The position numbers and the translations under genes are program-made. Source: Sphingomonas hankyongi (GTDB lineage Bacteria; Pseudomonadota; Alphaproteobacteria; Sphingomonadales; Sphingomonadaceae). From it: a DNA stretch of 64,000 bases. Positions 1 to 64,000 of this stretch are shown here, piece by piece. Each line of letters opens with the position of its first letter. Within the stretch, counting starts at the first letter, position 1. Below the pieces are notes generated by a model that saw nothing but the letters and a program-made list of their open reading frames with translations, was not told the origin of the DNA and did no database searches. The stretch is taken from positions 620,001-684,000 of the forward strand of contig NZ_JAMGBE010000001.1 in the NCBI RefSeq assembly GCF_023516575.1, given 5' to 3'.

Positions 1-416
1 TGGTGCAGGACGCCAAGGCCAAGGGCGCGCGCGTGATGGCTGGCGGCGAGCGCGGCAACGGCGGCTTCTTCTTCCAGCCGACTCTTCTCGCCGACGTCCC
101 CGACGAAGCCGAGATCATGAACGAGGAGCCGTTCGGCCCGGTCGCCGTCTCGCGTCCGTTCGACACGTTCGAGGAAGTGATCGAGCAGGCGAACCGCCTG
201 CCCTACGGCCTCGCCGCCTTCGCATTCACGGAAAACGGCCGCAGGGCCAACCTGATCGGCGATCTCGTCGAAAGCGGCATGGTCGGCATCAACACGTTCG
301 CCATCTCGCTCGCGGATGCGCCGTTCGGTGGGGTCAAGGACTCAGGATTTGGGTCGGAAGGCGGCAAGGAAGGCCTTGAGAGCTATCAGGTCGTGAAAGC
401 GATCCACCAGGCCTGA
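1..416 (+). CDS. NAD(P)-dependent aldehyde dehydrogenase, C-terminal part (5' cut by window edge)
   Basis: Only the last 137 or so residues are in the window; the reading frame is already open at base 3. Aldehyde dehydrogenases oxidise an aldehyde to an acid with NAD(P). The visible part has the family motif NEEPFGPV, the segment ANRLPYGLAAFAFT and the C-terminal block GGVKDSGFGSEGG near the end, all typical of the succinate-semialdehyde/benzaldehyde dehydrogenase group. The catalytic Cys and Glu lie upstream and cannot be checked, so the substrate is unknown. A ThDP-dependent decarboxylase-like gene follows 138 bases downstream on the same strand. The two could act in sequence (decarboxylation to an aldehyde, then oxidation), but that is inference. 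Confidence 0.93.
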   Translation, partial: VQDAKAKGARVMAGGERGNGGFFFQPTLLADVPDEAEIMNEEPFGPVAVSRPFDTFEEVIEQANRLPYGLAAFAFTENGRRANLIGDLVESGMVGINTFAISLADAPFGGVKDSGFGSEGGKEGLESYQVVKAIHQA

Positions 417-418
417 GC

Positions 419-502
419 CGCTACCATCGCGCTTGGAAGATTGAGCTGATCGAACGCGCATTTCCGAATTGGGAAGACTTGTTCGAGTTGATCAACGCGT
501 GA
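419..502 (+). pseudogene. C-terminal remnant of a GIY-YIG nuclease family gene
   Basis: Translating from base 419 gives 27 residues and a stop (TGA 500-502). They begin RYHRAWKIELIERAFPNWED. This is the conserved C-terminal signature of small single-domain GIY-YIG nucleases (R-A-W-K-x-x-L-I-E-x-x-N-P-x-W-x-D-L). There is no start codon and no GIY-YIG catalytic core. The upstream side runs straight into the aldehyde dehydrogenase stop at 414-416. So only the 3' tail of the gene survives. A palindromic element follows 9 bases after the stop. The assignment rests on my recognition of the tail, not on a search. Confidence 0.6.
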
Positions 503-538
503 AGGAGCGGGATTCCCGCTTTCGCGGGAATGACGGGG
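503..538. repeat. Intergenic palindromic element (hairpin core 512-531)
   Basis: The core is a perfect 8-bp inverted repeat, ATTCCCGC / GCGGGAAT, with a 4-base loop. It is flanked by GGAGCGGG and GACGGGGT. It resembles the small extragenic palindromes scattered through sphingomonad and other proteobacterial chromosomes. No poly-T follows, so it is not a typical terminator for the plus strand. Other palindromes of the same general kind lie at 20884-20913, 22001-22065 and 22128-22157. Confidence 0.6.
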
Positions 539-554
539 TAGCTAAGTGCGCCCC

Positions 555-2216
555 ATGACCAAACGCAGCGGCGGCCGCATCCTCGTCGACCAGCTCAGGA
601 TTCAGGGCTGCGACCGTATCTTCACCGTTCCAGGCGAGAGCTTCCTCGCCGTGCTGGACGCGCTGCACGACACGCCGGAGATCGAGACGGTGGTGTGCCG
701 TCAGGAAGGCGGCGTCGCTTACATGGCGGACGCGGACGGCAAGATGACGGGGCGTCCCGGAATCGCATTCGTCACGCGCGGGCCCGGAGCGACCAACGCC
801 AGCGCCGGCGTCCATGTCGCATTCCAGGATTCGACGCCGATGATCCTGTTCATCGGCGATGTCGCGCGCGGCGACCGCGATCGCGAAGGCTTCCAGGAAA
901 TCGACTTTCCGGCCTTTTTCGGGCCGATCACCAAATGGGCCGCGCGGATCGAGGATGCGCGACGCATCCCCGAATATGTCGCTCGCGCCTATCGCGTCGC
1001 CGCCGCGGGCAGGCCGGGCCCCGTAGTGCTTGCGCTTCCGGAGGATATGCTTCGCGACGAGGTCGAGGCGCTCGACCGCCCCTGCGTTCCGCCGCTGGCC
1101 GAAGAACCCGATCCCGGCGCCATCCAGGCGATGTTCGAGCTGCTGAAGGAAGCCGCCGCGCCGGTGGCTATCGTCGGCGGCGCCGACTGGAGCCCGCGCG
1201 CCGGTCATCATTTTGCGAACTTCGCGCACCGCTACGGCATTCCGGTGGCCGCCGCATTCCGCCGCCAGGACGCGGTGTCGAACAGCTGCTCCGTTTATGC
1301 CGGCCAGCTCGGCTATGGCCCCAATCCCAAGCTGCAGCAGCGCATCCGCGACGCCGACCTCATCCTCGCCGTCGGGCCCCGGCTCGGCGAGGCCACCACC
1401 GACGGCTACACGCTCATCACGCCCGACCATCCCGGCCAGACTCTCGTCCACGTCCATCCCGACCCCAACGAGCTCGGCCGCGTCTTTCACGCCGACCTGC
1501 CCATCTGTGCCGACATGGGCGAGTTCGCGGAGATGGTCGACGAGTGGATCGACCCTGATCTTGTCCGCTTTTCCTGCGGCGATGATGCCCACAAGGAATG
1601 GCTCGAATGGTCCGAGCCGAAGCCGCGCGACGGCGTCAAGCTCGACCTCGGCCCCTGCGTCGCTGCGATGCGTGAGAAGCTTCCCGACACCACGATCATC
1701 TGCAACGGCGCCGGCAATTTCTCCGGCTGGTGGCACCGCTACTGGCGCTACGGCGTGCAGCCGACGCAGCTGGCGCCGACGAGCGGGACGATGGGCTACG
1801 GCCTCCCGGCGGCGGTCGCTGCGGCGCTGCGCTTCAAGGATAGGGCGGTGGTTTGCGTTGCAGGCGACGGCGACTTCCTGATGAACGGCCAGGAGCTTGC
1901 GACGGCAGCGCAATATGGCGCGAACCTGCTCGTCATCATCGCCGACAATTCGAGCTACGGCACTATCCGCATGCATCAGGAACGCGAATATCCGGAGCGC
2001 ATCTCGGCCACCCACCTCGCAAACCCGGACTTCGCGGCGCTTGCGCGCGCATTCGGCGGGTGGGCCGCTACGGTGGAAACGACCGACGCATTCGCGCCCG
2101 CGCTCGATGAAGCGCTTCAGCAGCAGGGTGTGCGGCTGCTCCACTGCAAGACCGACGTCGAGGTGATCAGCAACGCGACGACGATCGCGAAGCTGCGCGA
2201 CAAATCGAGCCGCTAG
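555..2216 (+). CDS. Thiamine diphosphate-dependent enzyme of the acetolactate synthase family
   Basis: This 553-residue protein has the three-domain layout of ThDP enzymes related to acetolactate synthase. The N-terminal pyrimidine-binding domain carries the catalytic Glu in FTVPGESFLAVLDAL (around residue 28). A central nucleotide-fold domain follows. The C-terminal PP-binding domain has the ThDP motif beginning VAGDGDFLMNG and ending ADNSSYG. Full length is normal for the family. Likely reactions are decarboxylation or carboligation of a 2-oxo acid. There is no small regulatory subunit gene nearby, so biosynthetic acetolactate synthase (ilvB) is unlikely. I start at ATG 555; an in-frame GTG at 546 would add three residues. 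The stop at 2214-2216 directly abuts the stop of the convergent gene at 2217. Confidence 0.88.
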   Translation: MTKRSGGRILVDQLRIQGCDRIFTVPGESFLAVLDALHDTPEIETVVCRQEGGVAYMADADGKMTGRPGIAFVTRGPGATNASAGVHVAFQDSTPMILFIGDVARGDRDREGFQEIDFPAFFGPITKWAARIEDARRIPEYVARAYRVAAAGRPGPVVLALPEDMLRDEVEALDRPCVPPLAEEPDPGAIQAMFELLKEAAAPVAIVGGADWSPRAGHHFANFAHRYGIPVAAAFRRQDAVSNSCSVYAGQLGYGPNPKLQQRIRDADLILAVGPRLGEATTDGYTLITPDHPGQTLVHVHPDPNELGRVFHADLPICADMGEFAEMVDEWIDPDLVRFSCGDDAHKEWLEWSEPKPRDGVKLDLGPCVAAMREKLPDTTIICNGAGNFSGWWHRYWRYGVQPTQLAPTSGTMGYGLPAAVAAALRFKDRAVVCVAGDGDFLMNGQELATAAQYGANLLVIIADNSSYGTIRMHQEREYPERISATHLANPDFAALARAFGGWAATVETTDAFAPALDEALQQQGVRLLHCKTDVEVISNATTIAKLRDKSSR

Positions 2217-2423
2217 CTAGCGCTGCTTCTCGTCAGTCGAGCGGTCGAGCTTCCATGCCTGTTCAAACAGCAGGGCATGGATATCGCGCTTCTCACGAAG
2301 GGATCGGCGTCGCTCTTCAGCGTCCGTTTCGCTCGCGGACGGGCGATCGTGCGGGAAATGCTTCACCAGCTCGTCGAAATGGCCGCCGAAGCTGCCTTGC
2401 TTGATCGGACGTTTCAAAGACAT
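2217..2423 (-). CDS. Small hypothetical protein, charged C-terminal half
   Basis: I do not recognise this 68-residue protein. It begins MSLKRPIKQGSFGG and is rich in Arg, Glu and Asp after residue 30 (DAEERRRSLREKRD), suggesting a short soluble helix. No signal peptide or membrane segment is visible. It starts at ATG 2423; an upstream in-frame TTG at 2444 is possible. Its stop abuts the stop of the convergent ThDP enzyme gene with no spare bases, a spacing seen at several other convergent pairs in this window and consistent with a real gene. The evidence is otherwise weak. Confidence 0.45.
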   Translation of the reverse strand: MSLKRPIKQGSFGGHFDELVKHFPHDRPSASETDAEERRRSLREKRDIHALLFEQAWKLDRSTDEKQR

Positions 2424-2493
2424 CGCTGACTCCGGGAACAACAACGACCGACTCAGCCGATTCTATCCACAGAACCTGCCGGAATGGCGTTTT

Positions 2494-3156
2494 TCAGCTA
2501 TCGCTCCATCCTTCCTCACCGACCAGAGGAACGAAACGCACTCCCCCGAGATCCGACTGCTCGAGCGTCCCGTCGGTGCGCTTGCGCACCTTCACGAGTG
2601 TCTGCGTCCATCGCGGATCGCCGACAGGCATCACGATCACGCCTTCCGGCGCGAGCTGCTGGATCAGCGTCTTTGGCACGTGGCTCCCGCTCGCCGCGGC
2701 CAGGATCGCGTCATACGGCGCTTCCTTCGGCCAGCCCCTGGTGCCGTCGCCCGCAACGATCTCGACATTGTCGTACCTGAGCTGCTTGATCCGCTCGCGA
2801 GCGATGCGGACGAGCTGTGGGTGCCGCTCGATCCCGATGACGCGCGAAGCAATGCGTCCGATGATTGCCGCCGCATAGCCCGAGCCCGCGCCCACCTCGA
2901 GCACCTTGTCGCCCGGCGCGATGCCTGCAGCCTGGATCATCAACGCGACGATGTAGGGCTGGGAAATGGTCTGGCCGGCCTCGATGGGCAATGGATGGTC
3001 GCCATATGCGAGATGCCGCCGCTCGGCGCTCACGAATTCTTCGCGCGGCACTGCCCTGAACGCCTCGAGGATGTGAGGCTCGGTGATCCCGCGGCTCCGC
3101 AGCTGCGTCTCGATCATCGCCTCGCGGTCTGCGCTGAAGTCCGTCGTCGCAGTCAT
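2494..3156 (-). CDS. pcm: Protein-L-isoaspartate O-methyltransferase
   Basis: This cytosolic repair enzyme uses S-adenosylmethionine to methylate isoaspartyl residues in damaged proteins. The 220-residue product has the SAM-binding motif I KVLEVGAGSGYAA (around residues 84-96), the upstream segment GQTISQPYIVA typical of the Pcm family, and the ending RFVPLVGEEGW. I place the start at ATG 3156 (MTATTDFSAD); the longer frame upstream is Arg-rich and implausible. The divergent SGNH-like gene begins about 105 bases away, so the intergenic space probably holds both promoters. Confidence 0.95.
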   Translation of the reverse strand: MTATTDFSADREAMIETQLRSRGITEPHILEAFRAVPREEFVSAERRHLAYGDHPLPIEAGQTISQPYIVALMIQAAGIAPGDKVLEVGAGSGYAAAIIGRIASRVIGIERHPQLVRIARERIKQLRYDNVEIVAGDGTRGWPKEAPYDAILAAASGSHVPKTLIQQLAPEGVIVMPVGDPRWTQTLVKVRKRTDGTLEQSDLGGVRFVPLVGEEGWSDS

Positions 3157-3261
3157 CCGCCTTCCTCTGCCCGCCGACGCAACGCGCGAGCTTTGAACCT
3201 CGCTCCTATGCAACCCTTACAGGCTAGGCGCTGTTGATTGCGCCGTCTAAGCGCGCTCTCA

Positions 3262-4173
3262 ATGGCCAACTACCAGAACATCATGCGTCTGCGCCCCGAA
3301 GTCCGCGATTTCGTTCGCAACCGGCGCTGGGTGCATCGGGGCGACGTCATCACCTATGGCGCGAACGTTCAATGCGGGTCCTTCTCGACGGACGCGCGCG
3401 GCTACCGTCACAGCACCTTTCGCGGGCAGACGCTTTCCGTCGCCGATTGCGCCCGGAGCGATAGATACGGCCTGGTGCTGGGTCCGAGCAACGTCTACGG
3501 CTTCGGCCTCGCAGGCAATGAGAACACCATGCCCTCGCTTCTCGCGGAGCGGTTCGGTTTTCCATTCGGCAACGTCGGATTGCCGGAGGGCAACAGCCGC
3601 ACCTTATTCTCTATCCTCCTTGGGATCGCGGCCCGCGCTCCCCGGCCGCCCTCGGTGATCGTCCATATCAGTGGCGGCGACTATACCAATTTCTGCTACA
3701 CCGGGCTCGCCGACCCTTTGTTCGGCTCACCAAACCTCAAGCAGATTGAAATGGCGCTTCAGGAGCGCAAAGGGCGCCTGCCTCCGCCCGAAAAGCAGAT
3801 CGAAAGCCTGCTCAGCTTCACGAGCTTGTGGATCCGCGCGATCGCCGAGCTATGCCACGCCAGGGGTATCGCGCTTGTCCTCGGGCATGACACGACCTTC
3901 TTCGAGAAGCGGCAGCCGAGCGAGATCGAAATACAGTCGGAACTCGGCAAGCCGTTCGGTCCAGCGCAGGAGCGTCAGTTCGCCATGCACAAAAGATTTG
4001 CGACAGATTATTCCAATCGGCGCGAAGGCCTCGCCGGGCGGCTCGGAATACCGCTGGCCGGTCCGGGGATGAGCAACGACATCGGCTTCGTCGACGAGTT
4101 CCACTACGACCGCGAAGGTACGCGCGCCCTGTGCGACGACTTTGCGGCCGCGATCGAAACCGTTCTGAGATAG
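3262..4173 (+). CDS. SGNH-hydrolase-like protein, first copy of a tandem pair
   Basis: The 303-residue protein has features of the SGNH/GDSL hydrolase fold. Near residue 75 is a block I-like segment GLVLGPSNVYGFG, with the nucleophile Ser but Pro instead of the usual Asp. A block II-like glycine region is GNVGLPEGNSR. A block III-like segment HISGGDYTNF has G-G-D where active members have G-x-N-D. The C-terminal block V DEFHYDREG supplies the Asp-x-x-His pair. No signal peptide is seen. It starts at ATG 3262 (MANYQNIM), matching the start of its paralogue 3 bases downstream of its stop. An esterase or acyltransferase role is plausible, but the missing Asn and Asp make activity uncertain. Confidence 0.6.
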   Translation: MANYQNIMRLRPEVRDFVRNRRWVHRGDVITYGANVQCGSFSTDARGYRHSTFRGQTLSVADCARSDRYGLVLGPSNVYGFGLAGNENTMPSLLAERFGFPFGNVGLPEGNSRTLFSILLGIAARAPRPPSVIVHISGGDYTNFCYTGLADPLFGSPNLKQIEMALQERKGRLPPPEKQIESLLSFTSLWIRAIAELCHARGIALVLGHDTTFFEKRQPSEIEIQSELGKPFGPAQERQFAMHKRFATDYSNRREGLAGRLGIPLAGPGMSNDIGFVDEFHYDREGTRALCDDFAAAIETVLR

Positions 4174-4176
4174 GCA

Positions 4177-5088
4177 ATGGCCAATTACCCGAAGATCATT
4201 GCCGATCGTCCCGAGGTTGCGGATTTCATCCGGTTGCGCACGACCTTGCGCTACCGCGGCGAAGTCATGGCCTATCCGGGTAACATGTCGTGCGGGAGCT
4301 TTTCGACCGACAAGGCGGGATTTCGGCACACTACGCTTGGCGGAGAGAGCTTCTCGGTCTCCGACTGCCTGCGAAGCCAGCGATATGGGCTGGTCCTGGG
4401 CGCCAGCAACAATTTCGGCTTTGGAATTGCCGGGAATGAAAACACCATGCCGTCGCTGCTCGCGGAGCGCTTCGGGTTTCCCTTCGCCAATGCAGCGATG
4501 CCAGGTGCGACGAGCCGTAATCTCTCCGGCCTGCTGATCGCCTTCCTGGCCCGCTCCGGAACGCGGCCCTCCATCGTCGTCCTTTCCAACGGCGGGGATC
4601 TTGCCGGATTCTGCGAGGCATCAATGGCGGATGCTGTCTTCGGTCCGCCAAATCGCGGGCAGCTCGCGGGCCCGATGAAGGAGGCCTGCCTTACGGCGGA
4701 TCCCGACCAGCATGTGGCGGCGTTCCTGCGTTTTACCGGCTTGTGGACGATGTCCATCGGCAACCTGTGCCGCGCGCTCAAGATCCCACTCGTCCTGATC
4801 CACCAATCGACGATCTTCGACAAGGCGAGGCCCAGCGCCACGGAAAGGGAGTTCGAGCTCGGCAAGCCATTCCGCAAGTTGCAGGAACGGCAATTCGACA
4901 ACTTCAAGAAGTTCAGTCGGCAGTTTTACGAAGGGCGTAAAGCAACTGCCGAGGGTCTCGCTGTTCCGCTTGCTGGCTGGGGCCTGTCCGACAAGCTCAG
5001 CTTCATGGACGAGTTCCACCTCGACCAGGAAGGCATACGCACGCTCAGCAACGCCGTCGGCGATGCCGTCGCTCCCCTGCTCGGCTAG
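4177..5088 (+). CDS. SGNH-hydrolase-like protein, second copy of a tandem pair
   Basis: This 303-residue paralogue of the preceding gene begins MANYPKIIADRPEVADFIR. It shares the exact 18-residue block GNENTMPSLLAERFGFPF with its neighbour. It keeps the block I-like LGASNNFGFG, the block III-like SNGGDLAGF and the block V pair DEFHLDQEG. As in the first copy, the oxyanion-hole Asn of block III is replaced (G-G-D). The start is 3 bases after the upstream stop, so the two are almost certainly co-transcribed. Its stop (5086-5088) directly abuts the stop of thiG on the other strand. The pair looks like a local gene duplication. I do not know the substrate. Confidence 0.6.
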   Translation: MANYPKIIADRPEVADFIRLRTTLRYRGEVMAYPGNMSCGSFSTDKAGFRHTTLGGESFSVSDCLRSQRYGLVLGASNNFGFGIAGNENTMPSLLAERFGFPFANAAMPGATSRNLSGLLIAFLARSGTRPSIVVLSNGGDLAGFCEASMADAVFGPPNRGQLAGPMKEACLTADPDQHVAAFLRFTGLWTMSIGNLCRALKIPLVLIHQSTIFDKARPSATEREFELGKPFRKLQERQFDNFKKFSRQFYEGRKATAEGLAVPLAGWGLSDKLSFMDEFHLDQEGIRTLSNAVGDAVAPLLG

Positions 5089-5880
5089 CTAGATCAGTCC
5101 CGCCAGCGGGCTGCTTGGATCCGCATAACGACGCTTCTGCATTCGGCCCGCAAGGTAGGCGAGCCGGCCGGCTTCCACGGCGGCCTTCATCGCGCGCGCC
5201 ATAAGCACCGGCTCCTTCGCCTCCGCGATTGCGGTGTTCATCAGCACGCCGTCGCAGCCTAGTTCCATCGCTACCGCGGCATCGCTTGCGGTGCCGACTC
5301 CGGCGTCTACGAGCACCGGTACGCTGGCACCCTCGACGATCAGCCGGATGGTGACGCGGTTCTGGACGCCAAGCCCGGAGCCGATCGGCGCTCCTAGAGG
5401 CATGATCGCTACCGCGCCGGCCTCTTCGAGCTGCTTCGCGGCGATCGGGTCGTCGACGCAATAGACCATCGGCTCGAAGCCCTCCTTAACGAGGACTTCC
5501 GTCGCACGAAGTGTCTCGCGCATGTCCGGATAGAGCGTCTTCGCTTCGCCCAGCACCTCCAGCTTCACGAGGTTCCAGCCGCCGGCTTCGCGCGCCAGCC
5601 GCAAGGTGCGGATCGCGTCTTCGGCAGTGAAGCAGCCGGCCGTGTTCGGCAGGTACGTCACTTTCTTGGGATCGATGAAGTCGGTCAGCCGCGGCTGGCT
5701 CGCGTCGGAAATGTTGACCCGCCGCACCGCTACGGTGACGATCTCCGCGCCCGAAGCTTCCACCGCCGCCGCATTCTCTTCGAGGCTCTTGTACTTGCCT
5801 GTCCCGACGATGAGCCGCGATGTGAAGGTGCGGCCTGCCACGCTCCAGCTGTCGGGCCTGATGTCCTGCTGCACGGTCAC
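5089..5880 (-). CDS. thiG: Thiazole synthase ThiG
   Basis: ThiG forms the thiazole phosphate ring of thiamine from deoxyxylulose phosphate, dehydroglycine and sulfur carried on ThiS. The 263-residue TIM-barrel protein has [14 protein letters not shown] near the N-terminus, [10 protein letters not shown] around residues 50-59, and the phosphate-binding ending [15 protein letters not shown] followed by GVLMNTAIA. It starts at GTG 5880, immediately after the TGA of thiS, so the two are translationally coupled. No thiE, thiO or thiC lies in the window. Confidence 0.97.
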
Positions 5881-6099
5881 TCAACCGCCTCCAACGAAAT
5901 GCACGATCTCATAATCATCGCCATCCTCGACGCAGACCTCTCCCAGCGTCGACCGAGGCACGATCTCCAGATTGCGCTCCACGGCGACGCGCAAGGGGTC
6001 GAGCCCCAGCAGGTTGACCATCTCGGCGACGGTGGTGCCCTCGGGCACACGGCGGTGCTCGCCATTGACGCGGATGGAAAGGGAACCGTCGAGAGTCAT
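5881..6099 (-). CDS. thiS: Sulfur carrier protein ThiS
   Basis: This 72-residue ubiquitin-like protein carries sulfur as a C-terminal thiocarboxylate for thiazole synthesis. It starts MTLDGSLSIRVNGE and ends DDYEIVHFVGGG; the terminal Gly-Gly is the activation site. The ATG at 6099 lies only 39 bases from the ATG of the divergent aroQ gene, leaving no room for a THI-box (TPP) riboswitch in its own leader. It is followed at once by thiG. Confidence 0.93.
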   Translation of the reverse strand: MTLDGSLSIRVNGEHRRVPEGTTVAEMVNLLGLDPLRVAVERNLEIVPRSTLGEVCVEDGDDYEIVHFVGGG

Positions 6100-6138
6100 T
6101 GACAAACGGCAGATAGGAAGGTCCATCGCGCCACGCAA

Positions 6139-6612
6139 ATGACCGACACGATCTTTGTCCTGAATGGGCCGAACCTCAACCTGCTCGGAACCCGCGAACC
6201 TCGCATCTACGGGACCAACACGCTTGCGGATATCACCGCCATGCTCGAGCAGCGGGCGAAGGCGCTGAAGCTGCAGCTGGACGTCCGGCAGTCGAACCAT
6301 GAGGGTGAGCTCGTCGACTGGCTGCACGAGTCCATGGCGAAGGCCTCGGCCGTGATCATCAACGGCGGCGGCTATGCGCACACCTCGATCGCCATCCGCG
6401 ATGCGGTCGCGGCCCTGCCGATCCCGGTGGTCGAGGTGCATCTTTCGAACGTTTACGCGCGTGAGGGCTTCCGTCGGCAGAGCATGATCGCGCAGGTTGC
6501 GCGCGGCTCAATCGTCGGCTTCGGCCCGCTCAGCTATATGCTCGCACTGGACGCGGCTTCGCACCTCTGCAAGGGAGCGGGCGCGACGCAGGCGAAAAGC
6601 CAGATTCAATAG
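6139..6612 (+). CDS. aroQ: 3-dehydroquinate dehydratase, type II
   Basis: This enzyme converts 3-dehydroquinate to 3-dehydroshikimate in the shikimate pathway. The 157-residue product is the small dodecameric type II enzyme. It has the N-terminal motif VLNGPNLNLLGTREP, the loop SNHEGELVDWLHE, NGGGYAHTSIAIRDA and VEVHLSNVYAREGFR. It starts at ATG 6139 and is followed 12 bases later by accB, the usual aroQ-accB-accC order. Confidence 0.97.
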   Translation: MTDTIFVLNGPNLNLLGTREPRIYGTNTLADITAMLEQRAKALKLQLDVRQSNHEGELVDWLHESMAKASAVIINGGGYAHTSIAIRDAVAALPIPVVEVHLSNVYAREGFRRQSMIAQVARGSIVGFGPLSYMLALDAASHLCKGAGATQAKSQIQ

Positions 6613-6624
6613 GGGATTCGGGTC

Positions 6625-7128
6625 ATGGCCCAACCGCCGAAAGGCGCAAAAATCGGCGATATGCGCATCGATCCCACCCTGGTGCGGGAACTTGCGCAGC
6701 TGCTTACCGACAATGAGCTGACCGAGATCGAGGTCGAGGATGGCGATCGCCGGATCAAGGTGAAGCGCGAGCCTGCGGCATTGATCGCTGCCCCTTCTGC
6801 GGCGCCGGCCCTCGCGGCTGCGCCTGCGCTGACCGGCCCGCCTGCCCACGCCAAGGAAGACCTCGGAGCGCCGGTCGCCGAAGAGGACGCCGGCGGAACG
6901 TCGATCAAGTCGCCGATGGTCGGAACGGCGTATCTTTCGCCGCAGCCCGGCGCGGCGCAGTTCGTCAGCGTTGGCGACACCGTGAAGGCCGGCGACACGC
7001 TTCTGATCGTCGAAGCGATGAAGGTGATGAATCCGATCACTGCGCCGGAAGGCGGCGTCGTCAAGAAGCTCCTCGTCAGCGACGGCCAGCCGGTCGAGTT
7101 CGATCAGCCGCTCGCCGTGATCGGCTGA
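6625..7128 (+). CDS. accB: Biotin carboxyl carrier protein of acetyl-CoA carboxylase
   Basis: AccB carries CO2 on a covalently bound biotin between the biotin carboxylase and carboxyltransferase halves of acetyl-CoA carboxylase. The 167-residue protein has a short N-terminal helix region, an Ala/Pro-rich linker (residues about 50-75) and a C-terminal biotinyl domain. The attachment lysine is in VEAMKVMN (Lys about 133). It lies 12 bases after aroQ and 10 bases before accC. Confidence 0.97.
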
Positions 7129-7138
7129 GACCCTCCCG

Positions 7139-8491
<1,353 letters not shown>

Positions 8492-8542
8492 TAAACTTTC
8501 CGCCTTGAGGGGCGTTTCGCTGGCGATACGACGAGGCGTCTA

Positions 8543-9244
8543 TTGTCCAGTTACCGCGCTACAGCCAACCGACCGGAAAAGGCGAAGGCCATCGCCGCGG
8601 TTGTCCTCGTCCATGCGATCCTCGCCGCCGTCATCATCACCGGCCTGAACGTCAGCAGGGTCAAGCAGACAGTCGAACGCCTCGTGACCTTCGAGATCCG
8701 CGAGCCTCCGCCGCCGCCGCCGGTTCCCCCGCCCCCTCCGCAGCGGAAGCCCAAGCAGGCCAAGCTCGAAGAGGGCGCGGCCGGCAAGAAGGCCAACCCC
8801 TCGCCTATCGTAGCACCCAAGCCGCGAATTCCGGTGCAGTCGCCGCTGCCCGCCGCGCCGGTCGCTGGCACAGGAAGCGCAACCTCCTCGGGCGCGGCCA
8901 ATTACGGCACGGGCACGGGGGCCGGGGGCACGGGTAGCGGCCGCGGCGGCGGAGGCGACTTTTCAAAGTTCACGCCGGCGCGGCGGATCACCAAGATCCC
9001 CGACCGCGAGTACAGGCGACTTTCGGCGACAGGCATCAGCAAGGGTACGGTTGGAGTGACGATCAAGGTCAACACCGACGGCACGCCATCCAATTGCCGT
9101 ATCGCCCGAACCAGCGGCGACGGCAGCATCGACGCTCTGATGTGCGAGCTGACTTTGCGCTACGTGCGGTTCAGCCCCGCGCTCGACGACCAGGGCCGCC
9201 CCGTCGCGCAGGACATCACTTTTTACCCGAATTGGTATCGCTAG
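8543..9244 (+). CDS. TonB-family energy transducer with C-terminal TonB domain
   Basis: The 233-residue protein has one N-terminal membrane segment (AAVVLVHAILAAVIITGL, about residues 19-36). A proline-rich stretch follows (EPPPPPPVPPPPPQRKPKQ), then a Gly/Ser/Thr-rich linker, then a C-terminal TonB-like domain that ends LRYVRFSPALDDQGRPVAQ and DITFYPNWYR. Such proteins span the periplasm and pass proton-motive energy from ExbB/ExbD to outer-membrane receptors. No exbB, exbD or receptor gene is in the window. The only plausible start is TTG 8543. Its stop is 3 bases from the stop of the convergent L,D-transpeptidase gene. Confidence 0.85.
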   Translation: MSSYRATANRPEKAKAIAAVVLVHAILAAVIITGLNVSRVKQTVERLVTFEIREPPPPPPVPPPPPQRKPKQAKLEEGAAGKKANPSPIVAPKPRIPVQSPLPAAPVAGTGSATSSGAANYGTGTGAGGTGSGRGGGGDFSKFTPARRITKIPDREYRRLSATGISKGTVGVTIKVNTDGTPSNCRIARTSGDGSIDALMCELTLRYVRFSPALDDQGRPVAQDITFYPNWYR

Positions 9245-9246
9245 CC

Positions 9247-10644
9247 CTAGCGGGAAGCGACGTCGCCGCCTCCGCCGAGCGATGCAATCCGCGCTGCATC
9301 GCGCCCGTACACATCGTCATAATAAGCGATCGTGCCGCCGTCGGGCATCGCCGTCAGATAGGTGATGTAGACGGGAACGGGATCGTTCAGCGGGACGCGC
9401 TGCTCAGTGGTCGCGCTTTCCCAGTCCAGCTCCCTTCCGAACATCCACCGGCCCAGCCGGGCAGCATCCTCAAGGCGCACGCAGCCGCCGCTGTAAAGGC
9501 GCGCGGCCTGTTCGAAGAGCTCCCTTTCCGGATTGTCGTGGAGATAGACCCCTTCCGAATTGGGGAACATGAACTTCATTCGGCCCATCGAATTGTGCGG
9601 TCCTGGAAGTTGCCGGATCAGCACTTCCGTCTTTCCGTCGGCGACCGCTTTCCAGTCGATCGTCTTGGGATCGATGATGTTGGGGTTGTCCACCCAGTCC
9701 GACATGACCTGGTAGCCAAGCTCGTCGAGATAGCCGAGCCCGCGCTTGAGCACGTTGGGCGCGATCCTCTTGGCCGCGAGATCGGGCGGCACGTACCAAT
9801 AGGGATTGAGCGCGGCGAAACGGATCAGCGCCGTCATGAGCGGAGTGGGGTATTTTGGCTTGCCCACCACGACCCGCATCGAGTCCACCGCCTGCCGGTT
9901 CTCGTACATGAAGAGCCGCTGCTGCGCCGCATTGACCACCACGTAGCGGTTTCGTCCGGCGGGCAGCACGCGTGCGCGCTCTAGGTTCAGCGTCAACAGC
10001 TCGCGCTCGTGATCGCTCGCATAGCCATGGCTCAGCAGCGCTTGCCTCAGCTCGCCATAGACGGGATGCATCCACCCGATCTGCCCGACATAGACGGCAA
10101 GCGATGGAGCGTTGGCGGCGTCGAGAAGTGCCGCGAATGGGGACGGCGCCCGCGGCTTAAGCTGCGGCTCGACATAGATGATGCCGATCCCGGGATCCTT
10201 GCGGAGATCGCTAACGTAGGCCGCGAACGCCTCGCTCAGTTGCTGGTCGGCGACCTGGGCGGCCTTTGGGTCGCTTCGCGCCCTGGCTACTGCCTCGTGC
10301 AGGGCGCTCACGTGATATTTGTCGGGGTCGAGACCATCGATTCGCGCGTTGGCGAGCACGGTCAGCAATTGCTGCGCCGCATCGCCCGACTTCGGCGTCA
10401 GCCACAAGGGTGCGCCGCTTCGCGCGCGGTAGAAATCGGCAACGCTCTGGCTTGGCAGCCTCACCGCCGCTGCGGCGACCGGCTGGGGCGCAGGCTTTTT
10501 CGCCTCGGCAGAAGCAATGGGCGTGGCCGCCAGCACCAGGCCGGCAACCACGCTCAACGCTTTTGAATAAACGTGCACCGGCGCGAGGCCGGTGCACGCA
10601 TTACGCAAGTTTGACACTGTAACTCCGATATTCAGCGTTCCCAT
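9247..10644 (-). CDS. L,D-transpeptidase (YkuD domain, YcbB-like)
   Basis: The protein is predicted to make 3-3 cross-links in peptidoglycan or attach proteins to it in the periplasm. After a signal-like segment (ALSVVAGLVLAATPIASA) comes a scaffold region (SVADFYRARSGAPLWL), then the YkuD catalytic domain beginning NRYVVVNAAQQRLFMYENR. The catalytic histidine is in GVYLHDNPERELF and the catalytic Cys in YSGGCVRLEDA. I give ATG 10644 as start (465 residues), which leaves about 29 residues before the hydrophobic core. An alternative GTG at 10578 (MHVYSKALSVV) gives a more typical signal peptide. Neither has a clear ribosome-binding site, and each overlaps a strong hairpin. Confidence 0.9.
   Translation of the reverse strand: MGTLNIGVTVSNLRNACTGLAPVHVYSKALSVVAGLVLAATPIASAEAKKPAPQPVAAAAVRLPSQSVADFYRARSGAPLWLTPKSGDAAQQLLTVLANARIDGLDPDKYHVSALHEAVARARSDPKAAQVADQQLSEAFAAYVSDLRKDPGIGIIYVEPQLKPRAPSPFAALLDAANAPSLAVYVGQIGWMHPVYGELRQALLSHGYASDHERELLTLNLERARVLPAGRNRYVVVNAAQQRLFMYENRQAVDSMRVVVGKPKYPTPLMTALIRFAALNPYWYVPPDLAAKRIAPNVLKRGLGYLDELGYQVMSDWVDNPNIIDPKTIDWKAVADGKTEVLIRQLPGPHNSMGRMKFMFPNSEGVYLHDNPERELFEQAARLYSGGCVRLEDAARLGRWMFGRELDWESATTEQRVPLNDPVPVYITYLTAMPDGGTIAYYDDVYGRDAARIASLGGGGDVASR
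10572..10598. repeat. Hairpin, 11-bp perfect stem, 5-base loop
   Basis: Bases 10572-10582 (CGTGCACCGGC) pair perfectly with 10588-10598. The hairpin lies in the 5' part of the L,D-transpeptidase frame and covers the alternative GTG start at 10578. It could be a leader hairpin hiding that start, or a coincidence of coding sequence. Confidence 0.55.
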
Positions 10645-10664
10645 CAAAGCATCACTTTGATGGG
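10640..10664. repeat. Hairpin, 10-bp perfect stem, 5-base loop, over the L,D-transpeptidase start
   Basis: Bases 10640-10649 (CCCATCAAAG) pair perfectly with 10655-10664. On the minus strand it begins 7 bases after the stop of the glycine-zipper lipoprotein and contains the ATG at 10644 of the next gene. There is no T-run, so a classical terminator is unlikely. A role in limiting translation of the downstream gene is possible. Confidence 0.6.
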
Positions 10665-10671
10665 CGGCCGA

Positions 10672-11235
10672 TTAACCGCGCTCGCCACTCCGGGCAGGCG
10701 GCGGAGCCGAGTAGGTCGGCGCAGGAGCAGTAGAAGCAGGGGCACCCGCATAATACTGCCCGTTATAGACGTAGCCGTCCACCCGGCCGTCATTATTCTG
10801 GTCGGCCCAGATCGCGCCGGCGAGACCGCCGACCGCAGCGCCGATCACCGCGCCTTCGAGGACGCCGAGGCCCGGGATGACCGCGCCGGCAACGCCGCCG
10901 AGAGCCGCACCGCCGAGAGCGCCGGTCGCAACGCGATGAAGCGTCGGATCGTAGCCCTGAGGCGTGCCCGAATAATATTGGCCGTTGTACGTGTAGCCGT
11001 CGACATAGCCGTCATTGTTGCTGTCCGACCACACCGCGCCGGCGAGACCGCCAATGGCCGCGCCTACCGCGGCGCCTTCGATCATGCTGACGCCCGGGAT
11101 TACCGCACCCGCGGCAACGCCGGCGGCCCCGCCAATCGCGGCGCCCTGCGCGATGTCGCCGTTCTGCGGCGTCGACGCACAGCCGGCCAATGCGACGGAA
11201 CTCGCAAGAGCAAAGGCCAGAAGTGATTTTTGCAT
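10672..11235 (-). CDS. Outer-membrane lipoprotein with two glycine-zipper repeats
   Basis: The 187-residue protein has a lipoprotein signal ending LASSVALAGC (lipidated Cys about 19). Two copies of one unit follow: a glycine-zipper segment (GAAIGGAAGVAAGAVIPG and GALGGAALGGVAGAVIPG) and then an acidic loop (DSNNDGYVDG and DQNNDGRVDG), each ending YNGQYY. The loops have the spacing of calcium-binding EF-hand/dockerin loops, which is inference. The C-terminus is Pro-rich and ends PPPARSGERG, like the tails of the outer-membrane proteins at 23530 and 24632. Glycine-zipper lipoproteins of the SlyB/17-kDa type sit in the outer membrane. The function is unknown. Confidence 0.82.
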   Translation of the reverse strand: MQKSLLAFALASSVALAGCASTPQNGDIAQGAAIGGAAGVAAGAVIPGVSMIEGAAVGAAIGGLAGAVWSDSNNDGYVDGYTYNGQYYSGTPQGYDPTLHRVATGALGGAALGGVAGAVIPGLGVLEGAVIGAAVGGLAGAIWADQNNDGRVDGYVYNGQYYAGAPASTAPAPTYSAPPPARSGERG

Positions 11236-11437
11236 CGTCTTTCTCCCGTATCGTTAAGCTTTCCGGGACATGCTCCCGGGCCCCGGTCCCCCGGCGACGG
11301 TGCATGTCACAGTCGCAGGAACGACGATGAACGCTCATCGTTCCGCATGCGCGACAATGCCGGATAATCCGGTAAGGTGAGGTTGGTTCCGAGCTGAAAC
11401 CCAACTGCTTGATTCTAATGAGAAAGAGGCAAGAGAC
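11236..11437. other. Divergent intergenic region with inverted repeats
   Basis: This 202-base region separates the divergent lipoprotein gene and arsC-like gene. It holds a GC-rich inverted repeat with 7-bp arms GACATGC (11267-11273) and GCATGTC (11302-11308). Nested inside are a CCGGGA/TCCCGG pair and runs of C and G. A shorter palindrome, CGATGA/TCATCG, lies near 11325-11340. Promoters for both genes should be here, but I cannot assign clear -35/-10 boxes. No reading frame in it looks like a gene. Confidence 0.4.
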
Positions 11438-11785
11438 TTGAAAGCGACCATCTACCACAACCCAATGTGCGGCACGTCCCGGAAAACATTGGAGATTCTC
11501 CGCGATTCCGGCTGCGACGTCTGGATTCGCGAATATCTCAAGCAGCCCCCGACCCACGATGAACTGGTGCAGCTTTACGACAAGGCGGGCATCCGCCCGC
11601 GCCAGGGGCTTCGAGCGAAGGAGCCGATCGCTGCGGAGCTCGGGCTCACGCGCCCGGACGTGACCGACGACGAGATCATCGACGCCATGGTCAAGCACCC
11701 CATCCTGATTGAGCGGCCGCTGGTCGAGACGGGCAAAGGCGTCCGTCTGTGCCGTCCGCAGGATAAGGTGCGCGAAATCCTGTAG
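11438..11785 (+). CDS. arsC: ArsC/Spx-family thioredoxin-fold reductase (arsenate reductase-like)
   Basis: The 115-residue protein begins with a thioredoxin-fold strand and the motif IYHNPMCGTSRKTLE, where Cys 11 is the arsenate-binding cysteine of glutaredoxin-linked ArsC. Further motifs are IREYLKQPPTHDEL and HPILIERPLVETGKGVRLCRP, which contains the arsenate-site Arg. The start is TTG 11438 behind an AGAGG-like sequence. There is no arsR or arsenite transporter gene nearby, so it may act on another substrate. It ends 12 bases before aat. Confidence 0.85.
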   Translation: MKATIYHNPMCGTSRKTLEILRDSGCDVWIREYLKQPPTHDELVQLYDKAGIRPRQGLRAKEPIAAELGLTRPDVTDDEIIDAMVKHPILIERPLVETGKGVRLCRPQDKVREIL

Positions 11786-11797
11786 GCTCGAAGGGGC

Positions 11798-12547
11798 ATG
11801 AGTCGCCTCGATCCACGGCTGCTGTTGCAGGGCTACGCCAGCGGGATCTTCCCGATGGCCGACAGCCGCGAGGCGACCGAGCTGTTCTGGGTCGAGCCGC
11901 GGAATCGCGCGATCATCCCCCTTCACAAGTTCCACCTGTCGCGCACGCTTCGCCGCACTTTGCGCTCAGGCCAGTTCGCAGTGACCCACGACCGCGATTT
12001 TCCCGCCGTCATCGCCGCGTGCGCCGCGCGCGAGGAAACGTGGATCAACGCCGAGCTGGAGCGCGCCATGCTTGCCCTGCACGGCTCGGGCCATGCGCAC
12101 TCCATCGAAGTGTGGGAAAATTCGGAGGGCGGTCCCGATCTCGTCGGCGGCCTCTACGGCGTGAAGCTCGGCCGAGCCTTCTTCGGCGAAAGCATGTTCA
12201 GCCGGGCGACCGACGCGTCCAAGGTCGCGCTCGCATGGCTGGTCGCTCGTCTCCGGGTCGGCAATTTCACGCTTCTCGATTGCCAGTTCATGACCAGCCA
12301 TCTCGCCTCGCTGGGCGCGGTAAGCGTGCCGCGGGAAGCCTATGTCGCGTTGCTCTCCGCGGCGCTCGGCGGCGGTGGCGCGGTTTCGGGCGCGGCGACC
12401 GGCGTGCTGCTCGACGCCTTGTCGCGAATGCCCGCGGCCGAGCCCGACTTCGTCGCGCTAGACCGGTTGCTCGAAGTTACTGGGGCAGCCGGCGCTGCCG
12501 GCCCCGCCGGATATGTCATCTCGCAGCTCTTGGGCCAGACGTCATAG
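11798..12547 (+). CDS. aat: Leucyl/phenylalanyl-tRNA--protein transferase
   Basis: Aat adds Leu or Phe from tRNA to proteins with N-terminal Lys or Arg, marking them for ClpAP. The 249-residue product starts [16 protein letters not shown] and has [32 protein letters not shown] and [15 protein letters not shown], all family hallmarks. The C-terminal extension ends ISQLLGQTS. The last 208 bases overlap the end of the DUF2155 gene on the opposite strand. I judge both real because both proteins keep family sequence up to or into the overlap. Confidence 0.95.
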
Positions 12548-12951
12548 ATCGGGTGCTCGACCACGTTGAGCGAAGGCGATTCCTTGTAGAGCCAGCCGGA
12601 GAACACCGGATGCCAGCTGCGATCGGTACGGCGCACGAAAACCCGGACAAAAGCGCCTGTCAGTTTCTCTTCTTCCCAGGGCGCGGTTGTCTCGCAGGCA
12701 CGCAGCGAAACGATCAGATCCTTCCATTGGGCCGACTGACCCGGCTTCAGCACGATCGTGCGGGTGATGCCGTTGCGCTTGTTGAGCACGCCCAGCGTAG
12801 CGACCCTCTGCGCCATCGGGGTCACGCCCGCCTGGTTCAGATTCCGCTGGGCGGCGTTGGTGGCGGCCGAGGATTCGTTCTTGGTCTCTCCGCCCCGGCC
12901 ACAGGCCGCGAGCGCGAAGGCGATCAGCAACGGGGCGGCAAGAAGTCTCAC
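12340..12951 (-). CDS. DUF2155 domain lipoprotein
   Basis: The 203-residue protein starts at GTG 12951 with a lipoprotein signal ([15 protein letters not shown]; Cys about 17). The DUF2155 domain follows: [53 protein letters not shown] and [11 protein letters not shown]2155 is widespread in Alphaproteobacteria next to complex I accessory genes; its function is unknown. The C-terminal 50 residues are a low-complexity Ala/Pro/Ser tail. It begins 2 bases after the NDUFA12 gene stop and ends inside the convergent aat gene (12340-12547 shared). The frame could extend upstream, but that part is antisense to NDUFA12 sequence and is not credible. Confidence 0.88.
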
Positions 12952-12953
12952 CC

Positions 12954-13337
12954 TTATTCGGGAATCCAGGGCTCGTAATCGCCCGTGGAGGCTGGCCGCA
13001 CCTTGCCCGATCCCAGCGCACCATCCGGGCGGAAGGCGGCCATCGTACCGGTCAGGTTCGGCGTCGGCTCCTGCTGGAACTTCCGCACCGGCGGGAGCGC
13101 CTTTTCCGGGAGGTCGTCGATCGTGCCCTTGAGCCAAAGCTGCCACGCCGGCGGCACCCGGCTGCCGTCGTTCGATCCTTCGTAGATCACCCAGCGGCGG
13201 ACGGGATTCTTCTTGTCGCGGAAATAGACGTTCCCGGCGTCGTCCTTGCCGACTTCCTCGCCGTGCAGGCGCGTCCACAGGCCGGTCCCGACCGTGGCCC
13301 CATTCCACCAGGTGAAGATTTTCGCGAGCGCGCCCAT
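12954..13337 (-). CDS. NADH:ubiquinone oxidoreductase accessory subunit, NDUFA12 (B17.2) family
   Basis: The 127-residue protein belongs to the NDUFA12 family, an accessory subunit of respiratory complex I in Alphaproteobacteria and mitochondria. It starts MGALAKIFTWWNGATVGT and has VGKDDAGNVYFRDKK, RRWVIYEG and VPPAWQLWLKGTIDD, then ends GDYEPWIPE. It sits between the DUF192 and DUF2155 genes on the same strand and is probably co-transcribed with them. No other complex I genes are in the window. Confidence 0.95.
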   Translation of the reverse strand: MGALAKIFTWWNGATVGTGLWTRLHGEEVGKDDAGNVYFRDKKNPVRRWVIYEGSNDGSRVPPAWQLWLKGTIDDLPEKALPPVRKFQQEPTPNLTGTMAAFRPDGALGSGKVRPASTGDYEPWIPE

Positions 13338-13375
13338 TGGCAGCGCCTCTGCCGAGTCATTGGCGGGAGCGCAAG

Positions 13376-13855
13376 CTACCGGTGCCAGCTGACTTGGTCG
13401 CCCGCTCGGATTCCAAGCTCCGCTGAGCGCCCGCCCCCGATTTCCAGCACGGCGGCGACAGGCTCTCCGGAACGTACAGGCTCCAGGGACTGTGGCCTGG
13501 TGTTGGCCGCGATCCGGGCAATGCTGCCGTCGGCACGGATGAAGATCATGTCCAGAGGGATCAGCGTGTTCTTCATCCAGAAGCCGACCTCCATCGGAGG
13601 ATCGTAAGGGAAGATCATGCCGGCGTCGGGACCGAGATCGGTGCGGAACATGAGGCCCGTCGCCTGCTCTTCCGGCGAGACGGCGATCTCGACCGTGAAT
13701 CGATGGGCCCCGGTCGCTGTCTGGATCGTAAGAGGCACTTTTTCGAGGCCGGTCTGACCTTGCTGCTCGACTGCTGCTCCTGCGCTGCTGGTCGGCGCGC
13801 TGCAGGCGGCCAGCACTGCAAGCCCGCCCAGCGCTAATCCGCCGAATCGTCGGAG
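13376..13855 (-). CDS. DUF192 domain lipoprotein (start codon unresolved)
   Basis: The protein has a lipoprotein-like signal LRRFGGLALGGLAVLAAC and a complete DUF192 domain: TVEIAVSPEEQATGLMFR, GMIFPYDPPMEVGFWMKN, TLIPLDMIFIRADG and VLEIGGG. No ATG, GTG or TTG lies at the start of the signal sequence. The frame stays open far into the overlapping cold-shock gene, where it encodes nothing plausible. I place the 5' end at the CTC codon before LRRF as an approximation. The possibilities are a rare start codon, a start inside the upstream gene, or a sequence error. The 5' end overlaps the cold-shock gene by about 22 bases. The function of DUF192 is unknown. Confidence 0.78.
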   Translation of the reverse strand, partial: LRRFGGLALGGLAVLAACSAPTSSAGAAVEQQGQTGLEKVPLTIQTATGAHRFTVEIAVSPEEQATGLMFRTDLGPDAGMIFPYDPPMEVGFWMKNTLIPLDMIFIRADGSIARIAANTRPQSLEPVRSGEPVAAVLEIGGGRSAELGIRAGDQVSWHR

Positions 13856-14478
13856 TGAAGCTCGACCGCGGTCAGCCCTTTGCCGCTCGACGCGATCCTG
13901 GCCATCAGCTTCTGGCCCGGCTGCAGCTCCCCGACTTTCGCCTCGCGCACTGTTTCCATGTGCACGAAGACGTCCTCGCTCGAAGAATCCGACTCCCGTC
14001 TGAGGAAACCGTAGCCGCGTACGCGATTGAACCATTTTACCTCCACCGACTCGAACTCACCGGCTGCATCGGACAGGGCCCTGCGATCGGCGCGATCGGC
14101 GGAGGAAATGGCTGAACGATGAGGTTGGGGCAAGGCCGAGGACAGGTCGATGGAGATGACCCTGCGCGCCTGCAGTCCACGCTCGAGGCGAACCGGAATG
14201 CACTCGATGGTGGCCCCTTCGGGAACGCTCCGGCGGCCATGCTCGCGGAGGACGCTGAAGTGCAGAAGGACGTCGCCGTCGACGTCGTCGCTGACGACGA
14301 ATCCGAAGCCGCGCGTCGCGTCGAACCATTTCACGCGTCCGGTGATAGGCTCCATTTCCACGCCGTCGGCAGGCGCGTCGTTTTGCATCGCGGCATCCGC
14401 GACGGCCTTCTCGTCCGAAACGGTTAGGGCCGGCGCATCCTGCCCGGCCTGCTTGGAAGTTCCACGCGGCACGGTCAC
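13834..14478 (-). CDS. Protein with two cold-shock domains
   Basis: The 214-residue protein holds two cold-shock domains joined by a linker of about 35 residues. Domain 1 (about residues 45-110) has GRVKWFDATRGFGFVVSDD and DVLLHFSVL. Domain 2 (about 145-210) has VEVKWFNRVRGYGFLRRE and DVFVHMETV. The RNP1 (GFGFV, GYGFL) and RNP2 (LLHFS, VFVHM) nucleic-acid-binding motifs are intact in both. Two-domain CSPs are typical of Alphaproteobacteria and act as RNA chaperones or antiterminators. It starts at GTG 14478; GTG 14472 is an alternative. The DUF192 gene follows with a short overlap. Confidence 0.93.
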   Translation of the reverse strand: MTVPRGTSKQAGQDAPALTVSDEKAVADAAMQNDAPADGVEMEPITGRVKWFDATRGFGFVVSDDVDGDVLLHFSVLREHGRRSVPEGATIECIPVRLERGLQARRVISIDLSSALPQPHRSAISSADRADRRALSDAAGEFESVEVKWFNRVRGYGFLRRESDSSSEDVFVHMETVREAKVGELQPGQKLMARIASSGKGLTAVELHSDDSAD

Positions 14479-14525
14479 GTCTTACCAGCGCACCCTAATG
14501 TCGGCAAACCGACTTTACACTCAGG

Positions 14526-15080
14526 TCAGTTACCTATTCCGCCTAGGGAGTCGGCGTCGACCGGCGACCCCGGATCGAGGGAAACGATGGCGCGCGCGAT
14601 TTCCAGTCGGTGACCGGCTCGCATCATCGCCGCAAGCGCCTTCTCCCGCTGCTTTCGGTCGAGCGCCGGACCTGTCCCGAAAGGACCTATCCGTCGCCTC
14701 TCGGCGAAGCGCAGGGCGGCCGCCACGGCCTCGCCCTCGGCATGGTCGCATGCGGCTTCACCATCTTCGTTGGCGACGCCAGCCACCTTCAGCGTCTGGA
14801 GGACACGGCGCTTGCCGTAGCCGCGAGCGGAAAGCGCCTGGGCCTTGGCCAGGGCAAATGCGGAATCGTCTATATAGCCCTGCTCGGCGAAGCGGTCGGC
14901 GATCGCCCCGACATCGGGCCGACGATCGCCCGCCCACCCCCGTTCCCGGATCTTGCGCTCAAGATATTGCCGCAGCTTGTGCCGGGTTGTCGCGAAACGC
15001 CCGACATAGGCCAATCCGAGGTCGCGGAGGCCGTTTTCGTCGAGAGGGCGCGGCGTCCTGCGAGGCTTCATTGAAGGCAT
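14526..15080 (-). CDS. recX: RecX-family regulatory protein
   Basis: RecX modulates RecA filaments. The 184-residue protein has the helical-repeat pattern of the family: GLAYVGRFATTRHKLRQYL, DRFAEQGYIDDSAFALA and ARGYGKRRVLQTLK (the central RecX signature with the aromatic-Gly-x-x-R/K motif). No recA gene is nearby. The start is ATG 15080 or ATG 15071. The divergent acyl-AMP ligase gene begins a few dozen bases away, so their promoters must overlap. Confidence 0.85.
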   Translation of the reverse strand: MPSMKPRRTPRPLDENGLRDLGLAYVGRFATTRHKLRQYLERKIRERGWAGDRRPDVGAIADRFAEQGYIDDSAFALAKAQALSARGYGKRRVLQTLKVAGVANEDGEAACDHAEGEAVAAALRFAERRRIGPFGTGPALDRKQREKALAAMMRAGHRLEIARAIVSLDPGSPVDADSLGGIGN

Positions 15081-15117
15081 TGCGCCATGTTTGTGCCACA
15101 GTCGCCGACCATCAGAA

Positions 15118-16920
15118 ATGTCTCATATGCGAACATCTGAGGGAAATACCGGCGTGCTCGATCGCAACGCCCCTGCAAACAGCGAATTAGCCCCTCCGGG
15201 CGCCACGCCGACACTGGACGAGCTGCCTCGCCGCGTCGCCGACTTCGAGACGCTCGGAGAAGCGCTCGATTATGCGGCGAAGGGGCGGCGCGGGCTCAAT
15301 TTCCATGACGCCCGCGGCACCCTGGTGCGCGCTTACCCCTATTCCGAACTTCGCGAGGACGCGCTTGAAGCGGCTCAGCGGCTGATCGCGCTTGGCGTCA
15401 ATCCCGGAGACCGCGTCGCGCTCGTCGCCGAAACCGGTCCGGAATTTGCCGCTTGCTTCTTCGGATCGGTCTACGCCGGCGCCTGGCCCGTTCCATTGCC
15501 CCTTCCTACCAGCTTCGGCGGACGCGACGCCTACGTCGACCAGCTTTCGGTGCAGTTGAAGAGCAGCGATCCGGTCCTTTTCCTCTATCCCGAGGAGCTT
15601 TCCGACTTCTGCGCCGACGCCGGCACTCAGATGGGCGTCGCTTCACGCGGCTGGGAAAGCCTGGCCGAGGTCGAGCGGGCGGCTGCCGCCCTGCCGACCG
15701 CACAGCCCGACGACATCGCTTATCTGCAATATTCCAGCGGCTCGACGCGCTTCCCGCACGGCGTTGCCGTTACGCACCGCGCCCTCCTGTCCAACCTGCG
15801 CGCCCATGGCATTGGGCTGGAGATCGAGGACGGCGACCGGTGCATCTCCTGGCTCCCCTGGTATCATGACATGGGGCTCGTCGGCTGCTTCCTGTCGCCG
15901 ATGTCGCTGCAATTCTCCGTCGACTATCTGAAGACCGAGGATTTCGCGCGCCGGCCGCTCGCCTGGCTCGACATGATCACTCGCAATCCCGGGACCACGG
16001 TCAGCTACTCGCCGACATTCGGCTACGACATCTGCTCGCGCCGGATGAGCTCGCAGACGCGTGCTGAGGACCGGTTCGACCTTTCGCGCTGGCGCATCGC
16101 CGGCAATGGCGCGGACATGATCCGCCCGGACGTCATGCAGGCGTTCGTCGACTCCTTTGCCGGGGCCGGCTTCCAGGCATCGGCCTTCTGCCCCAGCTAC
16201 GGCCTTGCCGAGGCCACGCTGGCCGTTTCGCTCATGCCGCCGGGCGAAGGCATCCGGCTCGAGCTCGTCGAGGAAAACGAACTGTCGGGCGGCGAGCCTG
16301 GCGATGACGAGCGTCCGCGCCGCTACCGGGCTGTCGTCAATTGCGGCAAGCCAGTGCACGGCATGGAGATCGAGATCCGCGGGGCCGAAGGCGAAGAGCT
16401 GCCGGACCGCGGCATTGGCAAGGTCTACGTGCGCGGCACGTCGGTCATGCACAGCTATTTCCGGGACGAGGAATCGACCCGCGCCTGCCTCAGCGACGAC
16501 GGTTGGCTGGACACCGGCGACATGGGCTACATGTCCTCCGGCTACATCTTCATCGTCGGCCGCGCCAAGGACATGATCATCATCAACGGGCGCAACCACT
16601 GGCCGCAGGACATCGAATGGGCGGTCGAGCAGCTGCCCGGCTTCAAGTCCGGCGACATCGCAGCCTTCGCCATCACCGGCCCGTCCGGCGAGGAAACGCC
16701 CGCCGTGCTGGTCCACTGCCGCGTCTCCGACCCGCACGAGCGGGGCAGGCTGCGCGACGACATCCGCGAGCGGGTCCGCGCGATCACCGGCATCACGCCG
16801 GTTGTGGAGCTCGTTCCGCCGCGCACGCTGCCGCGCACCAGCTCTGGCAAATTGTCGCGGACCAAGGCGCGGCGCCTTTATCTGTCCGGCGAGATTCAGC
16901 CCTACGACATCGCCGCCTGA
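15118..16920 (+). CDS. Fatty-acyl-AMP ligase
   Basis: The 600-residue ANL-superfamily enzyme activates a fatty acid as acyl-AMP, usually for loading on an acyl carrier protein. It has the AMP-binding P-loop LQYSSGSTRFPHGVAVTH (about residues 209-226), SWLPWYHDMGLVG and PSYGLAEATLAVS typical of the fatty-acyl-AMP ligase group. The hinge segment is GYIFIVGRAKDMIIINGRN, and the catalytic Lys region is LPRTSSGKLSRTKAR. No acyl carrier protein, polyketide synthase or serine palmitoyltransferase gene is adjacent. I start at ATG 15118 (MSHMRTSEGN); ATG 15127 is also possible. Confidence 0.92.
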   Translation: MSHMRTSEGNTGVLDRNAPANSELAPPGATPTLDELPRRVADFETLGEALDYAAKGRRGLNFHDARGTLVRAYPYSELREDALEAAQRLIALGVNPGDRVALVAETGPEFAACFFGSVYAGAWPVPLPLPTSFGGRDAYVDQLSVQLKSSDPVLFLYPEELSDFCADAGTQMGVASRGWESLAEVERAAAALPTAQPDDIAYLQYSSGSTRFPHGVAVTHRALLSNLRAHGIGLEIEDGDRCISWLPWYHDMGLVGCFLSPMSLQFSVDYLKTEDFARRPLAWLDMITRNPGTTVSYSPTFGYDICSRRMSSQTRAEDRFDLSRWRIAGNGADMIRPDVMQAFVDSFAGAGFQASAFCPSYGLAEATLAVSLMPPGEGIRLELVEENELSGGEPGDDERPRRYRAVVNCGKPVHGMEIEIRGAEGEELPDRGIGKVYVRGTSVMHSYFRDEESTRACLSDDGWLDTGDMGYMSSGYIFIVGRAKDMIIINGRNHWPQDIEWAVEQLPGFKSGDIAAFAITGPSGEETPAVLVHCRVSDPHERGRLRDDIRERVRAITGITPVVELVPPRTLPRTSSGKLSRTKARRLYLSGEIQPYDIAA

Positions 16921-16926
16921 AGCGGC

Positions 16927-17178
16927 TCAACGCTGCCGGAGGTACGCCGCCAGGATCGAGTGCTGGCGCAATGCCTCCGCTTCATCCTCGCGGCGCATCG
17001 CGAAGCTCGTGAGATAGGGAATGACGAGTTCGACAGGGAACTCGAACTCTTGGTTCGCCCTGATCCGGCTGAGCAACGCGATGGAAAGGTCCTGCACGCG
17101 GTCCCAATCCGCCGCATGATATTCTTCCTCTTCGGAAAGCAGCTCCGACAGGGATCTTTTGAGCTCGTCGACAGTCAT
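16927..17178 (-). CDS. Small conserved-looking hypothetical protein
   Basis: I do not recognise this 83-residue protein, which begins MTVDELKRSLSELL. It is mostly predicted helix with an acidic patch (EEEEYHAADWDRVQD) and a C-terminal helix ending HSILAAYLRQR. It has no signal peptide or membrane segment. It ends 7 bases from the stop of the convergent acyl-AMP ligase gene and starts at ATG 17178. Balanced codon use and a sensible hydrophobic pattern suggest a real gene. Confidence 0.62.
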   Translation of the reverse strand: MTVDELKRSLSELLSEEEEYHAADWDRVQDLSIALLSRIRANQEFEFPVELVIPYLTSFAMRREDEAEALRQHSILAAYLRQR

Positions 17179-17227
17179 TTCGCAGCCGCAATGCTACGCG
17201 ACTGCCGAACGTCCGCTTTAACCTGGA

Positions 17228-17809
17228 TTATAGCCTTCGCGTCGGCAGCATCCGCTGCAGGACGCGGTCGCGCAGCACATAATGATGATAGAGCGCGGCC
17301 AGGGCATGCAGCACGGCGATGATCACGATCGCCCAGCCGATCCATTCGTGAAGCTCGCGCAGCTCACCTCGAAGCGGCCGCGCGATCTCGCCAATCAGCG
17401 GCGGGATGCCGAGCCCGAAGAATTCCATCGGCCGGCCCGCTCCCCAGCGGAAGGTGAAACCGAGCACGGCCTCGGCCGCCAGCAGACCGTAGAGCAGGTA
17501 ATGCGTGCCCTTGGACGCCAGCTTGACCCAGCCTGCCTCGAGCGAGGGCACCTGATGGCCGGGGATCCAGCGCCACACGAGCCGCGCGAGGATGACGGCG
17601 GTGAGCAGCACGCCGAAGGACATGTGCGTGCCCTCCATCAATTCCTTGGCGGGCTTGGCGAACCAGTCCCACGTCTCTGCTAGCGCGAAGTTGGCGAACA
17701 CCAGGAATGCGGTCGCCCAATGCAGCGCTACGGCCACATTGTCGTAGTTCGTGCCGTCATCGCCGGCGGCGATGCGGGTGGCTGTGTCGAAGGAAGTTTG
17801 ATCGGTCAT
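17228..17809 (-). CDS. Cytochrome b561-type membrane protein
   Basis: The 193-residue protein has four predicted membrane helices, including VALHWATAFLVFANFALA, MSFGVLLTAVILARLVW, YLLYGLLAAEAVLGF and EWIGWAIVIIAVLHALAAL. The haem-ligand histidines are in VALHWAT, THMSFG, GTHYLLYG and LHALAALYHHY. This matches the di-haem cytochrome b561 family (CybB type), which passes electrons across the inner membrane or protects against superoxide. It starts at ATG 17809, divergent from the CocE-like hydrolase. Confidence 0.92.
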   Translation of the reverse strand: MTDQTSFDTATRIAAGDDGTNYDNVAVALHWATAFLVFANFALAETWDWFAKPAKELMEGTHMSFGVLLTAVILARLVWRWIPGHQVPSLEAGWVKLASKGTHYLLYGLLAAEAVLGFTFRWGAGRPMEFFGLGIPPLIGEIARPLRGELRELHEWIGWAIVIIAVLHALAALYHHYVLRDRVLQRMLPTRRL

Positions 17810-17912
17810 CTTCTCGGCGCCTAGCGGCTCAAGCGCTTATTGCAAGCGATTCGCAACAATGGCCGTGTTGCCGCCCTGGCAGGTGCGTGCGATGAGCCGC
17901 GCGGGGAGTGAT

Positions 17913-19868
17913 ATGCGCTGGAAGCCGATCCCATTCATCGCCGTCATCCTCGCGATAGCGGCGCCGATCGCGGCGCAGGTCCAGCAGGCGGTCGAGCCGG
18001 CGGTCCAGCCCGGTGGCGACATTCCGCGCGATTTCCGCGCCCCCCTGCGACCGCGCGCTCTTGCGCTTCCGGCCCCGCCTCGGCCGGGGTCCGACCTGCA
18101 ATATCTGCGCCGCGAGGCGATGATCCCGATGCGCGACGGCGCGCGGCTCTACACGGTGCTCATCGTTCCTCGCGGTGCCAGGAAGGCGCCGATCCTGCTC
18201 GACCGGACCCCTTATTCCGCGGCGAGGGCCGCCGCGCGCGGAGCCGGCCCCTGGCCCGAGAACATCCTGTCACCCCTGTTCGCGGAGCTGATCCGCGCCG
18301 GCTACATCGTCGCCCTGCAGGACGTTCGCGGCAAATATCGCTCAGAGGGCGACTACGTGATGAACCGGCCCCTGCGCGGCCCGCTCAACCCGACCGATGT
18401 CGATCATTCCACGGATGCTTACGACACGATCGACTGGCTGGTCCGCAACGTGCGGGAAGGCAACGGGCGCGTCGGCGTGATCGGGACCAGCTACGACGGC
18501 TTCACCGCGGCAATGGCGCTGGTGAACCCGCACCCGGCGCTCAAAGCGGCGGTGCCGATCAACCCTATGGTCGACGTCTGGAAGGGCGACGACTGGTTCC
18601 ACAACGGCGCCTTCCGCCAGTCGATGGTCAGCTATGTCTACGGCCAGACGGCCGCGCGCGATTCCGACCAGGAAAGCTTTCCCGGCGGGACCGACGACTA
18701 CAATGCCTTCCTGCGCTACGGGTCGGCAGCGGAATATGGGCGGGCGCTCGGAATGGAGCGCATGCCCTTCTGGCGGAGGCTCCTGCGTCACCCCGATTAC
18801 GACGCCTACTGGCGGCAGCAGGCCGTCGACAGAATCCTTGCCCGCACCGGGCTGACCGTCCCGACCCTGATCGTCGGCAGCCTGTGGGACCAGGAGGACA
18901 TTTACGGGGCCGCCGCCCTGTTCCAGGCGATGAAAGGCAGCGGCAAGGCCCGTTTCGCGCTCGGTCCCTGGTACCATGGGCAGGTCAATTATCCGGGCGT
19001 TTCCCTCGGCCAGCTCGACTGGGGCACGGACACGGCGCGCTGGTTCCGCCTCAACGTCATGATCCCGTTCCTCGACGCGGAGCTGAAGGGCGGGCCAGCG
19101 GCCAATGTCGCTCGCGTCACCGCTTTCGAAGTTGGGCCCAACCAGTGGCGCCGCCTCGACGACTGGCCGCCCGCCTGCCTGCGCGGTTGCGGACGCAGCC
19201 TTACCGCCCTGCATCTCTCCGACAGGTCTCGCCTGGCCTTCGACGAGCCCGGAGCAAACGGATCCGACACCTATGTCTCCGATCCCGCCCGCCCGGTGCC
19301 CTACCGTCCGCAGCCGAGCCTTTCGCCCTGGGCCAAGGGGTCGACCTGGCCCTACTGGCTCGTCGACAGCCAGCGCTATCTCGAAGGGCGCAGCGACGTC
19401 CTCACTTACTCCAGCGCGCCGCTCACCGCGCCACTGAAGCTCGCCGGAACCCCGCTGGTGCACCTTGTCGCCTCCACGACCGGCACCGACAGCGACTGGG
19501 TGGTGAAGCTGATCGACGTCTATCCCGACGCCTACCCGGCGAAACCTCTGCTCGGGGGCTACCGCCTGCCGATCGCGATGGAGGTGATGCGCGGCCGTTA
19601 CCGCGACGATCCGTCAAAGCCCAAGGCCGTGCCAGCGAACCAGCCCGTCACTTACGAGTTCGCGCTCCCGGCGATCAGCTACACCGTCCAGCCCGGACAT
19701 CGCCTGATGGTCCAGGTCCAGTCGAGCTGGTTCCCGCTCTACGACCGCAACCCGCAGACCTTCGTCCCCAATATCTTCTTTGCGAAGGCGAGCGATTATC
19801 GCACCGCGACGCAGCGCATCTTCTACGGCCCGTCCGGCACGTGGATCGGGCTGCCCGTTGTGAAGTGA
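17913..19868 (+). CDS. Secreted CocE/NonD-family hydrolase (X-Pro dipeptidyl peptidase-like)
   Basis: The 651-residue protein has a signal peptide (MRWKPIPFIAVILAIAAPIAA), then an alpha/beta-hydrolase domain with PMRDGARLYTVLIVP, IVALQDVRGKYRSEG and the nucleophile elbow GTSYDGFTAAMAL. It ends with a C-terminal jelly-roll domain (VHLVASTTGTDSDWVVKL, QPGHRLMVQVQSSWFP). Members hydrolyse acyl esters, beta-lactam side chains or peptides with proline or glutarate groups. I choose ATG 17913 because GGGAG lies 5 bases upstream; ATG 17892 is an alternative. It is followed by tRNA-Trp. Confidence 0.92.
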   Translation: MRWKPIPFIAVILAIAAPIAAQVQQAVEPAVQPGGDIPRDFRAPLRPRALALPAPPRPGSDLQYLRREAMIPMRDGARLYTVLIVPRGARKAPILLDRTPYSAARAAARGAGPWPENILSPLFAELIRAGYIVALQDVRGKYRSEGDYVMNRPLRGPLNPTDVDHSTDAYDTIDWLVRNVREGNGRVGVIGTSYDGFTAAMALVNPHPALKAAVPINPMVDVWKGDDWFHNGAFRQSMVSYVYGQTAARDSDQESFPGGTDDYNAFLRYGSAAEYGRALGMERMPFWRRLLRHPDYDAYWRQQAVDRILARTGLTVPTLIVGSLWDQEDIYGAAALFQAMKGSGKARFALGPWYHGQVNYPGVSLGQLDWGTDTARWFRLNVMIPFLDAELKGGPAANVARVTAFEVGPNQWRRLDDWPPACLRGCGRSLTALHLSDRSRLAFDEPGANGSDTYVSDPARPVPYRPQPSLSPWAKGSTWPYWLVDSQRYLEGRSDVLTYSSAPLTAPLKLAGTPLVHLVASTTGTDSDWVVKLIDVYPDAYPAKPLLGGYRLPIAMEVMRGRYRDDPSKPKAVPANQPVTYEFALPAISYTVQPGHRLMVQVQSSWFPLYDRNPQTFVPNIFFAKASDYRTATQRIFYGPSGTWIGLPVVK

Positions 19869-19870
19869 CC

Positions 19871-19898
19871 TTGCGCCTTGCGCCGGCGCTGGCTACCT
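19871..19898 (+). promoter_or_regulatory. Candidate sigma-70 promoter of tRNA-Trp/secE/nusG
   Basis: TTGCGC at 19871-19876 is followed after 16 bases by CTACCT at 19893-19898. Transcription would start a few bases before the tRNA at 19912. The boxes resemble others proposed here at 25616-25643 and 51118-51145, which have the same 16-base spacer. Confidence 0.4.
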
Positions 19899-19911
19899 CG
19901 CGCGACGGCCT

Positions 19912-19987
19912 AGGAGTGTAGCTCAGTTGGTAGAGCATCGGTCTCCAAAACCGAGGGCCGGGGGTTCGAGTCCCTCCACTCCTGCCA
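19912..19987 (+). tRNA. tRNA-Trp (anticodon CCA)
   Basis: The 76-base gene folds as a cloverleaf. The acceptor stem is AGGAGTG/CACTCCT, the D arm GCTCAGTTGGTAGAGC, and the anticodon loop is CTCCAAA with CCA anticodon. The T arm contains GGTTCGAGTCC, and the encoded 3' end is GCCA. It lies just upstream of secE-nusG, a common arrangement for tRNA-Trp. Confidence 0.97.
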
Positions 19988-20094
19988 CGCCTTCATCTTG
20001 AAGACTCGGACAACCGACGCTAAGTCGCATCCCAGCCCCGCCGGCCCGAGAGGTCCGCGGGGCGCTTTTCTATCTGCAAGAGAGCATCGAGACA

Positions 20095-20292
20095 GTGGCG
20101 AGAACGAGCGTCGGCGAATTTGTCAGGCAGGTCCGCGCCGAGACCGCGAAAGTCCACTGGCCGACCCGCAAGGAAACGGTCGCGACCGCGATCATGGTGA
20201 TGATCATGGCGCTCCTGCTCGCGACCTTCTTCTTCGGCGTCGACGCGTTCTTCTCGACGCTCGTCAAGTTCCTGCTCGGCCTCCTCGGCTAA
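20095..20292 (+). CDS. secE: Preprotein translocase subunit SecE
   Basis: This 65-residue inner-membrane protein is the small essential SecYEG subunit. It has the conserved amphipathic segment VRAETAKVHWPTRKETVATA followed by one membrane helix (VMIMALLLATFFFGVDAFF). It starts at GTG 20095 and precedes nusG by 31 bases, the usual order. Confidence 0.95.
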   Translation: MARTSVGEFVRQVRAETAKVHWPTRKETVATAIMVMIMALLLATFFFGVDAFFSTLVKFLLGLLG

Positions 20293-20323
20293 GCGCACAC
20301 AACGTTATTCAAGGCACAGACCC

Positions 20324-20863
20324 ATGTCCCGCTGGTACATCATCCACGCTTATTCCGGTTTCGAGAACAAGGTCCGCGACGCGATCAACAGCGAAGCGAA
20401 CCGTCTCGGCCTCACGTCCTTCGTCGAGCAGATCGAGGTGCCGACCGAAACGGTGACCGAGATCAAGCGCGGCAAGAAGGTGCAGTCGGAGCGCAAGTTC
20501 ATGCCCGGCTACGTCCTCGCCAAGCTCGAGCTCAACGACCAGGTCTACCACCTCGTCAAGAACACGCCGAAGGTGACCGGCTTCCTCGGCCCCAACGGCA
20601 AGCCGCAGCCGATTCCGGACGCGCAGGCCGCGCGCATGCTCGACAGCAGCGAAGCGAGCGCGGCCCACGCGCCCAAGCAGAAGATCAGCATCGACTATGA
20701 GATCGGCGACTCGGTCAAGGTCCTCGACGGCCCGTTCGCGAGCTTCAACGGAGTGGTGGAGGAGCTCGACTTCGACCGCAGCCGCGTGAAGGTCTCGGTG
20801 AGCATCTTCGGCCGCGCGACTCCGGTCGAGCTCGAGTTCGAACAAGTGGAAAGGGTGAAATAG
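20324..20863 (+). CDS. nusG: Transcription termination/antitermination protein NusG
   Basis: The 179-residue protein binds RNA polymerase and Rho. It begins SRWYIIHAYSGFENKVRDA (NGN domain), contains RKFMPGYVLAKLELND, and ends with a KOW domain (IGDSVKVLDGPFASFNGVVE). A strong rho-independent terminator follows at 20926-20953, so rplK is not in the same simple transcript. Confidence 0.98.
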   Translation: MSRWYIIHAYSGFENKVRDAINSEANRLGLTSFVEQIEVPTETVTEIKRGKKVQSERKFMPGYVLAKLELNDQVYHLVKNTPKVTGFLGPNGKPQPIPDAQAARMLDSSEASAAHAPKQKISIDYEIGDSVKVLDGPFASFNGVVEELDFDRSRVKVSVSIFGRATPVELEFEQVERVK

Positions 20864-20883
20864 CCAGCGGCTATTCCCACTTT

Positions 20884-20913
20884 CGTCATCCCGGACTTGA
20901 TCCGGGATCCAGC
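20884..20913. repeat. Intergenic palindromic element with CTTGATCCGGG core
   Basis: ATCCCGGA (20888-20895) pairs with TCCGGGAT (20901-20908) around a 5-base loop. The 3' part, CTTGATCCGGGATCCAGC, recurs at 22140-22157 with one base changed. This is a short dispersed extragenic palindrome between nusG and its terminator. Confidence 0.65.
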
Positions 20914-20925
20914 TCATCAAACACC

Positions 20926-20953
20926 AAAAGGGCCGCTTCCGCGGCCCTTTTCT
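20926..20953 (+). terminator. Rho-independent terminator after nusG
   Basis: A perfect AAAAGGGCCGC / GCGGCCCTTTT stem with loop TTCC ends in a T-rich stretch. It ends the secE-nusG transcript. Its A-rich left side means it could also work toward the minus strand. Confidence 0.85.
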
Positions 20954-20984
20954 GTTACAGGGATTGCTGAAGGGGGGCGCATTC

Positions 20985-21170
20985 ATGGCCAGCGGCGAGA
21001 AATTCGAACGCCACCGCCAGCCCTGGCGGCAGGACGAGATCCAGAAGCTTCACCAGCTCGCCGGCAAGGGCATGAGCGTCCGCGCCATCGCCAAGGCGCT
21101 CACCCGCAGCGAGGAAAGCGTCAAGGACCGCGCCAAGGCGGATCGGCTGAGGATCAGCAAGCTGAGATAG
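20985..21170 (+). CDS. Small SANT/Myb-like helix-turn-helix protein
   Basis: The 61-residue basic protein starts MASGEKFERHRQPWRQDE. It has a three-helix DNA-binding pattern (WRQDEIQKLHQLAGKGMS, VRAIAKALTRSEESVKDRA) typical of SANT/Myb or recombinase-like HTH domains. Nothing else is fused to it. It lies 31 bases after the nusG terminator, so it has its own promoter or depends on read-through. Target unknown. I use ATG 20985; an upstream TTG would add 7 residues. Confidence 0.68.
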   Translation: MASGEKFERHRQPWRQDEIQKLHQLAGKGMSVRAIAKALTRSEESVKDRAKADRLRISKLR

Positions 21171-21475
21171 GTCAGAGCCCTGACTATTGTCAGGAGCGCG
21201 CTTCGCCATGCTTAGAATTCCCTGTCCTACAGCCCGCCATCTGTGATCTAGAATCGCGGATGAGCGCGGCGATCTTCAAAGGTCACAAAGTGGACGAAGT
21301 AGAAGGAGCCCCCGATTCATTCACTTCGCGTGCGCCGCTGCGCGGACGGCACGCGCAGCAAAGGTCACAGCAAAGTCAACTTCGGATGCGCGCCCGCAAG
21401 AGGGAAAGGCCAGTTCAGGACGCTCGCGGCACAGTCAATTTGGTCAACTTCGCGAGGCGCGACATCAGCAGCAGG
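21171..21475. other. 305-base intergenic region with short direct repeats
   Basis: No convincing gene is visible. The 11-base sequence CAAAGGTCACA occurs at 21277-21287 and again at 21359-21369. The 10-mer GTCAACTTCG occurs twice within about 70 bases further on, near 21376 and 21440. A 6-bp hairpin CCTGAC/GTCAGG lies near 21179-21195. The GGTCAC/GTCAAC repeats could be a degenerate array of regulator half-sites or decayed sequence. I cannot tell which. Confidence 0.35.
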
Positions 21476-21871
21476 TCAGAGGAACTTCTGCGCCTGCTTG
21501 AGCACCATGCCGCACGCCTGCGACTTCATGTCGCCGCTGAGGCTTCCGAGCGACAAGGCATTGCCGCTCTTGCCGGTCAGGATGTTGCCCGCCTGCCCCG
21601 CAGTATAGCCGCTCGACCCCGCGACGCCGGGCTTCTTGGTCAGGCTGCTCAGCACGTTGGTCGCTCCGCCCGCGCTCGCGCCGCCGAGCAAATTGTTCTG
21701 CAGGCAATAGCCGAGCACTCCGGCGGCATTGCCCATGCCCATCGAGGAAATGCCGGACAGGCCGCCAAGCCCGCCCATGCCGGGGAGGGACGGGAATTGC
21801 GCCGAAGCGGGGGCGGAGGCGGAGGCGGCGGCGAATGCAGCGAAGAGGAGAAAAGCCCTGGATCTGGTCAT
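21476..21871 (-). CDS. Periplasmic DUF2501 (YjjA-like) protein
   Basis: The 131-residue protein has a signal peptide (SRAFLLFAAFAAASASAPASA), a Gly/Met/Leu-rich low-complexity segment (GMGGLGGLSGISSMGMG), then the DUF2501 pattern: AGVLGYCLQNNLLGG, GYTAGQAGNILTG and KSQACGMVLKQAQKFL. Two cysteines are conserved in the family and could form a disulfide. The function is unknown. The E. coli member is YjjA. It is transcribed away from rplK. Confidence 0.78.
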   Translation of the reverse strand: MTRSRAFLLFAAFAAASASAPASAQFPSLPGMGGLGGLSGISSMGMGNAAGVLGYCLQNNLLGGASAGGATNVLSSLTKKPGVAGSSGYTAGQAGNILTGKSGNALSLGSLSGDMKSQACGMVLKQAQKFL

Positions 21872-22000
21872 GGCTGGGTTCCTTTCGCGTTCCGCGCTAG
21901 GACCGGGCCGCTGGGCGCGAAATCAGGGACAGCACCGATGCCCTTCACTTCAGCGACTTTTTCCCTTAAGGGCGCGCCCTTCCGGACATTCGGAGTGTCG

Positions 22001-22065
22001 TTCCCCTGCGAAGGCAGGGGTCCAGGCTTCACGTTCGGACCGGGCTCCTGCCTTCGCAGGAGCAC
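22001..22065. repeat. Head-to-head pair of intergenic palindromes
   Basis: CCTGCGAAGGCAGG (22005-22018) and its exact reverse complement CCTGCCTTCGCAGG (22047-22060) face each other across 28 bases. Each is also a small hairpin. This is the common CxTGCGAAGGCAGG extragenic element, here as a mirrored pair upstream of rplK. Confidence 0.7.
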
Positions 22066-22127
22066 GAAAAAGCTGCGGGAGGATGCCTCGGCATCCGCTT
22101 GGACCGCTAAACTTCGACGTCTTCGTC

Positions 22128-22157
22128 GAACCCCGGGCACTTGATCCGGGGTCCAGC
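22128..22157. repeat. Second copy of the CTTGATCCGGG palindrome
   Basis: ACCCCGG (22130-22136) pairs with CCGGGGT (22146-22152). The tail CTTGATCCGGGGTCCAGC matches the element at 20884-20913 with one change. It lies 23 bases before the rplK start codon, so it will be part of, or just before, the rplK leader. Confidence 0.65.
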
Positions 22158-22179
22158 GAGACAAAACGAGAGTGAGACC

Positions 22180-22611
22180 ATGGCAAAGAAAATCACCGGC
22201 TATATCAAGCTGCAGGTGCCCGCGGGCACCGCGAACCCGGCGCCGCCGATCGGCCCGGCGCTCGGCCAGCGCGGCGTCAACATCATGGAGTTCTGCAAGG
22301 CGTTCAACGCCGCCACGCAGGAGCTTGAGAAGGGCGCACCGATCCCGACCGTCATCACCGTCTATGCGGACCGGTCGTTCAGCTTCACCACCAAGACGCC
22401 GCCCGCGTCCTTCCTGCTGAAGAAGGCGGCGAAGATCCAGAAGGGCTCCTCGGAGACCGGCAAGGCGAGCGCCGGGACGATCCGCCGTTCGCAGCTGCGC
22501 GAGATCGCGGAAGTGAAGATGAAGGACTTGAACGCCAACGACCTCGACGCGGCGTCGAAGATCATCGAAGGCAGCGCCCGCGCAATGGGCCTCGACGTGG
22601 TGGAGGGCTAA
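22180..22611 (+). CDS. rplK: 50S ribosomal protein L11
   Basis: The 143-residue protein begins [16 protein letters not shown] and has [19 protein letters not shown] and [15 protein letters not shown]11 forms the GTPase-associated centre with 23S rRNA. The start at ATG 22180 follows an AGTGAG-like site. rplA follows after 3 bases. Confidence 0.98.
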
Positions 22612-22614
22612 GAG

Positions 22615-23310
22615 ATGGCGAAGCTGACGAAGAGGCAGAAGGCCCTGACCGCGGTCGACCGCGAGAAGTTCTACGGCGTCGATGAGGCGATCAGCCTCGT
22701 GAAGTCCAACGCGACCGCCAAGTTCGACGAAACCGTCGAGGTCGCGCTGAACCTGGGCGTCGACCCGCGCCACGCGGACCAGATGGTGCGCGGCGTGGTC
22801 AACCTCCCCAAGGGTACCGGCAAGACCGTGCGCGTCGCCGTGTTCGCCAAGGGCGGCAAGGCCGACGAGGCCAAGGCCGCAGGCGCGGACGTCGTGGGCG
22901 CCGAGGACCTGATGGAGACCATCCAGGGCGGCACGATCGATTTCGACCGCGTCATCGCGACCCCGGACATGATGGGCGTCGTCGGGCGCCTCGGTAAGGT
23001 GCTGGGCCCCAAGGGGCTGATGCCGAACCCGAAGCTCGGCACCGTCACCATGGACGTCACCAAGGCGGTGACCGACGCCAAGTCGGGCCAGGTCGAGTTC
23101 CGCGTCGAGAAGGCGGGCATCGTCCACGCCGGGATCGGCAAGGCGAGCTTCTCCGAGGACGACCTCAAGGAGAATTTCCGCGCGTTCATGGATGCGATCA
23201 TCAAGAACAAGCCGTCGGGAGCGAAGGGCAAGTTCGTGAAGAAGCTTTCGGTGTCCTCGTCCATGGGCCCGGGCGTGAAAGTTGCGCTGGAGGAGATCGC
23301 GGGAGCCTAA
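22615..23310 (+). CDS. rplA: 50S ribosomal protein L1
   Basis: The 231-residue protein forms the L1 stalk and in many bacteria represses its own operon by binding the rplK leader. It has [34 protein letters not shown], and the signature [17 protein letters not shown]. It is followed by a terminator, so here rplKA is separated from rplJL. Confidence 0.98.
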
Positions 23311-23338
23311 GTGCTTCTCGCAACTGCGAAAAAATGGA

Positions 23339-23366
23339 GGCCGGGCGGAAACGTCCGGCCTTCTTC
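23339..23366 (+). terminator. Rho-independent terminator after rplA
   Basis: GGCCGGGCG pairs with CGTCCGGCC (one G-T wobble) around a GAAA tetraloop and is followed by TTCTTCG. It ends the rplK-rplA transcript before the outer-membrane protein genes. Confidence 0.78.
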
Positions 23367-23444
23367 GTCTCGGGTCGTCGCCTCGTGCCAACGGTTCGGC
23401 TGTGTCGTGAATGCAACAGTTTTCTACAGAGTCACCCCATCAGG

Positions 23445-23459
23445 TTGTTGCACTGCAAC
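23445..23459 (+). promoter_or_regulatory. Palindromic operator-like motif upstream of outer-membrane gene 1
   Basis: TTGTTGCACTGCAAC contains the palindrome TTGCACTGCAA. Two similar 15-mers lie before the paralogous gene, at 24513-24527 and 24543-24557. Consensus WTGYTGCRCYGCAAS. It lies 70 bases before the ATG at 23530. A shared transcription factor site is inferred. TGC-N-GCA palindromes are known for PhaR-type regulators, but I have no direct evidence for which protein binds. Confidence 0.45.
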
Positions 23460-23529
23460 CAAAGCGGAAGGTCTTTGTTCGGGGGTTCGAACAGGGGTTC
23501 ATCTTCAACCACAAAAGGGGTCTATCCTC

Positions 23530-24429
23530 ATGCGTAAACTTTGGCTTGCTACCGCCGCAGCGGTTGCCGTCGTGGCGACTCCCGCCGCGGCTCGCGACGG
23601 TTCCGGCTACATCGGACTGGAAGGCGGCGTGCTCTTCCCGAAGGACCAGGACATTGATGCCGTGGTCGACTTCGACGACAATACCGACGTCGCCGACGTC
23701 GTCGCCGACAATGTTGCCGGCCTCGACTTCAACACCGGCTATGACCTCGACCTCGTGGGCGGTTACGACTTCGGCATGTTCCGCCTCGAAGCAGAGGTCG
23801 GCTACAAGCGCGCCAAGAACGACAACATCACGCTCGACGCGGATGTGCTTGACGAGATCAACGCCGGTGCGGGCACCGACTTCACCAACGAAGATCTCGA
23901 CCTCGGCGGTTCCGCCAAGGTGTGGTCGTTCATGGCCAACGGCCTGCTCGACTTCGGCGGCAACGGCGGCGTCGGCGGCTATGTCGGCGGCGGTTTCGGT
24001 CGCGCCAGCGTCAAGGAATTCGGCGACAGCGACAGCGCCTGGGCGTGGCAGCTCCTCGCCGGCGTCTACGCGCCGGTCAGCAGCAATATCGATGTGGGCC
24101 TGAAGTATCGCTACTTCCACACCGGAAAGCTGAATTATTCGGACAGCTTCGCCTTCGACGCGACCGACACCGGCGTCAGCGGAGGTGTCGCGACCTTCGG
24201 CATCAACGATCACTTCAGCTCGCACAGCCTTCTCGCGAGCCTGATCTACAACTTCGGCGCGGCCGCTGCTCCGCCGCCTCCGCCGCCTCCGCCTCCGCCT
24301 CCGCCGCCGGCTCCTCCGGCGACGCAGACCTGCCCGGACGGGTCGGTGATCCTGGCGACGAGCGCATGCCCGGCTCCGCCGCCTCCGCCTCCGCCGCCGC
24401 CGGTCGAGCGCGGCGAGCGCGGACGCTAA
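23530..24429 (+). CDS. Outer-membrane beta-barrel protein with proline-rich tail, first of a tandem pair
   Basis: The 299-residue protein has a signal peptide (MRKLWLATAAAVAVVATPAAA) and an OmpA-like 8-strand barrel. Typical strands are GYIGLEGGVLFP, YDLDLVGGYDFGMFRLEAEV, WAWQLLAGVYAPVSSNIDVG and KYRYFHTG, with the last strand SSHSLLASLIYNF. The barrel is followed by a run of prolines, the two-Cys segment TQTCPDGSVILATSACP, more prolines and the end VERGERGR. The usual OmpA peptidoglycan-binding domain is absent. The two cysteines could form a disulfide in the periplasm. The gene has its own upstream region and terminator and interrupts the ribosomal-protein cluster. Confidence 0.88.
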   Translation: MRKLWLATAAAVAVVATPAAARDGSGYIGLEGGVLFPKDQDIDAVVDFDDNTDVADVVADNVAGLDFNTGYDLDLVGGYDFGMFRLEAEVGYKRAKNDNITLDADVLDEINAGAGTDFTNEDLDLGGSAKVWSFMANGLLDFGGNGGVGGYVGGGFGRASVKEFGDSDSAWAWQLLAGVYAPVSSNIDVGLKYRYFHTGKLNYSDSFAFDATDTGVSGGVATFGINDHFSSHSLLASLIYNFGAAAAPPPPPPPPPPPPPAPPATQTCPDGSVILATSACPAPPPPPPPPPVERGERGR

Positions 24430-24467
24430 GTCCCAAGCCAGCACCTACCCAAGGTCTGGCGATCGAG

Positions 24468-24511
24468 GTCCCGGGCGAGGCGTCCTGCTTCGCCCGGGAC
24501 TTTCGCTTTCT
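24468..24511 (+). terminator. Rho-independent terminator after outer-membrane gene 1
   Basis: An 11-bp perfect stem GTCCCGGGCGA (24468-24478) / TCGCCCGGGAC (24490-24500) is followed by TTTCGCTTTCT. The terminator of the paralogue is built from nearly the same stem, so it was probably duplicated with the gene. Confidence 0.8.
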
Positions 24512-24512
24512 G

Positions 24513-24557
24513 TTGCTGCGCCGCAAGAAGCGCCCCCGGTCGATGCTGCACCGCAAC
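24513..24557 (+). promoter_or_regulatory. Two operator-like 15-mers, 30 bp apart, upstream of outer-membrane gene 2
   Basis: TTGCTGCGCCGCAAG (24513-24527) and ATGCTGCACCGCAAC (24543-24557) are offset by exactly 30 bases, close to three helical turns. Both match the site at 23445-23459. This phasing fits cooperative binding of a dimeric regulator to one face of the DNA, which is inference. Confidence 0.45.
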
Positions 24558-24631
24558 AATTTAGTGGATTGTTACCGTCCGGCGAACTAACCGGCCCCTG
24601 CTCCCTCGGGAGTTAGTAAAAGGGGTTATAA

Positions 24632-25507
24632 ATGAAAAAGTATCTGCTTCTCGCCGCCGCGGGTCTCGCGGTGGCGTCTCCTGCTGCGGCGCGAGACGGT
24701 GCCGGCTACATCGGCCTCGAAGGCGGCATCCTCTTCCCGAACAACACCGACGTCGACGTCAACGTGACGGCCGACGGCGAAACGATCGCGGACGAGAACA
24801 ATGCGTTCGAGATCGATTACAACACCGGCTACGACATCGACCTGGTCGGCGGCTATGACTTCGGCATGTTCCGGCTCGAAGCCGAGCTCGGCCTGAAGCG
24901 TTCGTCGCTTGACGACGTCGACGTCGACGATTCCGTGCTGGACGCGATCAATGACGAGTTCGACCTCTACCTCACGCAGGACGATCTCGACCTCGGCGGC
25001 CACGCCCGCGTCATGTCGGGCATGATCAACGGCCTCGTCGACCTCGGCAACGAGAATGGCGTGAACGGCTTCCTTGGAGCCGGCATCGGCCTCGCCGGCG
25101 TCAAGTATAGCGCGTTCGGCGACAGCGACAGCGACAGCGCCTTCGCATGGCAGCTGCTCGCCGGCGTTCGCACCCCGATCAGCGAAAACATCGATCTCGG
25201 CCTGAAGTATCGCTACTTCCATACCGGCGACCTGCACTTCAACGACAGCTTCGACTTCGATGACGTGACGTTCGGTGGGCGCCTGTCGGGCCACTACAGC
25301 TCGCACAGCCTGCTCGCGAGCCTGGTCTACAACTTCGGCGCGGTAGCGGCTGCTCCGCCCCCGCCGCCTCCGCCGCCGCCGCCGGCAGCTCCGGCGACGC
25401 AGACCTGCGCCGACGGTTCGGTGATCCTGGCGACGGACGCATGCCCGCTGCCGCCGGCTCCGCCTCCCCCGCCGCCTCCGGCGAACTCGGGCGAGCGCGG
25501 CCGCTAA
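24632..25507 (+). CDS. Outer-membrane beta-barrel protein with proline-rich tail, second of a tandem pair
   Basis: The 291-residue paralogue of the previous gene has signal MKKYLLLAAAGLAVASPAAA and strands GYIGLEGGILFPNNTDVD, DLVGGYDFGMFRLEAELG, FAWQLLAGVRTPISENIDLG and KYRYFHTGDLHFND. The barrel ends SSHSLLASLVYNF. The tail repeats the pattern: prolines, TQTCADGSVILATDACP, prolines, then NSGERGR. Negatively charged insertions (DVDVDDSVLDAINDEFD) differ from copy 1 and probably form surface loops. No OmpA C-terminal domain is present. A near-duplicate terminator follows. Confidence 0.88.
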   Translation: MKKYLLLAAAGLAVASPAAARDGAGYIGLEGGILFPNNTDVDVNVTADGETIADENNAFEIDYNTGYDIDLVGGYDFGMFRLEAELGLKRSSLDDVDVDDSVLDAINDEFDLYLTQDDLDLGGHARVMSGMINGLVDLGNENGVNGFLGAGIGLAGVKYSAFGDSDSDSAFAWQLLAGVRTPISENIDLGLKYRYFHTGDLHFNDSFDFDDVTFGGRLSGHYSSHSLLASLVYNFGAVAAAPPPPPPPPPPAAPATQTCADGSVILATDACPLPPAPPPPPPPANSGERGR

Positions 25508-25552
25508 TCGCGAACCTCTCCGCTCACCGCGAGCGGAAGGGGCAACAGGGGG

Positions 25553-25588
25553 TCCCGGGCGAGGTTTCCGCCTCGCTCGGGATTTTCT
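25553..25588 (+). terminator. Rho-independent terminator after outer-membrane gene 2
   Basis: TCCCGGGCGAGG (25553-25564) pairs with CCTCGCTCGGGA (25571-25582), one mismatch, followed by TTTTCTG. It insulates the outer-membrane genes from rplJ. Confidence 0.8.
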
Positions 25589-25615
25589 GTTCCTGGCTCC
25601 CAGAGGGCCAACGAC

Positions 25616-25643
25616 TTGATCATGTGCGCGATTCCGCTATAGG
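25616..25643 (+). promoter_or_regulatory. Candidate promoter of rplJ-rplL
   Basis: TTGATC (25616-25621), a 16-base spacer and TATAGG (25638-25643). It lies about 250 bases before the rplJ start, giving a long leader, and just after the terminator of the preceding gene. The -10 box is the same as in the rpmF candidate at 51118-51145. Confidence 0.5.
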
Positions 25644-25896
25644 CGCGCTTCGCGTCCGGCCCCGGCCGGTCGCACTCGTCCGAGACAGCTGCCGAGGCCC
25701 TCTCTCCGGAGACCCTCTTAATCTGCAGCCTAGACGGGGACAGGAATCACCGGAGCGCGATTTGCGCCCCGTCGTGCGTTGCTGCTGGCAGCGCCATCGA
25801 TCCAATGCCCCACGGACACGAGCGCTCAGGCGATTTCGCCTGGGTATTTGTTGAACCTCGGCCGGAGTCCGCTTCGGTCGAAATGTTGGAGTTGGC
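25644..25896 (+). promoter_or_regulatory. Long untranslated leader of rplJ
   Basis: About 250 bases separate the candidate promoter from rplJ with no credible coding frame. Long rplJ leaders are known to fold and bind the L10-L7/L12 complex for autoregulation. Several self-complementary stretches are visible, for example GGCGATTTCGCC near 25830. I cannot draw the fold reliably by eye, so the regulatory role is inferred from position. Confidence 0.4.
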
Positions 25897-26409
25897 ATGG
25901 ATCGTTCGCAAAAAGCCGATCTGGTTGCCGCGCTGAAGGACGTCTTCTCCGAGACCAGCGTGGTGGTCGTCACCCGCAATCTCGGGCTCTCCGTGGCGCA
26001 GTCCACGGAGCTGCGGTTGAAGATGCGCGACGCCGGCGCCCAGTTCAAAGTTGCGAAGAACCGGCTTGCACTCATCGCGTTGGACGGCACGCGTTACAGC
26101 CCGATCGGAGACCTTCTGAAGGGTCCGACCGCGCTTGCAACGTCGACCGACCCCGTCGCGGCCGCAAAGGTCGCGGTGGACTTCGCCAAGACGACCGACA
26201 AGTTCGAGATCGTCGGCGGCGCGATGGGCGACACCGTGCTCGATGTGAACGGGATCAAGGCGCTTGCCTCGCTTCCGTCGCTCGACGAGCTGCGCGCGAC
26301 CCTCGTGGGCCTCATCCAGGCTCCCGCGAGCAAGATCGCCCGCACCGTCAACGAGCCCGGCGCGCAGCTTGCCCGGGTCTTCGGCGCCTATGCGGCTCAG
26401 GCTGCTTAA
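25897..26409 (+). CDS. rplJ: 50S ribosomal protein L10
   Basis: The 170-residue protein anchors the L7/L12 stalk. It begins [17 protein letters not shown] and has [27 protein letters not shown] and the L7/L12-binding C-terminal helix ([16 protein letters not shown]). rplL follows 60 bases downstream. Confidence 0.97.
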
Positions 26410-26469
26410 GGCCGACCTTTTTCAATCAACGCACGACACATGGGGCGCTGCCCCGCAAAGGAGTATCAA

Positions 26470-26850
26470 ATGGCTGACATTGCAAAGCTGGTCGACCAGC
26501 TGTCTGAACTGACCGTCCTCGAGGCCGCGGATCTCGCCAAGGCCCTCGAAGAGAAGTGGGGCGTCTCTGCCGCGGCCGCGGTCGCGGTTGCCGGCCCGGC
26601 CGCTGGCGGCGGCGCTGCCGCTCCGGCCGTTGAAGAGAAGGACGAATTCGACGTCATTCTCACCGGCGACGGCGGCAAGAAGATCAACGTGATCAAGGAA
26701 GTCCGCGCAATCACCGGCCTTGGCCTGGGCGAAGCGAAGGCGCTGGTCGAAGGCGCGCCGAAGCCGATCAAGGAAGGCGTCAACAAGGACGAAGCCGAGA
26801 AGATCAAGAAGCAGATCGAGGAAGCCGGCGGCACCGTCGAGCTCAAGTAA
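26470..26850 (+). CDS. rplL: 50S ribosomal protein L7/L12
   Basis: The 126-residue stalk protein has an N-terminal dimerisation region ([19 protein letters not shown]), an Ala/Gly hinge (residues about 36-54) and the factor-binding domain ([35 protein letters not shown]). It starts at ATG 26470 behind AAAGGAG. A strong terminator follows, and rpoB is not next, unlike the common rplJL-rpoBC order. Confidence 0.98.
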
Positions 26851-26873
26851 GCTTCCTTTCGGTTTTTGAGTAC

Positions 26874-26908
26874 AAAGGGGCGGCTCCTCCCGGGGTCGCC
26901 CCTTTTTG
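26874..26908 (+). terminator. Rho-independent terminator after rplL
   Basis: AAAGGGGCG pairs with CGCCCCTTT and is followed by a T-run. The stem is strong, so transcription of rplJL should end here. Confidence 0.88.
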
Positions 26909-26960
26909 CGTTGGCGGACGTCACCCGTAAAATGGGAGCCTGGTCCACAGGATATTCTGA

Positions 26961-27935
26961 ATGCGCCTGACCCAACCACTCCTGAAATTGCCCATTTCCT
27001 TCTCCGAGGAGCGGCTCGCCGCGGAAGTGCAGGCGCTGCCCTCCTCCGCATGGCAGCCGCATCCTTCGAACTTCGAAGGCAATGATGCGGTCAGGCTCGT
27101 CACGCCAAGAGGATCGGCGACCGATGATCTCGCGGGACCGATGTTCCCGACCGAGGCGCTCCGCGCCTGTCCCTACATCATGCAAATCATGGCCGAGCTC
27201 GGCGCTGTGTGGGGCCGCAGCCGCCTGATGGGCCTGGGGCCGGGACGCGAAGTGCCGCCGCACGTGGACAGCCATTATTACTGGCGCACGCACTTGAGGA
27301 TACACATCCCGGTCATCACCAACCCGAAGGTGACCTTCATGTGCGCCGACCAGTCCGTGCACATGCAAGCCGGAGAGTGCTGGGCATTCGACTCCTACCA
27401 CGGCCACGGCGTCCGCAACGATGGGGACGAAAGGCGGGTCCATCTCGTCCTCGACACCGTGGGAGGGGCACGATTGTGGGACTTGGTTGATGGCGCGCAA
27501 AATGGAGGCGCGGATGAGTTCTTCCTTGAACCGGATAGCCGTGCCGCCGAGCCGATCGCCTATGAACAGGTCAATTCTCCCAAGGTCATGTCGCCGTGGG
27601 AGATCCGCGGTCATCTCGCCTTCCTTCGCGAACATGTGCTGCCCCACCCCCAGCTCAACGATGTTTGGCGAGCGCTGGATCGGTTCGTCACAAGCTGGAT
27701 GGCCGCGTGGGCGCGCTTTGGAACGTCCGACGAGGGCCTCCCCTTGTACCGCGAACTGACCCAGGAAATCATCGCGGAGCTGACGGCCTTGCGCGGGGGC
27801 GGGATCCTCCTCGACAACAGCAAGGCCTTGTACCGATTCCTGAACGAGATGATCTTCATAAATGCGGTAGCGCAGCGACCCGACGAGCTGGTCGCGCCCG
27901 AAACCTGCCCAAAGGCGGAGCAGCTTGCTTCGTGA
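26961..27935 (+). CDS. Aspartyl/asparaginyl beta-hydroxylase-type 2-oxoglutarate oxygenase
   Basis: The 324-residue protein has the double-stranded beta-helix core of the Asp/Asn hydroxylase family. The first iron ligands are in VPPHVDSHYYWRTHLRIHIP (His-x-Asp). The region VHMQAGECWAFDSYHGHGVRN follows, and the distal ligand His plus 2OG-binding Arg lie in ERRVHLVLDTVGG. Such enzymes need Fe(II) and 2-oxoglutarate. The C-terminal 130 residues form an extra helical domain I do not recognise. It sits alone between the rplL terminator and gapR. The substrate is unknown. Confidence 0.8.
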   Translation: MRLTQPLLKLPISFSEERLAAEVQALPSSAWQPHPSNFEGNDAVRLVTPRGSATDDLAGPMFPTEALRACPYIMQIMAELGAVWGRSRLMGLGPGREVPPHVDSHYYWRTHLRIHIPVITNPKVTFMCADQSVHMQAGECWAFDSYHGHGVRNDGDERRVHLVLDTVGGARLWDLVDGAQNGGADEFFLEPDSRAAEPIAYEQVNSPKVMSPWEIRGHLAFLREHVLPHPQLNDVWRALDRFVTSWMAAWARFGTSDEGLPLYRELTQEIIAELTALRGGGILLDNSKALYRFLNEMIFINAVAQRPDELVAPETCPKAEQLAS

Positions 27936-28021
27936 CTTCAGTGCGTGCCGCGGCTAACAGACCGGGCGGCCGATTCTAGCGGCAGGCAATCACAACAAAC
28001 TGGATGTGGAGTTCGTCAAAC

Positions 28022-28264
28022 ATGGCGGAAGGAAGTGTCGCGGCGGATCAGCTGCGGCTGTTCATCGAGCGGATCGAACGTCTCGAGGAAGAGAAGAAGG
28101 GCATCGCTGACGATGTCCGCGACGTCTATGCCGAGGCCAAGGCCAACGGTTACGACCCGAAGATCATGCGGATGATCGTGCGCCTGAGGAAAATGGAGAC
28201 CCATACCCGCCAGGAACAGGATGCCGTGCTCGAGACCTATCGCGCGGCGCTCGGTTTGGAATAA
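28022..28264 (+). CDS. gapR: GapR-family (DUF2312) nucleoid-associated protein
   Basis: The 80-residue protein has the DUF2312 pattern of a long coiled-coil helix ([20 protein letters not shown]), then [18 protein letters not shown] and [23 protein letters not shown]. In Caulobacter GapR encircles overtwisted DNA ahead of polymerases and helps replication. It starts at ATG 28022. yebC and ruvCA follow on the same strand; yebC begins 9 bases after its stop. Confidence 0.92.
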
Positions 28265-28273
28265 GAAACAGCC

Positions 28274-29017
28274 ATGGCGGGCCATTCCAAATTCAAGAAC
28301 ATCATGTACCGGAAGGGGGCGCAGGATAAGAAGCGCTCAGCCCTCTTCTCCAAGCTGAGCCGCGAGATCACGGTCGCGGCGAAGATGGGCTTGCCCGATC
28401 CGGACGCGAATGCGCGGCTGCGTGCCGCGGTGATCGCGGCTCGCGCGCAGTCGATGCCGAAGGACAACATCCAACGGGCGATCGACAAGGCGACAGGCAA
28501 CGATGCCGAGAATTACGAGGAGATCCGTTACGAGGGCTTCGGTCCTGGCGGAGTGGCGCTGATCGTCGAAGCGCTATCCGACAATCGCAACCGGACCGCG
28601 ACCAACGTCCGCACGGCCTTTTCGAAGAATGGCGGCAACCTCGGCGCGAGCGGAAGCGTGAGCCACGGATTCGAGCGGCTTGGCCTGATCGAATATCCGG
28701 CGAGCGCCGGCGATGCCGACAAGGTGCTCGAGGCAGCGATCGAGGGCGGCGCGGACGACGTCGAAAGCGACGAGGACGGCCACCGCATCTGGACCAGCAT
28801 CGACAGCCTCCACGAGGTCGCGCGCGCACTGGAGCCGATGCTCGGCGAGGCCGAGGGCGCGAAGCTAGCCTGGAAACCGTCGACTGAGGTCGAAGTCCGT
28901 GGCGGCGACGCCGAGCAGCTGATGAAGCTGATCGACACGCTCGAGGAAGACGACGACGTCCAGACCGTCTGGGGCAATTACGACGTGCCCGAGGAAGAGC
29001 TCGAGAAGCTGGCCTGA
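28274..29017 (+). CDS. yebC: YebC/PmpR-family protein
   Basis: The 247-residue protein starts [18 protein letters not shown] and has [40 protein letters not shown] and [18 protein letters not shown], the family signatures. YebC-type proteins have been described as transcriptional regulators and as factors relieving ribosome stalling. Position just before ruvC is widely conserved. One base separates its stop from the ruvC start. Confidence 0.95.
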
Positions 29018-29018
29018 C

Positions 29019-29510
29019 GTGAAGATCCTCGGCCTCGACCCAGGACTTGGGACGACCGGCTGGGGCTTGATCGAGGCCGAAGGCAATCGCCTCCGCCACA
29101 TCGCGAATGGGCAACTGAAGACGGACACGACAGCGGAGCTGCCGCGCCGGCTGGCACATCTTGCGAACCAGCTCGACGCCCTGGTCGCCGATCGGAAGCC
29201 GGACACCGCTGCCGTCGAGGAAGTGTTCGTCAACAAGAACCCGCAGTCGACGCTGAAGCTCGGCCAGGCGCGCGGGGTCGTGATCATGGTCGCGGCGCGC
29301 GGCGGCCTCGACGTTGCGGAATATGCCGCCCGGCTGGTCAAGAAAGCGGTCGTCGGCAACGGCAATGCCGAAAAGGTCCAGGTCCATGCAATGGTTGCGC
29401 GCCTGCTGCCTGGGGCGCCGATCGCCGGTCCCGACGCCGCCGATGCGCTGGCCGTGGCGATTACCCATGCTCACCACTTGGCGAGCAAGCGCTCCGGCAT
29501 TAGCCGTTAG
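29019..29510 (+). CDS. ruvC: Holliday junction resolvase RuvC
   Basis: The 163-residue endonuclease cuts Holliday junctions. The four acidic active-site residues are visible: Asp in [14 protein letters not shown], Glu in [20 protein letters not shown], and Asp residues in [15 protein letters not shown]. It starts at GTG 29019 directly after yebC, and ruvA follows after 3 bases. Confidence 0.96.
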
Positions 29511-29513
29511 ACA

Positions 29514-30107
29514 ATGATCGCGCGTCTTACTGGAACGCTTGCCGAGATCGGCGCAGACGGCGCCGTCATCGACGTTGGTGGCGTCGGTTATCTCGTGCAC
29601 ATGAGCGGACGCACGCTCGATGCGATCGGGCCGCTCGGGGGCGAAGTGCTGATCCTGACCGAGCTGCAGGTCCGGGAGGATGCCTGGACCTTGTTCGGCT
29701 TCGGGTCGGCCGTGGAACGCGATGCGTTCCGGGCCCTGACCAGCGTGCAGGGCGTCGGCGGACGGCTCGCCCTTGCGATCCTCTCCGTCCTTTCGCCGGA
29801 CGACCTCGCGCGCGCAATCAGCCAGGGAGACAAGGCGATGATCGGCCGCGCGAACGGCGTCGGGCCCAAGCTGGCGATGCGCATCGCCAACGAGCTCCAG
29901 GGCAAGCTTGGCGTGGCGGGCCTCGGCGCTTCGCTTTCTCCTGCTCCGCGCGCGGGAGCAGCCGCGGATGCGCTGTCAGCTCTGTCGAACCTCGGGTTCA
30001 AGCCCGCCGAAGCGAGCGCGGCGGTCAATGCGGCCCAGGACGAGCTCGGCGCGGACGCTTCGCTCGATGCGCTGGTTCGACTGGCGCTTAAAAAGGCAGC
30101 CAAGTAG
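29514..30107 (+). CDS. ruvA: Holliday junction DNA helicase subunit RuvA
   Basis: The 197-residue protein binds four-way junctions and loads RuvB. It begins [20 protein letters not shown], has [14 protein letters not shown] and the HhH segment [16 protein letters not shown], and ends with domain III ([19 protein letters not shown]). Here ruvB does not follow directly; three unrelated genes lie between. Confidence 0.96.
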
Positions 30108-30190
30108 GAGATTCCCCGGACGTATTGCTGCGCTCAATGCTGCAATGACTGTCACGGAACTGACATCAATCCGTTCGAGGGTCGGATGCG

Positions 30191-30916
30191 ATGATCATAG
30201 CGGTTTACAGCGCGAAAGGCGGCGTCGGGAAGACGACGCTTGCAGTGAACCTCGCCTGGGCGAGCGCGGCGCTGTCGAAGCGGCGGACATTGCTGTGGGA
30301 CCTCGATGCCCAGGGCGCGGCCAGCTACATCCTGGGCCAAGAACCCCTCAGCAAAGGCGCGCGATCGAGCATCACGCGCGACGGCGATGCCGCAAGCTTG
30401 ATCAAACCCTCGAACACGGCGGGCATCGACATCCTTCCGGCGGACGACAGCCTGCGCTCGCTCGACTATGCGTTTCACGACCTCGGAAAGCGCAAGCGCC
30501 TCGCGAAGGTCGCCGCCGAGCTCGAGCGCGACTACGACCGGATCGTAATCGACTGCCCCCCGGGCCTGACCGATACGTCCGACCAGATCCTGCGCGCATC
30601 CGACCTGGTGGTTGTCCCCGTCATTCCTTCCGCGCTGTCGCAGCGCTCGCTCGACGTCATCAAGGCCCATGTGGCGCGCAAGAAAGGGCCCAAGGTGACG
30701 CTCGCCCCGGTATTCTCGATGGTCGATCGCCGGCGCGCGATCCACCAGGCGGAGCTAGAGAAACACAAAGGCTGGCCGACCATTCCGATGGCCAGCGCAT
30801 ACGAGCGGATGAGCGACCTGCGCGCGCCGATCGGCGAGCTGCTGCCTCGATCGGCCGCGCCGGTCGAAGCCGTTGCGCAGCTTTGGCGAAGGATCGAAAG
30901 GGCGCTGAACAAATGA
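30191..30916 (+). CDS. Orphan ParA-family ATPase
   Basis: The 241-residue protein has the deviant Walker A motif YSAKGGVGKTTLAVNLA at the N-terminus, LLWDLDAQGAASYIL (Walker A') and VIDCPPGLTDTSDQILRASD (Walker B). No ParB, parS or partner protein is adjacent. Orphan ParA proteins position chromosomes, chemoreceptors, carboxysomes or other cargo. It is one of two ParA/MinD-type ATPases in the window (the other is MipZ). Its TGA overlaps the ATG of the GFA gene, so the two are coupled. Both sit between ruvA and ruvB. Confidence 0.88.
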   Translation: MIIAVYSAKGGVGKTTLAVNLAWASAALSKRRTLLWDLDAQGAASYILGQEPLSKGARSSITRDGDAASLIKPSNTAGIDILPADDSLRSLDYAFHDLGKRKRLAKVAAELERDYDRIVIDCPPGLTDTSDQILRASDLVVVPVIPSALSQRSLDVIKAHVARKKGPKVTLAPVFSMVDRRRAIHQAELEKHKGWPTIPMASAYERMSDLRAPIGELLPRSAAPVEAVAQLWRRIERALNK

Positions 30917-31320
30917 TGGAACGCACTGCATCCTGCCGCTGCGGGCAGCTGAAAGCGACGACGAGGGGCGAGCCGGTCCGGATGTCCGTTTGCCACTGCC
31001 TCAATTGCAAGAAGCGCTCAGGCAGCGCCTTTGCCGCGCAGGCCCGCTGGCCGAAGGCGGATGTGGGGATAGAGGGCCGCTCGGAAACCTTCATCAAGGT
31101 CGCCGACAGCGGCAATCGGGCCACCTTTCATTTCTGCCCCGAATGCGGGTCCGACGTTTATTATGAGATCGACGGCAAGTTCGACGACAAGTTCGACGAT
31201 CTGATCGCCGTCCCACTCGGCGCGTTCGACGACCCCTATTTCTTCAAGCCCGGTTACTCGGTCTGGGAGTCGCGCAAGCACCACTGGGTCGAGGTAACAG
31301 GGGACATCGAGCACATGTGA
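30913..31320 (+). CDS. GFA-family zinc protein (glutathione-dependent formaldehyde-activating fold)
   Basis: The 135-residue protein carries the CENP-V/GFA zinc ligands: SCRCGQLKATT, SVCHCLNCKKRSGSAFAAQA and FHFCPECGSDVYYE. The family includes S-hydroxymethylglutathione synthase, but most members have unknown roles. It starts at ATG 30913 overlapping the ParA stop (ATGA). Its stop at 31318-31320 abuts the stop of the convergent dipeptidase-like gene. Confidence 0.85.
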   Translation: MMERTASCRCGQLKATTRGEPVRMSVCHCLNCKKRSGSAFAAQARWPKADVGIEGRSETFIKVADSGNRATFHFCPECGSDVYYEIDGKFDDKFDDLIAVPLGAFDDPYFFKPGYSVWESRKHHWVEVTGDIEHM

Positions 31321-32439
31321 TCACCCGTCCCAAGCGTCCTTGTATACCCGCAGGAAATTGCCGCCGAACAATTTCTCCAGCCGCGTCTGGGTCCAGCCCC
31401 GCTTCGCCAGGTCACCCGCCAGGCGCCGGTAGCGGTCGATACTGTTATAGTCCGAGAGCAAGGGATAGACGCCGATCGCCTCGCCCGGCGAGGCTATGCC
31501 GGCATCGATGCGCTGCTTCTGCCACTCGTCGAGCTTTTTCCTCGTCTCAGCGTCGAGCATTGTCGGAAGCACGCCATTGTCGGTGCCGATGCCGACATGA
31601 TCCTCACCCGCGACCTTCGCCACATGCTCGATATGGGCAATGAGGTCGGTTCCTTTCGGGTGGCTGTCGAGCGTCAGGAACGGCATGAAATAGACGCCGA
31701 CGACGCCACCCTTGTCCGCAACCGCCTTGATCGTTTCATCAGCCGTGTTGCGGGGATGATCGGTAAGCGCCTTCGCGCCGGTATGGCTGATCACGAGCGG
31801 ACGTTTGGCGTGCGCGGCAGCCTCGGCCATGGTGCGCGCTCCGCCGTGGCTGAGATCGAGTAGCAGCTTCTCTGCCTCGATCCGCTCGATCGTCGCGCGG
31901 CCGAGCTTCGAAAGCCCCGCATTGGCAGGCTCGAGCGCACCATCGCCGGCGAGGTTGCGATTGTTGTAGGTGAGCTGGACGGTCATCACCCCGTCCTTCT
32001 TCAACTGCGCCAGGCGATCGAGCTCAGGGCCGACCATGGACGTGTCCTGGGTACCAAGGATAACGCCGAACATGCGTGAGCGCTTGGCCTCCAGGATATC
32101 GGCGGCGCGGCGAACCAGAAGCAGGCGGTCGGGATTTGCACCCAGGAGGTCGTGCCTAGCGGCGATGTCCTTTTGATATTCGGCCCAGCCGTCGGCCGAG
32201 TTGCCCACCGGAAAGACGGTGTCGCGGACGACCGTAACGCCGGTCGCGAGCGTCTCTTTCCACGCGCGGTCGCTCAATCGGGTGACGCCCTCGGTCCCAT
32301 AGGGATCGTCGGTGCCGCCAAGGGCATCGATGACGATCGCCCGGTCGAACCAGTCCCCGCCCGCCTTGCGCGCCAGGGCGGGCGCCGAGGCGAGCACCGC
32401 GGCGCCTCCAATCATCATGGACCGCCGATCGACCTGCAT
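31321..32439 (-). CDS. Peptidase M19 (membrane dipeptidase) homologue with altered metal site
   Basis: The 372-residue protein has a Tat-like signal ([20 protein letters not shown]) and the M19 TIM-barrel. The metal ligands that remain are [10 protein letters not shown] and [11 protein letters not shown] (two His) and GIGTDNG (Asp). The first-site His-x-Asp motif, normally IDGHND, is IDALGG here. The bridging Glu (GIEGG in the second M19 protein of this window) is replaced in GVILGTQD. So a two-zinc centre is unlikely as in renal dipeptidase. It may be a distinct subfamily or inactive. It lies between the GFA gene and ruvB, facing the opposite way. Confidence 0.85.
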
Positions 32440-32496
32440 GCCCCTTCCCCCTCACGCTTCTTGTCGAGCGCCCATGCATCTGCGAATCAGGGAGCG

Positions 32497-33540
32497 ATGG
32501 CAACCGACCCCGCCCGCATCACCACGCCCGAGCGCACCAGCGAGGATGCGGACGCGGCGCTTCGCCCAAAGAGCCTCGACGAGTTCATCGGCCAGCAGGC
32601 CGCGCGCGAGAATCTGCGCGTGTTCGTCCATGCCGCAAAGGGACGGGGCGAGGCGCTCGACCATGTGCTGCTCCACGGCCCTCCCGGGCTCGGCAAGACC
32701 ACGCTCGCCGGGATCCTCGCGCGGGAAATGGGGGTGGGCTTCCGGGCCACGTCCGGTCCGGTGATCGCCAAGTCCGGCGACCTTGCGGCGCTGCTGACCA
32801 ACCTCGAGGACGGCGACGTCCTCTTCATCGACGAGATCCACCGGCTCAATCCGGCGGTCGAGGAGGTGCTCTACCCGGCCATGGAGGACCGGGCTTTGGA
32901 CCTGATGATCGGCGAAGGACCGTCAGCGCGCTCGGTTCGGATTGAGCTGCCGCGCTTCACGCTCATCGGCGCAACGACGCGGCAGGGTCTGCTGACGACA
33001 CCGCTTAGGGATCGCTTCGGCATTCCGGTGAGGCTGAACTTCTACACTGTCGAAGAGCTGGAGCAGGTCATCCGCCGTGCGGCGCGCCTTCTCGGCGCCG
33101 AGCTCAACGACGACGGCGCGCGGGAGATTGCGCGCAGGTCGCGCGGGACCCCGCGAATCGCCGGGCGGCTGCTCAGGCGCGTGCGGGATTTCGCACATGC
33201 CTCCGGCAGCGACACGATCACCGCCGATGCGGCAGACCGCGCCTTGTCGCGGCTCGAAATCGATGCGCTCGGCCTGGATGCCATGGACCGGCGCTATCTG
33301 ACGATGATCGCCGATCTCTACGGGGGCGGGCCGGTCGGTGTGGAGACGCTTGCCGCCGGACTGTCGGAGCCGCGCGACACGATCGAGGACGTGATCGAGC
33401 CTTTCCTCATTCAGCTGGGCCTCATCGCTCGCACTGCACGAGGGCGCTGCCTGAACGGCCGCGGCTATGCCCATCTTGGGCTGCCGGTACCGAAAGGAGG
33501 CCAGGCGGGATTGTTCGACCAGGGAGCGTCACCCAAGTAA
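32497..33540 (+). CDS. ruvB: Holliday junction branch migration ATPase RuvB
   Basis: The 347-residue AAA+ motor has [17 protein letters not shown], Walker [17 protein letters not shown], Walker [13 protein letters not shown], sensor [21 protein letters not shown], and the C-terminal winged helix ([20 protein letters not shown]). It starts at ATG 32497 behind GGGAG. It is separated from ruvA by about 2.4 kb. The next gene starts inside its stop codon (TAATG). Confidence 0.97.
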
Positions 33541-34682
33541 TGCGTGCCTTCATTCTTGCCGCTGCCGCGCTTGCCGCAGCGGCCCCCGCCGGCGCCCAGA
33601 CGCGAGCGGCCGCTGCAGCCCCAGATTATGCAAAAGACTCCGGCTGGCTCTGCTTGCCCGGCCGGGCCGACATCTGCTCCACGCCGCTGCCGACCACGGC
33701 GCTCAATTCGAACGGTTATGGCTCCGTGGGTCGTAGCACCGTCGCCAATAATCCCGCGATCGACTGCTTCTACGTCTATCCGACGGTTTCCAGCGATGCG
33801 GGGCTAAACAGCGACATGAATCCGGGTCGCGAGGAAAAGCTGGCCACCGAGAGCCAGTTCGCTCGCTTTGCCGGCGTCTGCCGTCCCTTCGCTCCCGTCT
33901 ATCGCCAGATGACCCTCGCGTCGGTCGCGGCTTATGCGGCCGGCGTCGACATCACGCAGGCGGCGGTTCTGGCTTATGGCGACGTGGTCGCGGCCTGGCG
34001 CAATTACATCGCCACCAGGAACGCAGGCCGTCCGTTCGTGCTGATCGGGCACAGCCAGGGCAGCCTGATGATCCAGCAGCTGATCGCGCGCGAGATCGAA
34101 ACCAAGCCCGACGTCGCGCGGCGGATGAAGCTGGCCATCATACCGGGTTACAACGTGCTGGTCCCGCAGGGGCGCCTGGTCGGCGGAACGTTCAAGAAAA
34201 CGCCCTTGTGCAACGGCCCAAGCCAGACCGGCTGCGTCATCACCTGGACGAGCTTTCGCGAGAAGAACGCGCCGCCCCCCGGAGCCATCTTCGGCTATGC
34301 CGACAAACCGGGGATGACGGTCGCTTGCGTCAATCCGGCTCGGCCCGGCTCGCGTAACTGGGAGAGCCTCGACAGCTATTTCTTCACCCGCTCGACCTTG
34401 CCGGTCCCCGGCGGTCCGGTGCAATGGTCGACCGACGGCGCGCCGCCGACCCCCTATGTCCGGACGGAAGGTCTGGTCTCGGCACGGTGCGTCAACGAGG
34501 GGCAGCGAGGCTATCTGTCGGTGCGCACCAACGCGGATCCGAAGGACAAGAGGACCGACCGCATCGGCGGCGAAGTGGCGGTGCTTGGCATGTTCCTGCC
34601 CGGCTGGGGAATGCATCTCGCCGATATGGCCATCGCCGAGGGCGACCTGATGAGACAGGTCGGAGACCGCGCGGGCAAATGA
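33540..34682 (+). CDS. Secreted DUF3089 alpha/beta-hydrolase-like protein
   Basis: The 380-residue protein has a signal peptide ([19 protein letters not shown]), then WLCLPGRADICSTPLP, DCFYVYPTVSSD and the lipase-like nucleophile elbow FVLIGHSQGSLMIQQLI. A C-terminal His is in GWGMHLADM. These are marks of DUF3089, a lipase-like family of unknown substrate. The ATG overlaps the ruvB stop by one base, and its TGA overlaps the ybgC ATG, so it is coupled to both. Confidence 0.85.
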   Translation: MRAFILAAAALAAAAPAGAQTRAAAAAPDYAKDSGWLCLPGRADICSTPLPTTALNSNGYGSVGRSTVANNPAIDCFYVYPTVSSDAGLNSDMNPGREEKLATESQFARFAGVCRPFAPVYRQMTLASVAAYAAGVDITQAAVLAYGDVVAAWRNYIATRNAGRPFVLIGHSQGSLMIQQLIAREIETKPDVARRMKLAIIPGYNVLVPQGRLVGGTFKKTPLCNGPSQTGCVITWTSFREKNAPPPGAIFGYADKPGMTVACVNPARPGSRNWESLDSYFFTRSTLPVPGGPVQWSTDGAPPTPYVRTEGLVSARCVNEGQRGYLSVRTNADPKDKRTDRIGGEVAVLGMFLPGWGMHLADMAIAEGDLMRQVGDRAGK

Positions 34683-35128
34683 CAGATTTCGACACCCCCT
34701 ATCGCGGCGGCTTCATCGGGCCGGAGCATCACTTCGCCCTCACCGTCTATTTCGAGGATACGGACACCGCAGGCGTCGTCTATTACGCCAATTATCTGAA
34801 GTTCATGGAGCGGGCGCGCTCGGACATGCTGCGTGCGGTTGGGGTCGACCAGCGCGATGTGCTCGATGGCGGCGGCGGCGCTTATTATGTCGCGGAGGCG
34901 AACATCAGATATCTCAGGCCCGCGCGGCTTGGCGATGACCTGGTCGTCGTCAGCACCGTCGACATTGTCCGAGCTGCATCGGTCCAGATTCATCAGCGAG
35001 TCATCCGGGGCAGTGAACTGTTGACCGATGGACGGGTGACCGCGGCGTTCCTGGATGCGAACGGGCGTCCGCAGCGGCAACCCAAGGAATGGGTCGAGAA
35101 GTTCAACGGGATCATCAACCGGAAGTGA
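34679..35128 (+). CDS. ybgC: Tol-Pal-associated acyl-CoA thioesterase YbgC
   Basis: The 149-residue hot-dog thioesterase has the catalytic motif VYFEDTDTAGVVYYANYLKF and then ERARSDMLRAVGVDQ. It normally heads the tol-pal operon. It starts at ATG 34679, overlapping the previous stop (ATGA). Its own stop overlaps the GTG start of tolB (GTGA), so tolQ, tolR and tolA are not between them. Confidence 0.95.
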   Translation: MTDFDTPYRGGFIGPEHHFALTVYFEDTDTAGVVYYANYLKFMERARSDMLRAVGVDQRDVLDGGGGAYYVAEANIRYLRPARLGDDLVVVSTVDIVRAASVQIHQRVIRGSELLTDGRVTAAFLDANGRPQRQPKEWVEKFNGIINRK

Positions 35129-36414
35129 AAAAGCTATTGATATCGATGCTGGCGGCGGCCGTCGCCGTGCCAGCAGCCGCGCAGCAGGCCGTGCCCGTGA
35201 TTGCGGTGCCGCCCTTGTCCTCGCCCGCGGACAAGCAGACTAGCGCCGGAAGCACGCTGGCGATCGCCTGGCAGGCGACAGAATTGATCGCACAGGATCT
35301 CCGCACGACCAGCGAAGTGCTTGCGCTGCCGCCGAACCAGCAGAAAGACTTCTATTCCTATCCGGAAGTCACGGCGCCGACTTTTTCTCGATGGCGAGCA
35401 AAAGGCGCAAAGGCGCTGCTCACTGGCTTCGTCCAGGCCAGGCCAGACGGCCGTCTCGCCGTCGGCTGCTATGTCTACGATACCGAAAAAGGCACCGAAC
35501 TGGGCCGCACGGGCTTCGTCGTCGCTCCAGACGACTGGCGGCGCGCAGCGCATAAATGCTCGGGCCTTGCTTATAAGAGCCTGACGGGCGCGCCGGGCAT
35601 CTTCGACACGCGCATCGCCTATGTCGCAAGGACCGGTTTCGGCACGGCGCAATCGAGCCGCATCGCGACGATGGACAGCGATGGACTCAACCACAGCTAT
35701 GTAACGCCTCCGGACGGGCTGGTGACGACGCCCAGATTGTCGCCGGACGGGGAGCGCCTCGCCTATGTGAGCTTCAGTGGCGGACAACCGCACATCCTGG
35801 TGCGCGACCTGGATTCGAACGAGGAACGCCCGCTCGCCGGGACCAGCTTGCCGAGCTTCTCGCCTCGCTTTTCGCCGGACGGCAACCGCGTCGTCTTCTC
35901 GATGACCAACGGCGGGAACACAGACATTTACGTGACAGGCGCAACCGGGGGTTATCCGCAGCGCCTCACGACCTCACCGGGAATCGACACGAGCCCGAGC
36001 TTCTCGCCCGACGGGCGCAGCATCCTTTTCGAAAGCGATCGCTCTGGAACTCAGCAGCTGTACGTCATGAGCGCCGACGGATCGAACCAGCGCAGGATCA
36101 GCTTCGGCGGGGGCTGGTATGCCGCCCCCGAGTGGAGCCCGGATGGAGAGATGATCGCATTTACGAGCCGCGGAAACGACGGATTGCGAGTAGGCATCAT
36201 GAAGGCAGACGGGACCGATGCCCGTGTGCTTACCAGCGGGCCACGCGACGAGGGCGCCAATTGGGCCGCGAGCAGCCGCGAACTCATTTTCCAGCGCGTT
36301 GATGTTGCGGGCCGGCCCGGAATTTATCGCGTGACCTTGTCAGGAGGGGAGCCGCGCAAAGTGACTGTCCCGCAGGACGCCGCGGACCCCGACTGGTCGG
36401 GGGCGCGCGAATGA
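35125..36414 (+). CDS. tolB: TolB-family periplasmic beta-propeller protein
   Basis: The 429-residue protein has a signal peptide (KKLLISMLAAAVAVPAAA), an N-terminal alpha/beta domain (about residues 20-160) and a beta-propeller. The propeller repeats are LSPDGERLAYVSF, FSPDGNRVVFSMTNGG, FSPDGRSILFESDRSG and WSPDGEMIAFTSRG. TolB links Pal to the inner-membrane TolQRA complex. The N-terminal domain (VPVIAVPPLSSPADKQTSAG) looks diverged from typical TolB, and tolQRA are missing upstream. It could therefore be a paralogue rather than the main TolB. It starts at GTG 35125 inside the ybgC stop, and its stop overlaps the Pal-like ATG. Confidence 0.85.
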   Translation: MKKLLISMLAAAVAVPAAAQQAVPVIAVPPLSSPADKQTSAGSTLAIAWQATELIAQDLRTTSEVLALPPNQQKDFYSYPEVTAPTFSRWRAKGAKALLTGFVQARPDGRLAVGCYVYDTEKGTELGRTGFVVAPDDWRRAAHKCSGLAYKSLTGAPGIFDTRIAYVARTGFGTAQSSRIATMDSDGLNHSYVTPPDGLVTTPRLSPDGERLAYVSFSGGQPHILVRDLDSNEERPLAGTSLPSFSPRFSPDGNRVVFSMTNGGNTDIYVTGATGGYPQRLTTSPGIDTSPSFSPDGRSILFESDRSGTQQLYVMSADGSNQRRISFGGGWYAAPEWSPDGEMIAFTSRGNDGLRVGIMKADGTDARVLTSGPRDEGANWAASSRELIFQRVDVAGRPGIYRVTLSGGEPRKVTVPQDAADPDWSGARE

Positions 36415-36884
36415 CACGGCCGCCAGTCTTTCTGGCCGCGGTTGGCCTCCTCATCGGCGCCGAGGCGAGCGCCCAGCTTCGAGTGCCGCCTGTGGTACAG
36501 CGGGTGCTGCCCGGACGGCAGCCGGCGCAACCCGTGCTGGTCGGCATCGATGCTCTTCGTGCGGATTTCCTTGCGCGCACCGGGGGCAACACGGTCTATT
36601 TCGCTGGGGACAGCTTCGGCCTCGTTCCCGCCGCCAAGACCAATCTCACGGCGCAGGCGCAGTGGCTAAGGCAGCATCCCGAGGTGGTGGTCAGCATCGA
36701 GGGGCATGCGAGCCCGCTCGACACGCGCGACCATGCGCTGGCCCTCGGAGCTCGGCGGGCGCAGGAGGTCCGCGATTTCCTCGTTCTGATGGGCGTTCCC
36801 GCCGCCCAGCTGACAGCCGTCAGCCTGGGCAAGGAGCGGCCGGTCGGCGCCAACTCCCGCGTGGAGACGATACTGGTTCGTTAA
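36411..36884 (+). CDS. Pal/OmpA-like periplasmic protein with degenerate peptidoglycan site
   Basis: The 157-residue protein occupies the normal pal position after tolB. It has an OmpA-C-like domain: VYFAGDSFGLVPAAKTNL, VVVSIEGHASPLDTRDHALA, LGARRAQEVRDFLVLMGVP and SLGKERPVGANSRVETILV. Canonical Pal has GHTDxxGTxxYN and a longer loop ending NRRV; here TD becomes AS, YN becomes HA, the loop is about ten residues shorter and the ending is NSRV. The signal (PPVFLAAVGLLIGAEASA) has no lipobox Cys, so it should be soluble in the periplasm, not an outer-membrane lipoprotein. Its stop interlocks with that of the convergent gene (TTAA). Confidence 0.8.
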   Translation: MTRPPVFLAAVGLLIGAEASAQLRVPPVVQRVLPGRQPAQPVLVGIDALRADFLARTGGNTVYFAGDSFGLVPAAKTNLTAQAQWLRQHPEVVVSIEGHASPLDTRDHALALGARRAQEVRDFLVLMGVPAAQLTAVSLGKERPVGANSRVETILVR

Positions 36885-37186
36885 GCGGCGCGGCGCTGAT
36901 AGCCGCAAGCGCTAAGCCAGGCCCGCGCCTGACGTTGTGCTTCGGCGATCTCTCGAGCGGTCATCTCGGCTGCGATCTCGGCACGGCATTGCTGCCCGCG
37001 AGTGCAACCCGACAGCGCCGCCAGATTGAACCATTTGTGCGCTTCGATCAGGTCGACCGCAGCTCCGCCGCGACCCGTGGAATAGGTCACGCCAAGCTCG
37101 AACAATGCGTCGACGTCGCCGTTTTCCGCGTCTGCAAGACGGCTGCGGATCAGGAACTCCGCGCTCTTCTGGCTGATGGCACCCAT
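36881..37186 (-). CDS. Sel1-like repeat protein (short)
   Basis: The 101-residue protein contains one or two Sel1/TPR-like helix pairs (DAENGDVDALFELGVTYSTG, AHKWFNLAALSG). The C-terminal helix is rich in Ala, Glu and Arg. There is no signal peptide. Sel1 repeats mediate protein contacts. Upstream, about 80 bases separate it from panC on the same strand. Its stop overlaps the Pal-like stop. Confidence 0.75.
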   Translation of the reverse strand: MGAISQKSAEFLIRSRLADAENGDVDALFELGVTYSTGRGGAAVDLIEAHKWFNLAALSGCTRGQQCRAEIAAEMTAREIAEAQRQARAWLSACGYQRRAA

Positions 37187-37265
37187 GAATTGTCCCCCTC
37201 AATCCTTTATGAGGACAAATTCGTCCGCCGATCCCAAAGAAATGGTTAACGGCGAAAAACCATGA

Positions 37266-38099
37266 TCAGACGGAGATATTGTCGATTAGCCGCGTCGTGC
37301 CGATCACGGCCGCAGCAATCAGGCGCATTGCACCCGCCGGAGCTTCGATCGGCTCGAGCGTGTCAGCATCCACCAGCGCGAAATAATCGGTCCGGGAAAA
37401 GCCGGCGTCGACGAGCGAGCTTCGCGCTGCCTGCAGGACATCGGCGACGGAGCTACCGCCAAGGATCTTTTCGCGCGCATCATGGAGCGCACGAGGCAGC
37501 GCCAGCGCATGCTGCCGCTCGTCAGCAGACAAATATGCGTTGCGCGACGACAGAGCCAGGCCGTCCGGTTCGCGCACCGTCGAGACACCAACGATCTCGA
37601 CCCCGAGACCAAGGTCCGCAGCCATTCGCCGGATTACGGCGAGCTGCTGGAAATCCTTCTCGCCGAACAGCGCCACATCGGGCCGCATCGCGAGCAACAG
37701 CTTCGCGACTACGGTAGCCACGCCGTCGAAATGGCCGGGGCGCGCCTCGCCCTCCCATCGCTCGCTGATGCCGGAGACGCGGACCGTCGTCGCGAAACCT
37801 TCGGGGTAAATGTCCCTGACCGCGGGCATCCACAACAAGTCGCAGCCGGCCTCTTCGAGCATGGATGCGTCTTCGGCCTCACGCCGAGGGTAGCGGCTGA
37901 AATCCTCCGACGGTCCGAACTGTGTCGGATTGACGAAGATGGTCGCCGCGACCCGGTCGGCCCTGCGCTTCGCTTCGGTGACCAGCGCGATGTGGCCGGC
38001 GTGGAGCGCGCCCATGGTCGGCACGAGGGCCAATGTCGCCCCGCCGCGCAGTTTTTCGCGCACAAACGCCAATTCTTCACTGCTACGAACGGTTTGCAC
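37266..38099 (-). CDS. panC: Pantothenate synthetase
   Basis: PanC joins pantoate and beta-alanine with ATP to make pantothenate, the CoA precursor. The 277-residue protein has the HxGH-type motif VPTMGALHAGHIALV, VNPTQFGPSEDFSRYPR, FDGVATVVAKLL, LFGEKDFQQLAVIRRM and LALSSRNAYLS. It starts at GTG 38099; the open frame upstream is not conserved-looking. panB and panD are not nearby. It is divergent from mipZ. Confidence 0.96.
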   Translation of the reverse strand: MQTVRSSEELAFVREKLRGGATLALVPTMGALHAGHIALVTEAKRRADRVAATIFVNPTQFGPSEDFSRYPRREAEDASMLEEAGCDLLWMPAVRDIYPEGFATTVRVSGISERWEGEARPGHFDGVATVVAKLLLAMRPDVALFGEKDFQQLAVIRRMAADLGLGVEIVGVSTVREPDGLALSSRNAYLSADERQHALALPRALHDAREKILGGSSVADVLQAARSSLVDAGFSRTDYFALVDADTLEPIEAPAGAMRLIAAAVIGTTRLIDNISV

Positions 38100-38168
38100 G
38101 CGGGCGCGGCCTCTTATAAACCTGTTAACGGGGCGGCGTTTCGATGCCGTAGGGGAAAAGATCAAGCC

Positions 38169-38960
38169 ATGAGCCAACCGCATTTCATCGTCTTCGCCAA
38201 TGAAAAGGGCGGAACCGGCAAGTCGACCACGGCAGTCCATACGGCCGTCGCGCTCGCGGCTTCCGGCCATCGGGTCGCGGCTCTGGACCTCGACAGCCGC
38301 CAGCGGACGATGACGCGCTATCTCGAAAACCGCGACGCCACGATGCGCCGGCTCGCGAAAGATCTGCCGCAGGCATCCTACGAGGTGCTCGAGGATCACA
38401 CCGAAGACGCGCTTGCAGCGGCGATCGACCGACTTTCGATGGAAGCGGACGTGCTGGTCGTCGACACGCCGGGCCGCGACGATGAGCTGGCACGTTCCGC
38501 GATCCTGCGCGCCGACACGCTCGTCACGCCAATGAACGACAGCTTCGTGGACCTCGACCTGATCGGCCAGGTGCATCCGGAAAATTACAAGATCACCAAG
38601 CCGAGCTTCTATGCCGAGCTGATCTGGAACAGCCGGACGGCGCGCGCCAAGCAGACCGGCAAGAGCGTCGACTGGGTCGTGCTTCGCAACCGCCTGCAGC
38701 ATATCGAGAGCCACAATTTGCGACGCGTCGGAGCCGCGCTCGACGAGCTGGCCCGCCGCGTGGGCTTTCGAGTCATTCCCGGCCTGGGCGAGCGCGTCAT
38801 CTACCGCGAGCTGTTCCCGAAAGGCCTGACCCTGCTCGACCTGCAGCAGCTGGGCGAAGTCGGCATTGCCCACATCACGGCCCGGCAGGAGCTGCGCGAG
38901 ATGATCGCCGGCCTCGGAATCCCCGGCCAGGAAGAGCAGAAGCTGGCCGCCGTCGGTTGA
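38169..38960 (+). CDS. mipZ: MipZ, division-plane-positioning ATPase
   Basis: The 263-residue ParA/MinD-type ATPase has the deviant Walker A FANEKGGTGKSTTAVHTA, then ALDLDSRQRTMTRYLENR and LVVDTPGRDDELARSAI. MipZ forms a bipolar gradient through ParB and blocks FtsZ assembly away from midcell in Alphaproteobacteria. Features such as LDLIGQVHPENYKI and VIYRELFPKGLTLLDL match MipZ rather than chromosomal ParA. It starts at ATG 38169, and pgmG follows. Confidence 0.92.
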   Translation: MSQPHFIVFANEKGGTGKSTTAVHTAVALAASGHRVAALDLDSRQRTMTRYLENRDATMRRLAKDLPQASYEVLEDHTEDALAAAIDRLSMEADVLVVDTPGRDDELARSAILRADTLVTPMNDSFVDLDLIGQVHPENYKITKPSFYAELIWNSRTARAKQTGKSVDWVVLRNRLQHIESHNLRRVGAALDELARRVGFRVIPGLGERVIYRELFPKGLTLLDLQQLGEVGIAHITARQELREMIAGLGIPGQEEQKLAAVG

Positions 38961-38992
38961 ACCAAAGCGCCGCCCCTGCGTAAGGCGGCGAA

Positions 38993-40372
38993 ATGACTCA
39001 CCGGTTCAACCCCACCATCCTCCGCGAATATGACATTCGCGGAATCGTCGGAGACACGCTGACCGAGGCCGACGCCTACGCGCTCGGCCGGACGTATGCG
39101 GCGCTCGCTCGTGATGAAGGCGCGCAGCGCATCGCCGTCGGCCGTGACGGACGGACGCACAGCGGGGCACTCGAAGCGCAGCTCGTGCGCGGGTTGACCG
39201 AAGGGGGCGTGGACGCGGTCATGGTGGGGATGGGCCCCTCGCCCATGCTCTATTTCGCGACCTATCACCTCGATGTGGACGGAGGCATCCAGGTCACGGG
39301 CAGCCACAATCCGGCCGACTACAACGGGTTCAAGCTGCTCCTCAAAGGCCGGTCCGTCTTCGGCGCCGAAATTCAGGCGATTGGGCGCCGCGCCGCAGCC
39401 GGCGACTGGAGCCAAGGCTCGGGCACGATCGAGGAAGTCGATGTTCGCAGCGCCTACGTGGATCGATTGCTCGAAGGCTTCTCGGGCAATGCCTATAGGG
39501 TCGGCTGGGATGCGGGCAACGGCGCGGCGGGGCCAGTCCTCGACATGCTCGTCGACCGGCTACCCGGACAGCACCACGTGATCTTCAGCCAGGTCGACGG
39601 CAATTTCCCGAACCACCACCCCGATCCCACGGTCGAAGCCAATCTCGCCGACCTCAAGGAACTGGTTGCGAGCGAGCAGCTCGATTTCGGGATCGCCTTC
39701 GACGGGGACGGCGACCGTATCGGCGCGGTCGACGGCACCGGTCGCGTGATCTGGGGAGACCAGTTGCTGATGATCCTCGCCGAACCGGTGCTGAAGGAGC
39801 GGCCGGGCGCTACGATCATCGCCGACGTCAAGGCGAGCCAGATGTTCTTCGACCGCGTCGCCGAGCTGGGCGGAACGCCGCTGATGTGGAAGACCGGGCA
39901 CAGCCTCATCAAGTCCAAGATGAAGGAAACGGAAGCACCGCTTGCGGGCGAGATGAGCGGGCACATCTTCTTCAAGCATCGCTGGTACGGTTTCGACGAC
40001 GCCCTCTACGCCGCAATCCGGCTGATCGAGGCGGTCAGCGCCTCGGGCCGCTCGCTCACCGGGATCATGGATGCCATGCCGAAGACCATGGCCACCCCGG
40101 AAATGCGCTTCCAGGTCGACGAGAGCCGCAAGTTCACGATCGTCGATGAGGTCCGCGACCGCCTGTCCGCGGACGGCGCCAAGGTGGACGACACTGACGG
40201 GGTGCGGGTGAGCACGGGCGACGGCTGGTGGCTGCTCAGGGCGTCGAATACGCAGGATGTCCTCGTTGCGCGCGCCGAAGCCAAGGACGAAGCAGGCGTT
40301 GAGCGCCTCGTTGCGCAGATCGACGAGCAACTCGCCAAGTCCGGCGTGAAGCGCGTCGAGATTGCTCACTAG
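38993..40372 (+). CDS. pgmG: Phosphomannomutase/phosphoglucomutase
   Basis: The 459-residue alpha-D-phosphohexomutase interconverts hexose 1- and 6-phosphates for polysaccharide and lipopolysaccharide precursors. It has the active-site serine loop QVTGSHNPADYNGFKLLL (about residue 103), the metal loop AFDGDGDRIGAVDG, the sugar-binding segment GEMSGHIFFKH and the phosphate-binding RVSTGDGWWLLRASNTQ. In Sphingomonas the enzyme is called PgmG. Other exopolysaccharide genes are not in the window. Confidence 0.93.
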   Translation: MTHRFNPTILREYDIRGIVGDTLTEADAYALGRTYAALARDEGAQRIAVGRDGRTHSGALEAQLVRGLTEGGVDAVMVGMGPSPMLYFATYHLDVDGGIQVTGSHNPADYNGFKLLLKGRSVFGAEIQAIGRRAAAGDWSQGSGTIEEVDVRSAYVDRLLEGFSGNAYRVGWDAGNGAAGPVLDMLVDRLPGQHHVIFSQVDGNFPNHHPDPTVEANLADLKELVASEQLDFGIAFDGDGDRIGAVDGTGRVIWGDQLLMILAEPVLKERPGATIIADVKASQMFFDRVAELGGTPLMWKTGHSLIKSKMKETEAPLAGEMSGHIFFKHRWYGFDDALYAAIRLIEAVSASGRSLTGIMDAMPKTMATPEMRFQVDESRKFTIVDEVRDRLSADGAKVDDTDGVRVSTGDGWWLLRASNTQDVLVARAEAKDEAGVERLVAQIDEQLAKSGVKRVEIAH

Positions 40373-40423
40373 CGACGGATCGTCTTGAGTGACTGGCGCA
40401 CGCCGTTGCTGTATGGCGGCGTC

Positions 40424-41395
40424 ATGCTGGAGCAAATGTCTCCACGTCACCGCGATCACGAGCGGGAACGGCTCCAACTCATGTTCGAGCACGCTCCCGG
40501 CTTCATGCTTCTCGTGGAGGGTCCGAGCCACAGGATCGCGATCGCCAACCGTGCCTTTTCCAACATGGTCGGCGGTCGTGAGCTGGCCGGGAAAATCCTG
40601 TCCGACGGCCTTCCCGAATTCATTGAGCAGGGCGTGGACGAGATTCTCGATGGCGTGACCCGCTCGGGCGAGGCGTTCGTTGCGCAGGGCATGCCTCTGG
40701 CGGTCGAACGGTCGGACGGCTCGATGGAAGAGATCCTGGCCGATGTCGTCTTCCAGCCGATCCCACCGTCGGAGGGACATCCCGCCGGCGTCTTCATCCA
40801 GGGCCAGAATGTCACCGATGACAAAAGGAGCCAGGCGCTGCGCACGGCGCACAGCAAGGTGCTCGAGCTGGCGATCGGCGACAGCCCATTGGAAGAGACG
40901 CTGAGCGCACTGATCGACATCGTCGAATCGTCGTCGAGCACGGGCGTCATGGGCTCGATCCTGCTGCTCGACCCGGACGGCAAGCATTTGCGCCACGGCG
41001 CCGCGCCCAGCCTGCCAAAAACTTACATGAAGGCGATCGACGGAGCCGAGATCGGCGCCTGCTGCGGCTCCTGCGGCACCGCCGCATACCTCGGCGCCGC
41101 GGTGTTCGTGTCCGACATCGCGACCGATCCCCTATGGGCGGACTACAAGCAGCTGGCCTTGCCGCACGGTCTGCGCGCCTGCTGGTCGATCCCGATCCTG
41201 ACCCGCGGGCGGAAGGTGCTGGGCACGTTCGCAATGTACCATCGCGAGCCGCGCGAGCCGACGATCCGCGACCTGCTGCTCGTCGACCTCATTACCCAGA
41301 CCGCGGCGCTGGTGATCGACAGGGATCGCGCGCTCAGGGAGCTACAGCACATCAGGCTCGGGCAAGCGTCGGGTCAGTCGTCTTCGTCCTCGTAG
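40424..41395 (+). CDS. PAS-GAF sensory protein without a visible output domain
   Basis: The protein of about 323 residues has a PAS domain (about residues 20-140: MFEHAPGFMLLVEGPSHRIA, then VFIQGQNVTDDKR). A GAF domain follows (about 155-310), with GSILLLDPDGKHLRHGAAPS, EIGACCGSCGTAAYLGAAVF, VSDIATDPLWADYKQLALPH and GLRACWSIPI. The GAF cysteine cluster CCGSC is typical of a bacterial GAF group found in sensor kinases. No kinase, GGDEF, EAL or HTH domain follows; the C-terminus is a Ser run. The start is uncertain: ATG 40424 is chosen, TTG 40385 and ATG 40436 are alternatives. The end overlaps the convergent exonuclease gene by 22 bases. Confidence 0.82.
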   Translation: MLEQMSPRHRDHERERLQLMFEHAPGFMLLVEGPSHRIAIANRAFSNMVGGRELAGKILSDGLPEFIEQGVDEILDGVTRSGEAFVAQGMPLAVERSDGSMEEILADVVFQPIPPSEGHPAGVFIQGQNVTDDKRSQALRTAHSKVLELAIGDSPLEETLSALIDIVESSSSTGVMGSILLLDPDGKHLRHGAAPSLPKTYMKAIDGAEIGACCGSCGTAAYLGAAVFVSDIATDPLWADYKQLALPHGLRACWSIPILTRGRKVLGTFAMYHREPREPTIRDLLLVDLITQTAALVIDRDRALRELQHIRLGQASGQSSSSS

Positions 41396-42375
41396 CCCAC
41401 CAGGTTCAGCTCGCACGCCTTGATCTGGTGCGTCATGCACCAATGCTTGAGCGCTTCCTCGCGACCGTGCGTGATCCACACTTCTGCCGGCGCGAGCTCG
41501 CGGATTGTTATCGTAAGCTCATCCCAGTCGGCATGATCGGAGATGATCAGCGGAAGCTCGACGTTCCGCTGGCGCGCGCGCTGTCGGATCCGCATCCAGC
41601 CTGAAGCCATCGCCGTTACCGGATCGGGTAGACGCCGGGACCAGCGGTCGTTGAGCGCTCCCGGCGGTGCGATCACGACATGGCCAGCCATCTCCTGCTT
41701 GGACGCGCCACCGGTATGGCGAAGTTCGCCAAGCGCGATGCCGAAGCTTTCGTAGAGCTGGTTCAATCGCTCGATCGCGCCGTGGAAATAGATCGGATCG
41801 TGGTGCCCCCGCGCGCGGAGCTCGGTGATGATGCGCTGCGCCTTGCCGAGCGCATAAGCACCTACGAGCACGCACCGGCTCGGGTCCGAGTGGAGGCGGT
41901 GAAGCAGCCTGTCGATCTCGCTGCCGGTGTCGGGATGACGGAAGACCGGCAATCCAAACGTCGCCTCAGTGATGAAGATGTCACAGGGAACGGGCACGAA
42001 GCACGGGCAGGAGGGATCCGGCCTGCGCTTATAGTCTCCCGACACGACCACGCGTTCGCCCTTGTGCTCCATCACGATCTGGGCGGAGCCAAGCACATGG
42101 CCGGCGGGGACGAACCTGACGTCCACACCGCCGACGCGAATGGTTTCGTCATAGGCAATCCCCTGCCCGCGCGGCTGCGGTCCGTAGCGCGTTGCCATGA
42201 TCGCCAGCGTCTCCGGAGTGGCAAGCACCGCGCCATGTCCACCGCGGGCATGGTCAGAGTGGCCATGCGTGACCCATGCCCGATCCTTCGGCTGCGACGG
42301 ATCGATCCACGCGTCCGCGGGACGGACGTAAATCCCTTCCGGGTGGGACTCGATCCAGGAACCTAAGCGCGCCAT
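41374..42375 (-). CDS. Ligase-associated DNA exonuclease (metallo-beta-lactamase fold)
   Basis: The 333-residue protein has the MBL metal motif AWVTHGHSDHARGGH, then FVPAGHVLGSAQIVMEH and RVVVSGDYKRRPDPSCPCF. A beta-CASP-like region follows, and the closing motif is IISDHADWDEL. It matches the exonuclease of the bacterial ligase-associated repair set (MBL exonuclease, ATP-dependent ligase, Lhr-type helicase, PdeM). The helicase and PdeM are also in this window, divergently placed. The ligase gene is not. Confidence 0.92.
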   Translation of the reverse strand: MARLGSWIESHPEGIYVRPADAWIDPSQPKDRAWVTHGHSDHARGGHGAVLATPETLAIMATRYGPQPRGQGIAYDETIRVGGVDVRFVPAGHVLGSAQIVMEHKGERVVVSGDYKRRPDPSCPCFVPVPCDIFITEATFGLPVFRHPDTGSEIDRLLHRLHSDPSRCVLVGAYALGKAQRIITELRARGHHDPIYFHGAIERLNQLYESFGIALGELRHTGGASKQEMAGHVVIAPPGALNDRWSRRLPDPVTAMASGWMRIRQRARQRNVELPLIISDHADWDELTITIRELAPAEVWITHGREEALKHWCMTHQIKACELNLVGYEDEDD

Positions 42376-42426
42376 TGCGAGCTATATAAGCGAACGACAC
42401 TAGAGTTCCCGCGGGAGGAGACGCTT

Positions 42427-42606
42427 ATGGATGAATCTATGTGGGGGATCGTGAATATCCTTGGGCCGGCGATACTGCTCATCGTGCTGGTCTGGCTGGT
42501 GATGCGGAAGCGATCGACCGGAAAGACGGGCCGGACCGAGCAGGCCACGCGCGATCTGTATCGCGAGGAGGAGGAGCGCCGCCGCGAGGGAACCGACGAA
42601 CTCTGA
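42427..42606 (+). CDS. Small single-pass membrane protein (59 residues)
   Basis: This short gene encodes MDESMWGIVNILGPAILLIV, then the rest of one membrane helix (LVWLVMRKR) and a charged tail rich in Arg and Glu (ATRDLYREEEERRREGTDEL). It has a strong ribosome-binding site, GGGAGGAG, 9-10 bases before ATG 42427. Its TGA overlaps the probable CTG start of the helicase gene, so the two are translationally coupled. It lies between the divergent ligase-associated exonuclease and the helicase. Topology suggests the tail faces the cytoplasm. The function is unknown. Confidence 0.8.
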   Translation: MDESMWGIVNILGPAILLIVLVWLVMRKRSTGKTGRTEQATRDLYREEEERRREGTDEL

Positions 42607-45017
42607 GCGCGCCCACGCTTCCAGGCGTCGTCCAGCAATGGTTTGAACGAAAGGGCTGGGAGCCGCGCCGCCACCAGCTCGAGATGCTGGAGCTTGCGCG
42701 GCGGGGACGGAGCGCATTGCTCGTTGCAGCGACTGGCTCAGGGAAGACGCTTGCGGGTTTCCTCCCAACCATCTGCGAGCTGGCGGAAGACCCGAACGAA
42801 GGCCTCCACACGCTCTACGTTTCGCCGCTCAAGGCGCTTGCAGTCGACGTCCAGCGCAACCTGATCGGCCCGATTGAGGAAATGGACCTGCCGATCCGTG
42901 TCGAGACGCGGACCGGCGACACGCCATCCGACCGAAAGGCCCGGCAGCGGGTCAAGCCGCCGCAGATCCTGCTCACGACGCCGGAATCGCTGAGCCTTCT
43001 GCTCAGTTATCCCGACGCGTCGACCATGTTCGAAGGACTGCGCGCGATCGTCGTCGACGAGCTGCACGGCTTCGCGAAGGAAAAGCGCGGCGACCTGCTC
43101 TCCCTGTCGATGGCGCGCCTGCAAAAGCTGGCCCCGAGCCTGCGCCGCGTCGGGTTGTCGGCCACGATCAGCGACCCCGACGCCTACCGTTCCTGGCTCG
43201 CGCCAGGCGCCGACATGGATTTGGTCGACGTGGTCATCGGCGACCCGGGTGCGGAGCCCGACCTTTCAATCCTCATCCCGGAGAACAAGATCCCCTGGGG
43301 CGGCCACAGCGGGCGGCATGCGGCGCGCGAGGTCATGGACCTGATCGAGGCGCACAAGACGACGCTGGTTTTCTGCAACACGCGCAGCCTCGCCGAGCTT
43401 ATCTTCCAGGACCTCTGGGCGGTAAACGAGAAGGCGCTGCCAATCGGCATCCATCACGGTAGCCTCGCGGTCGAAGCTCGACGGAAGGTCGAGGCGGCGA
43501 TGGCTGCCGGGAAATTGCGCGGCCTGGTCGCGACCGCGAGCCTCGATCTCGGGATCGACTGGGGCGACGTCGACCTGGTCGTCCAAATGGGCGCTCCAAA
43601 GGGCAGTTCGCGGCTCCTTCAGAGGATCGGGCGCGCCAACCACCGGCTCGACGAGCCTAGCAAGGGCACGATCGTGCCGGGCAACCGGTTCGAATATCTC
43701 GAAGCGCGAGCGGCTCTCGATGCGATCGACGACGGCGAGCTCGACCCGGAGGTCTTCCGCCCCGGAGCGCTCGACGTGCTTGCGCAGCATATCCTCGCCA
43801 TGGCGGTCGCCGCTCCGTTCCAGCAGCAGGAATTATTGGCCGAAGTGCGCTCCTCCGCGCCCTATGCCGGGCTGAAGGACGAGACGTTCGAGGAGATCCT
43901 GAGCTTCATTGCGACCGGCGGCTATGCATTGAAGGCCTACGATCGTTTCCGACGGCTCGTTCCCGAGCCCGGCGGAATGTGGCGCATCGCCCGTCCGCAA
44001 ATCGCGCAGCAGCATCGCCTCAATGCCGGGGTCATCGTCGAGCAGCCGTTGCTGACCGTGCGTTTTCGCAACGGCCGCAAGCTCGGCACGATCGAGGAAG
44101 GTTATGCGTCCACGCTCGCTCCGGGCGACCATTTCTACTTCTCTGGCCTCAGCCTCGAGGTCGAGCAGTTCAAGGACACGGACATCATTGTCCGGGCGTC
44201 ATCCAAAACCGCGCGGATCGTCACTTACGGCGGTCAACGCATGTCGATGTCCACCCATCTTGCGAACCGCGTGCGTCACATGCTGTGCGACCGCAACGAC
44301 TGGCACCGTTTCCCCGACGACGTGCGCGACTGGCTGGAGGTCCAGTCGGAGCGCTCCGTGCTTCCCGAGCCGCACCAACTTCTGGTCGAGACCTTCCCGC
44401 ACGAAGGCCGCCACTACATGGTCGCCTACAGCTTCGAAGGGTGGAACGCGCATCAGTCGCTCGGCATGCTGATCACGCGGCGCATGGAAAGCGCCGGCCT
44501 CAAGCCGCTGGGATTCGTCGCCAACGATTACGGCCTCGCCTGTTACGGTCTGGAGTCCATCCGCGATCCGAAGGCGCTCTTTTCGTCCGACATCCTGGAG
44601 CAGGAGTTCGTCGACTGGGTCGAGAATTCCATGCTCCTGAAGACCGCGTTTCGTGAGGTCGCCGTGATCGGCGGATTGGTGGAGCGGCATCATCCCGGCA
44701 AGAAGAAGTCAGGTCGCCAGGTCAGCTTCTCGACCGACCTCATTTACGACGTGCTGCGCCGCTACGAGCCACAGCATTTGCTGTTGCGAGCCGCTTGGGA
44801 CGACGCTCGCCGACGCATGACGGAACTGGGTCGGCTCGTCCGCCTGGTCGATCGTGCGGCGGCGACGATGCTTCATGTCGAGGTCGATCGGATCACGCCA
44901 ATGGCCGTGCCGCTGATGGTCATCGTCGGCCGCGAGGCCCTTCCTCCGGGCGCCGAAGCCGACGAAACGCTGCTGGTGCAAGCCGAAGCGCTCGCACAGG
45001 AAGCGATGAGCCTGTAA
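42603..45017 (+). CDS. Ligase-associated DEXH-box DNA helicase (Lhr-like)
   Basis: The 804-residue superfamily 2 helicase has Walker A LLVAATGSGKTLAGFLPTIC, TPESLSLLLSY, a DELH box in IVVDELHGFAKEKRG, LVATASLDLGIDWGDVDLVV and motif VI LLQRIGRANHRLDEP. An Lhr-type C-terminal region follows. It belongs to the ligase-associated repair set. No ATG, GTG or TTG fits the expected N-terminus (SAPTLPGVVQQWFERKGWE). The best candidate is CTG 42603, which overlaps the upstream TGA and has GAGGG about 10 bases before it. Confidence 0.9.
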   Translation: MSAPTLPGVVQQWFERKGWEPRRHQLEMLELARRGRSALLVAATGSGKTLAGFLPTICELAEDPNEGLHTLYVSPLKALAVDVQRNLIGPIEEMDLPIRVETRTGDTPSDRKARQRVKPPQILLTTPESLSLLLSYPDASTMFEGLRAIVVDELHGFAKEKRGDLLSLSMARLQKLAPSLRRVGLSATISDPDAYRSWLAPGADMDLVDVVIGDPGAEPDLSILIPENKIPWGGHSGRHAAREVMDLIEAHKTTLVFCNTRSLAELIFQDLWAVNEKALPIGIHHGSLAVEARRKVEAAMAAGKLRGLVATASLDLGIDWGDVDLVVQMGAPKGSSRLLQRIGRANHRLDEPSKGTIVPGNRFEYLEARAALDAIDDGELDPEVFRPGALDVLAQHILAMAVAAPFQQQELLAEVRSSAPYAGLKDETFEEILSFIATGGYALKAYDRFRRLVPEPGGMWRIARPQIAQQHRLNAGVIVEQPLLTVRFRNGRKLGTIEEGYASTLAPGDHFYFSGLSLEVEQFKDTDIIVRASSKTARIVTYGGQRMSMSTHLANRVRHMLCDRNDWHRFPDDVRDWLEVQSERSVLPEPHQLLVETFPHEGRHYMVAYSFEGWNAHQSLGMLITRRMESAGLKPLGFVANDYGLACYGLESIRDPKALFSSDILEQEFVDWVENSMLLKTAFREVAVIGGLVERHHPGKKKSGRQVSFSTDLIYDVLRRYEPQHLLLRAAWDDARRRMTELGRLVRLVDRAAATMLHVEVDRITPMAVPLMVIVGREALPPGAEADETLLVQAEALAQEAMSL

Positions 45018-45026
45018 GCTGCTCGA

Positions 45027-45308
45027 ATGCGAGGCCTTTTCCTGATTCCTGTTGCACTATCCCTGTCCGGCTGCGTGGTTGCAACGGTGGCGGAGACCGC
45101 CGTCGACGTGGTCACGCTACCGGTGAAGGTGGTCTCGGCAGGCGTTGACGCGGCGACGACCAGCCAGTCCGAAGCGGACGAGAAACGCGGGCGCGAGCTG
45201 CGCAAGCAGGAGGAAGCGCGCGGCCGTGAGCTGCGGTTGCTTCAGGAACGGTGCCGGAAGGGTAAAGCCCTTCCGACCGACGATTGCAGTGGCGTCCCAG
45301 TAGGCTAG
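45027..45308 (+). CDS. Small lipoprotein
   Basis: The 93-residue protein has a lipoprotein signal (LFLIPVALSLSGC, Cys 16), a Val/Ala-rich segment (VATVAETAVDVVTLPVKVVS) and a charged helix (KRGRELRKQEEARGRELRL). Two C-terminal cysteines (ERCRKGKALPTDDCSG) could form a disulfide. It starts 10 bases after the helicase and may be co-transcribed. Its stop interlocks with that of the convergent M20 gene (CTAG). Function unknown. Confidence 0.78.
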   Translation: MRGLFLIPVALSLSGCVVATVAETAVDVVTLPVKVVSAGVDAATTSQSEADEKRGRELRKQEEARGRELRLLQERCRKGKALPTDDCSGVPVG

Positions 45309-46819
45309 CGGCCCGCGCGCGCGACCTCGTAGAGGAAATCTGCGTAAAGGACCGCCTGGTCATCGAACCCGGCGGTCTTGGGATTGGTGCTGTCGATCAG
45401 CAGCCATTCGTCGGGCGCATGGGCGCCCCCTCCACGTCCCGCTCCGAACTGCCCCGCCGCCATGTTGAGCGGCGGCCCGGTGAACACCACGCCCGGCCAG
45501 CTGCCAGCCGAGCGGGCTGACATCGTCATAGGGATCTTCGCAGCTGCGAGCGTCGCCTGCTCGGCCTTGATGAGTGCGCTATTCTCATTGGTCTGCGTTG
45601 GGCTGTAGCCGCCGCTGACGATGACCTCGATATCGCCGAAGCCGCGCTTGGCGAGATGAGCCTTGAGCTTGCTCACTGCCTCTTCCTTGGTCATGTCCGG
45701 GACCAGCCGAAGGTCGAGCTTCGCCTCGGCCTTGCCGGGAAGAACGGTCTTTCCGCCGGGCCCGGTGTAACCGCTCACGAGGCCCTCAATGTTCACCGTC
45801 GGCTGCGAAGCAAGCCGGTACGAAGCCGTCAGATAATCTTCATTCTTGTACCAATGCTTGATTCCCAGCGACTTCATGTCGTCGGCTTCGTTCGAGGCGG
45901 CCACGTCGGCGGCAATCAGCTCCTTCTGACGCGCGGTCAGCGGCTTCACATTCTCGAACCAACCATCGATCGCCGGAGTCTGACCGTCTTCGGCCACCAA
46001 AGTGTTCAGCGCCTTGATCAGGTGCCAGACAGGGCTGTCGACGTTCGCCTTGAGGCTCGAATGGATGTCCTTGTTCGGCCCTCTTCCCCATTTCTCGCCG
46101 CTGGAGACCAGCTGCACCTCGATCACGCCCTTGGCGCCGAGCAATAGGCTAACGTTTCCGTCGATCGCCTGATTGGGGGACGGAATGAACACGCCCACCG
46201 ACTTTTCCAATGCGGCACGCACGTCGGGCTGGGTAACGACATTATGGAAGTTCGGAGATCCGATCTCCTCCTCGCCCTCGGCTACGAGCACCAGGTTGAC
46301 GGGAAGCTTCACGCCTGCCGCCTTGAAGGCGTGCAGGGCCGCAAGGAAGGCGGTCTCCGGTCCCTTCTGATTGACCGCGCCACGGCCGATCATGACCTTG
46401 CCTTCCCCGGGACGGTCGACGATGCGACCTTCGAGCGGCGGGGAAGTCCACTCCGATGGCTCGTAATGCTTGACGTCGTACATGAAGTAGACGGCGACCG
46501 TCTGCTTCGCGCCCGCGTCCAGCGTCGCGAAAACCCCCGGCACGCCGCCGCTGTCCACGACCCGAGCCTGCTGGAAGCCGGCGTCGAGCGCCAGCTTGCG
46601 CATATATTCGGCGCCCTCGCGATGATTGATGTTCATGTTCGCGATCGTCGGCAGCTTGATCCAGTCGCGCAGTCGCTCGACCGTCGCGTCGTGGTTCGCG
46701 TGGATTGCAGCGACCACCTTATCGCGCCCGGGATCGCCCGGCGCGGCCCATGCGGGAACCGCGGCAACGCCAGCGGCGAGCATCACGGCAAGATTCAAGA
46801 AAGCTCGGCTTCTCGTCAT
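45305..46819 (-). CDS. Secreted M20-family peptidase homologue with altered metal ligands
   Basis: The 504-residue protein has a signal peptide (AFLNLAVMLAAGVAAVPAWA) and the M20 architecture with an inserted dimerisation domain. The first metal motif, usually G-H-x-D-V, reads VYFMYDVKHYEPSEW, with Met for His. The bridging region, usually G-x-x-D-x-K-G, reads GRGAVNQKGP, with Asn for Asp. The general-base motif EGEEEIGSPNF is intact, as is the late His in GGGAHAPDEW. So the fold is clear but a standard two-zinc site is doubtful. It starts at ATG 46819 behind GGGGGA. Confidence 0.85.
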   Translation of the reverse strand: MTRSRAFLNLAVMLAAGVAAVPAWAAPGDPGRDKVVAAIHANHDATVERLRDWIKLPTIANMNINHREGAEYMRKLALDAGFQQARVVDSGGVPGVFATLDAGAKQTVAVYFMYDVKHYEPSEWTSPPLEGRIVDRPGEGKVMIGRGAVNQKGPETAFLAALHAFKAAGVKLPVNLVLVAEGEEEIGSPNFHNVVTQPDVRAALEKSVGVFIPSPNQAIDGNVSLLLGAKGVIEVQLVSSGEKWGRGPNKDIHSSLKANVDSPVWHLIKALNTLVAEDGQTPAIDGWFENVKPLTARQKELIAADVAASNEADDMKSLGIKHWYKNEDYLTASYRLASQPTVNIEGLVSGYTGPGGKTVLPGKAEAKLDLRLVPDMTKEEAVSKLKAHLAKRGFGDIEVIVSGGYSPTQTNENSALIKAEQATLAAAKIPMTMSARSAGSWPGVVFTGPPLNMAAGQFGAGRGGGAHAPDEWLLIDSTNPKTAGFDDQAVLYADFLYEVARAGR

Positions 46820-46882
46820 GTAGTCCCCCTCTTCTCCGATCCGAGACTGGACGGACCAATTGTCGAAGTCCAGACGAGGCCG

Positions 46883-47335
46883 ATGCGCTACTTCCTCGAC
46901 ACCGAATATAACGGATGGGGCGGAGAGCTCATGTCTCTCGCACTGGTGCCCGATCAAGGCGAGGAGCTGTACCTGACGCTCCAGACGGATCGCCCTCCCA
47001 TCGAGTGGGTCGAAAGGCATGTCGTTCCATACCTCGACATGGTTCCGCACCAGCTTTCGTGCCCGCGTCTAAGTCGCGCCGACGCGGCGCATGCGGTCGA
47101 GCAATATCTGCGCCACGACAGAGAGACCCTGATCGTCGCCGACTGGCCCGAGGACGTATCCCAGTTCTGCAGCCTGATGGTCACCGGCGAAGGGAAGATG
47201 ATCGAGGTTCGCCATGTGACCTTTCGATTGTGGCCAATGAGCAACTTCAGCACGGCGGAAAACAGCAAGGTCCCGCACAACGCGCTTCACGATGCCCGGG
47301 CGCTTCGCGACCATGTGTTGACGCTGGAACCGTGA
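46883..47335 (+). CDS. 3'-5' exonuclease of the DEDDh type (Rv2179c-like exoribonuclease)
   Basis: The 150-residue protein begins MRYFLDTEYNGWGGELMSLA, with the Asp-x-Glu of exonuclease motif I. IVADWPEDVSQF fits motif II, and VPHNALHDARALRDHV gives the His and Asp of motif III. Domain and length match the small 3'-5' exoribonuclease family known from mycobacterial Rv2179c. Its stop overlaps the GTG start of the PdeM gene (GTGA), so it is coupled to the ligase-associated repair nuclease. Confidence 0.82.
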   Translation: MRYFLDTEYNGWGGELMSLALVPDQGEELYLTLQTDRPPIEWVERHVVPYLDMVPHQLSCPRLSRADAAHAVEQYLRHDRETLIVADWPEDVSQFCSLMVTGEGKMIEVRHVTFRLWPMSNFSTAENSKVPHNALHDARALRDHVLTLEP

Positions 47336-48015
47336 CCGTCGATTGGTCGGCCATGGTTCCCTTTTCGTTCGCGAGCGAAACGTTTCTGGCAACAGCGGAA
47401 GGCGCGCTCTTCTGGCCCGAGCGCGAAACGCTGCTTGTCGCCGATCTGCACCTCGAAAAGGCAAGCTGGTTCGCGCGGCTTGGACAATTTCTGCCGCCTT
47501 ACGATTCGCAGGCAACATTGTCGGCTCTTGCGAAGGAGGTTGAGCGAACAGGAGCGAAGCGGCTCTACTGCCTCGGCGACAGTTTTCACGACCGCTTCGG
47601 CTGCGAGCGCCTTCCGCGCGACGCGCGCAGCTTGCTGACGGAGTTGACGACGGCACTCGATTGGACGTGGATCGTCGGCAACCACGACCCCGGCTTCGCC
47701 GATCATTGCGGCGGACGGCTGGTCGAAGAGGAGGAAGTCGCGGGCATCGTCCTTCGTCACGAGGCCGTCCGTGGCGAGCTGCGGCCCGAGATGTCGGGCC
47801 ATTTTCACCCGAAGCTGAGGCTCAACGTCAAAGGACGGCACGTGTCGCGCCGCTGCTTCGTGGTCTCCCCCAGCAAGATCATCTTCCCGGCGTTCGGATC
47901 GCTGACCGGCGGGCTCGATGCCCATCACCCGCAGATCATCGAGAATGTGGGTCCGGGAGCGTCGGCGCTGGTGCCGACCACCGATCGGCTGCTGCGCTTC
48001 CCGCTGGCCGCCTAG
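47332..48015 (+). CDS. pdeM: Ligase-associated DNA damage response endonuclease PdeM (calcineurin-like)
   Basis: The 227-residue metallophosphoesterase has all calcineurin-like motifs: LLVADLHLEKASWF (Asp-x-His), YCLGDSFHDRFG (Gly-Asp), WIVGNHDPGF (Gly-Asn-His-Asp) and MSGHFHPKLRLN (Gly-His-x-His). PdeM is a member of the ligase-associated repair set. The start is GTG 47332, coupled to the upstream exonuclease; ATG 47353 is an alternative. Its stop shares a CTAG with the convergent fragment at 48012. Confidence 0.9.
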   Translation: MTVDWSAMVPFSFASETFLATAEGALFWPERETLLVADLHLEKASWFARLGQFLPPYDSQATLSALAKEVERTGAKRLYCLGDSFHDRFGCERLPRDARSLLTELTTALDWTWIVGNHDPGFADHCGGRLVEEEEVAGIVLRHEAVRGELRPEMSGHFHPKLRLNVKGRHVSRRCFVVSPSKIIFPAFGSLTGGLDAHHPQIIENVGPGASALVPTTDRLLRFPLAA

Positions 48016-48251
48016 GAAATCGTGACCTCAATCGCCATCGCCCCTGTCGGCGAGAGGAGCAGACGCGCCGTGGCCGGGCGGCGCTTCCCAAAGGTCGCGG
48101 CCTGGAGCTCATTGCGCGCAGCATGGCGATCGAATTTGAAGCCTTGCGCCTCGGCAGCGCTCTTCAGCCGATCGAGATGTTCGTCCAGATTGGCGATGCC
48201 GTCTTCGGGATCGAAGCGCATGATCTCTTCAAGGTCGGGGTGCGGGCTCAT
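48012..48251 (-). pseudogene. Isolated N-terminal piece of an aminodeoxychorismate lyase (PabC)-like domain
   Basis: The 79-residue frame reads EEIMRFDPEDGIANLDEHLD, then RLKSAAEAQGFKFDRHA and ARLLLSPTGAMAIEV. It resembles the first quarter of a class IV aminotransferase (4-amino-4-deoxychorismate lyase), as found fused to PabB in many Alphaproteobacteria. The PLP-lysine region and the rest of the domain are absent. It ends exactly at the CTAG shared with pdeM. It has an ATG (48251), so a short independent protein is possible, but a truncated remnant is more likely. Confidence 0.6.
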
Positions 48252-48333
48252 CTGGGCGCATCATTGTAGGCGCGGCTTGCCAACCGCAAGCCCCGCGATT
48301 GCGCCAGGCCAGCGCTGTTCGTAACAACCCCTC

Positions 48334-49602
48334 ATGAAAGCACGCACAATCATCCTGGCAGGCGTTGCCCTGTCGCTTTTTTCCGCTGCCGCGACGGCGG
48401 AGCCGATCGATCCGAAGGTCCAGGCGCGCATCGACCGGATCCTCAAGCGAACGCCGCTCATCGACGGTCATAACGACATCGCCGAGCAGCTTTCCGAGAA
48501 CTACAAACGCAGCATAGCGGGGCTCGCTGCCGGCACGGACCAGCGTCAACCCAATCCGCTGATGACCGACATGGCACGGCTTCACCAGGGGCGCGTCGGC
48601 GGCCAATTCTGGTCCGTCTATATCGACGGGACGATCACCGGCGACGCGGCGATCCGCGAAACGATCGAGCAGATCGACGTGGTGCGGCGCATGATCGATT
48701 CCTATCCGAACGACCTCGAGCTGGCGGCCACCGCCGACGATGTGACCCGCATTCACAAGAGCGGGCGGGTGGCATCGATGATCGGCATTGAGGGCGGTCG
48801 TCAGATCGGCGGCTCGCTGGCCGCGCTTCGCCAATTCTACAATCTCGGCGCACGCTACATGACGCTGACCCACAATCAGACCACCGAATGGGCCGACAGC
48901 GCCACCGACGACCCCAAATATGACGGGCTGAGCGCCTTCGGCGTGACCGTCGTTCACGAGATGAATCGGTTGGGCATGCTGGTCGATCTCAGCCACGTTT
49001 CGGCGGCTACGATGAAAGACGCGATTGCTGCGAGCCGCGCCCCGGTGATCTTTTCCCATTCGTCGGCGCGCGGATTGGTCGGGCACCTCCGCAACGTCCC
49101 CGACGACGTGCTCGCGCTGCTGCCCGCGAACGGCGGCGTCGTGATGGTCAATTTCGTGCCCGACTTCGTCTCCGACGCCGTGTGGCGCTGGGGCGCGGAG
49201 AAGAATGCCGAGGAAGCGCGGCTCAAGGTCTTCCATCGCGACAGCAAGGCCGAAGTGGAAGCGGGCCTGAAGGCCTGGGAGGCGGCGCATCCGAGGCCTC
49301 CGGTGACAGTTCCCGCCATCGCCGATCACATCGAGCATATCGTGAAGGTCGCGGGCTACGACCACGTCGGGCTCGGCGGCGATTTCGACGGCATTCCCTA
49401 CACGCCGGGCGATCTGAGAGGCGTCCAGGATTATCCGAACCTTTTCGCCGAGCTGATCCGCCGGGGTTGGTCGGATGAAAATCTCGGGAAGCTCGCCGGC
49501 GGAAACGTCCTCCGCGCGCTTCGCCAGGCCGAAGCCGTCGCTGCGTCGATGAAGAATGAACCGGCCGCGATGTCTCCAGTCGACGAGGCGCCGGCGCAGT
49601 GA
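48334..49602 (+). CDS. Membrane dipeptidase (peptidase M19)
   Basis: The 422-residue protein has a signal peptide (TIILAGVALSLFSAAATA) and an intact M19 metal site: His-x-Asp in TPLIDGHNDIAEQ, bridging Glu in SMIGIEGGRQIGG, His in LVDLSHVSAATM and IFSHSSARGL, and Asp in GLGGDFDGIPY. It should cleave dipeptides in the periplasm. It is the second M19 protein here; the one at 31321-32439 has lost part of this site. It overlaps the following MBL gene (GTGA). Confidence 0.93.
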   Translation: MKARTIILAGVALSLFSAAATAEPIDPKVQARIDRILKRTPLIDGHNDIAEQLSENYKRSIAGLAAGTDQRQPNPLMTDMARLHQGRVGGQFWSVYIDGTITGDAAIRETIEQIDVVRRMIDSYPNDLELAATADDVTRIHKSGRVASMIGIEGGRQIGGSLAALRQFYNLGARYMTLTHNQTTEWADSATDDPKYDGLSAFGVTVVHEMNRLGMLVDLSHVSAATMKDAIAASRAPVIFSHSSARGLVGHLRNVPDDVLALLPANGGVVMVNFVPDFVSDAVWRWGAEKNAEEARLKVFHRDSKAEVEAGLKAWEAAHPRPPVTVPAIADHIEHIVKVAGYDHVGLGGDFDGIPYTPGDLRGVQDYPNLFAELIRRGWSDENLGKLAGGNVLRALRQAEAVAASMKNEPAAMSPVDEAPAQ

Positions 49603-50261
49603 CCGGACAGCCCCTTCGCGCGGCGATCATCCCGGTCACTCCTTTGCAGCAGAATTGCACCTTGCTGTGGTGCACCGCGACCATGCGCGCGGCTTTCGTC
49701 GATCCGGGCGGCGACCTGCCCAAGCTGAAGGCCGCGGCCCAACAGGCCGGAGTGGCGGTCGAGAAGATCCTGCTGACGCACGGTCACATCGATCATTGCG
49801 GGGCCGCAGGGATCTTCGCGCAAGACCTTGGCGTACCGATCGAAGGGCCGCACAAGGACGACATCTTCTGGATCGATCGTCTCGCGGAAGATGGAAGCCG
49901 ATACGGCATCGCGGGTCAGCCATTCGAGCCCGACCGCTGGCTTGCGGATGGCGATGAGGTGAAAGTGGGCGAGCTCACGCTCAAAGTCCGCCATTGCCCC
50001 GGCCACACTCCCGGTCACGTCGTCTTCCATCATCCGGGATCGAAGCTGGCGCTGGTCGGCGACGTGCTGTTTCGCGGCTCCATTGGGCGCTGGGACTTCC
50101 CTCACGGCAATCACGAGCAGCTCATCCGATCCATTACGGAGCGGCTTTGGCCGATGGGCGATGAGACGGCGTTCGTTCCGGGCCATGGACCGATGTCGAC
50201 CTTCGGGCACGAGCGCGCGACTAACCCGCTCGTGAGTGATGCCGCGCTCGCCGCGGCCTGA
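49599..50261 (+). CDS. MBL-fold metallo-hydrolase (YcbL/glyoxalase II-like)
   Basis: The 220-residue protein has the two-metal motif ILLTHGHIDHCGAAG, VRHCPGHTPGHVVFHH, LVGDVLFRGSIGRWDFP and AFVPGHGPMSTFG. This matches the YcbL type, often assigned as hydroxyacylglutathione hydrolase-like. It starts at GTG 49599 inside the M19 stop codon, so it is translationally coupled to the dipeptidase. Confidence 0.92.
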   Translation: MTGQPLRAAIIPVTPLQQNCTLLWCTATMRAAFVDPGGDLPKLKAAAQQAGVAVEKILLTHGHIDHCGAAGIFAQDLGVPIEGPHKDDIFWIDRLAEDGSRYGIAGQPFEPDRWLADGDEVKVGELTLKVRHCPGHTPGHVVFHHPGSKLALVGDVLFRGSIGRWDFPHGNHEQLIRSITERLWPMGDETAFVPGHGPMSTFGHERATNPLVSDAALAAA

Positions 50262-50336
50262 AAACGTCCGTAACTTCACGGAGTGCGCGGCAGCCGTGTG
50301 CATTCCACTGTGCGCACCGCACTTTGGAGAGCTGGC

Positions 50337-51098
50337 ATGCCGGCGGGGGAAGGACGGGTCGCGCTCATCACAGGCGCGAGCTCCGGAATCGGAAGAGCAA
50401 CTGCGCTGGCTTTCGCTCGCGACGGATATGCAACGGTCGTCGCCGACGTCGCCGAGGAGCAGGGACGGGCCACGGCGACCGATTGCGGACGGTTAGGGCA
50501 ACAATCCCGCTTCATCTGCTGCGACGTGTCTGACAAGGCGAGCGTGCGGCGACTCATCGCTGAAACCGTCGCGAGCTTCGGCCGGCTCGACGCCGCCTTC
50601 AACAATGCGGGAACCCTGGGCGAACTCGCCCAGACGGGCGATTGCAGTACCAGCAACTTCGACCGTGTCATCGCCGTGAACCTGCGCGGGACGTGGCTGT
50701 GCATGCGCCAGGAACTCCGCCAGATGGCCAAACAGGAAAGCGGCGGAGCCATCGTCAATTGTTCCTCCGTGGCCGGGCTGGTCGGCTTTCCCGGTATCCC
50801 CGCCTATGTCGCATCGAAGCATGGCGTCGTCGGCCTCACGCGGGCGGCTGCACTGGAGTACGGACGTCAGAAGGTGCGGGTGAATGCGGTATGCCCCGGG
50901 CCCATTCAGACGGCGATGCTGGACCAGCTGATGCCGGGAGTGCCTGGAGGCGAAGAGGCTTTGGTCCAGCTGGAGCCGGTCGGCCGCATAGGCGCGCCTG
51001 ACGACATCTCCGCTGCCGTAGTCTGGCTTTGCAGCCCAGAAGCGAGCTTCGTGACGGGCCAGGCCATCGCCGTGGACGGCGGATGGACGACGGGCTGA
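50337..51098 (+). CDS. Short-chain dehydrogenase/reductase
   Basis: The 253-residue classical SDR has the NAD(P)-binding motif ALITGASSGIGRATALAF, FNNAGTLGE, the catalytic Ser in IVNCSSVAGL, YxxxK in YVASKHGVV and the ending SFVTGQAIAVDGGWTTG. An acidic residue after strand 2 (VVADVAEEQ) suggests NAD preference. I use ATG 50337 (MPAGEGRVAL). The substrate is unknown. Confidence 0.92.
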   Translation: MPAGEGRVALITGASSGIGRATALAFARDGYATVVADVAEEQGRATATDCGRLGQQSRFICCDVSDKASVRRLIAETVASFGRLDAAFNNAGTLGELAQTGDCSTSNFDRVIAVNLRGTWLCMRQELRQMAKQESGGAIVNCSSVAGLVGFPGIPAYVASKHGVVGLTRAAALEYGRQKVRVNAVCPGPIQTAMLDQLMPGVPGGEEALVQLEPVGRIGAPDDISAAVVWLCSPEASFVTGQAIAVDGGWTTG

Positions 51099-51117
51099 AG
51101 TGACTTGCCCGCAGCGC

Positions 51118-51145
51118 TTGCGATCTCAGCGCTTTACGCTATAGG
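51118..51145 (+). promoter_or_regulatory. Candidate promoter of the rpmF-plsX-fabH-ihfA-merR operon
   Basis: TTGCGA (51118-51123), a 16-base spacer and TATAGG (51140-51145), about 100 bases before rpmF. The -10 box and spacer match the rplJ candidate, consistent with a house-keeping sigma factor. Confidence 0.5.
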
Positions 51146-51243
51146 GACCGCGGTTCGCGACGATCCGGGCGCCGCCGCGGGACTTTCCCGTCGAGAGAAG
51201 GCGCAGATCGTCGCAATTTTTATTTGATTGAAGGTGTGCCGGA

Positions 51244-51423
51244 ATGGCTGTCCCTAAGAGAAAAACATCGCCGTCGAAGCGAAACATGCGCCGCAGCCAT
51301 CACGCGCTGCAGGCCAAGAGCTTCCAGGAATGCCCGAACTGCGGCGAGTTGAAGCTCCCGCACAACATGTGCTCGGCATGCGGCCATTATAACGGCCGCG
51401 AGATCGTCCCGATCGAGGCCTAA
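51244..51423 (+). CDS. rpmF: 50S ribosomal protein L32
   Basis: The 59-residue protein begins [20 protein letters not shown]. It keeps the four-cysteine zinc ribbon in [20 protein letters not shown]. It starts at ATG 51244. L32 followed by plsX and fabH is a widely conserved order linking ribosome and membrane-lipid synthesis. plsX begins 14 bases after its stop. Confidence 0.97.
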
Positions 51424-51437
51424 GAGCGGCGGCCCGT

Positions 51438-52487
51438 ATGAGTGGGGGGCCGCGTATCGCGATCGACGCAATGGGTGGCGACACGGGCGCCGCGGCTATG
51501 GTCGCGGGCGTCTCACGAGCGCGGCGTCACGATCCCTCCCTCGAATTCCTCATTTACGGCGATGAGAAGCAGGTGCGCCGCGAGCTCGCTGCGCATCGGA
51601 ACCTGGAAGCCGGCGTCCAGCTGGTCCATTCGGCCGAACAGATCGAATCCAGCGAGAAACCGAGCCAGGCGATCCGGCGAGCGCGCACCACCTCGATGGG
51701 CATGGCGATCAACGCGGTGAAGGAAGGCAAGGCGGATGCCGCCGTATCGGGCGGAAATACCGGTGCCCTGATGGCCATGTCCAAACTGGCCCTCCGGACC
51801 ATGCCGGGGATCGACCGTCCGGCGCTTGCCGCACTGCTCCCGTCGCTCGGCAAGCATGATTGCGTGATGCTGGACCTCGGCGCGAACACGGAATGCGACG
51901 CCCAGAACCTGGTCCAGTTCGCTGTCATGGGATCCGCCTACGCTCGCACCGTCCTGGGAATCTCCAAGCCTCGCGTGAAGCTGCTCAATATCGGGACCGA
52001 AGAGCTCAAGGGCACCGACGAGCTGAAGGAAGCCGCGGCTTTGTTGCGGGAGGCGGATTATTTGCCGCTGCGGTTCGACGGATTCACGGAGGGCGATCAG
52101 CTATCGAGAGGCGAGATGGATGTTGTCGTCACCGATGGGTTCTCCGGAAACATTGCCCTCAAGACGGCCGAGGGCACAGCCAGGTTCGTCACCGATCTGC
52201 TCCGCCGCGCATTCAAGAGCTCACTTCGGTCGAAGGCTGGTTTCGCCTTGTCCCGCCCGGCACTGAACCTCCTCAAGGTCCACCTGGACCCCAACAATCA
52301 CAATGGCGCGGTTTTCCTGGGGCTTAACGGCCTGGTCGTGAAGAGCCACGGCGGCGCGAATCCTAAGGGCGTAGCGAATGCCGTCGGCGTCGCCGCCAGC
52401 ATGGTGCGCAACGACATCACCCGGAAGATCGGGGACGACCTCGACAACTTCCGCGCCCACGCTTTCGCCAACGAGGCCGCGCAATGA
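51438..52487 (+). CDS. plsX: Phosphate acyltransferase PlsX
   Basis: PlsX makes acyl-phosphate from acyl-ACP for phospholipid synthesis. The 349-residue protein begins [19 protein letters not shown] and has [57 protein letters not shown] and [17 protein letters not shown]. It overlaps fabH by 4 bases (ATGA). Confidence 0.97.
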
Positions 52488-53443
52488 CCCGCCGTTCCGT
52501 CGTCGCAGGTGTGGGGTCGGCGCTGCCCAAGCGGCGAATCGACAATGAAGAGCTGGCGCAGCGCGTGGATACGTCCGATGCGTGGATCGTCGAGCGGACG
52601 GGGATCAAGAGCCGCTATATTGCGGACGACAGCGAGACGACTGCGAGCCTCGCCACCGAGGCCGCGAAGCGGGCGCTCGAACATGCGGGGGTTTCGGCGG
52701 CGGAAATCGACCTGATCGTGCTCGCGACGGCCACGCCCGACCAGACCTTCCCATCGTCGGCGACCAAAGTGCAGGCGGCGCTGGGGATCAACGACTGCAT
52801 CGCGTTCGACGTGCACGCGGTTTGCACCGGGTTCCTCTACGCACTGTCAGTTGCGGATTCGATGCTGCGATCAGGCAACGCCCAAAGGGCGCTGGTGATT
52901 GGAGCGGAGACGTTCAGCCGCATTCTCGACTGGGAAGACCGCGCAACATGCGTGCTGTTCGGCGATGGCGCGGGCGCGCTCGTACTGAGCGCCGAGGAGA
53001 CGGATGGCGGCATCCTTGCCACGAAGCTCCATGCCGACGGTCGTCATAACGACCTGCTCTTCGTCGATGGCGGTCCTTCAACGACCGGAACGGTCGGCAA
53101 GCTCCGGATGAAGGGCCGTGAGGTATTCCGCCATGCGGTGGTGAATCTGGCGGACGTGCTGAACGAGGTGCTCCAAGGTGCCGGCCTGACGTCGGCCGAC
53201 GTCGACTGGGTCGTCCCGCATCAAGCCAACATGCGAATCCTGGATGCGACGGCCAGGAAGTTGGGCCTTCCGCCTGAAAAGGTGGTGGTCACCGTAGACA
53301 AGCACGCAAACACTTCAGCCGCTTCCGTGCCGCTCGCTTTTGACGCGGCGATCAAGGACGGCCGCATCAAGCGCGGCGATCTGGTTGTGCTTGAAGCGAT
53401 GGGCGGTGGCTTTACATGGGGCGCGGCAGCGCTCAGGTATTGA
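52484..53443 (+). CDS. fabH: Beta-ketoacyl-ACP synthase III
   Basis: FabH condenses acetyl-CoA with malonyl-ACP to start fatty-acid synthesis. The 319-residue protein has the catalytic Cys in [17 protein letters not shown] (about residue 112), the His in [14 protein letters not shown] and the Asn in [16 protein letters not shown]. It begins inside the plsX stop. ihfA follows about 105 bases later. Confidence 0.97.
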
Positions 53444-53548
53444 AAAAGATAGAAAATCCGTGGAATGTCGAATTGCCGACGGCATGGATTTCCGTTACGA
53501 AGGCGTATTGATTTTGGCGGGGGCGCCGGCAAAAGGCGGGAGATGGAA

Positions 53549-53878
53549 ATGGCCGATCTAGGCATCGCGCGGCTTAACAAGGATTCCGATGTGAACGGTA
53601 CGCTGACGCGCGCCGATCTCGCGGATGTCGTGCATAACAAGCTCGGTCTGTCGCGCGCCGAGTCGGCGGGCCTTGTCGAGCGCGTGCTTCACCACATGTG
53701 CCACGCTCTCTCCGAAGGCCAGAATGTGAAGATTTCCGGCTTCGGGACCTTCATCCTTCGCGACAAGGGCGAGCGGATCGGCCGCAATCCCAAGACCGGG
53801 GTCGAGGTTCCGATTGCTCCGCGCCGCGTGATGACCTTCCGGGCCAGCCAGATCATGCGCGACAGGATCGCGACGTAG
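53549..53878 (+). CDS. ihfA: Integration host factor subunit alpha
   Basis: The 109-residue DNA-bending protein has [19 protein letters not shown], the signature [20 protein letters not shown] and the DNA-intercalating arm [20 protein letters not shown] with its conserved Pro. I choose ATG 53549 because GGGAG lies 6 bases upstream; ATG 53543 is also possible. merR follows 8 bases later. Confidence 0.95.
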
Positions 53879-53886
53879 GACACCCG

Positions 53887-54285
53887 ATGGCGACGCGGAC
53901 AAAGGATCCCGACGCCCTCAAGACGATTGGCGAATTGTCGCAGGAGCTGGGCGTTGCGCAGCACGTCCTGCGTTATTGGGAGTCCCGCTTCCCGCAGCTC
54001 AGGCCGATGCAACGTGCCGGCAACCGTCGTTACTATCGTCCCGCGGACGTCGCGCTCGCGCGCCGTATCCACCGGCTCCTCAATGAAGAGGGATATACGG
54101 TGAAAGGTGTGCAGAAGGTGCTTCGTGAAGCCGGCGGAGATGGCGAACCCGCTCCCGAAATTGCGGCGGCCCCGACGCAACAGCAGCCTGTGCGACCGGT
54201 CCACGGAGAATTCCGACAAAGCAGCCTAGACGTCTCGCGCCTGCTGGCGCTTCGCAATCGCCTGGCTGAGGCGCTGGACCTCTAG
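53887..54285 (+). CDS. MerR-family transcriptional regulator
   Basis: The 132-residue protein has an N-terminal winged-helix domain (KTIGELSQELGVAQHVLRYW, ESRFPQLRPMQRAGNRRYYR, VALARRIHRLLNEEGYTVKG). The C-terminal part is short and Ala/Pro/Gln-rich, with no Cys metal site. The same regulator follows ihfA in many Alphaproteobacteria, and its target is not known. Its stop shares a CTAG with the stop of the convergent sixA-like gene. Confidence 0.92.
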   Translation: MATRTKDPDALKTIGELSQELGVAQHVLRYWESRFPQLRPMQRAGNRRYYRPADVALARRIHRLLNEEGYTVKGVQKVLREAGGDGEPAPEIAAAPTQQQPVRPVHGEFRQSSLDVSRLLALRNRLAEALDL

Positions 54286-54797
54286 TCGAGATCCCGCGGC
54301 AGTATCAGCGTTCTGATCAAGCCCGAGGCGGGCTCGACCTCATCCCAGCGCACCGCCGGCAGCTCGATCGTCACCGCAGCAGCGGTGGGCAGATTGTCCT
54401 CGATCTTGGCCCGCAAGCCTTCCTCATCGTCGCGAGCGAGGTAGAGGATGATCTCGTGAAGCCCCGGATTGTGGCCGACCATTAGCGGCGCGTGCGCATC
54501 CCCTGGAAGCGCGCGGACTTTCGTCAACAGTGTCTCGACGTCGGCCGCGTAAAGCTCCGGGTCGAACTGGACTTCGAGCTCCTTCCCGAGGCCCTCGACA
54601 ACACCGTCGATGGTCTGCCGCACGCGAACTGCAGGACTCGCGAAGACGATGTCGAATTCCATTTTCCGGCGGCGCATCTCCCGGCCGACCAGCGGCGCGG
54701 CCTTTCGGCCACGATCATTCAAAGGTCGATCGAAATCGGATAGCCCCGGGTGGTCCCAGCTCGACTTGGCATGTCGGAGAATCGTGAGGAAGGTCAT
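54282..54797 (-). CDS. SixA-like histidine phosphatase
   Basis: The 171-residue protein is a branch-2-size histidine phosphatase with the RHG-type motif FLTILRHAKSSWDHPGLSDF at the N-terminus, RPLNDRGRKAAPLVG, SPAVRVRQTIDGV and the second His in APLMVGHNPGLHEIILYL. SixA removes phosphate from phosphohistidine in phosphorelay or PTS proteins. Its ATG overlaps the TGA of the upstream DinG-like helicase gene, so the two form an operon. Confidence 0.9.
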   Translation of the reverse strand: MTFLTILRHAKSSWDHPGLSDFDRPLNDRGRKAAPLVGREMRRRKMEFDIVFASPAVRVRQTIDGVVEGLGKELEVQFDPELYAADVETLLTKVRALPGDAHAPLMVGHNPGLHEIILYLARDDEEGLRAKIEDNLPTAAAVTIELPAVRWDEVEPASGLIRTLILPRDLD

Positions 54798-57490
54798 TCC
54801 ACGGCCTCTGCCTGACGTTGAGGATTGAACGCCTGCCGCGATTCCACGCGCGCGATCGCGACGTCCAGCGGCACGCGATGAATGGCAACGCCGGACGGAA
54901 ATGCAGAAAGCAGCCGTGACGGCATGGCTGCCGAAAGAATCACGAATGTCCCGCAGTCGCCCTCGCGGCGGATCAGCCGGCCGAACGCCTGCGCCAGACG
55001 AGCGCGGACCACGCGATCGTCATAGGCGCTGCCTCCGCCCGCCATGCGCCGGGCGGCATGCAGCACGGTCGGGCGCGGCCATGGCACGCGCTCCATCACC
55101 GCCAGGCGCAGCGATTCACCGGGCACGTCCACGCCATCGCGCAATGCGTCGGTCCCTAGCAGCGACGCGTGGGGGTCAGCGCGGAAGATGTCGACGAGCG
55201 TCCCCGCGTCCATCGGATCGACGTGCTGCGCCAGGAGCGGCAAGCCGGCGCGCGCCAGCCGATCGGCGATCCGGGCATGCACAGCCTTCAGCCGCTGGAC
55301 CGCCGTGAAGAGCCCGAGCGTACCGCCCTTTGCCGCCTCGATCAGCCTTGCATAGGCGCCAGCAAGCGAAGCGATGTCGCCCTGCCGGACGTCAGTGACG
55401 ATGAGCACTTCCGCGCAGCTCGCATAGTCGAACGGGCTCTCCGCTTCGAAATGCTGGGCAACGCCACCGATGTGCAGAGCGCCGGTCCGTGCTTCGGCTG
55501 CCGTCCACCCTTCGCCGCCTCGCAGCGTCGCCGAAGTCACCAGCACCCCATCGGCGGGCGCGATCACCGCCGCCGCCAGGGGTTTCGTCGGGTCGAGCCA
55601 GCGGCGATGCACGGCGACGTCGAATTCGCGCCCGTCCGCGCGGTCCACGGCGAGCCAGTCGACGAATTCAGGATCTGCCTCCCCTCCAACGCGCGCCACC
55701 AGGGCAATCCATGCGTTGAGCGTCTCACGTCGCCAGGCCAGGCCGCGAAGGGCGCCCTCGACTCGCGCCCGGGCCTGGCTATCGAGCCAGTCGGGCGCAT
55801 CTTCAACGACTGCTTCGAGCCGCCGTGACAGCGCGGCAAGAGGCTTCTGAAGCGCCTCGAGCGTTTTCATGGCATCGGCCGCTCGCGAGACCAACGGCCC
55901 ATCAGCCGAGGCCAGCTCCGTTTCGAGGCCATATCCGGCTTCCTGGGCCTTGGCCCGCGCGTAAACCGTACCCCGCACTTCCAGCAGGAAGGCTTCAATG
56001 GACCCGAACGGCGCGCCTTCGATCAGGCGTTGCAACCAGCCTTCGGACGGCAGCGCACGGGCCGCCTCGACAGCCGCATCGAGGGCTCGCGCACCCTCCT
56101 CGTCATAAGACGCCACGTCCATAAGCCGTGCCGCAAGGCCACGCCGACGCCCACGCGACCTCCCCTCCGGCCCGACGATCCAGCGCCGCATCTCGATCGC
56201 TTCCTGGCCGCCGAACACTACCGAGAAAGTCGAGTCGGCCGCATCGAACAGATGATGCCCCTCGTCGAAGAGGATGCGCCCGGGGGCGTCTTCCCGCGCC
56301 CGGGCGGCATTGACCATCACCAGGGCATGATTGGCGATGACGATGTCGGCTTCCCGACTGGCGCGCTCGGCGCGCTCGATGAAGCAGCGACGATAGTGCG
56401 GGCAGCCCGCATAGACGCATTCGCCGCGTCGGTCGGTCAGGGCTGTCGAGCCCGCGCGGCGGAACAGGGTCGGCAACCAGCCGGGGAGATCGCCGCCGAC
56501 CATATCGCCATCGCGCGTATATGCGGCCCAGCGTCCAACCAGTTGCGCGAGGATCGCAGGCCTGCCCGAGAACGAACCCTGCAGGGCGTCTTCCAGGTTC
56601 AGCAGGCAAAGGTAGTTTTCGCGGCCCTTGCGGACGACGATCCTGCGCGCGCGCTCTTCAGGATTGGCGAACAGCTTCGGCCCCTCGCCGTCGAGTTGCC
56701 GCTGGAGCGCCTTCGTGAAAGTCGAAACCCAGACTGTTCCGCCAGCCTCATCGGCCCACAACGACGCCGGCGCGAGATAGGCGAGCGTCTTGCCGATTCC
56801 GGTGCCCGCTTCGGCAAGGAGCAGATTGGGCGCGTGCCGGTCGCGCTTGGGGGCGAAGACGTTGGCGACGGCCGCAGCCATGGCACGCTGACCCTCGCGC
56901 GGCTCCGCGCGCCCGGTCAGCCGGTCGAGCTTTCGCGTCGCGGCGTCGGGTTGCACGATCAGCGGCCGCGGCGGAGGCCGCTCGGCCGCCTCTTCCCATT
57001 GCCTCAGGCGCGAGAAGAGCATGCGCTCGCCCCGCTCTGGGCGTTCGATCCGAGCACCGACAAGCGGAGCCCAGCCCCATCCCAAGCGGTGAAGGGTCGC
57101 GTTCGACGTCCATGCCCCTTCGCGTTGAGTCCAGGCGGAATCGCTTAGTGTCGCAAGCAGGGCTTCGGCGATCTGTCCCAGTACTGCCGCGGCGGCCGCG
57201 TCACCTGATGGCGGCTCGATGCCGACGGAGTCGCAAAGACCGGCGACCGTCGGAACCGCGAAGCGCGCGGGATGGACGAAAGCGAACAGCTCAAGGAGGT
57301 CCAGCCCGCTGAGCTCTGGATAGCCGAGGCGCTGCCCCACAAGCGGCGCATTCAGGACGATATGCGGCGTTTCCGCGGCCTGGGCCACCGCTTCGCCCCG
57401 CGTGGCTTCGCGCGCCTGTCCCGTGCCGTCGGTCAGCCAGACTCCAGCATGCGTGGCGTGAAGCGTGGGCAGAGGCGGTACGCGCGGCAT
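54794..57490 (-). CDS. DinG/XPD-type iron-sulfur DNA helicase
   Basis: The 898-residue superfamily 2 helicase has Walker A LLLAEAGTGIGKTLAYLAPA and the DEGH box in ILFDEGHHLFDAADSTF. Helicase motif VI-like sequence is RLAQAFGRLIRREGDCGTFV. Four Cys fit an iron-sulfur cluster: one in NYLCLLN and three in GECVYAGCPHYRRCF. The first 190 residues form an extra domain typical of the alphaproteobacterial version. Family members unwind forked DNA, R-loops or damaged DNA. It starts at ATG 57490 and is coupled to the sixA-like gene. Confidence 0.93.
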   Translation of the reverse strand: MPRVPPLPTLHATHAGVWLTDGTGQAREATRGEAVAQAAETPHIVLNAPLVGQRLGYPELSGLDLLELFAFVHPARFAVPTVAGLCDSVGIEPPSGDAAAAAVLGQIAEALLATLSDSAWTQREGAWTSNATLHRLGWGWAPLVGARIERPERGERMLFSRLRQWEEAAERPPPRPLIVQPDAATRKLDRLTGRAEPREGQRAMAAAVANVFAPKRDRHAPNLLLAEAGTGIGKTLAYLAPASLWADEAGGTVWVSTFTKALQRQLDGEGPKLFANPEERARRIVVRKGRENYLCLLNLEDALQGSFSGRPAILAQLVGRWAAYTRDGDMVGGDLPGWLPTLFRRAGSTALTDRRGECVYAGCPHYRRCFIERAERASREADIVIANHALVMVNAARAREDAPGRILFDEGHHLFDAADSTFSVVFGGQEAIEMRRWIVGPEGRSRGRRRGLAARLMDVASYDEEGARALDAAVEAARALPSEGWLQRLIEGAPFGSIEAFLLEVRGTVYARAKAQEAGYGLETELASADGPLVSRAADAMKTLEALQKPLAALSRRLEAVVEDAPDWLDSQARARVEGALRGLAWRRETLNAWIALVARVGGEADPEFVDWLAVDRADGREFDVAVHRRWLDPTKPLAAAVIAPADGVLVTSATLRGGEGWTAAEARTGALHIGGVAQHFEAESPFDYASCAEVLIVTDVRQGDIASLAGAYARLIEAAKGGTLGLFTAVQRLKAVHARIADRLARAGLPLLAQHVDPMDAGTLVDIFRADPHASLLGTDALRDGVDVPGESLRLAVMERVPWPRPTVLHAARRMAGGGSAYDDRVVRARLAQAFGRLIRREGDCGTFVILSAAMPSRLLSAFPSGVAIHRVPLDVAIARVESRQAFNPQRQAEAVE

Positions 57491-57529
57491 TCGCTGACCC
57501 TGCCTTGATGAGAACAGAAGAGCAACGTC

Positions 57530-57880
57530 CTAGAGGCTCGCTCCGTCGTAATGCACGATTTCGATCGTTTCCAAGTCGGCCTCCGGAACGCAGCGCAGGT
57601 TGATCATCGCCATCGAACTGCCGTCTGGGCCTTTCCCTTGAGCGAAGGGTTGCACGCCGCAATTCTTGCAGAAGCGGTGATCGATCACGTGCCGGTTGAA
57701 TTGGTAAGTTTCCAGTTGGTCCTCGCCGCGATTGACGGATACCGCGCTGCCAGGGACCGCACCCAGGACCAAGCTTTTGATGGAGCAGTGCGAGCAGTTG
57801 CACATCACCGCCTTGCCGGGGATTTCCGCATCGACGGTCACGCTGACTGCCCCGCAGTGGCAATTTGCTTCGAAGCTCAT
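57530..57880 (-). CDS. GFA-family zinc protein
   Basis: The 116-residue protein has the CENP-V/GFA zinc ligands EANCHCGAVSVTV, AVMCNCSHCSIKSLV and HRFCKNCGVQPF. Its ending is ETIEIVHYDGASL. It starts at ATG 57880; the longer open frame upstream is antisense to the methyltransferase gene. It is the second GFA protein here and not a close copy of the one at 30913. Confidence 0.88.
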   Translation of the reverse strand: MSFEANCHCGAVSVTVDAEIPGKAVMCNCSHCSIKSLVLGAVPGSAVSVNRGEDQLETYQFNRHVIDHRFCKNCGVQPFAQGKGPDGSSMAMINLRCVPEADLETIEIVHYDGASL

Positions 57881-58000
57881 TGGAGTCCTTCCTTCCTCTG
57901 ATCCTGGCGACAGGATTTGCAGATAGCCGATGGGGACGGTTTGTCGCATGCCACGAGTGCCCCTAGAGGCTGACGATCGTCCACGCGGAGAAACTCCAAA

Positions 58001-59428
58001 TTGAGTGATTGGTCCCATGGCTACGACGTGTCGACCGAATATAGCTACGGCTTCTATCGTGAGATGGGGCCGGACTGGCTCGACCTTTGCGCTTGGATCG
58101 GCGGGTTCGATCCACCGCGGCGACAGGGCTCCTTTCGCTACCTCGACCTTGGCTGCGGCCAAGGGTTCGGCTTGTGTCTCCTCGCCGCCGCAAACCCGAA
58201 GGCTGAATTCGTCGGGATAGATTTCCAGCCGGAGCACATCGCCCATGGCCAAGGCCTGGCCGAAGCTGCGGGATTGTCGAATGTGCGTTTCATCCAAGCG
58301 GATTTCCTTGACCTGGCCGCCGATTGGCCAGCGGACCTGGGCACCTTCGAATATGTTGTTCTCCACGGCATCCTGAGCTGGGTTTCGCCTTCGCTGCGCG
58401 ACGCCGTGACGACGTGCCTTTCGCATGGGACCGCGTCGGGCGGGCTCGTCTACGTCAGCTACAACGCGCATCCGGGCTGCCTCAGCACGATACCGCTGCA
58501 GCACCTCAGCCAGCTGATCAGGAAATCGAGCGACAAGCAGGGTGCCGCAGCCGTCGAGGCGTCAATTTCGCTGCTGGACCGGCTCTCTGCCGCAGGTGCC
58601 CCGGTCTTCCAGGTGCTGCCCGCACTGAAGGCGCGCGTCGAGGCGCTGAAAGGTCGCGACAAAAACTATCTCGCTCACGAATATCTGACCGAAAGTTGGC
58701 GGCCGTTTTGGCATTCGGAGGTCGCAGGCCGGTTCCGTCGTGCCGAGCTCGATTACGTCGGCTCGGCCACGATGGCCGACAATCTGACCACCGAATTCCT
58801 ACCCCCTGCACTTCACCAGGCGGTCACCGAGCAGGAGAGCGCAGAACTTCGTCAAGACCTCCAGGATCTCATCATCAATCAGGCCTTTCGCCGCGACATC
58901 TACTGCCGCGGCGCGACGGCGCGGGGGACTCGAAATTCGGCGTCGAAAGATACGCTGCCCGTCTACCTTGCTGCCTCGGTTGATCGAGCTTCGACGCTGA
59001 GCTTCGCCACGTCGTTCGGACAGGTGAGCTTCGATCCAGCCATCTTCACGCCCACTATCGACGCGCTGAGGAACGGTGCCAAGTCGCTCGCCGAGCTGTT
59101 TCGGCTGCCCAACGCGACTCCGTGGCAGCCGCGGCACATCCTGCTTCTCTTGCTGCACGCCAATGTCCTGGCCCCGGAAGCGGCCGAGCCGGGCGACATC
59201 AAGATCGCCCAGCGCCTAAATGCGGTGATCGCCCGGGCGGCGACGGAGAACGCACCATATGAGTATCTCGCGGCGGCGCGCCTCGGCTCGGCGATCCAGG
59301 CCAATGCGAGCGATCTTGCGCTGCTCCGTAACTGGATGGAGTCTGCGGGTGGCATTTCCCAATCCCTTCCGCCCGCATTCCTGACCGATACCCTGCCGCG
59401 CTGGCAGCAGCTTGGCGTGGTGGAATGA
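58001..59428 (+). CDS. Class I SAM methyltransferase with C-terminal regulatory domain
   Basis: The 475-residue protein has a SAM-binding domain with motif I YLDLGCGQGFGLCLLAA (about residues 48-64) and FVGIDFQPEHIAHGQGLAEA. A long C-terminal region resembles the methyltransferase regulatory domain found in some proteobacterial methyltransferases (FWHSEVAGRFRRAELDYVGS, LPPALHQAVTEQESAEL). The start is TTG 58001 (MSDWSHGYDVSTEYSYGFYR). The target is unknown. It precedes lysS on the same strand. Confidence 0.82.
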   Translation: MSDWSHGYDVSTEYSYGFYREMGPDWLDLCAWIGGFDPPRRQGSFRYLDLGCGQGFGLCLLAAANPKAEFVGIDFQPEHIAHGQGLAEAAGLSNVRFIQADFLDLAADWPADLGTFEYVVLHGILSWVSPSLRDAVTTCLSHGTASGGLVYVSYNAHPGCLSTIPLQHLSQLIRKSSDKQGAAAVEASISLLDRLSAAGAPVFQVLPALKARVEALKGRDKNYLAHEYLTESWRPFWHSEVAGRFRRAELDYVGSATMADNLTTEFLPPALHQAVTEQESAELRQDLQDLIINQAFRRDIYCRGATARGTRNSASKDTLPVYLAASVDRASTLSFATSFGQVSFDPAIFTPTIDALRNGAKSLAELFRLPNATPWQPRHILLLLLHANVLAPEAAEPGDIKIAQRLNAVIARAATENAPYEYLAAARLGSAIQANASDLALLRNWMESAGGISQSLPPAFLTDTLPRWQQLGVVE

Positions 59429-59482
59429 TCGAGGCCACCTGCGGGTGGCAGGGCCGGACGCCTTTCGCTAGACGCGCTCTCG

Positions 59483-61069
59483 ATGACTGAGGTCCCCGAC
59501 ATCCGCTCTGCGGCGCTCGCTTCCAAGGCCTGGCCGTACGAGGAGGCGCGCAAGCTGCTTAAGCGCTGGCCGGACGGAAAGCCGAAAGGCGAGCCGGTGA
59601 TCTTCGAGACGGGCTACGGCCCTTCGGGACTGCCGCACATCGGGACGTGGAACGAGGTCGCGCGAACGACCTTCGTGCGCCAGGCCTATGAGGAGCTGAC
59701 CGGCGGCGCTCCGACCCGGCTGATCGCATTCAGCGACGATATGGATGGGCTCCGCAAGGTCCCCGACAACGTCCCGAACCAGGCATTGCTGACCGAGAAC
59801 CTGGGCAAGCCGTTGACGCAAATCCCGGACCCGTTCGGAACGCACGAAAGTTTCGCGCATCACAATAATGCGATGCTGCGTTCGTTCCTCGACCGGTTCG
59901 GATTCGACTACGAATTCGTGTCGGCGACGGATTGCTACACAAGCGGCCGGTTCGACGACGTCCTTCGCCAGGTCCTTCGCAGCTGGGATGCGATCATGGA
60001 CGTGATGCTTCCAACGCTGGGAGAGGATCGGCGCAAGACCTATTCGCCTGTCCTGCCCATCTCACCGAGCAGCGGCCGCGTGCTGCAAGTTCCGGTAGAG
60101 GTCGTGGATGCCGATGCCGGAACGATCGCTTTCGAAGACGAGGAGGGCCGCGTCGAGCAATCGGCGTTCGGGGGTCAGGCAAAGCTCCAATGGAAGGTCG
60201 ACTGGGCCGCGCGCTGGGTAGCGCTGGGCGTCGACTATGAAATGGCTGGCAAGGACCTGATCGACAGCGTTACGCAATCGGGAAAGATCGCCCGCATTCT
60301 GGGCGGCCGCGCTCCCGAGGGCTTCAATTATGAGATGTTCCTCGACGAAAAAGGCGAGAAGATCTCCAAGTCGAAGGGAAACGGCCTCAGCCTGGAGGAG
60401 TGGCTTCGATACGGCAGCGAACCCAGCTTGGCCTTCTACATCTACCGCGAGCCCAAGCGCGCCAAGAGCCTGCATCTTGGCGTGATTCCGCGCGCGGTCG
60501 ACGAATATTGGCAGTTCCGCGGCAACTATCCCGGACAGCCGGTCGAGCAGAGGCTCGGCAATCCGGCGCACCACATCCACGGCGGCAAGGTCCCGACCGA
60601 GACCCTCCCGCTCACCTACGGTCTGCTGCTCAACCTCGTCAGCCTTCCCGGCATTCATGACAAAGAAACGGCATGGCGCTTCGTCCAGCGCTACTCACCG
60701 GACAGCTCGCCCCAAACGGACCCCGAGCTTGATGAGCTGATTGGGCTTGCCGTCAATTATGCGCGGGACTTCGTCGCGCCGACACTCAAGCGCCGACCGC
60801 CGACGGAGATGGAGGCGCAGGCTTTGCGCGATCTCGACAATGAGCTCGCGAAGCTGCCCGCTGAATCCTCCGCGGAGGAAATCCAGACCCAGGTGTTCGA
60901 AGTCGGCAAGCGCCATCCGTTCGAGTCCTTGCGCGGCTGGTTCCAGGCGCTCTACGAAACTTTGCTCGGCTCTTCACAAGGGCCGCGCATGGGAAGCTTC
61001 ATCGCGCTCTACGGGATCGAAAATAGCCGCCGCCTCATTGCGGAAGCCCTCGAAGCAGTCGAAGCCTAA
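59483..61069 (+). CDS. lysS: Lysyl-tRNA synthetase, class I
   Basis: This is the class I (archaeal-type) LysRS, not the class II enzyme of E. coli. The 528-residue protein has the Rossmann HIGH-type motif GPSGLPHIGTWNEVARTT, LIAFSDDMDGLRKVPDN, and the KMSKS-type motif EKGEKISKSKGNGLSLEEWL, followed by an alpha-helical anticodon-binding domain. Class I LysRS is normal in Alphaproteobacteria. Its stop interlocks with that of the small convergent gene (CTAA). Confidence 0.97.
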   Translation: MTEVPDIRSAALASKAWPYEEARKLLKRWPDGKPKGEPVIFETGYGPSGLPHIGTWNEVARTTFVRQAYEELTGGAPTRLIAFSDDMDGLRKVPDNVPNQALLTENLGKPLTQIPDPFGTHESFAHHNNAMLRSFLDRFGFDYEFVSATDCYTSGRFDDVLRQVLRSWDAIMDVMLPTLGEDRRKTYSPVLPISPSSGRVLQVPVEVVDADAGTIAFEDEEGRVEQSAFGGQAKLQWKVDWAARWVALGVDYEMAGKDLIDSVTQSGKIARILGGRAPEGFNYEMFLDEKGEKISKSKGNGLSLEEWLRYGSEPSLAFYIYREPKRAKSLHLGVIPRAVDEYWQFRGNYPGQPVEQRLGNPAHHIHGGKVPTETLPLTYGLLLNLVSLPGIHDKETAWRFVQRYSPDSSPQTDPELDELIGLAVNYARDFVAPTLKRRPPTEMEAQALRDLDNELAKLPAESSAEEIQTQVFEVGKRHPFESLRGWFQALYETLLGSSQGPRMGSFIALYGIENSRRLIAEALEAVEA

Positions 61070-61290
61070 GGCAGCAGGCCAGGCGCGCGCCGTCCGACAT
61101 CGAAAATCGGAACCGCCGCCCGAGAGACTTCCGGCGAAGTCTCCACGACCATCACCGACGCGCGGGCGTGATGATACGGACAACCGGCGTCTTCCGCATT
61201 GGCGATGACCGCGCTGCGTTGCTCTGCGGAAAGCGGAGCCACCGCTAATAGTGCGCTCAGAACGAGCAGGTTGCGCATATGGACCAGCAT
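61066..61290 (-). CDS. Small secreted hypothetical protein
   Basis: I do not recognise this 74-residue protein. It has a clear signal peptide (MRNLLVLSALLAVAPLSA) with the ATG at 61278 or 61290. The mature part has a single Cys in AEDAGCPYHHARASVMVVET and no repeats. Its stop shares bases with the lysS stop. It may be a periplasmic peptide. Confidence 0.55.
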   Translation of the reverse strand: MLVHMRNLLVLSALLAVAPLSAEQRSAVIANAEDAGCPYHHARASVMVVETSPEVSRAAVPIFDVGRRAPGLLP

Positions 61291-61380
61291 CTGCGGGACT
61301 CCTCGATGCTGCTTTATACCTCAGCCGACCGTCCCGTTTCGCGCAAATTCCAGGCGACGAATGCCAGAATTTGGCAGTGC

Positions 61381-62451
61381 TTAGCGCAGGTTAGCGAGAG
61401 CGATAGCGGAGGTCGATTTCACTCCCGAGCGCTTCAGCGCTTCATCGAGCGCGTCGTCCGCCGACGTCACGACGTCGGGCTTCACGCCGATCCCTTCCCA
61501 ACCCTGGTCCGTGTCGGGGTCGAACGTTCGGCCGAACGGGATGAAGGCCGAGTAGCCGGCGCCAAGCGAGAGCGGATATCCGAAGTTCCCCGCCCCGCGC
61601 GTCGTCTCGCCGATTAATGCCGCGCGATGCGTGCGCTTCAATGCCAGCGCCATATGCTCGGCAGCGGAAGCCGAAAAATGCGAAGTGAGCAAATACACCT
61701 TCGCTCCAGCCAGTGCCGGCTCCGCCGCCGGAGTCACGAAGTGCCGCCGCCGCGTAACGCCCTCAGGTCCCGAAATAAGCTCCAGCGTCGGTTCCGAATC
61801 CGCATCCCCTAGGCGCTGCTCGACGCTCATGCGGGCGTCCATGTCGACCAAGGCAGTCTTCTTCGCGAACAGTTCGGGGAAAAGCACATTCATTTCGTCC
61901 ATGCCGCCGCCCTTGTGCTGCCGCGCATCGATGATGAGCGTGCGCGCGCCTTTCACCTCGGCCACGAACGACCGCAGCCCTGAGATCGTCGCTTCGTTGC
62001 CGTAAAACGCGCTGAAAGAGATGTAGGCGACCCCCGGCGCCAGCCATCCCGATGCAATGATTGTGCTGTCGTTGCTGGGCGCGATCGCCTCGCGCCGTGC
62101 GCCACTCCCGCCGGTCTTTGGCGGGAGCAGCTTCAAATGAGCGTCGTAATGAATGGCGCGAAGGTCCGACGTGACCGCTGCGGCAAAACCCTCCGCGCTA
62201 TCGAATTGATTATAGGCGCCCGCGGCGCGCTTCGCCCGCAGCATCGCGGCATATTTCCTGCCGACGTCCGGCAACACGAAGTCGCTTTCAAGCGCGTCGG
62301 CGAGCTTCGCCACAACCGCATCGGCTTCACTTTGCACGAATGGAGCGGATGCTGCAGCGGTGTATGGAGTCGCGGGGGCGGGCGCAGGCTGAGCCGAACA
62401 AGGCACCGCCATGCACATCGCCAGAGACGTGAGCATGATTGAGGTACGCAT
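61381..62451 (-). CDS. Secreted S41-family (C-terminal processing) peptidase
   Basis: The 356-residue protein has a signal peptide (SIMLTSLAMCMAVPCSA). An N-terminal helical domain (VVAKLADALESDFVLPDVGR) leads into the S41 tail-specific protease domain: GVAYISFSAFYGN, LIIDARQHKGGGMDEM, the catalytic Ser region LLTSHFSASAAEHMALAL and GETTRGAGNFGYPLSLG. It starts at ATG 62451 and is divergent from the Lrp-type regulator, which may control it. Confidence 0.9.
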   Translation of the reverse strand: MRTSIMLTSLAMCMAVPCSAQPAPAPATPYTAAASAPFVQSEADAVVAKLADALESDFVLPDVGRKYAAMLRAKRAAGAYNQFDSAEGFAAAVTSDLRAIHYDAHLKLLPPKTGGSGARREAIAPSNDSTIIASGWLAPGVAYISFSAFYGNEATISGLRSFVAEVKGARTLIIDARQHKGGGMDEMNVLFPELFAKKTALVDMDARMSVEQRLGDADSEPTLELISGPEGVTRRRHFVTPAAEPALAGAKVYLLTSHFSASAAEHMALALKRTHRAALIGETTRGAGNFGYPLSLGAGYSAFIPFGRTFDPDTDQGWEGIGVKPDVVTSADDALDEALKRSGVKSTSAIALANLR

Positions 62452-62510
62452 TTTTAAAAAATCCCTTCCAGCCCAGCGTACGGATCGTGGAAAATTACGG
62501 AGCGCAAAGT

Positions 62511-62540
62511 TTGTGCTCTCAGCGATAAAATTTGGCACAA
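62511..62540. promoter_or_regulatory. Candidate operator between the S41 peptidase and Lrp-type genes
   Basis: TTGTGC (62511-62516) and GCACAA (62535-62540) form an inverted repeat around an AT-rich centre (GATAAAATTTG) in an otherwise GC-rich genome. The region is about 96 bases long and lies between divergent genes. Lrp/AsnC proteins often bind such sites next to their own gene. The link is inference. Confidence 0.4.
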
Positions 62541-62547
62541 GCACGTC

Positions 62548-63024
62548 ATGCTCGACCAATTTGACGCAGCGCTGCTGGATCTGGCCCAGCGCGACGATTC
62601 GAGGACGGCCGATTCCATCGCCGCCGAGATTCCGCTGTCCCCATCCGCAATCGCGCGCCGACTCCGGCGCCTACGGGAAGGGGGATGGATCGCGAGGACC
62701 ATCGCGATCCTTTCGCCAAAGCTGACGAGCAGCCGGCTACGCGCATGCGTGCTGGTTCAATTGTCCGAGCATGCGGACCAGCGCGGGAAGCAGGAACTGC
62801 TGCGGCGGCTCCACGAGACCGAGGAGGTCCAGTTCGCCTACGAGATTAGCGGAACGTACGACCTGCTCGTGCTGGTCGACTGCGCGAACATGGACGAGTT
62901 CGTCGCGCTGGCCGAAGGCCTGTTCGCTTCTGATGCGACGGTGCGGCGCTACGAAAGCAACTTCGTGAAGCGCGAGCTGAAGTTCGCCCCGTTCGTCCGA
63001 TTGTCCGACGCAGCGACGAGCTAA
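62548..63024 (+). CDS. Lrp/AsnC-family transcriptional regulator
   Basis: The 158-residue protein has an N-terminal HTH (LDQFDAALLDLAQRDDSRTA, IPLSPSAIARRLRRLREGGW) and a C-terminal RAM/AsnC ligand-binding domain (LRACVLVQLSEHADQRGKQE, AYEISGTYDLLVLVDCANMD). It starts at ATG 62548. It is divergent from the S41 peptidase gene with a palindromic AT-rich gap between. Confidence 0.93.
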   Translation: MLDQFDAALLDLAQRDDSRTADSIAAEIPLSPSAIARRLRRLREGGWIARTIAILSPKLTSSRLRACVLVQLSEHADQRGKQELLRRLHETEEVQFAYEISGTYDLLVLVDCANMDEFVALAEGLFASDATVRRYESNFVKRELKFAPFVRLSDAATS

Positions 63025-63039
63025 GCAGACAAAAGCGGC

Positions 63040-64000
63040 TCAGCGCCTGCCCTGGGGTTGGCTGGGGACGACCTCGAGGATTGAATCGCCGGCCTGGACT
63101 TTCGGCGCCGGACCCGCGCCCCAGGGGCTAAGGACTTCGGCGCCCCGATGAATACGCACTGCTCGGCCCTCGGATATGTCCCTCAGGGACTGGCCGACCT
63201 CGTCTGCCGTCGCTTCGCGTTCGCGAAGCCGGACATGACCTCGCGCGGTGATCAGGTCTCTCAAATATTCCGCGAGATGCTCGCCATGGCTGGCGGCCGC
63301 GAGCAGCAGGCCTGCGAAGCTGGTTGGATTGACCACCACATCGGCACCCGCCTGCTGGGCGAGGATCTCATTGTCGGCATTTCGTATTGCAACCGCGATC
63401 CGTAGCCCTGGCGCAAGTTGACGCGACGTCAGGACCGTGAGGATGGAGGTATCGTCGCTACCGCAACTGATGATGACCGTCTTGGCGTGCTCGATATGGA
63501 CAGCCTCTTGCACCTCGTCGCGAGTGGCGTCGCCTCGGATGGTTGCTACCCCTGCTTTCTTGGCGACTTCGATCGCTTCCTCGTCCGCGTCGATCACGAC
63601 AACATGAGACAAATCGGTTCCTCCAGCGATCAACTCAGCCAATGCGTTCTGTCCGCTACGGCCGAAGCCGGCCAAGACAATGTGATCGTGTAAGGTTCGC
63701 TGGATCCTTTGCATGCGCCACTTCTCCCAGCTGCGTTTGACGAGAAACTCGGCCGCCGTGCCGAGAAATATGAGCCACAGGAATATGCGGATCGGCGTGA
63801 TCAGGAATGCGTCGATTAGCCTGGCCCGCTCCGTGACGGGTGCAATGTCGCCGTAGCCGACCGTCGTAACCGTGATCATGGTGAAGTAGATGACATCCGC
63901 GAAGCTTACGTGGTCGTCGGTGTTGTCGCGCAAGCCGTCCCGATCGAACCACAAGATAGCGAACGCCACGGCCAGCAACGTAAATGCGATCGCGATCCGG
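63040..64000 (-). CDS. Potassium channel protein with TrkA-N (RCK) domain, 5' cut by window edge
   Basis: The reading frame continues past the right window edge; the first visible residues are RIAIAFTLLAVAFAILWF, part of a membrane helix. The pore loop has the K+ selectivity filter ITVTTVGYGDIAP. A second helix follows (LIDAFLITPIRIFLWLIFLG), then an RCK/TrkA-N domain with the NAD-binding motif HIVLAGFGRSGQNALAELI. A TrkA-C-like end comes last (GRAVRIHRGAEVLSP). It is a two-helix ion channel gated by its cytoplasmic domain. Confidence 0.92.
   Translation of the reverse strand, partial: RIAIAFTLLAVAFAILWFDRDGLRDNTDDHVSFADVIYFTMITVTTVGYGDIAPVTERARLIDAFLITPIRIFLWLIFLGTAAEFLVKRSWEKWRMQRIQRTLHDHIVLAGFGRSGQNALAELIAGGTDLSHVVVIDADEEAIEVAKKAGVATIRGDATRDEVQEAVHIEHAKTVIISCGSDDTSILTVLTSRQLAPGLRIAVAIRNADNEILAQQAGADVVVNPTSFAGLLLAAASHGEHLAEYLRDLITARGHVRLREREATADEVGQSLRDISEGRAVRIHRGAEVLSPWGAGPAPKVQAGDSILEVVPSQPQGRR

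Follow-up and report, generated by a model that had tools for sequence, protein, structure and literature searches.

In the genome of Sphingomonas hankyongi examined here, tolB and a pal-derived gene persist beside ybgC, and tolQ and tolR are absent. We favour, at a probability of about 0.6, the reading that this is a Tol-Pal system without TolQ-TolR-TolA, rebuilt as a soluble, motor-independent TolB-Pal pair that is kept for cell-wall binding. The combined loss of the motor, of the TolA box, of the force-coupling Asp and of the lipid anchor is, judged from alignments of the genus, a coordinated change. Tol-Pal is a near-universal, highly conserved outer-membrane machine.

Results

The window analysed, a 64,000-nucleotide stretch of one contig, retains the synteny ybgC-...-tolB-pal beside the ruv genes. 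The upstream anchor is ruvB (32497..33540, forward strand, with a start inferred from relatives). It is followed on the same strand by a gene for a DUF3089 protein (33540..34682; PF11288, 160.7 bits), a flank that synteny also places in motor-bearing congeners, and by the ybgC thioesterase gene (34679..35128), which scores slightly below the TIGR02799 cut-off (134 against 141.35 bits) and above that of TIGR00051 (77.6 against 68.7). The DUF3089 gene overlaps ybgC in the same manner as ybgC overlaps tolB (35125..36414, forward), namely through a GTGA at 35125-35128; in congeners this forward-strand junction is the site of tolQ-tolR-tolA. An ATGA at 36411-36414 joins tolB to the pal-derived gene (36411..36884, forward). 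Downstream lies a small convergent Sel1-repeat-like gene (36881..37186, reverse strand), recognised by synteny and by a PF08238 match of 26.1 bits that falls below the cut-off of 30.7. The site and its flanks are the same as those of the full tol-pal operon in congeners.

A genome-wide PF01618/PF02472 search of this assembly, which is 99.96% complete, found no tolQ or tolR: the single PF01618 match and both PF02472 matches lie within a tonB-exbB-exbD-exbD operon. We read the order of this Ton operon, which is the one described for Sphingomonadaceae, and the overall resemblance of the genome as those of a sphingomonad; the 15 plasmid hits, all below 60% identity, comprise six from Novosphingobium, one from Sphingomonas and eight from actinobacteria. 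In a search of the locus, tolA was missing as well, and the 27 motorless loci gave no trace of tolQ, tolR or tolA at E 0.01 with the proteins of one congener as queries. The preliminary description had already seen that tolQRA are missing between ybgC and tolB. Its suggestion that the main tol-pal operon lies elsewhere is contradicted by the whole-genome searches, and we rule it out; its other suggestion, that the system has been remodelled at this locus, is supported.

The arrangement is shared. We compared 71 genomes within the genus: 39 pass the tolQ threshold, 27 (the window genome included) have ybgC adjoining tolB-pal at the same site, two and probably three have lost tolB and pal as well, and in two the locus is interrupted by contig edges. 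Because 26 genomes besides the window genome have ybgC adjoining tolB, we are not dealing with a sequencing error in one genome; one of the 26, G041, has broken frames at the ybgC/tolB junction. The total-loss lineage comprises G008, G107 and probably G108; in G008 and G107 ybgC is followed directly by the Sel1 gene. High-quality motorless genomes are not smaller than motor-bearing ones (about 2.1-3.0 Mb versus 2.1-3.2 Mb), and several consist of a single contig. Outside the genus, 36 of the 39 genomes in our sample of the order pass the TolQ cut-off. Across 241 genomes of the class, nine fail both the TolQ and the TolB thresholds and seven pass that of TolB alone. These seven are the window genome itself; G176, G178 and G261, with a divergent tolQ beside tolB; G160, with a contig edge just upstream and there a frame read as tolA-like; and G159 and G249 (0.9 Mb), in which a strand resembling the TolA box is retained and no tol genes lie nearby. 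In the comparisons that follow, G040, whose tolQ runs into a contig edge, is counted as motor-bearing; so is G028 in the Pal comparison, where we presume it to belong.

The key point concerns TolB. The window protein exceeds the TIGR02800 cut-off (349.2 against 343.15 bits) and lacks the N-terminal segment that binds TolA; the earlier remark that its N-terminal domain looks unusual is right. In the alignment, each of the 51 motor-bearing TolB has 6-9 residues in the columns of the TolA box, and each of the 25 scorable motorless ones, that of the window included, has 0-3. This tally leaves out G010 and G041, whose frames are broken; the remaining TolB counts leave out G010 and G028, the latter being partial. 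According to statements in PMC7391070, E. coli TolB deprived of this segment gives a tol phenotype and septal Pal accumulation is abolished. For single residues, E. coli numbering was transferred from the solved TolB chain 4r40 and anchored on His146. Asp150 is present in 51/51 motor-bearing TolB versus 9/26 motorless ones, and Thr165 in 50/51 versus 19/26; both positions are linked to force transfer in a passage of PMC7066135. Three propeller positions that contact colicin A and are near-invariant in relatives are retained in motorless TolB (Thr291 in 25/26, Ser306 in 26/26 and Asp307 in 25/26). However, the majority of the nine colicin-A-contact positions examined vary in motor-bearing and motorless TolB alike, and position 312 is Gln in 50/51 relatives and in 18/26 motorless proteins; the evidence for a preserved pocket is therefore modest. 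Positions 246, 249 and 292 (E. coli numbering) entered the residue comparison on our own assumption.

The product of the pal slot has an OmpA domain (PF00691, 60 bits against a cut-off of 27.2) and does not reach the Pal equivalog TIGR02802 (79.2 against 125.35 bits); by position and by sequence resemblance, the gene is a descendant of pal. It contains no cysteine and hence no lipobox Cys, as had been noticed beforehand. A simple lipobox pattern overlooked several motor-bearing Pal, and the Cys was scored from the alignment column instead: it is present in 48/48 motor-bearing and in 0/25 scorable motorless Pal, counts that exclude the broken frames of G010 and G041. Read by eye, the window protein has a putative signal-peptidase-I-type site between ASA and Q, and a proline-rich linker precedes its OmpA-type domain. 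The other motifs to which the preliminary description pointed are altered too: GHAS stands in place of GHAD, HA in place of the YN pair and NSRV in place of NRR(A/V), and a loop that precedes the last strand is missing. About half of the motorless Pal lack this loop. GHAS itself is nearly private to the window genome, since that position is Ser in 2/25 and Asp in 20/25 motorless Pal. The group has a signature of its own, with Ala in 25/25 where motor-bearing Pal have Asn (48/48), and a further Asp in 24/25. When the diaminopimelate-binding positions are assigned by matching Pal to OmpA, Arg is found in 25/25 motorless Pal, and the Asp position is Ser in the window Pal and Asp in 20/25 of the group. 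Of the 11 outgroup loci, 7 had an identifiable Pal. A fold model of the window Pal, made without an alignment, was too poor for use (mean pLDDT 46.4).

The window genome encodes three other OmpA-domain proteins. None is adjacent to tolB, and we rejected them as a second Pal; two of them resemble lipoproteins by eye.

In the TolB tree the 26 motorless rows form one clade (SH-aLRT 98). A tree of RuvB alone is poorly resolved and requires two changes for the motorless rows. A tree of five flanking proteins (LG+G4, quick search; six short rows dropped, 5 of 12 outgroup rows used) performs better, with G007 loosely placed; it does not reject a single clade of all 27 motorless genomes (AU p 0.449) and rejects the grouping of the total-loss genomes with them (AU p 6.8e-5). 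The motorless state, as these trees suggest, probably arose once. Relative to the flanking proteins, motorless TolB evolves 2.2 times and motorless Pal 2.9 times faster than in motor-bearing relatives. Nevertheless, motorless tolB and pal are under purifying selection: dN/dS is 0.13-0.31 for tolB in 7/7 and for pal in 6/7 motorless pairs (one being saturated), ranges that overlap those of motor-bearing pairs (tolB 0.05-0.30, pal 0.06-0.40), with the pairs hand-chosen as close ones, the longest frames used and dS near saturation in several.

Discussion

We propose that an ancestral Tol-Pal system lost its proton-driven motor, TolQ-TolR-TolA, and that the remaining parts were rebuilt. TolB has lost the N-terminal strand gripped by TolA and, in the majority of motorless genomes, also the Asp through which force is coupled to the release of Pal; Pal has lost its lipid anchor. 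The two would now form a soluble periplasmic pair. Pal would still bind peptidoglycan through its OmpA-type domain, and the TolB propeller pocket, whose residues are partly retained, may still cap or carry it. The action of such a pair on the cell wall would be passive, for example in septal peptidoglycan work, and would not involve the force-driven mobilisation of an outer-membrane-anchored Pal. The Ser at the diaminopimelate Asp position of the window Pal and the modest pocket evidence are counter-points to a soluble pair. A wider proposal is that, in a clade with unreduced genomes, Tol-Pal ceased to be an outer-membrane tether driven by protons and became a TolB-Pal module of the cell wall that is soluble, works independently of energy and has a new ligand loop in Pal; in our judgement this has an even chance of being right.

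TolB and Pal might instead be decaying remnants on their way to total loss, retained temporarily by their position in the ruv operon. Their faster evolution and the existence of a separate lineage without tolB and pal make slow decay conceivable, but we consider it unlikely: the dN/dS values overlap the motor-bearing range, the new Pal signature is group-wide, and the flank tree keeps the total-loss genomes apart from the motorless group. Moreover, tolB is in a single frame in 24/27 motorless genomes and broken only in G010, G041 and G058, the first two of which have a broken ruvB too, the pattern expected of sequencing error. For the same reasons of selection and signature, the word degenerate, applied earlier to this Pal, fits the group poorly despite its faster evolution.

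Rather less probable still is that the pair continues to stabilise the outer membrane, to which a different protein, and not a lipid, would then tie Pal. The OmpA-type domain kept behind a proline-rich linker would suit this, as would the contacts of E. coli TolB with OmpA and Lpp that PMC7391070 mentions as lacking in vitro validation; no candidate anchor, however, was seen at the locus. It is very improbable that TonB-ExbB-ExbD now drives TolB. No other motor of the family turned up in the window genome, but the strand that such a partner would grip is lost from TolB, and the Ton motor is no innovation here, given that an ExbB-like match is present in addition to TolQ in the majority of motor-bearing congeners. 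In Sphingobium, moreover, tolQ and tolR mutants were not rescued by exbB1 and exbD1-exbD2, as stated in PMC8599685. That the strain has tolQRA and the assembly misses them is negligible as an explanation: the assembly is in eight contigs, but it is nearly complete, ybgC and tolB are contiguous, and single-contig motorless relatives and matched changes in TolB and Pal lead us to reject assembly error. The preliminary description had also envisaged a canonical lipobox-bearing Pal at this site in close relatives, with the differences due to sequence errors; motor-bearing congeners do encode such a Pal there, members of the clade to which the window belongs do not, and sequence errors do not account for the differences.

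One genus thus offers, at one locus, three states: the full system, a remodelled TolB-Pal without the motor, and complete loss. This is a natural experiment whose comparison separates the TolB and Pal residues serving force transfer from those serving other functions, and it raises the question of how the outer membrane constricts in a cell without the motor. TolB positions fixed in 51/51 motor-bearing proteins and free in motorless ones are candidate motor-coupling residues. If the soluble-pair reading is true, TolB-Pal serves a function on which selection can act separately from the motor. Caulobacter crescentus is an alphaproteobacterium. In this species Tol-Pal is essential, according to a statement in PMC7391070.

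The window shares with full Tol-Pal systems the locus, the flanks, the order of the remaining genes, the TolB propeller and the OmpA-type domain of Pal, and differs from them in lacking TolQRA, the TolA box and the lipobox and in its altered Pal ligand loop. In A. avenae, as PMC12204202 describes it, the system is split, with tolQRA far from tolB-pal-cpoB. The window likewise has tolB-pal without adjacent tolQRA, whereas its genome has no tolQ or tolR anywhere. Complete tol-pal loss is tied in the same source to intracellular lifestyles and genome reduction; the motor genes are gone here too, but the window's clade keeps and remodels TolB and Pal, and its genomes are no smaller. Finally, the window gene has the OmpA-type peptidoglycan-binding domain (PF00691) of non-Pal OmpA-domain proteins but, unlike them, is encoded with TolB and derived from Pal.

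Organization of the locus and search for the motor genes

In the window, a chain of overlapping forward-strand genes starts with ruvB (32497-33540) and a DUF3089 gene (33540-34682) and continues with ybgC (34679-35128), tolB (35125-36414) and a pal-derived gene (36411-36884), downstream of which lies a small convergent Sel1-repeat-like gene on the reverse strand (36881-37186). The end of ybgC and the start of tolB share GTGA (35125-35128); therefore, no gene lies between them and, as the preliminary description stated, there is no room for tolQRA. TolB scores over its equivalog cut-off (349.2 versus 343.15 bits). The product of the gene in the pal slot is over the OmpA-domain cut-off (60 versus 27.2 bits) and below that of the Pal equivalog (79.2 versus 125.35 bits); the reported lack of a lipobox Cys is borne out, as the protein contains no cysteine at all. 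Among genus loci long enough, the DUF3089 gene is always found between ruvB and ybgC, and none of 11 loci from the order's other families had a recognisable copy; the convergent Sel1-like gene follows pal and persists in two genomes without tolB and pal (G008, G107). The tol remnant is flanked by two genes, about 7 kb apart, whose products were named by eye as ParA/MipZ-like ATPases (30191-30916 and about 38170-38960, both +), and Rfam, at its gathering threshold, matches the window only at a tRNA (19912-19984, +).

The genome (2.549 Mb, 8 contigs, 99.96% complete) encodes one MotA/ExbB match and two ExbD matches, all in one operon, tonB-exbB-exbD-exbD, whose tonB was assigned from reading of the frame. 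Since these only matches sit in the tonB operon, tolQ and tolR are absent from the whole genome; a search of the locus found no trace of tolA. The Ton operon of Sphingobium SYK-6 has the same gene order, and in that strain tolQ and tolR mutants were not restored by exbB1 and exbD1-exbD2 (PMC8599685). The idea of a second tolB-pal elsewhere must be abandoned, as there is one full-length TolB and only one of four OmpA-domain proteins is encoded beside tolB. Elsewhere in the genome, beside an apparent FecR-type gene, positions 1228-1812 of an extracted locus (L008) encode a probable lipoprotein whose OmpA domain resembles that of Pal (GHTD, NRRV) and which may be an alternative wall tether.

Distribution and origin of the motorless loci

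TolQ (E 1e-50 or better) is present in 39 of 71 genus genomes (37/53 of high quality) and TolB (E 1e-30 or better) in 68. In 27 of the 32 TolQ-less genomes, including the present one, ybgC adjoins tolB-pal, an arrangement we call motorless; the junction is blurred by broken frames in one (G041). These loci are flanked by DUF3089 upstream (27/27), ruvB (26/27) and downstream Sel1 (25/27), the missing ruvB and Sel1 flanks being places where contigs end. Contig edges cut two TolQ-less genomes: the contig of G040 starts with the tail of tolQ, and that of G028, which opens within tolB, encodes a canonical Pal.

In a separate lineage (G008, G107 and G108), tolQ and tolB are missing, as is pal from the locus, and ybgC is retained. 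In G008 (96% complete) and G107 (86%), ybgC is directly followed by the Sel1 gene (L125, L126) and no protein passes the TolB cut-off; neither does any in G108 (79%, L127), where the contig stops after ybgC. This retention suggests a function of YbgC that does not depend on Tol-Pal.

The 26 motorless rows are recovered as a single clade in the TolB gene tree (SH-aLRT 98), as are 26 of the 27 motorless genomes in a tree of five flanking proteins (98), G007 being loosely placed; a single clade of all 27 is not rejected with the flanking proteins (AU p 0.449). The total-loss trio falls in the flank tree among motor-bearing genomes, beside G009, and its placement inside the motorless clade is rejected (AU p 6.8e-5). 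Total loss therefore looks like an event separate from motor loss.

Among 241 genomes sampled from the class, each at least 95% complete, the TolQ cut-off is passed by 225 and the TolB cut-off by 228; nine pass neither, and therefore complete loss occurs elsewhere too. Seven pass for TolB alone. Apart from the present genome, these comprise three with a divergent tolQ adjacent to tolB, one whose locus lies at a contig edge and two with a TolA-box strand; no second case was confirmed in this sample. In those two 0.9 Mb genomes of another family (G249, L134; G159, L135), tolB carries a TolA-box-like strand, and no other tol gene was recognised within about 4.7 kb upstream or 2.5 kb downstream; a split or reduced system is possible.

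Changes in TolB and Pal

The N-terminal domain of TolB had been described as unusual, and the alignment agrees: the TolA-box columns hold 6-9 residues in 51/51 motor-bearing rows (40 from the genus and 11 from the order's other families) versus 0-3 in 25/25 motorless ones. In Escherichia coli, this stretch is the TolA site, and cells in which it is deleted show a tol phenotype and no longer accumulate Pal where they divide (PMC7391070). His146, Asp150 and Thr165 of E. coli TolB are tied to force transfer, their alanine mutants showing tol phenotypes (PMC7066135). Asp150 is found in 51/51 motor-bearing versus 9/26 motorless proteins and Thr165 in 50/51 versus 19/26, whereas His146 shows the opposite trend (44/51 versus 26/26). 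Among nine colicin A contacts in E. coli (PMC2821528), three near-invariant in relatives are kept in motorless TolB (Thr291 25/26, Ser306 26/26, Asp307 25/26); position 312 is Gln in 50/51 relatives versus 18/26, and the others vary in both groups. The retained contacts are consistent with Pal binding without demonstrating it.

All 48 motor-bearing Pal rows (41 genus, 7 outgroup) have the lipobox Cys, versus 0/25 motorless. E-R-G follows the ligand Asp in the same 48, with scattered residues in the motorless proteins, in which Glu is replaced by Asp (24/25) and Asn by Ala (25/25). Ala21 and Gln22 of the window Pal, each matched in 22/25, likely mark a signal-peptidase site, judged by eye. Roles of Asp and Arg in diaminopimelate binding are stated for Acinetobacter baumannii OmpA (PMC6572160); by our own OmpA-to-Pal matching, motorless Pal has the Arg in 25/25 and the Asp in 20/25.

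Among hand-picked pairs, several with dS near 1, motorless dN/dS was 0.13-0.31 for tolB (7/7 pairs) and for pal (6/7, one saturated), overlapping the motor-bearing ranges (0.05-0.30 and 0.06-0.40, eight pairs each). Relative to flanking proteins, divergence was 2.17 in 300 motorless versus 0.97 in 630 motor-bearing pairs for TolB, and 2.39 versus 0.82 for the Pal core. Purifying selection is thus present on motorless tolB-pal, yet weaker or shifted. The Pal-like protein has lost canonical residues, as its description as degenerate implied, but simple junk is contradicted by the conservation of altered positions and by the dN/dS values.

A TolB-Pal pair without its motor

At the level of gene content and alignment, our results show that tolQ, tolR, the TolA grip site and the Pal anchor are gone and that the TolB-Pal pair is kept. 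Pal would now bind the wall as a soluble periplasmic protein, with TolB docking on it through the propeller pocket. If TolA is missing, nothing would pull TolB off Pal, and the pair would therefore have to rely on a simple equilibrium of binding; in motorless cells, mobilisation and capture cannot operate in the way described (PMC7066135). The clean contrast inside one genus allows a direct test of which functions belong to the motor and which to TolB-Pal.

In the Tol literature covered, from which subscription journals are mostly absent so that an earlier report is possible, no genome retains TolB and Pal without TolQRA. Split tol-pal loci and complete losses linked to intracellular life are reported in PMC12204202; unlike these, the motorless clade has kept TolB and Pal without TolQ and TolR.
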